Part shown: positions 1 through 34,461 of the stretch, piece by piece
Position numbering within the stretch: the stretch's first letter is position 1
Layout: the number at the start of each line of letters is the position of its first letter
Source of the DNA: an uncultured bacterium
Lineage (GTDB): Bacteria; Cyanobacteriota; Vampirovibrionia; Gastranaerophilales; Gastranaerophilaceae
Assembly: GCA_949288725.1 (NCBI GenBank)
Contig: CASELF010000093.1
Coordinates: 1-34,461 of the forward strand
Length of the DNA: 34,461 nucleotides
Direction: 5' to 3'
Translations under genes and position numbers: made by a program
The notes under the pieces: model-generated
The model's input: only the letters and a program-made list of their open reading frames with translations
Told to the model about the DNA's origin: nothing
The model's database searches: none

Positions 1-174
1 TGAACCTATAACTCTTTTTATAAGTTTCAACATTTTGTCTTCGTCAACTGCACCTTCATATATATTTATAGGATAATCTGCACTATAACAAGTTCTGCAA
101 GCCGTATATATAGTTTTTAGCATATTTTCAGGCTTGGATATTAAATTTACAACAGGTTTATTATTTCCTTCCAC
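1..174 (-). CDS. thyX: FAD-dependent thymidylate synthase ThyX, 5' part only (runs off the window)
   Basis: Reading the minus strand from a GTG at 172-174 gives 58 codons open to the window edge. The product has the ThyX N-terminal pattern: a short beta strand (VVNLISKPE), then TIYTACRTCYSADYP, matching the family's 'A-x-R-x-C-Y-S' segment. ThyX makes dTMP from dUMP using methylene-tetrahydrofolate and reduced FAD, and replaces ThyA. The GTG start is chosen because a strong GAGGAGGGG ribosome site (182-190) lies 7 nt upstream; no in-frame ATG is better placed. A TTGACT-17-TATTAT promoter and an inverted repeat lie just upstream. The catalytic core and the RHR motif lie outside the window, so the assignment rests on the N-terminus alone. 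Confidence 0.75.
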   Translation of the reverse strand, partial: MEGNNKPVVNLISKPENMLKTIYTACRTCYSADYPINIYEGAVDEDKMLKLIKRVIGS

Positions 175-198
175 AACAAAACCCCTCCTCTTGTTAGA

Positions 199-227
199 AT
201 AATAACGGAAATATAAATTTAAGTCAA
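199..227 (-). promoter_or_regulatory. Promoter of thyX
   Basis: On the minus strand, TTGACT (222-227), a 17-nt spacer and TATTAT (199-204) form a near-consensus sigma-70-type promoter. The predicted start is about 192, giving a leader of roughly 18 nt that contains only the ribosome site. The -35 lies inside one arm of a 12-bp inverted repeat (216-263). Confidence 0.6.
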
Positions 228-263
228 AATTATGTATAATAATACACAATCTTGACTTAAATT
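216..263. repeat. Nested inverted repeat over the thyX -35 region
   Basis: Arms AATTTAAGTCAA (216-227) and TTGACTTAAATT (252-263) are perfect 12-bp complements separated by 24 nt. Inside them is a second small inverted repeat, TGTAT (233-237) with ATACA (242-246). The left arm contains the thyX -35. The structure also lies just past the stop of the 619-aa gene. It could be an operator or a U-poor terminator; the sequence does not decide. Confidence 0.5.
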
Positions 264-277
264 GTAATCAAATATAA

Positions 278-2137
278 TTATTTAAAGGAAACACCAAGTA
301 TTCTTAAATGTTCCAAAAATTCGATGTAGGAAATTTTATTAGAACAAAGCATTTCTAACTCATTCAATACAACGCTATCATCTGAATTGACTTTATCTAA
401 TGAAGCAAATCTTTTCATCTCAGGTGCAATTGCAGATTTTATAAAATTCATATGAGAAGCAAAAACTTCATTACCTTCGGTTGCGGCATTAAATCTTTTC
501 ATATATTTTGCAAATTCATCCAAATTTGTATCAGCAACTTTAATTATACAATTTTTGGGTAATGAATTAAGGGTTATCAACGTTTTCAATGCACTTATAT
601 AATTATCATCACCTTTTTTGACATGATTACAAATATTTTCGATTACTTCTGCCTCATTTTTGCCAAAATCACCTGTTGCTTGATACAAGCGACAGCATAA
701 GTTTGCTAATTCTCTTGTATTATCTTTGCCTCTAACCTTAGATACCATACATTGATTTATAGCATCAGAAAAATATGATACATCTTTTTGTAGAGATTGA
801 GATAGAGAATCCATTATTTTTAGAATTCTATAGGAATCTGTCATAGGTACAAAATTTTTCTGAAGAACTTTTGCCATATCAATTAGTTGACAACCAGTTG
901 CTAAACTTTCGGGTTTTCGTCTATTTTTAGCAAGGTCTGACTTCAACATCTTTAAAATTTCAGACTTTTGGGTTTCTAAATTTTCAGGGCAGACATATTT
1001 TTGCTCGATTTTATTAATCTCTTTCACTTTATCAGCAACAGCATCAATATTTTTCAATACACAATCTACAGTTTCTTTATCTTCAACCAACATACTTTTT
1101 GCTGCGGTATAGTAATCTTCATCAAGAGTACCTTGAGGCTTTAATTTCTTCAACAATTCAGATTCTGCCTTGCCCCAAGGGGTATTTATTGAGCATTTTT
1201 CAGGCGGTTTTGGCATCATATAAGAATATGTTTTTACTTGTTTTTCTGCAATACCTAACGCACTTTTTCGTCTTAAAAGGGTTACTATTTCACACATTTT
1301 ATTATTAACTTTAGGAAATCCTGATTCAACAGTCTTACATTCGTCTAAAATACTACGAACAACTTCAGAATCTGCAAAGTATTTCTTTGTAAAAATGTCA
1401 TAATACAAAGCCGCTGATTTATCAAACAATTCTTTACCGTTTGATGATGCTAAAACGGCTACAGATCTTTGATTTGGATACTTAATCAAAAAGTTAAACA
1501 AATCAACATCCGCAATACCGACTTTGCCTTCTCCGCTTTTCAATATTGATTTATTTATCAATTTTGGGATTTCACTTGTCGGAACTCCGTTTTCCCAAGC
1601 ATTAACTGCTGATCTTGAATATGAGCGAATTGTATCATAATTTACATTCATATTTCTCGGGAATGAAGAAGGAACTATATTTTCAGTAAAATCTAAAAGT
1701 TTTAGACCAACCTTGCAATCATAACTCATATCGGTATCAGGATAATAACTACTTGGAACACGGCAATTATGGTGAGAATATATTTTATTAGAAATATTTT
1801 CAGCTAATTCAACGTCATCTGAACTATATGGCTCATTTATATATGCCCTTGATTCATGACCTACTCTATATAATTCATTATCTCGCCAAATATCAACCTC
1901 ATCAGCCGGTCTTTCAAAAGACATTCTTTCAAAACAATCTTCATATTCTGACGGTTGGGTATATTTTACATTTTTATTAAATGGGGAAAAAGAGATTATT
2001 CTATCATCCAAATCTCTAAGGGGTTCTAATTTACTATCTTTTGCCAATGAGACACGAGAATGAGGAACTTCTAATAAAAATTTTTTATTGGCTGAGTCCA
2101 AAAAAGCCTTTATAAAAGGGGATTGTACTAATTTCAT
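278..2137 (-). CDS. Hypothetical 619-aa protein, unrecognised
   Basis: I do not recognise this protein. It is soluble, with no signal peptide or transmembrane segment, and largely helical from about residue 180 onward. It is rich in Lys, Glu, Asn and Ser, with many scattered Cys (for example CCRL near residue 490). The N-terminal 110 residues are more mixed and contain several FSP/FERP-type turns. The helical body suggests an alpha-solenoid-like scaffold, but this is inference from composition. The ATG has a GATAGGTAG ribosome site about 6-8 nt upstream. The gene stands alone: thyX downstream has its own promoter, and about 100 bp separates it from the phosphatase gene upstream. A weak TTGTTT-16-TAATAA promoter lies before it. 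The size and lack of recognisable family suggest a lineage-specific protein. Confidence 0.85.
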   Translation of the reverse strand: MKLVQSPFIKAFLDSANKKFLLEVPHSRVSLAKDSKLEPLRDLDDRIISFSPFNKNVKYTQPSEYEDCFERMSFERPADEVDIWRDNELYRVGHESRAYINEPYSSDDVELAENISNKIYSHHNCRVPSSYYPDTDMSYDCKVGLKLLDFTENIVPSSFPRNMNVNYDTIRSYSRSAVNAWENGVPTSEIPKLINKSILKSGEGKVGIADVDLFNFLIKYPNQRSVAVLASSNGKELFDKSAALYYDIFTKKYFADSEVVRSILDECKTVESGFPKVNNKMCEIVTLLRRKSALGIAEKQVKTYSYMMPKPPEKCSINTPWGKAESELLKKLKPQGTLDEDYYTAAKSMLVEDKETVDCVLKNIDAVADKVKEINKIEQKYVCPENLETQKSEILKMLKSDLAKNRRKPESLATGCQLIDMAKVLQKNFVPMTDSYRILKIMDSLSQSLQKDVSYFSDAINQCMVSKVRGKDNTRELANLCCRLYQATGDFGKNEAEVIENICNHVKKGDDNYISALKTLITLNSLPKNCIIKVADTNLDEFAKYMKRFNAATEGNEVFASHMNFIKSAIAPEMKRFASLDKVNSDDSVVLNELEMLCSNKISYIEFLEHLRILGVSFK

Positions 2138-2236
2138 ATAATCTACCTATCTTCATTATTACTACATTTGTATGTAAAAACAATAAAATGAGATTGTTGC
2201 TATTTTGGTAAACAATATTTTACATATATTAATATA

Positions 2237-2866
2237 CTAATCAGAATTCACAAAGTATTCTTTGCCACCTTCAATAACAAGTGCTGTTAAAGGTGCATTT
2301 TTATATTTCCCGCAACCTGTATCTATACAAATTTTGTCATCCCAAACCTGCGGCTCATCAAATTCGGTATGTCCAAATATAATTTTATAATCTAAATTAT
2401 GTTTATAATCAAAAAATGCATGCCTGATATATACCATATCAACTTCATCTTGGTCTTCTAATGGAACTCCTATACGTATTCCGGCATGAATAAACAAATA
2501 TTTTCCTATTATATGGTAATACTTCAAACTATTAAAAAAATCACCGTGAATACGCATTATATTCTCAAATGAGCCATAACTTTCTACAGTACTATCTCCA
2601 CCATAATTCCAAAATAAATAATGATAATAACTATCTGTGGTTGCATGCATCATTGCATATTCATGAGAACCTTTCAAATAAACACAATTACAATAATTTT
2701 GCATATCGATAATTCTATCAACAACTTCTTTCGATTTTTTGCCTCTGTCTATGTAATCCCCGCAAAAAACAATTGTATCATCTTTTGTCGGAGAAAGTTT
2801 ATCTAATACAGAGTTTAACTTATCCAGTTCACCATGAATATCCGAAATTGCAATTATTCTGCCCAT
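2237..2866 (-). CDS. PPP-family metallophosphoesterase (Ser/Thr phosphatase/ApaH-like)
   Basis: A 209-aa cytosolic protein with the PPP phosphatase motifs in order: SDIHG (residues 8-12), GDYIDRG (36-42), then a GNHE-equivalent that reads GSHE (66-69), HAGI near residue 127, FGHTEF near 165 and DTGCG near 182. These residues normally hold a two-metal centre that hydrolyses phosphoserine/threonine or diadenosine polyphosphates. The Asn of GNHE, a metal ligand in the family, is Ser67 here. Length matches small bacterial PPP enzymes. The ATG lies 5 nt after the stop of the SIS-domain gene with only a weak, distant AAGG ribosome site, so translation is probably coupled to it. The substrate cannot be read from sequence. 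Confidence 0.85.
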   Translation of the reverse strand: MGRIIAISDIHGELDKLNSVLDKLSPTKDDTIVFCGDYIDRGKKSKEVVDRIIDMQNYCNCVYLKGSHEYAMMHATTDSYYHYLFWNYGGDSTVESYGSFENIMRIHGDFFNSLKYYHIIGKYLFIHAGIRIGVPLEDQDEVDMVYIRHAFFDYKHNLDYKIIFGHTEFDEPQVWDDKICIDTGCGKYKNAPLTALVIEGGKEYFVNSD

Positions 2867-2871
2867 ATAAT

Positions 2872-3939
2872 TTATTTTACAACCTTATTTAAACCATGTG
2901 GCTTATCCACGTTACGATGAAGTCTTAATGCGGTTTCCAATGCCAATAATTGAATAATAACCGCAATTCCAAAAGTTTTTACTAAAGGCTTGTCACATTC
3001 AATATTTATATTAAATGTTGATCGAACCTGACTTGTTCTGTTACCTATTACACAAATTGGCGGATTATAATTTGTCTTTATATTGTCAAGATTTTTAATC
3101 GCTGTGTAACTTATATTGTCATTTAATATATAAATTAGCATAGTCTTTCTGTTGTTCAATACTGCCAAATGTCCATGCATATATTCACCCAAAATTGCAG
3201 ATGAAGCGTTTACATAAGAAGTTTCTTTGATTTTTAAAGAGGCTTCTTTTGCTAATGAATAAGATTGTCCATCTGCGGTGACAATAACGTTGTTTATTTT
3301 TGAAATAAATCTTGCCAACTGCTTTATCTGTGGTTGCTTTTTGTATGCTAATTCAATACAACCAGGAATATTTTTGATATCAGATACATAGTTATAAATA
3401 TCAATACCCTTATCTTGAGCAAATTTTAAGGCTAAAAGAGTTGAACACAAAAGTTGTGAGGTGAAAGACTTTGTTGCAGCTATACTTCTTTCCTCTCCGG
3501 CTAAACATGCAACTTGATAATCTGAAGCATTCCAAATTGTTGAATTTTCTTTGTTTGTTATACAAAGCGTATTAACTCCAAATTCCTTGGCTTTTTCTAA
3601 TGCACTGTTTGTATCTGTAGTTTCACCTGACTGAGTTATAAAGATATACAAAATACCTTCTTCATGTCCTATAGTTTCTTTTAGCAAAAATTCACTGGAA
3701 TATATAGTTGATGCTTCGATTTTCGCAATAGAGGCAAACAACTCCGCAGCATATCTTGCACAATTATAAGATGAACCGCTTGCTACAATGATTATTCTGT
3801 GAATTCCTGTAGGAGTTTCAATATTTATCTTGTAATCCTTTGTAATATATGTATCTAATATGCCCTGAAGAATTTTTGATTGCTCAAATATTTCAGTTTC
3901 CATATACGTTTTTTTTCTTTTTGCAAATAATCCAAACAT
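2872..3939 (-). CDS. SIS-domain sugar-phosphate isomerase/deaminase (GlmS C-terminal-like, no glutaminase)
   Basis: A 355-aa protein with two SIS domains resembling the isomerase half of glucosamine-6-phosphate synthase. Visible features are the first sugar-phosphate loop (VASGSSYNCARYAAELF), TQSGETTDTNSALEKAK, EERSIAATKSFTSQL, and the second-domain segment EASLKIKETSYVNAS followed by EYMHGHLAVL. The tail VDKPHGLNKVVK matches the C-terminal loop that completes the GlmS active site. The N-terminal Cys-dependent glutamine amidotransferase domain is absent, so it cannot use glutamine alone. Glucosamine-6-phosphate deaminase/isomerase or a related aldose-ketose isomerase is likely. The GlmS 'KHGP' segment is MHGH here. 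The ribosome site AAGGAAATAAG precedes the ATG. It forms a pair with the PPP phosphatase immediately downstream. Confidence 0.8.
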   Translation of the reverse strand: MFGLFAKRKKTYMETEIFEQSKILQGILDTYITKDYKINIETPTGIHRIIIVASGSSYNCARYAAELFASIAKIEASTIYSSEFLLKETIGHEEGILYIFITQSGETTDTNSALEKAKEFGVNTLCITNKENSTIWNASDYQVACLAGEERSIAATKSFTSQLLCSTLLALKFAQDKGIDIYNYVSDIKNIPGCIELAYKKQPQIKQLARFISKINNVIVTADGQSYSLAKEASLKIKETSYVNASSAILGEYMHGHLAVLNNRKTMLIYILNDNISYTAIKNLDNIKTNYNPPICVIGNRTSQVRSTFNINIECDKPLVKTFGIAVIIQLLALETALRLHRNVDKPHGLNKVVK

Positions 3940-3954
3940 CTTATTTCCTTATTC

Positions 3955-3987
3955 AAACAAAAGAGGTCATAGATAACCTACGACCCC
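3955..3987 (-). terminator. Rho-independent terminator after gatB
   Basis: On the minus strand, GGTCGTAG and CTATGACC (+ strand arms 3965-3972 and 3978-3985, one G-U pair) form a hairpin followed by TCTTTTGTTTG. It sits about 10 nt after the gatB stop and separates gatB from the SIS-domain gene. Confidence 0.6.
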
Positions 3988-3996
3988 TATTAGTGT

Positions 3997-5442
3997 CTAT
4001 CCGATAATTTCTTTAATTAAATCATTTACAGTCTTAGGATTTGCTCTGCCTTTTGTTTCTTTCATTACTTGACCTACAAAGAATCCTAACAGATTTGTTT
4101 TACCGTTTTTATATGCTTCAACTTGATTTGGATTTGCATCAATAACTTTTTGTACAATTGCTTTTATTGCACCTTCATCAGTAATTTGACTTAATCCTTT
4201 TTTCTCAACAATTACAGATGCCTTTGTTCCGTCTTGAAGCATTTCTATAAGTATTTGTTTACCTATATTGTTAGAAATAGTTCCTTTTTCTATTAAGGAA
4301 ATTAATTCTGCAAGATTTTCAGGTGTTAATTTTGTTTCTGTAATTTCTATATGTCCGTCTTTTAAATATGCAGCAATTTCACCCATCATGAAGTTTACGG
4401 CAATTTTTGGATTAGCACCCAATTCCAAAACTTTATCAAAGAACAATGCAAGTCCCATTTGTTCAACAATTACACTTGAATCATATTCACTCAAGCCTAT
4501 GCTTTGATATCTTTCTCTCTTTTGAGAAGGTAATTCTGGCATTTTATCCTTGATTGATTGTACCCATTCTCTTGAAATTTCTAAAGGCATTAAATCAGGT
4601 TCCGGGAAATATCTGTAATCGTGAGCATCTTCTTTTCCTCTCATAGAACGAGTTTCTTTTGAATTATCATCCCACAATCTTGTTTCCTGAACAACTTGTC
4701 CACCTTCTTCAACAATTTCAATTTGTCTGTCAATTTCATATTCTATCGCTCTTTGAAGTGCTGAAAATGAGTTTACATTCTTAATTTCTGCTCTTGTTCC
4801 AAATTCTTTTGAGCCCTTTGGCATAATTGAGATATTAGCATCACATCTCATTGAGCCTTCTTCTAAGTTACCATCACAAACTCCGATATATCTTACGATA
4901 TTTCTAAGTTCTTCCATATAGTTTCTTGCTTCTTCAGAACTTCTCATATCAGGCTCTGATACGATTTCAAGAAGCGGTGTTCCTGCTCTGTTCAAATCAA
5001 CTAATGAATAACTTGAACCTGCTAAACCATCTGCTCCGGCATGAACTAATTTTCCGGCATCTTCTTCTAAGTGTGCTCTTGTTATACCAATTCTTTTTCC
5101 TTTTACATCCAAATAACCGTTTACGCAAATAGGTTCATCATATTGCGAAATTTGATACCCTTTTGGAAGATCAGGATAAAAATATTGTTTTCTATCAAAT
5201 TTGCATCTGGCAGGAATTTCACAGTTAAGTGCTAATCCTGTCAATATACCCATATTTACAACTTCTTTATTTAATACAGGCAAAACTCCAGGCATTCCAA
5301 GTGTAATTTCGCTTGTTAAACTATTTGGTTCTTGCCCGAATTCGTTTTTATCAGGGGCAAATATTTTTGACTTTGTTTTTAATTGCGCATGAACTTCAAG
5401 CCCGATTACAACTTCGTACTTGTCTCTTAATTCTTGATCCAT
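3997..5442 (-). CDS. gatB: Asp/Glu-tRNA(Asn/Gln) amidotransferase subunit B
   Basis: A 481-aa protein of the usual GatB length. It opens with YEVVIGLEVHAQLKTKSKIF and continues through the GatB core (PGVLPVLN, the FDRKQYFYPDLPKGYQISQYD segment, HLEEDAGKLVH, VDLNRAGTPLLEIVSEPD, GSMRCDANIS). The C-terminal 150 residues form the GatB/YqeY helical domain ending in KGRANPKTVNDLIKE. GatB binds and phosphorylates the mischarged tRNA in the GatCAB complex, which converts Glu-tRNA(Gln) and/or Asp-tRNA(Asn) to the correct forms. gatA and gatC are not in the window, so the subunits are dispersed. The start has an AAGGAG site about 11 nt upstream. An extended -10 (TGATAAAAT) and a terminator bracket it, so it is likely transcribed alone. 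Confidence 0.97.
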   Translation of the reverse strand: MDQELRDKYEVVIGLEVHAQLKTKSKIFAPDKNEFGQEPNSLTSEITLGMPGVLPVLNKEVVNMGILTGLALNCEIPARCKFDRKQYFYPDLPKGYQISQYDEPICVNGYLDVKGKRIGITRAHLEEDAGKLVHAGADGLAGSSYSLVDLNRAGTPLLEIVSEPDMRSSEEARNYMEELRNIVRYIGVCDGNLEEGSMRCDANISIMPKGSKEFGTRAEIKNVNSFSALQRAIEYEIDRQIEIVEEGGQVVQETRLWDDNSKETRSMRGKEDAHDYRYFPEPDLMPLEISREWVQSIKDKMPELPSQKRERYQSIGLSEYDSSVIVEQMGLALFFDKVLELGANPKIAVNFMMGEIAAYLKDGHIEITETKLTPENLAELISLIEKGTISNNIGKQILIEMLQDGTKASVIVEKKGLSQITDEGAIKAIVQKVIDANPNQVEAYKNGKTNLLGFFVGQVMKETKGRANPKTVNDLIKEIIG

Positions 5443-5469
5443 AACTTTTATATCTCCTTATTTGTCTTA

Positions 5470-5478
5470 ATTTTATCA
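5470..5478 (-). promoter_or_regulatory. Extended -10 promoter element of gatB
   Basis: The minus strand reads TGATAAAAT here, an extended -10 placing the start near 5463 and giving a leader of about 20 nt. No good -35 lies at the expected spacing. Confidence 0.4.
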
Positions 5479-5540
5479 CAAATATATAAAATTTATTTGT
5501 TAAAAATTTCGATAAGTTAATACAATTAAAACAGGTAAAT

Positions 5541-5570
5541 TTTTGTAACAATTTTAGAGTTTTGTAACAA
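5541..5570. repeat. Two direct copies of TTTTGTAACAA
   Basis: TTTTGTAACAA occurs at 5541-5551 and 5560-5570, a 19-bp offset (nearly two helical turns), in the divergent gap between gatB and the small gene at 5627. Related GTTTTGTAAY words appear in the gaps before the symporter and prs genes. A regulator site is possible, but the AT-rich background lowers its weight. Confidence 0.3.
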
Positions 5571-5626
5571 AAAGTTAATAAAAATTACGTTTATATATAT
5601 AAGGGAAAATATAAGGAATTGGAACA

Positions 5627-5893
5627 ATGAGTTTCGATGCAAACATAGGCAGACCGCAGCCGGTAATAAAACCGACAGCCAGCATGAACAATGATGGTGG
5701 CAGCGGAGGCAATACCGGTTATATGATGCGTGGTCGGAAGAAAAAAAAGGAAAATGAAAACAGAAGCGTTTTTGATGCTCCGATAGGGGTTGATTATTTC
5801 GATTCTATCAATGGAATTTCAAAGAGCAAAACTAATGCTGATGTTTATGTAGGTTCTTGGTTTGATAAATTAGTTGATAGATTCATCAAATAG
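5627..5893 (+). CDS. Small hypothetical protein, Gly/Lys-rich, 88 aa
   Basis: An unrecognised 88-aa protein with no signal peptide or membrane segment. It has a Gly/Ser/Asn-rich stretch near residues 25-35 (DGGSGGNTGYMMRGR), a basic run RGRKKKKEN (35-43), then a more ordered C-terminal half (GVDYFDSINGISKS, VGSWFDKLVDRFIK) that ends in an amphipathic helix. The ATG follows an AAGGAATTGGAAC ribosome site, and a strong terminator begins 18 nt after the stop. It is therefore a monocistronic unit with its own signals, supporting a real gene. The basic patch could bind nucleic acid or membrane; this is speculation. Confidence 0.75.
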   Translation: MSFDANIGRPQPVIKPTASMNNDGGSGGNTGYMMRGRKKKKENENRSVFDAPIGVDYFDSINGISKSKTNADVYVGSWFDKLVDRFIK

Positions 5894-5910
5894 AAAATTT
5901 TTAAACTAAT

Positions 5911-5950
5911 AACGGGTACCTATAGTTATAGGTATCCGTTTTTTATTTTT
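5911..5950 (+). terminator. Rho-independent terminator after the 88-aa gene
   Basis: AACGGGTACCTATA and TATAGGTATCCGTT form a long stem with one wobble pair and a two-base GT turn, followed by TTTTTATTTTT. It is one of the strongest terminators in the window. Confidence 0.9.
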
Positions 5951-5966
5951 AACTTATTTTAGAAAT

Positions 5967-6635
5967 TTATGCTATGAATTCGCAAAGGTTAACCTCTTGC
6001 GGGTGTTTTTCCTCTTTATAGGTTATTAACTCTTCTAATTTTTTGACTTGTTCTTTCAATTTGAATTTATTCATTTCCATTGGCTGGTAATTATCAGTAG
6101 TATTATTGAATACTTTTTTAAATCCCAATTTTTCATATAGAGAAATTACATCTATCGGACCATCTTTAACCGCATCAAGTTTGACTGTTTTAGAATTTTC
6201 CTCCAGCGCAGATTTAAAAAATTTCAAAATTAAAGATTGTCCTGCAAGATACACTTTTTTATCTGGAGTAGGAATCTTGCAAACTCCGTCAAGATAAGAT
6301 GACGTACTATCTGCGTAATAAGTTACAATACCGCAAGGTCTATTACCTGATAAGGCAACATAACTTTGATTGAAACCATCTTTCACTTCTTCTACACAAT
6401 AATGAAAAATTTTTTGCCACCTATTTTGCATATCTTCACGCATATTAGGAGCAAGTTTTTTATAATTTGTATTTTCCTCTAACAAATCAAGGAAATGCTC
6501 ATCTTTTTTAGTTAATTTATAAATATCAATTTTAGATTCTACTCCATTAAAAAAATTCTTTGCGGTTGCAACTTTTAAGGCTCCAAACTTTGGATTATAA
6601 AATTGATTTGAAAAACTTTGGGGTTGTATCTGCAT
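5967..6635 (-). CDS. GNAT-like acetyltransferase, tentative, 222 aa
   Basis: The first 50 residues carry an FxG-type motif (YNPKFGALKVATAK). The middle has SYVALSGNRPCGIVTYYADS, which looks like the central strands of a GNAT N-acetyltransferase, then GQSLILKFFKSALE and the characteristic GNAT ending ISLYEKLGFKKVF near residue 175. The canonical Q/R-x-x-G-x-G/A CoA loop is not clear, so the family call is tentative. The reading frame continues 42 codons upstream, but that part overlaps the preceding gene's terminator (6722-6751) and encodes an implausible Phe/Cys-rich segment. The ATG at 6635 (MQIQPQSF) is therefore preferred, with a weak AGAAAGA ribosome site. The substrate is unknown. Confidence 0.7.
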   Translation of the reverse strand: MQIQPQSFSNQFYNPKFGALKVATAKNFFNGVESKIDIYKLTKKDEHFLDLLEENTNYKKLAPNMREDMQNRWQKIFHYCVEEVKDGFNQSYVALSGNRPCGIVTYYADSTSSYLDGVCKIPTPDKKVYLAGQSLILKFFKSALEENSKTVKLDAVKDGPIDVISLYEKLGFKKVFNNTTDNYQPMEMNKFKLKEQVKKLEELITYKEEKHPQEVNLCEFIA

Positions 6636-6721
6636 CTTAAAAATCTTTCTAAAAATAAATCTGATATTATCACAATAATTATTACATAAAACAAAAACAC
6701 AAAAAAATTTGCTATTTGAAA

Positions 6722-6751
6722 TAAAAAAAAGCGGTAAGTTCATACCGCCTT
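6722..6751 (-). terminator. Rho-independent terminator after the Pro/Gly/Tyr-rich secreted protein
   Basis: On the minus strand, GCGGTA and TACCGC form a GC-rich 6-bp stem with a 6-nt loop, followed by TTTTTTTTAT. It lies inside the open frame extending upstream of the acetyltransferase-like gene, which argues for that gene's internal start. Confidence 0.85.
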
Positions 6752-6774
6752 TTAACATCAAAGTAAAGCGTAAT

Positions 6775-7335
6775 TTACCAAGATAAATATTTTATGGTAG
6801 AGGCAACATTTGCTGCAGTATTGATAACATTAGCAGCAGTGTTGACACCGGCATAATCATCCTTTACCACAACCGAACTGACTTCAGCAGCAACAGGAGT
6901 AACACCTGCCTCTTGAGTCATATAATTAGTATATGGGTAGTAATAATATGTGGTATATGTTGTAGGACGATAAAGCGTCGGATAATACAACGAATAGTAG
7001 AATGGCGAATAATAATAAGGTCTTATTATAGGTCTATATGGTCTTCTATAAACAGGTGGAGGTGGCGGCAATGGTCTGACATGACCAATGTGGCGCGGAG
7101 GCATCCCTACAGGACGAGCAACCATACTTGGTCTTGCTGGCCTTGCCATAGGAGGTCTGCCCATAGGTCGCATTCCAGGGCCGGCATGTCTATACATTCC
7201 GCCCATAGGTCTTCCCATTGAAGGTCCTCCATGAAATCCTCGTCCTGACGGACCGCCATGCCCGCCTGGTGCTGCAATAACAGGACTTGTAAGCATTAGA
7301 CAAACAAATCCAACTATACAAATAAACTTTTTCAT
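6775..7335 (-). CDS. Secreted Gly/Pro/Arg/Tyr-rich low-complexity protein
   Basis: A 186-aa exported protein of unknown role. The signal peptide is MKKFICIVGFVCLMLTSPVIA, with cleavage likely after VIA. The mature part has three zones: Gly/His/Met/Pro/Arg-rich repeats with GRPMG and MARPARP words, a PPPPP run followed by arginines, and a Tyr-rich zone (RPYYYSPFYYS, TYTTYYYYPYTN). It ends in a short Ala/Asn/Val helix and a terminal Trp. Such composition suits an envelope or surface structural protein. The start is set at the second ATG: AGGAG lies 7 nt before it but only 1 nt before the upstream in-frame ATG at 7341. It follows a second low-complexity secreted protein by 15 nt, probably on one transcript. 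Confidence 0.85.
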   Translation of the reverse strand: MKKFICIVGFVCLMLTSPVIAAPGGHGGPSGRGFHGGPSMGRPMGGMYRHAGPGMRPMGRPPMARPARPSMVARPVGMPPRHIGHVRPLPPPPPVYRRPYRPIIRPYYYSPFYYSLYYPTLYRPTTYTTYYYYPYTNYMTQEAGVTPVAAEVSSVVVKDDYAGVNTAANVINTAANVASTIKYLSW

Positions 7336-7350
7336 ACGCATTCTCCTAAA

Positions 7351-7713
7351 CTACACGTCTTTATCTTTTTGATTTTTGGTATTTTTAGAAATGCTTTTTG
7401 TATTTTTCTTTATTGAAGATTTATTTGTAACTTTTATCCTTGTTGCTGCTGCAGATTTACAAGGCATAACATTGTTACCAATAACAGCATAAGAACCTGT
7501 TCCTAAACAACTAATAGGTGTTGCAGGAACTGTATTGTGTCTGGTCATTGCAGGAGTTACCGGCATTACTGGTCGATAATAGAATTGTGTATTAGGACGC
7601 ATCCCTCCACCGTAATAACCTCCACCATAACCCATTCCCATTGGTCTTGCCATACAACAAGGTGCTGATAAAATAATACTTAATCCTAACAAAATCACTA
7701 CTAATTTTCTCAT
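7351..7713 (-). CDS. Secreted Gly/Tyr-rich protein with basic tail, 120 aa
   Basis: The signal peptide is MRKLVVILLGLSIILSAPCCMA, probably cut after CMA; the adjacent cysteines do not form a proper lipobox. Next comes a Gly/Tyr/Met-rich segment (MGMGYGGGYYGGGMRP), then a middle part with two cysteines (SCLGTGSYAVIGNNVMPCKS) that could form a disulphide, and a Lys/Ser/Asn-rich basic tail (KKNTKSISKNTKNQKDKD). I do not recognise a family. ATG 7713 is preferred over the in-frame TTG 12 nt upstream because GGAG lies 7 nt before it. It is the first gene of a likely two-gene unit with the Pro/Tyr-rich secreted protein. Confidence 0.8.
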   Translation of the reverse strand: MRKLVVILLGLSIILSAPCCMARPMGMGYGGGYYGGGMRPNTQFYYRPVMPVTPAMTRHNTVPATPISCLGTGSYAVIGNNVMPCKSAAATRIKVTNKSSIKKNTKSISKNTKNQKDKDV

Positions 7714-7845
7714 ATTTTTCTCCAATTTACTACCATCACTTTTATAACGATTGATATAATTTAAATGTTCATAATTCGCTACGAAATATTAATTTATGTT
7801 ACAACTATAGTAATTTACGTGTCATTGTAAAGATTTATTGAATTC

Positions 7846-7874
7846 TTTAAAATATAAATAAAACTTGTTATATT
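7846..7874 (+). promoter_or_regulatory. Promoter of the OmpH-like gene
   Basis: TTTAAA (7846-7851), a 17-nt spacer and an extended -10 TGTTATATT (hexamer 7869-7874). The predicted start is near 7881, leaving a 15-nt leader that holds the AAAGGAGA ribosome site. Confidence 0.5.
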
Positions 7875-7895
7875 AAGAAAAAAGGAGAATATACC

Positions 7896-8285
7896 ATGCC
7901 TAAAAAAATATACAAAAGCATAGCTGTAGTAGATGTTAATAAAGTGGTTCTTCAATCAAAGAAAGTGCAAGAACTTAAAAATGAGCAAGAAGCAAGAATT
8001 AGAGAACTTAATCAATGGCTTGCAAATGTAAAAACTGACGTAGAGAGCAAATCTAATAACGAAGAAAAACAAGCGTTAGTTAATGAGTATAATAAACAAT
8101 TTGCACAAAAACAAAATGATATAAAAGCGCAATACACAGCAAAATTACAAACAATTGAAAAAAGTATTTCTGAATTGATTGCAAAAATTGCAGAAGAAAA
8201 AGGTTATGATATTGTACTTTCAAAATACATAACGCTTTATGGCGGTGACGATATCACTGATGATGTTATTGAAATCGTTGAATAA
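7896..8285 (+). CDS. OmpH/Skp-like coiled-coil protein without signal peptide
   Basis: A 129-aa protein with the OmpH pattern: a starting strand IAVVDVNKVVLQSKKVQELK, a long charged helical hairpin (residues about 25-105, many Lys/Glu/Gln), and an ending strand KGYDIVLSKYITLYGGDDITDDVIEI. Skp/OmpH proteins are normally periplasmic holdases for outer-membrane proteins. This one starts MPKKIYKSIAVVD with no hydrophobic signal segment, and no alternative upstream start is visible, so it is predicted to stay in the cytoplasm. An AAAGGAGAATATACC ribosome site precedes the ATG. tRNA-Leu follows 54 nt after the stop with no terminator between, so readthrough is possible. Confidence 0.85.
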   Translation: MPKKIYKSIAVVDVNKVVLQSKKVQELKNEQEARIRELNQWLANVKTDVESKSNNEEKQALVNEYNKQFAQKQNDIKAQYTAKLQTIEKSISELIAKIAEEKGYDIVLSKYITLYGGDDITDDVIEIVE

Positions 8286-8339
8286 CAAATTTATAGACTT
8301 GAATTTTTGACAAGATAATAGTTTTATTTTGGAATAAGT

Positions 8340-8421
8340 GTCGAAGTGGCGGAATTGGTAGACGCGCACGATTCAGGTTCGTGTGGTTAACGCCTTGAGG
8401 GTTCGAGTCCCTTCTTCGACA
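8340..8421 (+). tRNA. tRNA-Leu (anticodon CAG)
   Basis: Acceptor arms GTCGAAG (8340-8346) and CTTCGAC (8414-8420) pair perfectly. The anticodon stem CACGA/TCGTG encloses loop TTCAGGT with anticodon CAG, reading CUG leucine codons. There is a long class-II variable arm and a T arm GAGGG-TTCGAGT-CCCTT. The discriminator is A, as expected for leucine tRNAs. CCA is not encoded. It lies between the OmpH-like gene and a small secreted protein gene. Confidence 0.97.
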
Positions 8422-8441
8422 TTTTTAGGAAGGAGAATAGT

Positions 8442-8858
8442 TTGAAAAAGATTGCTTGCATTAGTTTTAGCATTATTACCACTATGCTACTTATCTCATC
8501 TTTTGTATTTGCTAATGATAATAATGATATCGTTGATAAGCAAATGCAATTTTATAAAAACTTGAAAGATTGTACTAAAGGTGAATATCACCTTGGAGGA
8601 ACGACATTTAGTTATGCTGGAAATAATTATAATGTAAAAATGTTTTACACTATATATGGTATCGAAAACAACAAATGCCATTTTAGAGAAGTTTTAGGTA
8701 ATATTGATACTAATTGTTATCTGCCTATGGATATGACTAAAAAATATTCAAATGAAGGAGCAAGGGTTCTCAAAGACTCTTTATCTAAAGGGGTAGGTTA
8801 CAGCAAATATATTAACCAAATATTGAATGACAGCAATTATTGCAAATCAACTAAATAA
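8442..8858 (+). CDS. Small secreted protein, four cysteines, 138 aa
   Basis: Starts at TTG with a strong AGGAAGGAG site upstream, 21 nt after tRNA-Leu. The signal peptide MKKIACISFSIITTMLLISSFVFA is likely cut before NDNND. The mature part is about 114 residues with four cysteines (DCTKGEYH, NKCHFRE, TNCYLPMD, NYCKSTK), consistent with two disulphides in an oxidising compartment, and strand-rich segments (TTFSYAGNNYNVKMFYTIYG). I do not recognise a family. It converges on coaX with 17 nt between stops and no clear terminator. Confidence 0.75.
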   Translation: MKKIACISFSIITTMLLISSFVFANDNNDIVDKQMQFYKNLKDCTKGEYHLGGTTFSYAGNNYNVKMFYTIYGIENNKCHFREVLGNIDTNCYLPMDMTKKYSNEGARVLKDSLSKGVGYSKYINQILNDSNYCKSTK

Positions 8859-8875
8859 AAATTTTAGTTATTATT

Positions 8876-9682
8876 TTATTTTACATAAACATCAAAAGGA
8901 GTCTTATTTATAATAGATTCCTTTTTTAGTGTATTTAGTTCATAAATTCGCTTCAACCCTTCTAATGTAAGAATAGGATTAACAACATCAAAAGGTCTTT
9001 TCATATAATTTGCAATAAGTCCGCAATATCCGCCTGTTGCAATAATAACAGCCTTCCCGCCCAATTCCTTTTCGCATTGAGAAACAAGCCCGTCTACCAT
9101 ACATGCAGAACCTCTTATTACCCCTGATAAAATAGCCTCAGTCGTATTATGCCCAATCGCATTTGGAGATAGCGAAACATCAATCTTTGGAAGTTTTGAA
9201 GTAGCATTTTTCAAACATTTTACCTGAGTGTTAATTCCAGGGGCTATAACACCACCAATAAATTCTTTTTTACTATTGATAATATCAAATGTTGTTGCTG
9301 TTCCAAAATCAATAACTATTACATTTTGTGACTCATATTTTTCAGCAACCGCAACAGCATTAGCAATTCTGTCAGCACCAACCTCTTTTGGGTTATCAGT
9401 TTTTAAGGTTATACTCAAATTGATATCATAAGTCACAAATATAGAATTAAGATTAAGCGCATTATCTACAGCACGCTTAAACTTATTATTGAGTTCTTCT
9501 ACTACAGACCCAATGACACAACCCTCAATATCATAATCTTTTAACAATGAACGCAAAAGTGTTTCATACTCAAAAGTTGTTAAATCTTTATCAGTTGCAA
9601 GTCTTATTTCATTTATATACTGATCATTTTCAAAAATACCAAGTGTAATATTTGTATTTCCAATATCAACAATTAATAACAT
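8876..9682 (-). CDS. coaX: Type III pantothenate kinase
   Basis: A 268-aa protein with the ASKHA-fold motifs of CoaX: phosphate loop IVDIGNTNITLGIF at the N-terminus, VGADRIANAVAV, VIDFGTATTFDII (catalytic/phosphate 2), GGVIAPGINTQ and TGGYCGLIANY. It phosphorylates pantothenate with ATP as the first step of CoA synthesis, is not inhibited by CoA in characterised members, and needs a monovalent cation. The length is typical. The ATG (9680-9682) abuts a perfect 15-bp hairpin whose second arm contains the AGGA ribosome site, so translation may be controlled by RNA structure. It lies downstream of a small Gly-rich protein gene on the same strand. Confidence 0.96.
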   Translation of the reverse strand: MLLIVDIGNTNITLGIFENDQYINEIRLATDKDLTTFEYETLLRSLLKDYDIEGCVIGSVVEELNNKFKRAVDNALNLNSIFVTYDINLSITLKTDNPKEVGADRIANAVAVAEKYESQNVIVIDFGTATTFDIINSKKEFIGGVIAPGINTQVKCLKNATSKLPKIDVSLSPNAIGHNTTEAILSGVIRGSACMVDGLVSQCEKELGGKAVIIATGGYCGLIANYMKRPFDVVNPILTLEGLKRIYELNTLKKESIINKTPFDVYVK

Positions 9683-9720
9683 AATAGAATAGTCCTTATA
9701 ATTTCAGGACTATTCTATTA
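9682..9720 (-). promoter_or_regulatory. Perfect hairpin masking the coaX ribosome site
   Basis: Arms 9682-9696 and 9706-9720 are exact 15-bp complements with a 9-nt loop. On the minus strand the second arm begins AGGACTATTC, so the only AGGA ribosome-binding site of coaX is in the stem, and the stem reaches the A of the start codon. It could be a translational switch. Alternatively it is the terminator of the small gene upstream, although it lacks a clean U run. Confidence 0.65.
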
Positions 9721-9745
9721 CAAACATAGTTTTTAGGCAAAATTA

Positions 9746-9982
9746 TTATTTACCATCCATACCAACAGAAGTTGCACCGGTTGCATTGCTATTTGATGCA
9801 GCAAAGCCAAAGCCACCTCCAAATATAGCAGGGCCACCTGAGCCTGCGCCACCTTTGCCGGTTGAAGATACATTTGTTGAAACGTCAGGGAAATACTGTT
9901 TTAATCTGTTTAATGGTGAATTTCGTCTGGTTCCATCAAAACTTATAGCAGATATTGAACCTGATCCATCAGTGTAGTACAT
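9746..9982 (-). CDS. Small Gly/Ser-rich hypothetical protein, 78 aa
   Basis: An unrecognised protein without signal peptide or membrane segment. The first half (YYTDGSGSISAISFDGTRRN, LNRLKQYFPDVS) looks weakly ordered; the second half is Gly/Ala/Ser-rich (GKGGAGSGGPAIFGGGFGFAA). The start at 9982 is chosen because GGAGG lies 7 nt upstream; the in-frame ATG at 9988 is only 1 nt from GGAGG. It resembles the 88-aa gene at 5627 only in size and a Gly-rich stretch. It is followed by the hairpin that overlaps the coaX start. Confidence 0.7.
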   Translation of the reverse strand: MYYTDGSGSISAISFDGTRRNSPLNRLKQYFPDVSTNVSSTGKGGAGSGGPAIFGGGFGFAASNSNATGATSVGMDGK

Positions 9983-10111
9983 GGTCATTCCTCCATATAT
10001 ATACTCTATATATCTATATAAAGTATTTTTTAATGGGGAAATTGCAAAAAGTCATAAAAATCGTTACAAAACTTTACAGTAAACTTAAAATATACTACTT
10101 CTTGAAATTAC

Positions 10112-10140
10112 AGTTAGAAAGTTGTATAATAAGTAAGTCA
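10112..10140 (+). promoter_or_regulatory. Promoter of the dicarboxylate symporter gene
   Basis: TTGAAA (10112-10117), a 17-nt spacer and a perfect TATAAT (10135-10140). The predicted start is near 10147, about 30 nt before the symporter ATG. Confidence 0.75.
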
Positions 10141-10176
10141 TTTTTATGAAGAGAACATTTAAAGAGGATAGTAAAT

Positions 10177-11499
10177 ATGAAGTTACACATGCAGATACTC
10201 ATTGCATTAGGGTTAGGTCTTAAACGAAATTGGCATATATTTTTCGGTATAATCGCCGGTATTTTTGTAGGAGTATTTCTGCATAACCATCCTAACATGC
10301 TTGTTGATAACGTTTTAACATTCATCGGACAAGTGTTTATCAGATTAATTCAAATGGTTGTTATTCCTCTTGTTGTATCAGCAATAATTATTGGTATTAC
10401 AAGTATTGGGGACAATAAACAACTTAGCAAGTTCGGTTCTAAAATGATTTTGTATTACGGAATTTTGACAACAATTGCAGTAACAATAGGAACAGTATTA
10501 GCACTTGTTGTTAAACCAGGAGCAGATGCTGCTCAATATATAGCATCAAATGTTGCAACGGATGTTCAATCTACAGTTGCGGCAGCAATGAATGATCAAG
10601 AAGGTAATATTTTAAACTTATTTTTAAGTTTCATTCCTAGCAATCCGTTTGAAGCGGTAGCAACAGGAAATATGGTTCCAATAATATTATTTGTTGTACT
10701 TTTTGCTTTAGCACTTGCAAAAGTAGGAGATGTAAACAGACCGATTGTTTCATTTTTTGAATCTGTATTTGCTGCAACAATGAAAATTACGGATTGGATT
10801 ATGCTTTTTGCAGCACCTGGTGTTTTTGCACTTACTGCCAGTGCTTGTGCTAGTTTTGGTGGTGGAATACTTGCTATGATTTCAAAATATTTATTAGTTT
10901 TATTAGCAGGTTTTGCAATTCAAATGTTTATGATATACCCGTTATTTTTAAGATGTTTTTCTAAGGTTTCTGCTGTTATATTATTCTCTGCTATTGCTGA
11001 AGCCATGATGGTTGCATTCGGAACGGCTAGTTCTTCTGCTACATTACCTTTAACGATTGCTTGTTGTGAAAAAAGAGGGATTTCTCATAAAATTTCAAGT
11101 TTTGTATTACCGCTTGGCGCAACTTTGAACTTTGACGGTACGGCATTATTACAAGTTGTTGCAGTATTATTTCTTGTTCAAGCATACCAAGTACCTTTGA
11201 CACCATTCCTTGTTATTGAAATTGCAGTGCTTGCTATTGTAGCATCAAGCACTTGTGCTGGAATTCCGGGTGGTGGTTTAATTACGATTGCATTAATTCT
11301 TAACGGAATGGGATTAAGCCCTGAACAATTGGTTGCAGGTTTTGCGTTCCTATTCACAATAGAAAGAATTACAGATATGTTTAGAACAATGCTTAACGTT
11401 ACATCAGATGCCGTTGTTGCTGCTACTATTGCTGATAACGAAAATGAAATCAACTATGATTTACTAAATAACCCTCAATCTTATGAAGATATTGCGTAA
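10177..11499 (+). CDS. Dicarboxylate/amino acid:cation symporter (DAACS, GltP-like)
   Basis: A 440-aa inner-membrane transporter of the DAACS/GltPh family, with about eight membrane spans and two re-entrant hairpins. Hallmarks are the serine-rich hairpin FGTASSSATLPLT (residues about 284-296), LPLGATLNFDGTA (about 311-323) and the second hairpin SSTCAGIPGGGLI (about 357-369). The family's NMDGT cation-site motif reads NFDGT. Glutamate, aspartate or C4-dicarboxylates driven by H+ or Na+ are possible substrates; sequence alone does not say which. Start: AGAGGA lies 8 nt before the ATG. It has its own promoter, and no GC-rich terminator is visible before queF. Confidence 0.93.
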   Translation: MKLHMQILIALGLGLKRNWHIFFGIIAGIFVGVFLHNHPNMLVDNVLTFIGQVFIRLIQMVVIPLVVSAIIIGITSIGDNKQLSKFGSKMILYYGILTTIAVTIGTVLALVVKPGADAAQYIASNVATDVQSTVAAAMNDQEGNILNLFLSFIPSNPFEAVATGNMVPIILFVVLFALALAKVGDVNRPIVSFFESVFAATMKITDWIMLFAAPGVFALTASACASFGGGILAMISKYLLVLLAGFAIQMFMIYPLFLRCFSKVSAVILFSAIAEAMMVAFGTASSSATLPLTIACCEKRGISHKISSFVLPLGATLNFDGTALLQVVAVLFLVQAYQVPLTPFLVIEIAVLAIVASSTCAGIPGGGLITIALILNGMGLSPEQLVAGFAFLFTIERITDMFRTMLNVTSDAVVAATIADNENEINYDLLNNPQSYEDIA

Positions 11500-11561
11500 G
11501 GCATTTTAAATATTTTTAAAAAATTATTAAAATTCGGATTAAAACATTAGTAGAATTTTCG

Positions 11562-11577
11562 TGCTAAAATTATGCTA
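11562..11577 (+). promoter_or_regulatory. Extended -10 of queF at leaderless spacing
   Basis: TGCTAAAAT (hexamer 11565-11570) ends 6 nt before the queF ATG. A transcript started 7 nt after the hexamer would begin at the A of the start codon. No Shine-Dalgarno sequence is present in this gap, and no strong -35 is seen. Confidence 0.5.
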
Positions 11578-12476
11578 TGAATTCAATCACAGATGAAATA
11601 GCTTCAAAATTTTTAGGCAAAAAAACAGAAGGGGCAAATGAATATAACCCTGAACTACTTGTTGCCGTTCCAAGAGAAGAAAACCGCAAGCAATACAATA
11701 TTGATTGCGACAATTTGCCATTCTACGGGAATGATATTTGGCACGCCTTTGAATTTTCAGCAATGACACAAAATTCAATTCCGGTAACAAAAGTTCTTAA
11801 AATAAAATACAACTGCAACAGCAAATTTATCGTAGAATCTAAATCTCTAAAATTATACTTAAACTCTTATAATATGAGAAGAGTTGGCTCATCAATTAAG
11901 CAATGTTTAGAGTTATGCAAAGCAGATATTATAAAAGACTTGAGCCAAAAACTTCAAACTGAAGTTGAGGTTGAATTTCTTGACAATAGAAATAAAACTG
12001 AAATTTTTAACAATTTTCAAAACATTATGGAATTAATCGATGAAAAAAATTTAAAAGTTTCAAAATTTAAAGAAGCACCTGAAGTTTTAAAAGTAGAAAA
12101 TACAGACAAATTAACCCCGTATTATCTTATGTTTGATTCTTTGCGCTCAAATTGTAGAGTAACACACCAGCCTGACTTTGGGAATGCCTTTATTTATTAC
12201 AAATCAAAAAAGCACATTGAAGAAAGCAGTTTGGTAGAATATTTGGTATCTTTTCGTGCAGAATATCATTTTCATGAAGAATGCTGCGAAATGATTTTCA
12301 AAAGACTTTCTGATTTACTTGATAAAGATGATGAACTTATGGTCTGTGCGCTATACACAAGACGTGGAGGTATAAACATTTGTCCAGCAAGATTAAGCAA
12401 TAACTTAAAAGCAGATGACAATATAAATAAGTTAATGAATTTATCAGAATACGCTTCTTACGGCATAAACCTTTAA
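11577..12476 (+). CDS. queF: NADPH-dependent 7-cyano-7-deazaguanine reductase QueF
   Basis: A 299-aa long-form (bimodular) QueF, which reduces preQ0 to preQ1 in queuosine tRNA modification. The N-terminal half has DIWHAFEFSAM and the family signature IVESKSLKLYLNSYN. The C-terminal half has SNCRVTHQPDFGNAFIYYK, with nucleophile Cys193 and Asp200 equivalent to E. coli Cys190/Asp197, followed by EYLVSFRAEYHFHEECCEMIF. All expected catalytic residues are present and the length is normal. No other queuosine genes are in the window. The ATG has no Shine-Dalgarno sequence and sits 6 nt after an extended -10, so a leaderless transcript is predicted. yraN follows 15 nt later with its own ribosome site. 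Confidence 0.96.
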   Translation: MNSITDEIASKFLGKKTEGANEYNPELLVAVPREENRKQYNIDCDNLPFYGNDIWHAFEFSAMTQNSIPVTKVLKIKYNCNSKFIVESKSLKLYLNSYNMRRVGSSIKQCLELCKADIIKDLSQKLQTEVEVEFLDNRNKTEIFNNFQNIMELIDEKNLKVSKFKEAPEVLKVENTDKLTPYYLMFDSLRSNCRVTHQPDFGNAFIYYKSKKHIEESSLVEYLVSFRAEYHFHEECCEMIFKRLSDLLDKDDELMVCALYTRRGGINICPARLSNNLKADDNINKLMNLSEYASYGINL

Positions 12477-12491
12477 AACTGAGGATAAATA

Positions 12492-12839
12492 ATGAACAAA
12501 AGGAATTTTGGCTCACAGGGTGAAGATATTGCCTGTGAATATCTTATTAAAAACGGATATAAAATACTAGAAAGAAACAAACATTTCTCAAAATTTTGCG
12601 AAATAGACATAATTGCACAGTACAAAACAAAAACAGTTTTTGTAGAAGTTAAAACCCGTAAAACCAACGATTTTGGAAACCCATTAGAATCAATAACAAA
12701 AACAAAATTCAACAACATAAAAACAGGCGTAATGTCATATTTGCAAGACAATAAAATCAAAGATTATCAAATTGATGCAATAGGAATAACATTAGAACCG
12801 GAATTAAAAATAGAACACTTGAAAAACATATCAATTTAA
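12492..12839 (+). CDS. YraN/UPF0102 family endonuclease-like protein
   Basis: A 115-aa protein with the UPF0102 pattern: GSQGEDIACEYLIKNGYKILERN, then EIDIIAQYKTKTVFVEVKTRK. The Asp and E-x-K of this stretch match a PD-(D/E)xK nuclease core. Family members are Holliday-junction-resolvase-like, but their role is poorly defined. In this copy, the C-terminal half carries the usual basic helix and the DAIGI strand. The start has GAGGATAAATA upstream. It is probably co-transcribed with queF, and the agmatinase-family gene follows. Confidence 0.9.
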   Translation: MNKRNFGSQGEDIACEYLIKNGYKILERNKHFSKFCEIDIIAQYKTKTVFVEVKTRKTNDFGNPLESITKTKFNNIKTGVMSYLQDNKIKDYQIDAIGITLEPELKIEHLKNISI

Positions 12840-12895
12840 ATATTTTTATTGTAAAATTAATGAACCGGATATGGATATATTTAAGGAGAAAAAGA

Positions 12896-13732
12896 ATGTT
12901 AAGCGGACCTTTTTTAGATAGAAACTGGATGGCACAAAATCCTAATTATGAAACATCAGATATAGTAATGCTGGGATTACCGTTTGATGGAACAGTATCA
13001 TATCGTTCCGGCTCAAGATTTGCACCTGAGCAGATACGACTTGCCAGTTGGGGTTTGGAAGAATATTCACCATTATTCGATAAAGAACTTGCTGATGTAA
13101 ATTTTCACGATGCAGGAGATCTTGAATTTCCGCTTGGCAACACTTATAAAACACTTGATCAAATTGAACAAAATGTTCGTGAAATATATAAAGATGGGAA
13201 AAGAGTATTTGGAATAGGTGGAGAACATCTTGTAACTTTACCTGAAGTAAAAGCCGCTTTTGAATTTTACAAAGATTTGGCAATTGTTCACTTTGACGCT
13301 CATACAGATTTAAGAGAAGAATATATGGGCGAAAAAATGTCACATAGTGCTGTTATCAGACATATTTCAAAGTTTGTTAATCCGAAAAACATCAAACAAA
13401 TAGGTATTCGTTCAGGAATGAAAGAAGAATGGGAATTTATGAAGGAACATAATACACTTTGTCATAAATACTCTGATATTGACGAATTGAAAGGAAAACC
13501 TATATTTGTAACTGTAGATTTAGATTGTCTTGATACATCAATTATGCCTGGCACAGGAACTCCTGAAGCCGGCGGAATGACATTTAATGAACTTGCCGGA
13601 TGGTTTAAGTATCTAAAAGATTTCAATATCATTGGGGCAGATGTTGTAGAATTAGCACCAGATTATGATGCAAGCGGAGCGTCTACTGCAGTTGCAACAA
13701 AAGTTATCCGAGAATTACTTATGGCTATGTAA
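12896..13732 (+). CDS. speB: Agmatinase / arginase-family ureohydrolase
   Basis: A 278-aa arginase-superfamily enzyme with all manganese-ligand motifs: GGEHLVT, HFDAHTDLREEY and TVDLDCLDTSIMPGTGTPEAGG. The agmatinase-like spacing and length favour agmatine to putrescine plus urea, but guanidinobutyrase or formimidoylglutamase-like activity cannot be excluded. The start is placed at ATG 12896, 7 nt after AAGGAG; an ATG 36 nt upstream lacks a ribosome site. No arginine decarboxylase gene is present in the window. A weak promoter may lie in the 56-nt gap after yraN. Confidence 0.88.
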   Translation: MLSGPFLDRNWMAQNPNYETSDIVMLGLPFDGTVSYRSGSRFAPEQIRLASWGLEEYSPLFDKELADVNFHDAGDLEFPLGNTYKTLDQIEQNVREIYKDGKRVFGIGGEHLVTLPEVKAAFEFYKDLAIVHFDAHTDLREEYMGEKMSHSAVIRHISKFVNPKNIKQIGIRSGMKEEWEFMKEHNTLCHKYSDIDELKGKPIFVTVDLDCLDTSIMPGTGTPEAGGMTFNELAGWFKYLKDFNIIGADVVELAPDYDASGASTAVATKVIRELLMAM

Positions 13733-13804
13733 TATAAAATATATTGGAAAATATAAATTTTTGAAAGTATTATGTAATAAATTTAGTGTATCAAAACTAA
13801 TTAG

Positions 13805-15811
<2,007 letters not shown>

Positions 15812-15832
15812 AATAGTGAGGAATATAAATAT

Positions 15833-16315
15833 ATGAAAATAGTTCAAATAGATGGTATAAAAGGTATAATTACAGCAATTTTTGTATGTGCCTGCGCCTT
15901 TGCAGGATTTGTAATTTCACCTGGATATGCTGCAATGTCTTTATGGAACAAATATTTGGCTCAACCATATATGTTTCCGACATTATCACTATTTCAAGGG
16001 ATTTTATTATGGGGCATTATTGTAATTACCTATTTTATAATTACCAAAAACGGGTTTGCATTATCATTTAAGAACACTCCCGAAATGAGTGATGAAGAAT
16101 TGAATTCTATTATCAAAAGCGCCAAAATCAATGCCCAAATGAGAATGATGAATCGCTTAATCTCAAAATCTGATAAAATTGATTTAAAAAATCATAAAAA
16201 AGAAGAGCAAACAAATAACCAAAAAGAAGAAGCATCTCTTGTTTCTAAACCGCTAAGTTTCAGAAACAATCAAACAGACAAATCAGAAGAGGACTCTATA
16301 ACAAAAATAAAGTAA
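15833..16315 (+). CDS. Small membrane protein with charged cytoplasmic tail, 160 aa
   Basis: Two hydrophobic segments (about residues 9-35, GIITAIFVCACAFAGFVI; and 50-72, LFQGILLWGIIVITYFII) are followed by a hydrophilic, Lys/Glu/Asn-rich tail. The tail contains a short acidic helix (SDEELNSIIKSAKINAQM) and a low-complexity end. I do not recognise a family. A GAGGAATATAAATAT ribosome site precedes the ATG, 21 nt after ligA. The tail suggests an anchored cytoplasmic tether, but no function can be assigned. Confidence 0.8.
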   Translation: MKIVQIDGIKGIITAIFVCACAFAGFVISPGYAAMSLWNKYLAQPYMFPTLSLFQGILLWGIIVITYFIITKNGFALSFKNTPEMSDEELNSIIKSAKINAQMRMMNRLISKSDKIDLKNHKKEEQTNNQKEEASLVSKPLSFRNNQTDKSEEDSITKIK

Positions 16316-16334
16316 ATAAAAACAAGGAGGTATT

Positions 16335-17087
16335 ATGAAAAAATTTTTAGTAGCCACAATTTTATGCTCAACATTATTTATTACCCCCGCAACAACCGCT
16401 GTTCAAGCTGGGACTGTAAATAATGACACGCAAAAGGGTTATATTTCAGTTTCTTATACAACTGAAAAGAAAGTTTCTCCGGATACTGTAGAAATTTCAA
16501 TTGCAGTCAGAACAGAAAGCAAAAATTCTATAAAAGATGCTGCAACAAAAAATAAAGAAATTTCAAACAAAATATATGAATATTTAAAGACAATGATTAA
16601 TCCTGCAAATGATGATTATGTAAGAACTTCAAACTATTCTGCAAATTCATCATATAATTATATCAATGGAAAAAGAGTTTTTGACAAATATGAAGTTGCA
16701 AATAACGTAATTGTCCATACAAAGAATATTGATAAAATATCTCAAATGATAGAAAAATCAATTTCTTTAGGCGCAACAAACATTGACAGTTTGAACTTTA
16801 GTTTAGCAGAGAAAGATGTATATTGTGCTGACTTGCTGGCAAATGCTACAAAAAATGCAAAACAAAGAGCAGAAGTTGTTGCCACTGCCGCAAACACTTC
16901 AATAACAGGAATAAAAAATATTAGCACATCTTGTACTGTAAATAATATTCCACCTGCAAGATATCTATATTCAAATGCCAAAATGCTAGCAACAGACGCA
17001 GTTGCTGAAGGTTCTGGCGTTGGAAATATTGAATCAGGACTTGTTACTATTTATTCAAATGTTAGTGCTGATTTTTATGTAAAATAA
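16335..17087 (+). CDS. Exported SIMPL-domain (DUF541) protein
   Basis: A 250-aa protein with a signal peptide (MKKFLVATILCSTLFITP...VQA) and a SIMPL/DUF541 domain: GYISVSYTTEKKVSPDTVEISIAVRTES, the YVRTSNYSANSSYNYINGKRVFDKYEVANN segment split by the domain's turn, SLGATNIDSLNFSLAE, and NAKQRAEVVATAAN. The family includes the E. coli oxidative-stress protein YggE and forms oligomeric envelope assemblies; its molecular role is not settled. AAGGAGG precedes the ATG at a good distance. It is last in the ligA unit and is followed by a strong terminator. Confidence 0.9.
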   Translation: MKKFLVATILCSTLFITPATTAVQAGTVNNDTQKGYISVSYTTEKKVSPDTVEISIAVRTESKNSIKDAATKNKEISNKIYEYLKTMINPANDDYVRTSNYSANSSYNYINGKRVFDKYEVANNVIVHTKNIDKISQMIEKSISLGATNIDSLNFSLAEKDVYCADLLANATKNAKQRAEVVATAANTSITGIKNISTSCTVNNIPPARYLYSNAKMLATDAVAEGSGVGNIESGLVTIYSNVSADFYVK

Positions 17088-17111
17088 ATATTTAACTATA
17101 ATGTTTAAAGA

Positions 17112-17152
17112 AAAATCCCATACAGTTGCTTGTATGGGATTTTCCTTATTCT
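17112..17152. terminator. Bidirectional terminator between the SIMPL gene and the 82-aa gene
   Basis: AAATCCCATACA and TGTATGGGATTT form a 12-bp stem with a 6-nt loop. A T-rich tail follows on the plus strand (TTTTCCTTATTCTT) and on the minus strand (TTTTTCTTT), so it can end both converging transcripts. Confidence 0.9.
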
Positions 17153-17168
17153 TAAATTAAAATTTGAA

Positions 17169-17417
17169 TTACTTTTTATCGTTGTTATAAATTCTTTTAC
17201 CACCGTTTAACCAAGGCGCAGCCTCTAAATCATCTACATTATATTTAAGTAGAAAATCATCACCTGAAGTTGGATACGCTTTGTTGTTATTAGTTCTAAC
17301 AGCAGTAGAACTATTTGTGGTAGTTGTTTTTTTAGCAGGTTGTTTTGTAACGGCAGCAATAGTTTGAACTTGTGTCATAAGCATTGCTAATGTAATTAAT
17401 AATGCAAACTTTTTCAT
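17169..17417 (-). CDS. Small secreted protein, 82 aa
   Basis: The signal peptide MKKFALLITLAMLMTQVQTIAA is likely cut before VTKQP. A Thr/Ser/Lys/Asn-rich linker (KKTTTTNSSTAVRTNNNK) follows, then a short conserved-looking end (DFLLKYNVDDLEAAPWLNGGKRIY). No family is recognised. AGGAGATATAAA precedes the ATG. It lies 30 nt after apt on the same strand and ends at the shared bidirectional terminator, so it is probably the last gene of the glycosyltransferase-apt unit. Confidence 0.75.
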   Translation of the reverse strand: MKKFALLITLAMLMTQVQTIAAVTKQPAKKTTTTNSSTAVRTNNNKAYPTSGDDFLLKYNVDDLEAAPWLNGGKRIYNNDKK

Positions 17418-17447
17418 TTTATATCTCCTGATAGTTTAGTTCATATA

Positions 17448-17981
17448 TTAGTATTTTAACATAGAAACTACTTTTCCGCAATCATTCAATTTATCTATAC
17501 CTTTCAAATCTACAAGTTCGATTAGAAAAGCAACACCAGCCACATTACCACCTACACGCTTTACCAATTTACAAGCAGCTTCTGCAGTCCCACCTGTTGC
17601 CAATAAATCATCCACTACTAAAACATTTGCACCTTCAGGTATAGCATCTGCGTGAATTTCAATAGAATTTGAGCCATATTCCAAATCATAAGTTTCTTTG
17701 ATTGTTTTAGCCGGTAATTTATTTGGTTTTCTAACAGGGACAAAACCGCAATTCAATTTGTAAGCCATTGGCATTCCAAAAATAAACCCTCTACTTTCAA
17801 TGCCTGCAATATAATCTATTTTCAAATCTTTATACTGGTCGCACAAATAATCAACCATAAATTTTAAAGTTTGAGCATCTTTTAATGCGGTAGTAATATC
17901 TCTAAAAATAATACCTTCTTTTGGAAAATCCTTTACTGCTCTTATTTTATTTCTAACATCTTCTACTGTAATTACGCTCAT
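17448..17981 (-). CDS. apt: Adenine phosphoribosyltransferase
   Basis: A 177-aa purine salvage enzyme converting adenine and PRPP to AMP and pyrophosphate. It shows FPKEGIIFRDITTALKD at the N-terminus, IAGIESRGFIFGMPMA for the base-binding region and the PRPP motif VLVVDDLLATGGTAEAA. The length and motif order are standard. GGAG lies 8 nt before the ATG. It is 16 nt downstream of a membrane glycosyltransferase gene, an arrangement that looks transcriptional rather than functional. prs, which makes its PRPP substrate, is elsewhere in the window. Confidence 0.97.
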   Translation of the reverse strand: MSVITVEDVRNKIRAVKDFPKEGIIFRDITTALKDAQTLKFMVDYLCDQYKDLKIDYIAGIESRGFIFGMPMAYKLNCGFVPVRKPNKLPAKTIKETYDLEYGSNSIEIHADAIPEGANVLVVDDLLATGGTAEAACKLVKRVGGNVAGVAFLIELVDLKGIDKLNDCGKVVSMLKY

Positions 17982-17997
17982 TTATATTTCTCCTATT

Positions 17998-19368
17998 CTA
18001 TCTTGTTATTAATAACTTTTTCAATTCTTCTTTTGCTTGTTTTAATTTTGCTTTTGCTTTTTGAATTGCGTGCTCATGTAAAATTAATCCGTGAGTAGTT
18101 TTACCCCAATTCATATCCTTTTTCATAAACAATATTTTAGTTCCTATAAATAGCACCAATGGAAACCATATTATTAAAAGATAAACTGAAGTATATATGG
18201 ATTGAATTAATGCATCCATTCTTGGGGTATTGTCATACATTCTCAAACTGTACCTGCAAGCCATAACAAAGCCAAGCCCAATTATGCAGCCCATTATTAT
18301 AGATGACATAAGTATATGTGGCTGAGCACCTTTCAATATAATTTTAGACAATAAAATTCCAATTTCTATAATAAACCAAGCAGGCATTATAAATTCTGAA
18401 ATATAAGCAATCATATCAACACGTACACGCATTGACATTTTTTTTGACGTTAAAATATCCCAAAAATATTCCAAATACCTACGTATTGAACCCTCTAACC
18501 AACGTCTTCTTTGCTTATACAGCGGGAACAAATACATAATACCTTCTTCATAAACAGCAGTATCAGAACAAAATCTTATATCCCAACCTTTAATATGCAA
18601 TCTTGTTGACATGTCAAGGTCATCAGTGATTGTATAATTATTCCAACCTCCAATATCTTCAAGAGCAACTCTTTTAATAAGTTCACCATTACCTCTTAAT
18701 TCAACAGCACCCTTAACAGAGTCTCTACCTACCTGAAAATGAGTGTCCATTGTCATCTCATTATTTTGACATTGGGTTAGCAAATTTATATCTTTATTTC
18801 TTATAATTTTTCTTGCCTGAACCGCACCAACATCTTTTGGCTCTAATTCATAAACTAAATTTGTTAAAAAATCAGGCTCCATAGTAGCATCCGCATCAAA
18901 AACAAGAATTGCTTCACCTTTAGCAAATTTTAGAGCATCATTTAGAACTGCAGATTTGCCAGGAAAAGCATCTTTGGGGCGAATAAATGCTTTAATTTTG
19001 CCGGGATTTTGTTCTTCTAAGCGTTTTAACACAAGCGCGGTATTATCTGTGCTTCTATCATCTATTGCTATTATCTCAAAATTTGGATAATCCAATTTTA
19101 ACACTGTATTAACAGTATTCTCAATAACAGATTCCTCATTATGTGAAGGTATCATAATACTTACAAAGGGTTTATAATTTTCATTTTTAACATGAGGTTG
19201 CTTCAACTCATTTCTCTGCTTGATTTTATATGCAATATTTGTTGCCAGAGCATACGCAGCCATCAAACATACAAGTATTGCCAAGCCCCATTCTGTATAA
19301 TTTTGGAATATGTAAATAAAAAGTGTTAAACCAGTAACAATTAAGAATAATAATATACGCTCTTTCAT
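17998..19368 (-). CDS. Membrane glycosyltransferase, family 2 (PgaC/cellulose-synthase-like)
   Basis: A 456-aa processive-type GT2 enzyme. Two N-terminal membrane spans (residues about 5-22 and 27-47) precede the catalytic domain with DDRSTD (Asp103/104), FDADAT (Asp158/160), TDD (248-250) and QRRRW (286-290), the D,D,D,QxxRW set of synthases such as PgaC and hyaluronan synthase. Three or four C-terminal spans follow (about 315-420), then a Lys-rich cytoplasmic tail. It should polymerise or transfer a sugar from a nucleotide-sugar at the inner membrane; the sugar is not evident, and no PgaABD or Bcs partners lie nearby. The ATG has AAAAGGG very close upstream. It begins the GT2-apt-small secreted gene run. 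Confidence 0.88.
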   Translation of the reverse strand: MKERILLFLIVTGLTLFIYIFQNYTEWGLAILVCLMAAYALATNIAYKIKQRNELKQPHVKNENYKPFVSIMIPSHNEESVIENTVNTVLKLDYPNFEIIAIDDRSTDNTALVLKRLEEQNPGKIKAFIRPKDAFPGKSAVLNDALKFAKGEAILVFDADATMEPDFLTNLVYELEPKDVGAVQARKIIRNKDINLLTQCQNNEMTMDTHFQVGRDSVKGAVELRGNGELIKRVALEDIGGWNNYTITDDLDMSTRLHIKGWDIRFCSDTAVYEEGIMYLFPLYKQRRRWLEGSIRRYLEYFWDILTSKKMSMRVRVDMIAYISEFIMPAWFIIEIGILLSKIILKGAQPHILMSSIIMGCIIGLGFVMACRYSLRMYDNTPRMDALIQSIYTSVYLLIIWFPLVLFIGTKILFMKKDMNWGKTTHGLILHEHAIQKAKAKLKQAKEELKKLLITR

Positions 19369-19476
19369 ACCCTTTTAAATCCCAATATAAAAACTATAAA
19401 TATATTTTAGCAAAAAAGTATTAAATAACGCATATTTTTAAACATATTGATACAATAATTCATTTTTTTGAGTAAA

Positions 19477-19512
19477 CACAAAAAAGGTATAACTTGTACA
19501 AGTTATACCTTT
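19477..19512 (-). terminator. Terminator formed by a 30-bp perfect palindrome
   Basis: Positions 19483-19512 are perfectly self-complementary, with 15-bp arms meeting at TTGTACAA. On the minus strand the palindrome is followed by TTTTTTGTGTTT, so it ends the transcript of the 116-aa gene. Confidence 0.8.
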
Positions 19513-19522
19513 AATAAATTAT

Positions 19523-19873
19523 TTATTTTTTTAATTCCGGTTTTTGAGGAGGTATCGGCGCTCTATCAGCATTAACCTCATGTCTTACCTCCGGCCGAAC
19601 ATCAAAATCTCTGTGTGCTCTTGGATGGTGTCCTCTTCTGTCTAATTGCTCATGGTGCCTCTGAACATCAAAATGATGTGGTGGCATTGGCGGCGGTGGT
19701 AAACGTCTTTCTATCCCCATAGGAACAGGTCCATACATTGGTTGATGTTTTGGTCTTAATATTGATGCACTAAGTAATATTGCAAGAGTAACTCCAACAA
19801 ATATTGCACCTGTAAAGAATACAAATTTGCCTGCCAATTTAACTAATTTTTTTTGCTTAAATTCATCACTCAT
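19523..19873 (-). CDS. Single-span membrane protein with His/Arg/Pro-rich tail, 116 aa
   Basis: A short basic N-terminus (KQKKLVKLAGK) precedes one transmembrane helix (about residues 17-39). An extended region follows, very rich in Pro, His, Arg and Asp (RLPPPPMPPHHFD, QRHHEQLDRRGHHPRAHRDFDV). Positive-inside logic puts the N-terminus in the cytoplasm and the tail outside. The histidines could bind metal, or the tail could be a charged envelope spacer; both are inference. AGGAGGCATAA is a strong ribosome site. Its terminator is a perfect palindrome, and it sits 61 nt downstream of the PfkB gene. Confidence 0.8.
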   Translation of the reverse strand: MSDEFKQKKLVKLAGKFVFFTGAIFVGVTLAILLSASILRPKHQPMYGPVPMGIERRLPPPPMPPHHFDVQRHHEQLDRRGHHPRAHRDFDVRPEVRHEVNADRAPIPPQKPELKK

Positions 19874-19934
19874 TTATGCCTCCTATATATCACATCATCA
19901 TAACGAATCAACATTGCATAAAGTTCATTTTATA

Positions 19935-20984
19935 CTATGCGTTTTCGATTTTACAAACATAATCAGGGTTTTTCTTCATTGCATCTAGTATTTGATCAAA
20001 GGTCAACAAACCATCTGTTGCACTAAATTCAGAAACAACACCTGTTGCATTTATAGATGCTGCAATTAGCGATTTTTCAATATTTCTGTCAAAACGGCTT
20101 AATGCGGCACAAAAAGTCGAAGCAAAAGCATCTCCTGCACCTAATGTTGAGCGAACAGGGCCATCAAATGACGGACAAAAATAATATTTTTTACCATCAA
20201 AAGCATATGCTCCTGCACCACCATCTGTGATAACTATTAATTGATAATCATTATATCTTAATGACTTAAACATTGATTTTAAGTCTGGATGAATAAGCAT
20301 GTGTGAGAATTTTTCATCTTTTGTATCAGATCTTAAAAGAATACCTGTTGCCATCGAAGCTTCTTCCTTATTCATCACGACAATATGTGCATATTTAAGA
20401 ATTTTTTTCAAATAATTCAGTCCTTTTTTAATTCCAGTAGAACCTGCATTAAAACATACATCTACACCGTTATCCTCTGCAAATTTAACAATATCATCCA
20501 AAACTTTGTTACTATCGCCGTTTAAGGGAGCAATATAAAGTAATTTTGCATTCCTTATTGCATCATAATTTATTTCACTTTCTTTAATATGTCCATTAGC
20601 ACCTCTATGTGCAAGAACAGTTCTATCGCCTTCAAAACTTGTAAGTATTATTGAAAAACCAGTAGATTCACTTGGGTCTTGAATTACTGATGTTAAATCA
20701 ACATTTCTTGTCTTGAAAAAATTAAATATACCCTGGGAATAAATATCATCTCCAACTTTGAATATAGCACTTGTTGAAAGCCCTAAATTAGCGAAATTAG
20801 TAGCAGTATTAACTCCGCCTCCGCCTACGTTTGAAGAAAATTCATTTATTTCTATTTTTGCACCATATTCATAACTCATAAATTCTCTTTTTTTAGATTT
20901 CTGTCTGACTGAAACAATACTGGCATCATCACACTCGACAAAAACATCCATTGTGGCACTTCCAATTGTTATTACGTCACTCAT
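19935..20984 (-). CDS. PfkB-family carbohydrate/nucleoside kinase
   Basis: A 349-aa ribokinase-like kinase: substrate-side motif SSNVGGGGVNTATNFANLGL, lid segment, RGANGHIK, VVMNKEEASMATGI and the ATP/anion-hole motif STLGAGDAFASTFCAAL with the catalytic Asp. It phosphorylates a small sugar, nucleoside or related alcohol in the cytosol; PfkB members cannot be assigned a substrate from sequence alone. The start is ATG 20984 (MSDVITIGSATMDVFVE), because AGGAGG lies 8 nt before it; an in-frame start 30 nt upstream lacks a site. It is probably in its own unit, with the 116-aa membrane gene downstream. Confidence 0.9.
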   Translation of the reverse strand: MSDVITIGSATMDVFVECDDASIVSVRQKSKKREFMSYEYGAKIEINEFSSNVGGGGVNTATNFANLGLSTSAIFKVGDDIYSQGIFNFFKTRNVDLTSVIQDPSESTGFSIILTSFEGDRTVLAHRGANGHIKESEINYDAIRNAKLLYIAPLNGDSNKVLDDIVKFAEDNGVDVCFNAGSTGIKKGLNYLKKILKYAHIVVMNKEEASMATGILLRSDTKDEKFSHMLIHPDLKSMFKSLRYNDYQLIVITDGGAGAYAFDGKKYYFCPSFDGPVRSTLGAGDAFASTFCAALSRFDRNIEKSLIAASINATGVVSEFSATDGLLTFDQILDAMKKNPDYVCKIENA

Positions 20985-21095
20985 TCTTATATCCTCCTGT
21001 CTTGATTTTACCATAAATGTAAATTTATGTTAATCTCTAGCAAAATTTAATATTTACAAATTATTATACATTATAATTAATCGAAGGTATTAGAT

Positions 21096-23519
21096 ATGAA
21101 AGTTCAAAAAATTCAATTTTACACTAGAAACACAGGTAATTCCGGGCAAAAGGCCACCGCTTGGATTAACAGTTATATAAACACCCCTATCCCAACAACT
21201 CAAAACCTAAAAAGTTTTGCTTATCTAGATTTTAATATAAATTTTACGGGAAGAACTCCTGAGAATTTCTACCAACAAGAATTTAACAAAAAAAACATGC
21301 CGGATTCAATGAAAGAATACCTTAATGTTGATTACAATACCAGAAAACACATTCCGCCAGAACAAATGATGAATGAGGTTTTCAAATACATAGAACTTGC
21401 TGATAAATTAGAAGATGTTAAAGAAATTTACCCAAATGAAAAACTTTTTAAATCACTACATGAAAATCATCAACAAAACAGAACCTCAATACTTGGAGAA
21501 ATTAAACTTGCAAAAGAAATGTCAGATGAACCCCTTTTAAAAGATGGGAGTGACGATTTGGGATTGTATATTCTTAAAAAAATATACCTCAATGGGAAAA
21601 CAATAAAAGAAATCAACAAAGATTTTTACGAAAAAGACCTAAATGAAGCATACAAAGGGATTCTCACACAACCCATAGACACTCATACAACAGCAGCCTA
21701 CGGAATTCAATTTCCTAAAACACCTTTTTGGAATTCATTTATTGCAACAAGAGAAGAATACAAAAAGTTCTTTGTAACACTTCCAAAAAATTCTATAAAC
21801 CCTGCCACAAGAATAAAACATGAAGAAAATAAAACTCAATCAACTATTTCTAAAAAACCAAACGAAAAAAACATTCAAAATACAAAACCAAGACAAAGAA
21901 AATACCAAATTAAAGATTATCAGAAAAGGCAAATAACCAACGATATAAAAGATGCAAAAGGTGATATTCAAGAAGTTGAGAAGAAAATTCGCAAAAGGTT
22001 TGCAAAAGATGATCCGGAAGCCTCCTTCATTGTTAAATATTTAAGTCCGATTATGGCTATAGCAGCCGATAGAGTTCATCTGTCAGAAGAAATGAAAGCC
22101 TTCTGTGAAAATGAAAAAATTAATGGTCAAAATAATGATGATCCATATATGTTCTCACGTTTTTGGAAGAAAAACCCACACCTTTTAAACTACTACGCAC
22201 AAAGTATAACTGACACTATTGATATGTTTGAAGATATTTATGGTGAAGGCGGGCTTATCCCAATTAACAAAGATTTAGAAGTTGTAAACAGTGATTCTGA
22301 AAATCAAAAAGTTATAGATAACGTATCAACTGAATTTCTTGATTTGCTTAATTACACTCAAAAAATATCCGCAGAACGTGAAAGAAAATATCAGGAGCAC
22401 AATGAACAACAAAAACTTTGGGACGAATACTTTATAAATAAATATGGAACTCCAACAGAAGAAAAAGAAATTACTAATGAACCAACAACAAATAAAACTG
22501 AAACTATCAATACTACAGAAAAAGAACTAACTCCAAGTGTTGAAGAAACTAAACAAGTCGAAAATAAACCACTTAAACCTGCAGAAATTCAAAAACAATT
22601 TTTTAATACAGTTCGAAAAAAAGCAGAAATTTACCCCGACATATATGCAGAAAAATATCTAACCTATATTCAAACAAATAAAGAAATCGACAATGAATAC
22701 AAACTTGCATACTTATATTATATTGGTAATAGAAAAACTAATGACTCACTTCTTACAGAAAAAGAATTCTATGACAAATTTTATAATATAGAAGAAAAAT
22801 TCATTGGAGAAAATGAAATAGATAGTATAATCGCAAAATGTGCAATTGTTGATATGCTTTCTAAACTAAATTATAAAGATGCTCGATTATACAGTCTAAA
22901 CACCTATGATTTACCAAACATAGACAAAGGTGACAAAGTCTTTTTGCCTGTAATAAAACAGCACAAAAACGAACTCAACCGCCTATATAGATCTTACCAA
23001 AAGCCTATAAAACCTACAGACATTGCTCAGGGAATTGATGAGATGATGCACCAAATCGAAATATACAAAAAACCTCAAGAAACTGTTGAAGATAACAGTT
23101 CTACAGTTTTGCAAATGATGCATGATGCTTATAAAAATCCTCTTAGACAAAGATATATTAAAGAATTTCTAAAAACTGCAACCCAAAACAATATTCCTCA
23201 ACTAAGACTTCTGCTAAAAAAAGATAATTTCACAGAAGAAGAACAAAGAGGAAGATTTGAAAATGTAATTTTGCCTATCAATGCTGATTTGATAATCAAT
23301 TCAGGTCTTCTTTTACTAATTATGGTAGGTAAAGAGAATTTCCAAAATTACGTTAATGCTCTAAGTGATGATATTAAAATGCACCTTATTAAACAAGAAC
23401 TAAGAATGACATCACAACAAAAAGAATTTTATGAAATAACTCTAAATGATGTAAAAAATAACCCTAAATTAATAGACAAGTTTTCTTTTATAGATATTGA
23501 TAAAAAGACAAAACACTAA
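21096..23519 (+). CDS. Large hypothetical protein with N-terminal FxG motif, 807 aa
   Basis: No family is recognised. It is hydrophilic with no signal peptide or membrane span, although the first 60 residues are less charged and contain NINFTGRTPEN around residues 48-58. Three helical blocks can be seen: about 60-240, 265-450 and 500-807. They are joined by low-complexity linkers, a Lys/Arg/Asn-rich one near 235-275 and a Thr/Glu/Lys-rich one near 445-495. Lysine, Glu, Asn and Gln dominate. A structural or host-interaction scaffold is possible but unproven. GAAGGTATTAGAT precedes the ATG. It has a strong terminator and stands between the divergently oriented pfkB-like gene and the convergent prs. 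Confidence 0.85.
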   Translation: MKVQKIQFYTRNTGNSGQKATAWINSYINTPIPTTQNLKSFAYLDFNINFTGRTPENFYQQEFNKKNMPDSMKEYLNVDYNTRKHIPPEQMMNEVFKYIELADKLEDVKEIYPNEKLFKSLHENHQQNRTSILGEIKLAKEMSDEPLLKDGSDDLGLYILKKIYLNGKTIKEINKDFYEKDLNEAYKGILTQPIDTHTTAAYGIQFPKTPFWNSFIATREEYKKFFVTLPKNSINPATRIKHEENKTQSTISKKPNEKNIQNTKPRQRKYQIKDYQKRQITNDIKDAKGDIQEVEKKIRKRFAKDDPEASFIVKYLSPIMAIAADRVHLSEEMKAFCENEKINGQNNDDPYMFSRFWKKNPHLLNYYAQSITDTIDMFEDIYGEGGLIPINKDLEVVNSDSENQKVIDNVSTEFLDLLNYTQKISAERERKYQEHNEQQKLWDEYFINKYGTPTEEKEITNEPTTNKTETINTTEKELTPSVEETKQVENKPLKPAEIQKQFFNTVRKKAEIYPDIYAEKYLTYIQTNKEIDNEYKLAYLYYIGNRKTNDSLLTEKEFYDKFYNIEEKFIGENEIDSIIAKCAIVDMLSKLNYKDARLYSLNTYDLPNIDKGDKVFLPVIKQHKNELNRLYRSYQKPIKPTDIAQGIDEMMHQIEIYKKPQETVEDNSSTVLQMMHDAYKNPLRQRYIKEFLKTATQNNIPQLRLLLKKDNFTEEEQRGRFENVILPINADLIINSGLLLLIMVGKENFQNYVNALSDDIKMHLIKQELRMTSQQKEFYEITLNDVKNNPKLIDKFSFIDIDKKTKH

Positions 23520-23521
23520 TA

Positions 23522-23556
23522 AAAATGCTTCTCTAATAAAGAGAAGCATTTTTTAT
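23522..23556. terminator. Bidirectional terminator between the 807-aa gene and prs
   Basis: AAAATGCTTCTC and GAGAAGCATTTT pair as a 12-bp stem with a 7-nt loop. T runs follow on both strands, so the converging transcripts share it. Confidence 0.9.
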
Positions 23557-23575
23557 ATCAATTATTATTAACAAA

Positions 23576-24595
23576 TTAACTTACTTGCATTTCTTTTTCA
23601 AAACCGAACAATGAACTTACTGATTCATCATCATGTATTCTTGAAATTGCCTGAGCCAACAATGGAGCTACAGATATTTGTTTGATATTAGAAGGCATTT
23701 TACTCATATCAAGCGGAATAGTATTTGTAACAATACATTCTGTTATTGGAGCAGAACCTAATCTTTCAACTGCAGGACCTGAAAATACAGGGTGAGTTGC
23801 ACATACATAAATTTCTTTTGCACCTTTAGATTTCAAAAGTTTTGATGCTTCACAAATTGTGCCCGCAGTATCAATAATATCATCAAACATCAAGCAAACT
23901 TTGCCTTCAACATCTCCAATAACATTTGTTGCAATTGCTTCATTGTGTTTATCACGTCTTTTATCAATAATTGCAATAGGGCAATCCAGTCTTTTAGCAA
24001 AATATCTTGTTCTGTTTGCACCACCCATATCAGGAGATACAGCAACCATATTGTCTGGATCGATACCTAAATCTTTAATATAATTTACTAAGATTGGAGT
24101 TGCAAAAATATGGTCAACTAAGATATTGAAAAATCCTTGAATTTGACCGGTATGCAAATCCATCGCAAGAACTCTGTCTGCACCTGCTGTTGTAAGCAAA
24201 TCTGCAACAAGTTTTGCCGTAATAGCCTCACGACCGGAAGTTTTTCTATCCTGTCTTGCATATCCGTAATAAGGAATAACTGCGGTAATAGTTTTTGCAC
24301 TCGCACGCTTAAATGCGTCAATTATAATAAGCAATTCCATAAGATTTTCGTTTACAGGGTTGCAAACCGGTTGAATGATAAATACATCATCACCTCTGAC
24401 ACTTTCTTTTACCTGAACATAAATCTCGCCATCTGCAAAATTCTTAACAACCATAGGACCAACCGTTGTGCCTAAGTAATCAGCAATTTCTTGTGCCAAT
24501 TTTGGGTTTGAGCGTCCGGCAAATAATTTAATGTCATGTGTTGGATTTATTGCTCTTTCTAACTGGGGGTACACCATTTCTTCTACTGCAGTCAT
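23576..24595 (-). CDS. prs: Ribose-phosphate pyrophosphokinase
   Basis: A 339-aa PRPP synthase, making PRPP from ribose-5-phosphate and ATP for nucleotide, His, Trp and NAD synthesis. Motifs are IKLFAGRSNPKLAQEIA, FADGEIYVQ, IPYYGYARQDRK, AMDLHTGQIQGFF, SPDMGGANRTR, the catalytic loop region DKRRDKHNEA and the PRPP-binding VCLMFDDIIDTAGTI. It is about 20 residues longer than the usual 315 at the N-terminus (MTAVEEMVYPQLERAINPTHD); no better internal ATG is visible, and AAAGGA lies about 10 nt upstream, so the extension is probably real. A TTGTAG-17-TATAAT promoter precedes it. It is transcribed alone. Confidence 0.97.
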   Translation of the reverse strand: MTAVEEMVYPQLERAINPTHDIKLFAGRSNPKLAQEIADYLGTTVGPMVVKNFADGEIYVQVKESVRGDDVFIIQPVCNPVNENLMELLIIIDAFKRASAKTITAVIPYYGYARQDRKTSGREAITAKLVADLLTTAGADRVLAMDLHTGQIQGFFNILVDHIFATPILVNYIKDLGIDPDNMVAVSPDMGGANRTRYFAKRLDCPIAIIDKRRDKHNEAIATNVIGDVEGKVCLMFDDIIDTAGTICEASKLLKSKGAKEIYVCATHPVFSGPAVERLGSAPITECIVTNTIPLDMSKMPSNIKQISVAPLLAQAISRIHDDESVSSLFGFEKEMQVS

Positions 24596-24635
24596 AATTA
24601 CATAATCCTTTCTTTATACATTGACCTGTCATATC

Positions 24636-24664
24636 ATTATAAAACCGTTGTTAAATATCTACAA
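24636..24664 (-). promoter_or_regulatory. Promoter of prs
   Basis: On the minus strand, TTGTAG (24659-24664), a 17-nt spacer and TATAAT (24636-24641). The predicted start is near 24629, giving a leader of about 34 nt. Confidence 0.65.
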
Positions 24665-24729
24665 GATTTTTTTAAGTTTTGTAATACTAAAAACGCCTGA
24701 ATTTTTAATTTTGCTACCATATTAGCCTC

Positions 24730-24773
24730 AAAAAAAAAAGAAGTACCGAAAATTTTCATTCCGATACTTCTTT
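24730..24773 (-). terminator. Rho-independent terminator after hppA
   Basis: On the minus strand, AAAGAAGTATCG pairs with CGGTACTTCTTT (one wobble) around an AT-rich loop. A run of ten T follows. Confidence 0.85.
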
Positions 24774-24792
24774 ACTATATATTTTAAATAAA

Positions 24793-27252
24793 TTAGCCTT
24801 CGTTATTTGAGTTTTCTTTATTTTCAACAGCAACTTCTTTTACAGGAATTCTCATTCCATAGAAAGAACGCACTACGAAGAATAATCCAATGATAAGAAG
24901 GACTACACCAATATAAGGTGCAATATTTCTAAAGTGTTCATTGATAGAAATTTCCATTGCCAATAAACCGAACAATGTTGTAAATTTGATAATCGGATTC
25001 ATCGCAACAGAAGATGTATCCTTAAACGGATCACCCACAGTATCACCAACAACAGTTGCCTCGTGAAGGGTTGTACCTTTTTCTTGCAAATCAACTTCAA
25101 CAATCTTTTTAGCATTATCCCAACAACCGCCGGCATTTGCCATAAATACCGCTTGGAACAAGCCAAATACTGCAATTGCTATCAAATAACTAACAAAGAA
25201 TGACACTGCATGATTTGATACAGCAGGAGCTGATAAACAAGCAAATGCTAAAGCAAATGCAAATAAAGATATGAAGATATTAACCATACCTTTTTGAGCA
25301 TATTGAGTACAGATTTTTACAACTTCTTTTGAATTTGCAAGATTTGCACTCTTTTCATCAGCCTCACCAAGTTTAATATTTTCTTTAATATATTCAACCG
25401 CTCTATAAGCACCGGTCGTAACTGCCTGCATTGAAGCACCACTGAACCAATAAATTACAGCACCACCTGTCAACAATCCTAACAATGTATATGGATTTAA
25501 CAAGTTCAAGATTAATTGAGGGTCAATACCTAATGTTTCTTTAATTACAAGAATCAAAGAGAAAATCATCGTAGTTGCACCAACAACAGCAGTACCGATT
25601 AACACTGGTTTTGAAGTTGCCTTAAATGTATTTCCTGCTCCATCATTTTCTTCAAGATAATACTTAGCATTATCAAAATCAGCATCAAAACCGAATTCAT
25701 TTTTAATTTCATCTTTAATATTCGGGATTTCTTCGATTAAAGACAACTCATAAACTGATTGAGCATTATCAGTAACAGGGCCGTAAGAGTCAACCGCAAT
25801 GGTAACAGGTCCCATTCCCAAGAAACCGAAAGCAACAAGACCAAATGCAAATACTGATGAATATTCCATCATATCTTCAGGAATAAATGTACTTGCAAAA
25901 TAAGCAAAGCCCATTAATAAAACAATTACCATACCAATCCAGAAACCTGAGAAGTTTCCTGAAACAATACCTGATAAAATTGTCAATGAAGCGCCGCCTT
26001 CTCTTGAAGCTCTAACAACTTCTTCAGTATGCTTTGCCTTAGGTGATGTAAATATTTTGGTAAATTCCGGAATTAATGCAGCACCCAAAGTTCCGCAAGA
26101 AATTATACAAGATAAAATTAGCCAAATATTATTACCAAGACCCTTTAATAGCCAATAACTTACACCAAAAGTCATACAGATAGATAAAATTGATGTAATC
26201 CAAACAAGTCTTGTTAACGGCAATTCAAAATCGAATTTTTTAGCCCTTGGCGCATACACAAATTTGTCCCACAAACTGTTAATCACATAAGAAACAACTG
26301 ATGTAACAATCATTAAAAATCTCATTACAAAGATCCAAGCCAACAATTGAACTTGATTTTCTTGCCCTAAAACAGCAAGCAAAATGAAACTAACTAAAGC
26401 AACACCGGTTACACCATAAGTTTCAAACCCATCAGCAGTAGGTCCAATAGAATCACCTGCATTATCACCGGTACAATCAGCAATAACACCAGGATTTCTA
26501 GGGTCGTCTTCCTTAATACCGAATTGTATTTTCATCAAATCTGAACCGATATCAGCAATCTTTGTGAAAATACCACCTGCAACACGAAGTGCGGAAGCAC
26601 CTAAAGATTCACCTATCGCAAAACCAATAAAACAACTGCCTGCAATATTTTCAGGAACAAACAACAAAATCACAAGCATCATAATTAATTCAACGGAAAC
26701 TAACAAAACACCAATGCTCATGCCGGCTTTTAGCGGAATATTCATAGTATCTAAAGGATTACCCTTTAACGCTGCAAAAGAGGTTCTTGAATTTGCCAAA
26801 GTATTCATTCTTATACCAAACCAAGCAACCGCATAAGAACCTAAAATACCAATTACAGACCATCCTAAAATTGTCAATACAGATTCCAAACCCATTTGGC
26901 GTAAATATCCAAAATAAAATGCAATACACAAAGCAATTAACAACTCCAACACAGCCAAAAATTTGCCTTGCTGAACAAGATATGTCTTACAAGTTTCAAA
27001 AATAGTATTTCCAACATCATCCATAACTTTGTGAACATCTAATTTTTTAATTTTTAGAAATTCAAAAAGTCCAAAAATAAGTCCCAAAACAGAAATTCCG
27101 ATACCAACCAACAATAAAAGATAACTGTCAGGCGCAATTTCCTTAATTCTTGGAACAATCAAGTCTGCTTCACTTGCAAAAGCCGGCGAAGCACTAAATA
27201 GCACTATAGACATAAAAAATAATGCCATAGGTGCAATCAACTTTTTAAACAT
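24793..27252 (-). CDS. hppA: Membrane-bound pyrophosphatase, K+-independent type
   Basis: An 819-aa integral membrane pyrophosphatase with about 16 spans, coupling PPi hydrolysis to H+ (possibly Na+) export. The catalytic block EDDPRNPGVIADCTGDNAGD lies near residues 246-265, and the third conserved acidic block near the C-terminus includes GDTVGDPFKDTS. GNTFKA carries Lys544 where K+-dependent enzymes have Ala, which marks it as K+-independent. The main signature is divergent: KIADIGSDLMKIQ replaces the usual KAADVGADLVGKVE, and GDSIGPTADGFE replaces GDCAGMAADLFE. A signal-peptide-like N-terminus (...SASPAFA|SEAD) precedes the first span. AAAGGAGAGAGAGC gives the start. It has its own promoter and terminator. 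Confidence 0.95.
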   Translation of the reverse strand: MFKKLIAPMALFFMSIVLFSASPAFASEADLIVPRIKEIAPDSYLLLLVGIGISVLGLIFGLFEFLKIKKLDVHKVMDDVGNTIFETCKTYLVQQGKFLAVLELLIALCIAFYFGYLRQMGLESVLTILGWSVIGILGSYAVAWFGIRMNTLANSRTSFAALKGNPLDTMNIPLKAGMSIGVLLVSVELIMMLVILLFVPENIAGSCFIGFAIGESLGASALRVAGGIFTKIADIGSDLMKIQFGIKEDDPRNPGVIADCTGDNAGDSIGPTADGFETYGVTGVALVSFILLAVLGQENQVQLLAWIFVMRFLMIVTSVVSYVINSLWDKFVYAPRAKKFDFELPLTRLVWITSILSICMTFGVSYWLLKGLGNNIWLILSCIISCGTLGAALIPEFTKIFTSPKAKHTEEVVRASREGGASLTILSGIVSGNFSGFWIGMVIVLLMGFAYFASTFIPEDMMEYSSVFAFGLVAFGFLGMGPVTIAVDSYGPVTDNAQSVYELSLIEEIPNIKDEIKNEFGFDADFDNAKYYLEENDGAGNTFKATSKPVLIGTAVVGATTMIFSLILVIKETLGIDPQLILNLLNPYTLLGLLTGGAVIYWFSGASMQAVTTGAYRAVEYIKENIKLGEADEKSANLANSKEVVKICTQYAQKGMVNIFISLFAFALAFACLSAPAVSNHAVSFFVSYLIAIAVFGLFQAVFMANAGGCWDNAKKIVEVDLQEKGTTLHEATVVGDTVGDPFKDTSSVAMNPIIKFTTLFGLLAMEISINEHFRNIAPYIGVVLLIIGLFFVVRSFYGMRIPVKEVAVENKENSNNEG

Positions 27253-27289
27253 GCTCTCTCTCCTTTATTACAAAAGTTTCCTTTATCAT

Positions 27290-27306
27290 TTTCTTATTAT
27301 AAGAAA
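27290..27306. repeat. 17-bp palindrome over the hppA -10
   Basis: TTTCTTAT-T-ATAAGAAA is a perfect palindrome about one base, spanning the minus-strand TATAAT of hppA. It could be an operator, but a palindrome this AT-rich can occur by chance. Confidence 0.35.
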
Positions 27307-27324
27307 TATTACAACTTTGTACAA
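27296..27324 (-). promoter_or_regulatory. Promoter of hppA
   Basis: On the minus strand, TTGTAC (27319-27324), a 17-nt spacer and TATAAT (27296-27301). The predicted start is near 27289, about 36 nt before the ATG. Confidence 0.7.
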
Positions 27325-27347
27325 CAACTTTACATTTGAATATATGA

Positions 27348-27376
27348 TTTACAATTAATTTCACTCCTGATACACT
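27348..27376 (+). promoter_or_regulatory. Promoter of the 27383 gene at leaderless spacing
   Basis: TTTACA (27348-27353), a 17-nt spacer and an extended -10 TGATACACT (hexamer 27371-27376). The expected start, 7 nt after the hexamer, falls on the A of the ATG at 27383. No Shine-Dalgarno sequence lies between. Confidence 0.6.
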
Positions 27377-27382
27377 AAAAAC

Positions 27383-27880
27383 ATGAACGACACACTAAAA
27401 ATTATATGGGGATGCCTGATTCTTTTTTGTGTAATCAGCATAGTAGTTTCTGTCCCTGTCGAAAATACGCAATCACAAATAAAACGAGCGATTCTAAAAA
27501 AAAGACTTGCACCAATTGCAAGACTTGATGCCACTCAAAAATACCTTGATGAATACGAAAAAGATTCTTTTGATGATGTTTATATGTTTGGAGATTCACC
27601 CAGATTAAAATCATTATATTCCATTGAACTCGAAAAAAAAATGTCAGACTCTGAATCCAAGCAAGAAAATTCAAATATCAGAAAACCACTTTACATTAGA
27701 GATAAAAATAACCCAAACATCCTGCACAAATATCCCTACTATGAAAAACCTCAAACTTCTACTCGTTTAGGTTTCAGCGATATAATTAAACGTTTTCAAA
27801 AACCTCCGCAATTCACAACAAAACCTCCATACCCTCAAGATAAAAAAACTCCGCAAAGTTATCGGCCTATATATCCGTAA
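27383..27880 (+). CDS. Membrane-anchored Pro-rich small protein, 165 aa
   Basis: An N-terminal hydrophobic segment (about residues 5-25, LKIIWGCLILFCVISIVVSV) acts as a signal anchor. A charged helical part (KRAILKKRLAPIARLD, QKYLDEYEKDSFDD) follows, then a Pro/Tyr/Lys-rich tail (PPQFTTKPPYPQDKKTPQ). The tail would lie outside the inner membrane if the N-terminus is in the cytoplasm. I recognise no family. The ATG has no ribosome site but sits exactly where a transcript from the adjacent promoter should begin, so a leaderless mRNA is predicted. Its stop is 2 nt from the stop of the convergent 284-aa secreted protein gene, and no terminator separates them. Confidence 0.75.
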   Translation: MNDTLKIIWGCLILFCVISIVVSVPVENTQSQIKRAILKKRLAPIARLDATQKYLDEYEKDSFDDVYMFGDSPRLKSLYSIELEKKMSDSESKQENSNIRKPLYIRDKNNPNILHKYPYYEKPQTSTRLGFSDIIKRFQKPPQFTTKPPYPQDKKTPQSYRPIYP

Positions 27881-27882
27881 AA

Positions 27883-28737
27883 TCAATTAACATAAGCACT
27901 ATCAAGAAGTTTTATTGAAAATGTGCTGCCTGCAGGAATTGATAAATTACCGCCTTTTACTGCCAATGCCGTAATTGGAGAAACAATAGTTGTTCCTGCA
28001 TAACCAACTACACCAACAACAGTTGGAATAGGAGATAAAAATACTAAAATCGGATTATCCGCCATCTTTGAAGATATTTGTCTTGTCTTTTTATAAAAAC
28101 TTTCGCCCTTATCTATATGTTTACCAACACCTGCTATATATTGACGTTTACCCTTTATACGATTGAAAAATATTTTTTTAGATACAGCCTTTGTAATCTT
28201 ACCATTAAATGAATATGTCTGACCATTATAAGAAATAGCAGTGATTTCTATAATAATAAGTCCGCCATTTCCAGTTATTTGAGGTGGGTGGGAATTTACA
28301 ATTTTGCCATAAAATTTTGTTCCTGCAGGAATGACAACATTCTTTTTATATACAGGAGCAGTTGAAGTAAATGTTACATTTGTACCTTTTGCAGTGTAAT
28401 TTGAAATGGTTTTATCAGATTTTACAGAAAAAGTTGTCCACTTCGGAATTTTACGATAAAACTTTTTCTCTGCTTTAGTTACTTCAGGCAAAGCCGCTGA
28501 ATAATCCAACTGCAAGTTCTGATTTACCTTTGATATATCATTTTTAGAAGAATTACTTTTTATACTTCCATTCAACGTATTATTCAATATATCTTGCTCT
28601 AATTTATCAGTATCATATTTTTTTCGAATTTCTTCGTCCACTGAAATATCCAATTCGTAACCTAACACCGGTAAATACAAATTAAACATACAAGCAAGAC
28701 AAAATAATATACTGAGATTTTTTATAAACTTCGCCAT
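27883..28737 (-). CDS. Secreted protein with possible VirB10/TrbI-like beta domain, 284 aa
   Basis: The signal peptide MAKFIKNLSILFCLACMF...VLG is likely cut before YELDIS. A charged, disordered stretch (residues about 30-90) precedes a beta-rich domain. This includes KKNVVIPAGTKFYGKIVN, GGLIIIEITAISYNGQTYSFNGKI, and at the end GGNLSIPAGSTFSIKLLDS. The repeated 'IPAGT/S-x-F' strands resemble the barrel of VirB10/TrbI-type proteins, but no type IV secretion genes are near and the similarity may reflect only a generic beta barrel. A basic helix region (KKTRQISSKMADNPIL) links the two parts. GGAATATAGTA is a weak ribosome site. The function is unknown. Confidence 0.75.
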   Translation of the reverse strand: MAKFIKNLSILFCLACMFNLYLPVLGYELDISVDEEIRKKYDTDKLEQDILNNTLNGSIKSNSSKNDISKVNQNLQLDYSAALPEVTKAEKKFYRKIPKWTTFSVKSDKTISNYTAKGTNVTFTSTAPVYKKNVVIPAGTKFYGKIVNSHPPQITGNGGLIIIEITAISYNGQTYSFNGKITKAVSKKIFFNRIKGKRQYIAGVGKHIDKGESFYKKTRQISSKMADNPILVFLSPIPTVVGVVGYAGTTIVSPITALAVKGGNLSIPAGSTFSIKLLDSAYVN

Positions 28738-28761
28738 TACTATATTCCGTAAAAATAAGAC

Positions 28762-28797
28762 AAAAACGCCCCAAAATTATACTTTGAGGCGTTTTTT
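28762..28797 (-). terminator. Rho-independent terminator after the GltD-type gene
   Basis: On the minus strand, AAAACGCCTCAAA pairs with TTTTGGGGCGTTTT (with wobble) and is followed by TTTTTGTC. It isolates the flavoprotein gene from the secreted protein gene downstream. Confidence 0.8.
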
Positions 28798-28804
28798 ATA
28801 ATAA

Positions 28805-30175
28805 CTATTTCAACAATTCATTAATTGCTTTAGCAGCTTTTTTCCCTGCGCCCATTGCATTGATAGCATTTGAAGCACCGACAGGAGCAACATCACCACC
28901 GGCAAATACGCAAGGAATATTTGTTGAACGTTTTTCAGGATCAACTTGAATATATCCTTTAGCATCTGTAATAATGTCTAAACCTTCTGCCTGTGCTGAG
29001 CGTTGAATAATAGGATTTGGACCTGTACCAAGTGCCACAATTACGGTATCGACATCTTCTACGACATACTCTCCAGTTCCGATAGGCTTGCATCTGCCTG
29101 AAGCATCAGGTTCACCAAGTTTCATAAGTTCAAACTTCATACCATCAACATAACCATCTTTACCAAAAATTTCGACAGGTGCATGTAAAAATTTGAATTG
29201 AACTCCTTCTTCTTTTGCGTGTCTAATTTCTTCAAGTCTTGCCGGCAATTCTTTTTCAGTTCTTCTATATAGAATTGAAACATCTTCAAAACCGACTCTG
29301 ACAGCAGTTCTTGCAGCATCCATTGCAACGTTTCCGCCACCAATAACGGCAACTTTTTTACCTATTCTTAATGGTGTAACACTGTCGCCTCTACCTGCTC
29401 CCATTAAATTAACTCTTGTTAAAAATTCATTTGCAGAATATACTCCATTCAAGTTTTCTCCAGGAATATGCATCATTTTCGGAAGTCCTGCACCTGAACA
29501 AATAAATATAGCATCAAATCCATCTTCTTTTAACTGCTTTAAAGTAATAGATTTTCCAACGATTACGTTTGTATGGAATTCAACACCCATTGCTTTTAAG
29601 TTTGTAATTTCTCTGTCCAATATAGTTCTTGGAAGTCTGAATGGCGGAATACCATATCGCAACACACCGCCTAATTTGTGAAGTGCTTCAAATACAACAA
29701 CTTCATGACCTGCTTTTCTCAAATCAGCAGCAGCAGTTATACCTGCACAACCTGAACCAACAACGGCTACTTTTTTACCTGAAGGCTTAATTTCAGGCAT
29801 GTCTGCTTCTGTATTATCTCCGACATATCTTTCTAATGCGCCGATTGCAACAGGTTGTCCTTTTATACCAAGAACACAATTGCCTTCACACTGTCTTTCT
29901 TGAGGGCATACACGACCGCATACAGACGGTAACATACTTGTTTCTCTGATTATTTGACCTGCTTTTTCTAAATCATCATGTTTTAGTGCATCTATAAATT
30001 CAGGTATTTGAATATTTACAGGGCAACCTTGAACACAACGAGGATTTTTGCAATGCAAACATCTTGATGCTTCAAGTTTTACCTGCTCCGGAGTTAAATT
30101 ACTTTCTACCGGATCAAAATTTGAACGTCTTTCTATTTTATCCTGTTCTTTTACTTTTTGTCTTTCAACAGCCAT
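28805..30175 (-). CDS. GltD-type NADPH flavoprotein (glutamate synthase small subunit / NfnB-like)
   Basis: A 456-aa soluble flavoprotein. The N-terminal domain has cysteines Cys39, Cys42, Cys47 and Cys51 (CLHCKNPRCVQGCP) and a second group in CGRVCPQERQCEGNC for [4Fe-4S] clusters. An FAD-binding fold (VAVVGSGCAGITAAADLRKAG, GGVLRYGIPPFRLPRTI) and an NADPH fold (VAVIGGGNVAMDAARTAVRVG) follow, with C-terminal FAGGDVAPVGASN contacting FAD. It matches the standalone 'GltA' homotetrameric type and also NfnB. No glutamate synthase large subunit or NfnA gene is adjacent, so the partner and reaction are unresolved. GAGGGG lies a few nt before the ATG. It is transcribed alone. Confidence 0.9.
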   Translation of the reverse strand: MAVERQKVKEQDKIERRSNFDPVESNLTPEQVKLEASRCLHCKNPRCVQGCPVNIQIPEFIDALKHDDLEKAGQIIRETSMLPSVCGRVCPQERQCEGNCVLGIKGQPVAIGALERYVGDNTEADMPEIKPSGKKVAVVGSGCAGITAAADLRKAGHEVVVFEALHKLGGVLRYGIPPFRLPRTILDREITNLKAMGVEFHTNVIVGKSITLKQLKEDGFDAIFICSGAGLPKMMHIPGENLNGVYSANEFLTRVNLMGAGRGDSVTPLRIGKKVAVIGGGNVAMDAARTAVRVGFEDVSILYRRTEKELPARLEEIRHAKEEGVQFKFLHAPVEIFGKDGYVDGMKFELMKLGEPDASGRCKPIGTGEYVVEDVDTVIVALGTGPNPIIQRSAQAEGLDIITDAKGYIQVDPEKRSTNIPCVFAGGDVAPVGASNAINAMGAGKKAAKAINELLK

Positions 30176-30311
30176 ACTATTTATCCCCTCTTCTTTTACG
30201 ACTTTTCTTTTATTTTAATCAAAAAACATCCTTTATGCAAGTTTGTTACTTTTGCCTTTTAATATTTTAAAAATTGTGATAATATTATTCTCAAAATGAA
30301 TTGAGGTTATT

Positions 30312-31496
30312 GTGATTGAATTTACGATTTTAATTCTATCTGTTTTATTAACAGGGGTGTTGGTTTGGGTGATTACTTCCAAGTTGTACGAAAAAGAAAT
30401 CTCTGAACTTAAAAACGAGAATTTTCAACTGAAAAATCAAAACGAATCTAATAATAATTTAATCAATGAATTAAAACTGGAATTTTCTCAAATTGCAAAA
30501 GATGCACTAAGTTCTCAACAAGAAACTTTACTGCAACAGCATTCAACTGATTTAAAAACAAAAATTGAACTGTTCAAAGCAGAAGAAATTACGCCAATCA
30601 ATAATTTGTTAAAAGAATTTAAAGGTGCAATAGATGAATACAAAAAAGCACATTCAACAGATACACTTGAAATAAAAAACGCTATTGCAACTGCAGAAAA
30701 ATATGCAAAAGCACTAACTACAGACCAAAATTCAAAAGGTGATTTTGGTGAAGATTTGTTAGAAAAAGTCTTGAATTTTGCAAACCTCAAAGAAAATATT
30801 CATTACACAAAACAACTTAAGACCGAAAACGGCAAACCTGATTTTGTCATTTATTTAGATAACAATAAACACGTGATTATAGATTCAAAAGTTATCTTAA
30901 AAAAATATATTGAATACAGACAATCAGATGAAGATAACAATTTAAAACAAGAATTTATCAACGATCTCAGCCATTGCATAAACGATCTCGGGAAAAGACA
31001 TTATGAAGATATTGGACAACTTAATCAACCGGGATTTATTTTACTTTATATACCAATAGAACCTTGTGTTAATTTGATATATTCTGATATTGACTTTAGA
31101 AAAGTATTGGAGTTGGCAAATTCGAAAAATATTATAATTATTGGAACTGCATCTTTAATAGTTGTTTTAAGATTAATCAATCAACTTTGGGCTTCAAGAA
31201 TTCAAGAAAAAAATGTTAATAATATTATTCTCTGCGGTGAAAAATTGTATAATAATATAGCACTTCACGCTCAAAGTCTGATAAATATTAAAGATTCAAT
31301 AGATAAAACTGCTAAAATTATTCAAAAAGAACTAAACAGATTTACAGAAAAAAATAATGGCAGTATATTTAAAGAAGCAGAAAAACTAAAAAGTTATGGG
31401 ATATTAGACAAAGGCAACACAGGAAAAAATCCAGCCTCTATTCCGGAAACATTTTTAGAAGAAAATTTAACAACAACAGGAGAGTTTAATGAGTAA
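30312..31496 (+). CDS. rmuC: DNA recombination protein RmuC
   Basis: A 394-aa protein in the usual RmuC arrangement. It has an N-terminal membrane span (residues about 3-20), a coiled coil (about 25-150, ELKNENFQLKNQNESNNN, ...), then the endonuclease-like core beginning with KGDFGEDLLEKVLNFANLKENI and KPDFVIYLDNNKHVIIDSKV, and LLYIPIEPCVNLIYSD. In E. coli rmuC limits DNA inversions at short inverted repeats; biochemical activity is not established. The GTG start has GAGGTTATT upstream. It overlaps the next gene by 8 nt (ATGAGTAA), so translation is coupled to a membrane protein. Confidence 0.93.
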   Translation: MIEFTILILSVLLTGVLVWVITSKLYEKEISELKNENFQLKNQNESNNNLINELKLEFSQIAKDALSSQQETLLQQHSTDLKTKIELFKAEEITPINNLLKEFKGAIDEYKKAHSTDTLEIKNAIATAEKYAKALTTDQNSKGDFGEDLLEKVLNFANLKENIHYTKQLKTENGKPDFVIYLDNNKHVIIDSKVILKKYIEYRQSDEDNNLKQEFINDLSHCINDLGKRHYEDIGQLNQPGFILLYIPIEPCVNLIYSDIDFRKVLELANSKNIIIIGTASLIVVLRLINQLWASRIQEKNVNNIILCGEKLYNNIALHAQSLINIKDSIDKTAKIIQKELNRFTEKNNGSIFKEAEKLKSYGILDKGNTGKNPASIPETFLEENLTTTGEFNE

Positions 31497-32676
31497 TAAT
31501 TTTGAAGAAAATAACAACTTTTTCAGTCCGGAAGGAACAATTAACAGACGTACATATATAACAAATTTCCTTATTGTCGAAACTTTAGAAGCAATATTTT
31601 ATACTACACCATTAATTTTAATATTAATATTTAACCCAGATATTATGAGCGAAATTTTGAGAACTCAAGTTGGGGCACTTCCTCGCTGGATAAATATATG
31701 GGGATTGTTAACAGTATTAGCAGAAGTTGCTTTTTTATATCCAAGTATTGTAAAAAGAATTAGAGATATTTCAGGTAATCAAGATAATCCTAATTGGGTG
31801 CTTATTGCCGTAATTACACCATTACTTGTATATTTACCTGTACCTGCTCTTATTAAGCAATTACTTTCAGGAATGTCATTTTTCATAGTGATTTGCCTAA
31901 TGAGTATGAAAGGTAAAATCTCAGGCGAAAGACCTAAAAGCGAAGTTGCTAAATTCAACTGGGGAGCATTCTTCGGAACTTGGATTTGGGGTTTGATAAA
32001 CAAAAGTTATCTTACCTTATTTGCTATTCCGCTATTTTTCACAACAGGTTTTATACCTTTCATGATTCTTTGCGGAATAAAAGGAAATGAGTGGGCTTAT
32101 AAAAACAACGAAAAACCTCTTGAAGATTTCCACAAATCTCAATCTTTACAAGCAGGAATTTTTTCAACCGTAATACCTATATTTTTCGTTTGTATATCAA
32201 TAATTGGAACGCTTTCAGGAACAATTGCATTTGCTAAATATCTGAAAAAACATCCTGATACAACAAAAAGAGTTGAAAATTATGCTCAAAAAATGGTAAA
32301 AACAACCACCGAAGCAAGGTTTAAACAAATAGAATTTACTGATAATGAATATAAATTTTACCTTGATCCAGTTGAATGGGATAAATTACCAAAGCAAAGT
32401 AAATTAAATCTTTTCCAAGTAACAGAATCTTACGTTGTAATGTCAATAGATAAAGATTTCGACAAAGAAAAAGACATTGCTCCATATATAAAAGAATACA
32501 ATAAGACTAAAATCTACAGTACTTTTAATAATGAAATTCTTGCAGAATATTATTTGGATGAGCAAAAATATAATGAGTTAACTGAAAAGTATAACAAAAA
32601 GGAAATTTCAGCAAAAGAATATTTAAAAGCACTAACTCAAGGTTATAAATTAAATGAAAACCCAACCTTACCATAG
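31489..32676 (+). CDS. Multi-span membrane protein with DUF805-like and DUF2628-like regions, 395 aa
   Basis: The N-terminal region (NFFSPEGTINRRTYITNF, then four spans, with KRIRDISGNQDNPNWV between two) resembles DUF805. A second region (FNWGAFFGTWIWGLINKSY, then GIKGNEWAYKN) resembles DUF2628-type proteins. A further span is followed by a soluble domain (residues about 260-395) with DNEYKFYLDPVEWDKLPKQ and a charged, probably extracytoplasmic, end. Both DUF similarities are read by eye, so they are suggestions. No function is known for either region. The ATG lies within the end of rmuC, with AGGAG upstream, indicating coupling. Confidence 0.8.
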   Translation: MSNNFEENNNFFSPEGTINRRTYITNFLIVETLEAIFYTTPLILILIFNPDIMSEILRTQVGALPRWINIWGLLTVLAEVAFLYPSIVKRIRDISGNQDNPNWVLIAVITPLLVYLPVPALIKQLLSGMSFFIVICLMSMKGKISGERPKSEVAKFNWGAFFGTWIWGLINKSYLTLFAIPLFFTTGFIPFMILCGIKGNEWAYKNNEKPLEDFHKSQSLQAGIFSTVIPIFFVCISIIGTLSGTIAFAKYLKKHPDTTKRVENYAQKMVKTTTEARFKQIEFTDNEYKFYLDPVEWDKLPKQSKLNLFQVTESYVVMSIDKDFDKEKDIAPYIKEYNKTKIYSTFNNEILAEYYLDEQKYNELTEKYNKKEISAKEYLKALTQGYKLNENPTLP

Positions 32677-32685
32677 CAATCATGT

Positions 32686-32714
32686 TTGTTGAATTATTAT
32701 TTGAGTGGTAAACT
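32686..32714 (+). promoter_or_regulatory. Promoter of gtrA at leaderless spacing
   Basis: TTGTTG (32686-32691), a 17-nt spacer and an extended -10 TGGTAAACT (hexamer 32709-32714). The predicted start coincides with the ATG at 32721. No Shine-Dalgarno sequence lies in the 6-nt gap. Confidence 0.55.
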
Positions 32715-32720
32715 TGAATT

Positions 32721-33149
32721 ATGAAAAATTTAGGTTTAATTAAAGAATACTGGTTTAAAATCCCTGATAAAATAAGATTTTTATTTATAGGAGGAACTAA
32801 TGCTGCAATTTCTTACGCTATTTTTGCACTTGCAGTTTATATATTAGGCCCGAAAAACTATCAGGCATGCGTAATCTTACAATGGTCATTATCTTCAGTA
32901 TTCTCGTACTTTAACCAGAAAATTTTTGTATTTGCAACAAAAGGAAATTACATCAAAGAATACCTAAAATGCTGCTCAACGTGGGCGGTAAGTTATGTTT
33001 TAAACGTTATTATACTTGAACTTCTTGTCCGTTTTGCAATAAAAAATGTATATCTTTCACAGTTTGTCTCAATATTTTTAGTATCTGTCGTAACTTATGT
33101 TTTATTTAAGTATTTCGCATTCAAAACAAAAAACAATGTTAAGAACTAA
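32721..33149 (+). CDS. GtrA-family membrane protein
   Basis: A 142-aa protein with four predicted spans and the GtrA opening IRFLFIGGTNAAISYAIFALAVY, then QWSLSSVFSYFNQKIFVF, a hallmark of the family, and a basic C-terminal end (KTKNNVKN). GtrA proteins help flip or supply lipid-linked sugars for cell-surface polysaccharide modification. The length is typical. No glycosyltransferase gene is adjacent, although a membrane GT2 lies about 14 kb away. The ATG lacks a ribosome site and sits 6 nt after an extended -10. It converges on the nitroreductase gene with 15 nt between stops. Confidence 0.88.
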   Translation: MKNLGLIKEYWFKIPDKIRFLFIGGTNAAISYAIFALAVYILGPKNYQACVILQWSLSSVFSYFNQKIFVFATKGNYIKEYLKCCSTWAVSYVLNVIILELLVRFAIKNVYLSQFVSIFLVSVVTYVLFKYFAFKTKNNVKN

Positions 33150-33164
33150 GATACTGTATAAAAA

Positions 33165-34058
33165 TTATCTTATGGCATTCCAAAACAACCTTCTAACTTT
33201 CTTCACAATTGAAAGGTTATCAACATCCTTGTCGCCTTTAACTGTTGTAATATCAACCTCTTCTGGCTGAACCGTTCTTGGATATGTTGTATCTGTAGGT
33301 CCTAAAAGCATGGTGTAAACAGGTTTGTAACCGTCAGGAATCTCCAAAAATTCACATAACTCAGGGAATAATTTTATACAAATCTGAGCAAACCCACACC
33401 AACAAGTGCCGATTCCGAGAGATTTAGCATATAATTCCAAATAACTTAATGCAATAATTCCATCTTCGTTAACACACGGTGCACTGAGCGGAGATGAAAC
33501 AACAATCAAATGAGGTGCATTTCTATAAATAACGTCCTCTCCATTTATTATGGCATCCTTGTACCTTTTAAATTTGTTTGTAATAAAACTGTTTCCGGAA
33601 TTCATAAAAATCTTTTTTAACTTGTTATTTGTACGATTTCGGAACCTGTCCATAACTTCTATATCATCAATAATTGAAAAATGCATACTATGATTGTTAC
33701 AACCTGTAGGACAATACTTTAGCATATTTTTAAGTTTTTGCATGACATCAGCAGGTAAATTTTCTTGCTTATAATTTCTGATACTTCTTCGAGATTGAAT
33801 AAGATTGAGTAATTGACTATCAGTAGGTAAATTATCACAAGTTGAAGAATTTTGAGGTTCTTTTCCAAGAATAGAAATAGCACCAACAGGACAAATAGCA
33901 AGACAATGCTGACATTTTAAACAAAAATTTTCATCCTCAGGCGCAATTTCGGGAATTCTATCAGTATTCAAATTGATAATCTTTGAAATACAATCCCTTT
34001 CACACATACCACAATGAATACACTTATCTTTATCAACAATAAAATTAATATTCCCCAT
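33165..34058 (-). CDS. Ferredoxin-nitroreductase fusion flavoprotein
   Basis: A 297-aa protein. The N-terminal domain carries two [4Fe-4S] motifs, CIHCGMCERDC (Cys13, 16, 19, 23) and CLKCQHCLAICP (Cys46, 49, 52, 56). A C-terminal nitroreductase FMN domain begins LIQSRRSIRNYKQENLP and contains CPTGCNNH, APHLIVVSSP, SYLELYAKSLGIGTCWCGF and MLLGPTDTTYPRTVQPEEV. It would reduce a substrate with electrons from the clusters; family members vary widely in substrate. The start at 34058 has AAAGGAGG just upstream; the frame continues upstream but encodes an unlikely Tyr/Phe-rich stretch. It lies next to tRNA-Ser, divergently. Confidence 0.9.
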   Translation of the reverse strand: MGNINFIVDKDKCIHCGMCERDCISKIINLNTDRIPEIAPEDENFCLKCQHCLAICPVGAISILGKEPQNSSTCDNLPTDSQLLNLIQSRRSIRNYKQENLPADVMQKLKNMLKYCPTGCNNHSMHFSIIDDIEVMDRFRNRTNNKLKKIFMNSGNSFITNKFKRYKDAIINGEDVIYRNAPHLIVVSSPLSAPCVNEDGIIALSYLELYAKSLGIGTCWCGFAQICIKLFPELCEFLEIPDGYKPVYTMLLGPTDTTYPRTVQPEEVDITTVKGDKDVDNLSIVKKVRRLFWNAIR

Positions 34059-34131
34059 AAATCCTCCTTTACAGTCTAATAATACCACGACAAAATAAAA
34101 AAAGAAATAGCCATACATAATAAATAAGTTC

Positions 34132-34159
34132 TTGACAATAAATTTTGACTTGATAGAAT
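34132..34159 (+). promoter_or_regulatory. Promoter of tRNA-Ser
   Basis: TTGACA (34132-34137, consensus), a 16-nt spacer and an extended -10 TGATAGAAT (hexamer 34154-34159). The predicted start is near 34166, about 19 nt before the tRNA. Confidence 0.75.
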
Positions 34160-34184
34160 AATAATACATTCAAGGCAATTGCTT

Positions 34185-34271
34185 GGAGGAGTGCCAGAGC
34201 GGTTGATTGGAGCGGTCTTGAAAACCGTCGTACGTGCGAGCGTACCGTGGGTTCGAATCCCACCTCCTCCT
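34185..34271 (+). tRNA. tRNA-Ser (anticodon TGA)
   Basis: Acceptor arms GGAGGAG (34185-34191) and CTCCTCC (34264-34270) pair fully. Anticodon loop CTTGAAA carries TGA, reading UCA serine codons. There is a class-II variable arm (GTACGTGCGAGCGTAC) and a normal T arm. The discriminator is T rather than the common G. CCA is not encoded. It has its own promoter and terminator. Confidence 0.97.
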
Positions 34272-34276
34272 AATTT

Positions 34277-34305
34277 AAAAGCCACCAGCAAAGGTGGCTT
34301 TTTTA
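34277..34305 (+). terminator. Rho-independent terminator after tRNA-Ser
   Basis: AAAAGCCACC and GGTGGCTTTT form a stem with a 6-nt loop (AGCAAA), followed by TT. Confidence 0.9.
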
Positions 34306-34313
34306 GTGCGTTT

Positions 34314-34377
34314 GGGACATATAAACATTTCCGTAAATATACGTCCCATATCCCCCTTGGGGACTAAGTGGGGACTA
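34314..34377. repeat. Cluster of four GGGAC boxes
   Basis: GGGAC boxes occur at 34314-34318, 34343-34347 (inverted), 34359-34366 (GGGGACTA) and 34370-34377 (GGGGACTA). The last two repeat at an 11-bp offset, and the first two form an 8/9 inverted repeat (34314-34322 with 34339-34347). Such short repeats next to the 3' end of a tRNA resemble recombinase arm sites; this is inference. Confidence 0.45.
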
Positions 34378-34391
34378 TGGATTATTTAAGT

Positions 34392-34460
34392 TTAAAATGG
34401 AAGCTCATTATAAGAAGTTTCTTTTATTTGTTGTGGAAATTTCTTCTCATAAAAATTAAG
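34392..34460 (-). CDS. 3' end of an unidentified minus-strand gene (runs off the window)
   Basis: The only minus-strand frame open to the window edge ends at TAA 34392-34394 and encodes 22 residues (NFYEKKFPQQIKETSYNELP and neighbours). The composition is protein-like. Because the frame points toward the tRNA-Ser 3' end and GGGAC boxes lie beyond its stop, it could be an integrase, but nothing in these 22 residues shows that. It may also be a random frame. Confidence 0.3.
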   Translation of the reverse strand, partial: LNFYEKKFPQQIKETSYNELPF

Positions 34461-34461
34461 C

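Follow-up and report, generated by a model that had tools for sequence, protein, structure and literature searches.

Conserved promoter spacing predicts leaderless mRNAs across Candidatus Gastranaerophilales

In leaderless mRNAs, a 5′ AUG is read by the 70S ribosome or by a small subunit bound to initiator tRNA, and AUG is the start codon preferred in most such messages; their translation in vivo should resist kasugamycin. Across bacteria, TA-led (leaderless) genes carry TANNNT about 10–12 bp before the start codon, taken as the −10 box, and in several low-GC genomes a TG precedes it (Zheng et al. 2011, PMC3160421). According to the figure cited in PMC9581028, GeneMarkS-2 assigned leaderless transcription to 21.6% of bacterial species. 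In Mycobacterium tuberculosis, a quarter of the genes with a primary start site were measured to be leaderless, with promoters that have a TANNNT −10, no −35 motif and TGN in only 7% (PMC3898074). Mapping in photosynthetic cyanobacteria identified 48 leaderless mRNAs in Synechocystis 6714, only six of them common to strain 6803 (PMC5386190), and 19 in Synechococcus elongatus UTEX 2973 (PMC6091082). A literature search returned no report of leaderless mRNAs in Melainabacteria; genome-wide surveys with gene finders may nevertheless have marked such genes without remarking on them.

Here we describe a gene starting at position 27383 of a 34,461-nucleotide stretch of DNA (the window; 32% GC) from a 2.2-Mb draft genome of this lineage. 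We conclude, with a probability of about 0.88, that its mRNA is leaderless, is made from a sigma-70-type promoter and represents one case of a class comprising ~8% of genes in this genome and family. The predicted layout resembles the TA-led genes of Zheng et al. in the placement of TANNNT and in the TG before the −10, and the M. tuberculosis promoters in their TANNNT −10, in a start point that coincides with the start codon and in the involvement of many genes. The M. tuberculosis fraction was measured, whereas ours is estimated from sequence, with TGN in more than a third of the 6-nt cases and a −35 signal. Photosynthetic cyanobacteria belong to the same phylum, and some of their mRNAs have mapped 5′ ends on or close to the start codon, but their cases are few, whereas those predicted in Gastranaerophilales are conserved between species. 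Cyanobacteria are unnamed in the list of bacterial groups with leaderless genes given by Zheng et al. (PMC3160421), whereas the pattern is clear in this non-photosynthetic cyanobacterial family. Leaderless mRNAs as such are well known; what is new is their predicted spread in Candidatus Gastranaerophilales.

The earlier note had proposed a leaderless mRNA for this gene from a TTTACA-17-TACACT promoter with an extended TG, 6 nt before the ATG and without a Shine-Dalgarno (SD) sequence, and every element lies at the position that it claimed (Table 1). The arrangement is that of a sigma-70 extended −10 promoter, with TGN-TANNNT and a −35 element at 16–18 nt. Positions 27348–27376 would serve as this promoter and place the start point on, or within 1–2 nt of, the A at 27383; a start point there makes the mRNA leaderless, and translation would proceed without SD contact, the 5′ AUG presumably being read directly by the 70S ribosome or the initiator-tRNA-bound small subunit. 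The SD is indeed absent: GGAG, GAGG, AGGA and AAGG were not found at −18 to −4, nor was an SD found upstream of any of the 31 orthologues scanned. A search for Rfam elements at the locus was likewise negative.

Table 1. Coordinates of promoter, start and gene features in the window
Feature	Position	Strand	Basis
−35 hexamer TTTACA	27348..27353	+	read from sequence; TTTAC(A/T) or TTAACA at 17-nt spacer in most orthologues
17-nt spacer between −35 and −10	27354..27370	+	sequence; last three bases TGA
Extended −10 element TGA	27368..27370	+	TGN at matching place in 29/31 aligned orthologues
−10 hexamer TACACT (TANNNT)	27371..27376	+	T−12 30/31, A−11 31/31, T−7 31/31 in ATG-anchored orthologues
6-nt discriminator AAAAAC	27377..27382	+	length kept across orthologues, sequence not (except T at −1, 28/31)
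ATG, predicted start of both transcription and translation	27383..27385	+	7th base after −10 hexamer; orthologue N-termini align here
Gene for 165-aa protein with N-terminal hydrophobic segment (read from sequence)	27383..27880	+	ORF
hppA (H+-translocating pyrophosphatase), divergent neighbour, SD-led in-locus control	24793..27252	−	Pfam PF03030, E 6.5e-179
hppA Shine-Dalgarno AAGGAGAG	27258..27265	−	sequence; conserved in orthologues
Likely hppA promoter TTGTAC-17-TATAAT	27296..27324	−	read from sequence; inference
queF, TGC TAAAAT TATGCT ATG	11562..11579 (ATG 11577)	+	6 nt, no SD
gtrA-like gene, TGG TAAACT TGAATT ATG	32706..32723 (ATG 32721)	+	6 nt, no SD

The protein encoded at 27383 matches no Pfam or NCBIfam family and evolves fast, with a match at E ≤ 0.05 in 37 of the 46 genomes of the genus; at least two of these matches are due to chance, and two weak ones (L057, L058) were dropped as chance hits to other genes. 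A search of 146 genomes of the family found the protein in its own genus only, and the orthologues (L024–L059) have a conserved C-terminal motif that follows the pattern PLYIRDKNNPNILHPY. Nearly every species has the gene next to hppA; the divergently transcribed hppA adjoins it in 27 of 31 loci, and this synteny supports the orthology. On its other side lies a convergent gene (27883–28737, minus strand) for a 284-aa protein, also without a Pfam or NCBIfam family, which adjoins in 14 of 31 loci. Across the window, Rfam matches are limited to two tRNA genes (RF00005; 8340–8421 and 34185–34271, plus strand).

We compared the upstream regions of 35 orthologues in the genus, 31 of them ATG-anchored and four taken from further loci (spacings of 6, 6, 7 and 6 nt). 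TGN-TANNNT lies exactly 6 nt before the ATG, where the start point would coincide with the start codon, in 32 of the 35, at 7 nt in two and at 9 nt in one (L049). For two of them (L038, L040), an upstream 6-nt match was set aside as chance in favour of the conserved start 30 nt downstream, which also has the 6-nt spacing. Most of these proteins are only ~30% identical. Upstream of the conserved hexamer, T occurs at −15 in 30 of the 31 ATG-anchored regions and G at −14 in 29, and most have a TTTAC(A/T)-like hexamer at the 17-nt spacer; the six bases before the ATG are free to vary apart from the T at −1. By chance, TGNTANNNT would fall on a given fixed position with a probability of 0.4%; the 35 orthologues share kinship and do not count as 35 independent events. 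The layout is conserved while the protein and the gap bases diverge, which excludes chance at this locus.

The scan for the 6-nt spacing proposed in the earlier note, run on a sample of the genome, was strongly positive, the opposite of the missing enrichment that the note had named as refuting its prediction. The sample comprised the window and 20 stretches of 20 kb (L003–L022), 434 kb in all or ~20% of the genome, so the genome-wide numbers are estimates. Before 367 first-ATG ORFs, TGNTANNNT occurred 13 times at spacing 6 and 0–3 times at every other spacing from 0 to 19; 300 dinucleotide-preserving shuffles gave 0.8 ± 0.9 at 6 nt, with a maximum of 4. Plain TANNNT was found 35 times at spacing 6, 12 times at 7 and ~8 times at nearby spacings, an excess of ~30 genes, or an estimated ~8% of genes. 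Because extended −10 elements are directional, a reversed-pattern control inflates the enrichment, and spacing controls and ORF-anchored counts were used instead. The peak stands at ATG, in keeping with the AUG preference of leaderless mRNAs: none was seen in a region scan before GTG or TTG starts. Internal in-frame ATGs at codons 2–40 have no 6-nt peak either.

Genes with TANNNT at 6 nt in this sample largely lack an SD (present in 5 of 35 against 222 of 320, P = 2.6e-10), and none of the 13 of the TGN type has one. T stands at −1 in 24 of the 30 SD-less 6-nt genes (80%) against 95 of 220 SD-led genes (~43%), and the −35 region matches the consensus at 3.3 of 6 positions against ~2.5 of 6; both features would be predicted for transcripts whose +1 base is the A of the start codon. 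Fewer 6-nt genes lie within 35 nt of an upstream gene on the same strand (4 of 29 against 78 of 210, P = 0.012). The genes in this set are ordinary ones, with uvrC, a DAHP synthase and a UDP-GlcNAc 2-epimerase among them. A further 6-nt match in the window, TAGTTT AGGAGA ATG at 7341 on the minus strand, was rejected as a leaderless candidate, with AGGAG just before its ATG. Loss of S1 is not a likely cause of the pattern, as S1-domain proteins are similar in number to those of a photosynthetic relative.

The signal extends beyond the genus. In four genomes from three other genera of the family, TGNTANNNT occurred 12 times at 6 nt against 0.7 in shuffles (maximum 4); the 6-nt genes there are likewise nearly devoid of an SD (P = 5e-12), and 93% have T at −1. 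A sister family of the same class, f3 (L110–L119), has a broader TANNNT peak 6–8 nt before the ATG and an SD usage of only 27%, which suggests that starts with a short leader or none also occur beyond the family. The 6-nt peak is absent from the three photosynthetic cyanobacterial genomes sampled. Whole-genome counts of TGNTANAAT-ATG, with spacing 6 compared with spacing 9, gave a roughly two- to eight-fold excess in most family members (54 against 24 in the window's genome, 54 against 14 in G037, 65 against 8 in G090) and a weaker one in G130 and G190. Most photosynthetic genomes have similar counts at both spacings (36 against 32 in G048, 44 against 40 in G087), though some depart from this, for example G145 (32 against 10).

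These spacings bear on the alternative that survives best, in which transcription starts 1–3 nt upstream of the ATG, or 1 nt inside it, and leaves a vestigial leader that is still SD-independent. The start points of sigma-70 promoters vary by 1–2 nt, so that any single gene may have a leader of 1–2 nt or a start inside its ATG, and both the minority of orthologues at 7 or 9 nt and the broad peak in f3 are compatible with such a start. Initiation at the A is instead what the narrow peak at 6 nt and the preference for T at −1 and A at +1 fit, and we regard a vestigial leader as unlikely. The transcript almost certainly begins on, or no more than 1–2 nt from, the A of the ATG, judging by the sequence comparisons; we infer the exact position of the 5′ end, on the A itself, from sigma-70 promoter geometry.

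A second TTTACA at 27329–27334, kept in the three closest orthologues, raises the prospect that a distal promoter provides a normal SD-less leader and that the ATG-proximal extended −10 is secondary or non-functional. Such an arrangement is improbable: no good −10 follows this hexamer at 16–18 nt, and the distal block, unlike the proximal promoter, is not conserved in orthologues that are less closely related. Across the same intergenic gap, the 25 readable hppA orthologues all carry the AAGGAGAG SD and none has a 6-nt −10, so the missing SD is a property of the 27383 gene and not of the region; the position of the hppA promoter likely implies a leader of ~37 nt. Less probable still is that the true start codon lies elsewhere and the promoter precedes a short normal leader. 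Start codons are, to be sure, predicted from sequence here, but inspection of the ORF found no in-frame start candidate upstream of 27383, and the orthologue N-termini align at this ATG, with the hydrophobic segment directly after it. Finally, chance matches in an AT-rich genome, where shuffling yields plain TANNNT ~15 times per 367 ORFs at any one spacing so that single TANNNT-only cases are weak, are refuted as a general account by the 16-fold excess of the TGN form over shuffles, its single-spacing peak and its retention in orthologues, and have a negligible likelihood.

With initiation at or next to the ATG as the preferred reading, supported for the 27383 gene by the enrichment in the genome sample and, more strongly still, by the spacing in its orthologues, we turn to queF and gtrA, which the earlier note had named as further cases. 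Both indeed have 6 nt between −10 and ATG and lack an SD. The name queF rests on NCBIfam TIGR03138 (E 3e-72, yet below the curated cut-off); most of its relatives carry the label Candidatus Gastranaerophilales or Melainabacteria, and the nearest is 94% identical. Of 81 queF genes in the family, with starts picked automatically and some uncertain, 44 lack an SD and have TANNNT at a spacing of exactly 6 nt, and 15 are SD-bearing without a −10 at that spacing. In several of these 15 (L191, L208, L219, L222, L223), TGNTANNNT lies farther from the ATG, with a short leader that includes the SD after it. The 6-nt queF promoter often directly follows the T-run of an apparent upstream terminator hairpin (L153, L167, L170, L185 and others), a very compact gene border. 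For the gtrA-like gene, the 6-nt layout is found in the window's genome and the next five relatives among those listed, and many other relatives have an SD behind an apparent upstream coding region. Orthologues of both genes thus differ in state, some with a 6-nt −10 and no SD and others SD-led.

On balance, we favour a broader reading, in which leaderless initiation would be a conserved, family-wide second route in Candidatus Gastranaerophilales, used by ~8% of genes, probably also present in one or more sister families of the class and used far less by photosynthetic cyanobacteria, with genes switching state on gaining a short leader or joining an operon. Because genes would pass between leaderless and SD-led states, the two routes could, if this reading is true, respond differently to stress or to drugs that block initiation. 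The queF and gtrA genes would provide natural pairs of leaderless and SD-led orthologues in which a change of initiation route can be studied. In these genomes, gene finders and reporters designed around an SD could put the starts of such genes in the wrong place. Collectively, the predicted mRNAs would add to the range of an established mode of initiation a gut lineage that is widespread, uncultured and the close non-photosynthetic relative of the oxygenic cyanobacteria.

Follow-up and report, generated by a model that had tools for sequence, protein, structure and literature searches.

Is gtrA in the window (the 34,461 bases of contig C93, analysed whole, from a 2.2-Mb Gastranaerophilales assembly in 102 contigs) expressed only from an operon running into it, or does it have a promoter of its own? 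Its product belongs to the GtrA family, scoring 53.9 bits against a curated cut-off of 26.1 for PF04138, and relatives at 94 to 65% identity are in records titled Candidatus Gastranaerophilales, Melainabacteria or uncultured bacteria. The rmuC-family gene and the 31489 gene (Table 1) overlap, from which we infer a two-gene operon upstream of gtrA; no terminator-like site was found between the 31489 gene and gtrA, so read-through from the former is possible. On the 3' side lies a convergent nitroreductase-like gene. The gtrA coding sequence itself contains, at 32970-32990 (+ strand), a terminator-like hairpin followed by a T-rich tail (0.1 in shuffles).

Table 1. Features in and around the gtrA start and the two similar layouts elsewhere in the window
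Feature	Position	Strand	Remark
Layout TGnTANNNT-6-ATG before queF: TGCTAAAAT-6-ATG	11562..11579	+	ORF 11577-12476
Layout TGnTANNNT-6-ATG before 165-aa ORF without Pfam family: TGATACACT-6-ATG	27368..27385	+	ORF 27383-27880
rmuC-family gene	30312..31496	+	overlaps start of 31489 gene
Gene upstream of gtrA, 395 aa (31489 gene)	31489..32676	+	sub-threshold DUF805 match; 44-nt gap to gtrA; co-transcription possible
Weak -35-like hexamer TTGTTG	32686..32691	+	17 nt from -10
Spacer, 17 nt, between -35-like hexamer and -10	32692-32708	+	ends in TGG
Putative extended -10 element TGGTAAACT	32706..32714	+	TG 32706-32707, TAAACT 32709-32714
Discriminator TTGAAT, 6 nt	32715..32720	+	T at -1
gtrA ATG	32721..32723	+	predicted transcription start at its A, from the spacing
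gtrA, 142 aa, GtrA/DPMS transmembrane family	32721..33149	+	PF04138

The preliminary description had read the site as TTGTTG, a 17-nt spacer and TAAACT preceded by TG, with 6 nt left before the ATG; the letters match exactly. TAAACT occupies -12 to -7 of gtrA, i.e. it is a -10-like hexamer whose T lies about 12 bp before the start codon, the arrangement of leaderless genes, and in TGGTAAACT the TGn stands directly 5' of the TAnnnT hexamer, as in extended -10 promoters of the sigma-70 type. No SD (Shine-Dalgarno) word precedes gtrA. Both hexamers are weak (three of six consensus letters in TTGTTG, four of six in TAAACT), so the site is missing from the list of a simple promoter scan, and the gtrA region has no excess of promoter-like patterns (4, against 4.7 in shuffles). 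The earlier account needs correction in two respects. Leaderless transcription is here a prediction, and the -35 is the weakest part of this promoter candidate, because the closest relative, a congener, shares TGGTAAACTTGAATTATG unchanged but reads TTTATA in place of TTGTTG, the stretch before TGGTAAACTTGAATTATG having changed at many places.

Very probably, as far as sequence can tell, gtrA has here an extended -10 promoter of the sigma-70 type that makes its mRNA leaderless, a reading based on the excess of the motif at 6 nt, on promoter-like letters at unselected positions and on conservation. From an extended -10, RNA polymerase carrying the primary sigma factor should initiate about 7 nt further downstream. 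Such a polymerase would recognise TGnTANNNT with the -35 weak or absent, transcription would begin on the A of the gtrA ATG, and ribosomes would initiate at the 5'-terminal AUG of the resulting leaderless mRNA without the help of an SD. Alternatively, an rmuC-DUF805-gtrA unit, with gtrA as its third gene, might be the only source of gtrA transcripts, the extended -10 being a chance match in AT-rich DNA. The gap of only 44 nt before gtrA, with no terminator-like site in it, fits this idea, which we nevertheless consider unlikely; the identity of TGGTAAACTTGAATTATG in the congener, despite the changed stretch preceding it, is a first point against it.

One site alone proves nothing, since the five matches to TGNTANNNTN6ATG in the window are within chance (mean 2.75; at least five in 14 of 100 shuffles). 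Three of the five are at ORF starts (11562-11579, 27368-27385 and 32706-32723), and the pattern search thereby identifies the three cases to which the preliminary description had referred: queF, the 165-aa ORF without a Pfam family, and gtrA. The TGATACACT-6-ATG site is also present in a congener.

Larger samples were taken from the same genome (904,618 bases, 727 ORFs) and from three congeners (400,000 bases, 316 ORFs). ORFs came from a simple script that required a length of at least 100 aa and a visible upstream stop and took the first ATG as the start; some starts are therefore wrong, and the signal is diluted. TGnTANNNT stands 6 nt before the start of 26 of the 727 ORFs; 300 shuffles gave a mean of 1.55 and a maximum of 7, and control distances of 9-60 nt a mean of 2.69 and a maximum of 9. 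The hexamer TANNNT alone is at this distance in 71 ORFs (shuffle mean 29.6, sd 5.3, maximum 44). The congeners agree, with TGnTANNNT before 13 of 316 ORFs (1.50 at other distances, 0.70 in shuffles) and TANNNT before 32 (shuffle mean 12.7). In Gastranaerophilales the leaderless-type layout thus appears to mark a minority of the genes: about 41 of the 727 sampled ORFs, or roughly 6%, are above shuffle expectation.

Internal ATGs gave no signal at the 6-nt distance. Before any ATG in the whole genome, TGNTANAAT occurs 54 times at 6 nt as against 39, 22 and 24 times at 5, 7 and 9 nt. Candidate ATG starts (n = 967) gave 38 hits at 6 nt against a mean of 4.03 at 10-49 nt. No excess at 6 nt was seen for GTG (0/157) or TTG (1/417) candidates, few of which are true starts. 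Counts at other spacings replaced a reversed-pattern control, which was set aside as too lenient given that -10 boxes are enriched in their own right. For the class as a whole, chance in AT-rich DNA is ruled out by the shuffles, the other distances and the internal ATGs, a single site staying compatible with it. The lineage-wide excess at 6 nt is also a second point against the view that gtrA depends on its operon alone and carries a chance match.

Do these sites look like promoters at positions that were not used to find them? Genes were picked only for TANNNT at -12 to -7 (103 of 1,043), and their letters elsewhere were compared with those of the other 940. TG at -15/-14 is found in 39/103 against 50/940, the AA of TAnAAT at -9/-8 in 53/103 against 102/940, and TT at -35/-34, which corresponds to a 17-nt spacer, in 36/103 against 123/940. 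The -35 letters are thus enriched across the class, yet TTGTTG itself is replaced in the closest relative, and in the congeners alone TTG at -35 is not significantly enriched (2/32 against 8/284). T at -1 is present in 83/103 against 443/940; leadered TGnTAnAAT promoters have it just ahead of their expected start in only 25/58, so that more than a general preference at start sites is involved.

The preliminary description had proposed testing whether the layout belongs to SD-less and not to SD-bearing genes. By a four-letter rule 424 of the 727 ORFs have an SD and 303 have none, and the outcome was as proposed: TGnTANNNT at 6 nt is found in 26/303 SD-less and 0/424 SD-bearing ORFs, and in the three congeners in 13/133 and 0/183. 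That all 26 genes (and all 13 in the congeners) are without an SD match is partly forced by position, since the -10 hexamer occupies the place of the SD and the exclusion is to that extent physical. For TANNNT the figures are 64/303 SD-less against 7/424 SD-bearing ORFs, and the 64/303 compares with 9 to 22/303 at five control distances. Among SD-less ORFs whose neighbour is on the opposite strand, or on the same strand and at least 26 nt away, TANNNT is at 6 nt in 55/214, against a mean of 10.7 at other distances. The enrichment of TANNNT at 6 nt among SD-less genes is not explained by physical exclusion.

Could the motif at -15 to -7 act on translation instead, in a leadered mRNA whose initiation it would promote independently of an SD, for example as an AU-rich S1 site? 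It is carried by SD-less genes, and AT-rich signals have been proposed to bind S1 in other groups, according to the available part of the survey of Zheng et al. (2011, PMC3160421). An S1 site, however, is unlikely to give extended -10 letters together with a TT at -35/-34 spaced by 17 nt, or a distance fixed to one base and seen in 26 of 27 genomes of the family, and we regard this explanation as highly unlikely.

The preliminary description had suggested that the layout reflects how promoters are generally built here and not a regulation common to the genes, and both the enrichment of TANNNT at 6 nt among SD-less genes and the nature of the 26 genes bear this out. These genes are functionally mixed, including QueF, GtrA, MatE, radical SAM/HemN, Lyase_1, lumazine-binding, SRP54-type, NUDIX, UvrC, UDG, ChlI-type, GNAT and other products. 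Common regulation of the class was rejected, there being no function common to the 26.

How is the site before gtrA kept among relatives? Thirty gtrA loci were compared, leaving out L020-L022, which belong to other phyla and reach no more than 45% identity, the distant L047-L050 and L052 (44% or less), L051 (a second copy in genome G002) and loci judged to be duplicates. TGnTANNNT is exactly 6 nt from the candidate start in 13/30 loci and never in more than three at any distance of 7-60 nt. In these 13 the ATG is 3, 7 or 10 codons ahead of a conserved W, the 6-nt spacing staying constant. The intergenic gap is 26-295 nt in all 13, so that the motif at 6 nt is present in 13/16 loci whose gap is 26 nt or more and in 0/14 whose gap is below 20 nt (Fisher 4.8e-6, with loci that are not independent). 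TANNNT without TG is present at ten loci; eight of these are 9-19 nt behind a gene, in some cases with the hexamer overlapping the stop codon of the upstream gene, and are probably coincidences or operon members. These ten were consequently dropped as support (they would have given 23/30) and the 13 TG loci kept. Seven of the 30 have neither form. One locus (L006) has gtrA 18 nt behind a gene of the same kind as the window's upstream gene, and has an SD word instead of the motif.

Many relatives have a different gene upstream of gtrA, which indicates that the neighbourhood has been rearranged. A different upstream gene ending in RVIGAPIK(Q/E)(S/T)DKEL or a near-identical sequence was noted at L003-L005, L007, L008, L010, L011, L013 and L045. 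Operon expression of gtrA in the family is made probable by the 14 loci that have no TGnTANNNT at 6 nt and a gene ending less than 20 nt before gtrA; against such expression as the only source for the window's gene, the motif is kept at 6 nt with other, or divergent, upstream neighbours. TAAACT is the hexamer in nine of the 13 TG-bearing gtrA loci; TAnAAT predominates in other genes. A shared core of this kind, in related loci that share ancestry, could also mean that gtrA orthologues inherited the site from a common ancestor or owe it to one regulator acting on all of them, with the lineage-wide pattern unrelated to it. Since the layout before gtrA is the generic one, found before 26 genes of unrelated functions in the same genome, we hold this to be the least probable of the explanations.

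Conservation was also followed beyond gtrA. In 104 reciprocal-best pairs between stretches of the same genome and of the three congeners, 17 genes of the former have TANNNT at 6 nt, and the spacing is kept in 14, in some of them with the remaining upstream region changed; SD-like letters also occur in a few of these pairs, and the leaderless genes among the 14 may therefore be fewer.

The spacing was surveyed in 50 of 194 genomes, hand-picked across genera. In 27 genomes of the family, TGNTANAAT precedes ATG 628, 1338, 593 and 435 times at 5, 6, 7 and 9 nt, and 6 nt has the highest count in 26 of the 27. Three genomes of another family in the class gave 15, 41, 33 and 34 at the same distances. 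There was no 6-nt peak in 15 further genomes of the phylum (495, 398, 394 and 328), which we infer, on the strength of phylum and genome size, to be photosynthetic cyanobacteria. In the other families of the order (241 ORFs, a small sample) TGnTANNNT at 6 nt occurred once against a background of 0.96, with no clear peak, and in the class outgroup (G058) it occurred in 0/48. A large-genome family from another part of the phylum (f12: G062, G068, G076, G090 and G095) gave 34, 119, 105 and 52 at 5, 6, 7 and 9 nt, raised at 6-7 nt. Within the family, little or no 6-nt excess was seen in two sampled genera, represented by G182 with other g29 genomes and by G242; this hints at loss of the putative leaderless class there.

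Taken together, we are inclined to think that Gastranaerophilales have a lineage-specific, ATG-only class of leaderless genes with an extended -10, absent from the presumed photosynthetic cyanobacteria sampled, and that, as gene order changes, a gene such as gtrA alternates between having its own leaderless promoter and belonging to an operon dependent on SD or coupling. This would allow many transcript starts to be predicted exactly in an almost uncultured gut lineage and start codons to be called better. It would also make the gtrA series a small natural experiment, in which a leaderless promoter is gained or lost as neighbours change.

Actinobacteria such as Mycobacterium tuberculosis have leaderless genes with a TANNNT-type -10 abutting the start codon, as here. 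Actinobacterial leaderless genes also use GTG; the 6-nt excess described here is at ATG only.

The leaderless, extended -10 kind of gene is thus known, and its report for the Gastranaerophilales lineage looks new: a literature search, with most subscription papers outside its coverage, found none on leaderless genes in Melainabacteria, Vampirovibrio or Gastranaerophilales. In the available part of the 2011 survey (PMC3160421), such leaderless genes are given for 207 of 953 bacterial genomes, and several low-GC genomes are described with a TG ahead of the -10; Cyanobacteria are not named among the groups listed there as having leaderless genes, many cyanobacterial genomes being said to use neither SD-led nor leaderless genes, so that this mode of initiation was unlisted for the cyanobacterial phylum. 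The nearest likeness described in that part is to the TA-led genes of Firmicutes, e.g. Lactococcus, which have TANNNT about 12 bp before the start, a TG, a weak or missing -35 and a low-GC genome (PMC3160421); unlike these, the present genes would be a minority class in another lineage, a non-photosynthetic relative of cyanobacteria. The '-10 region adjacent to ORFs' of Deinococcus-Thermus (PMC12340547), of which the available text names neither 'extended' nor 'Cyanobacteria', is similar in having a -10 a few bp upstream, leaderless transcripts and little need of a -35. The share of leaderless genes in Deinococcus-Thermus is around 40% according to the part of the survey at hand (PMC3160421), as against the roughly 6% above shuffle expectation found here.
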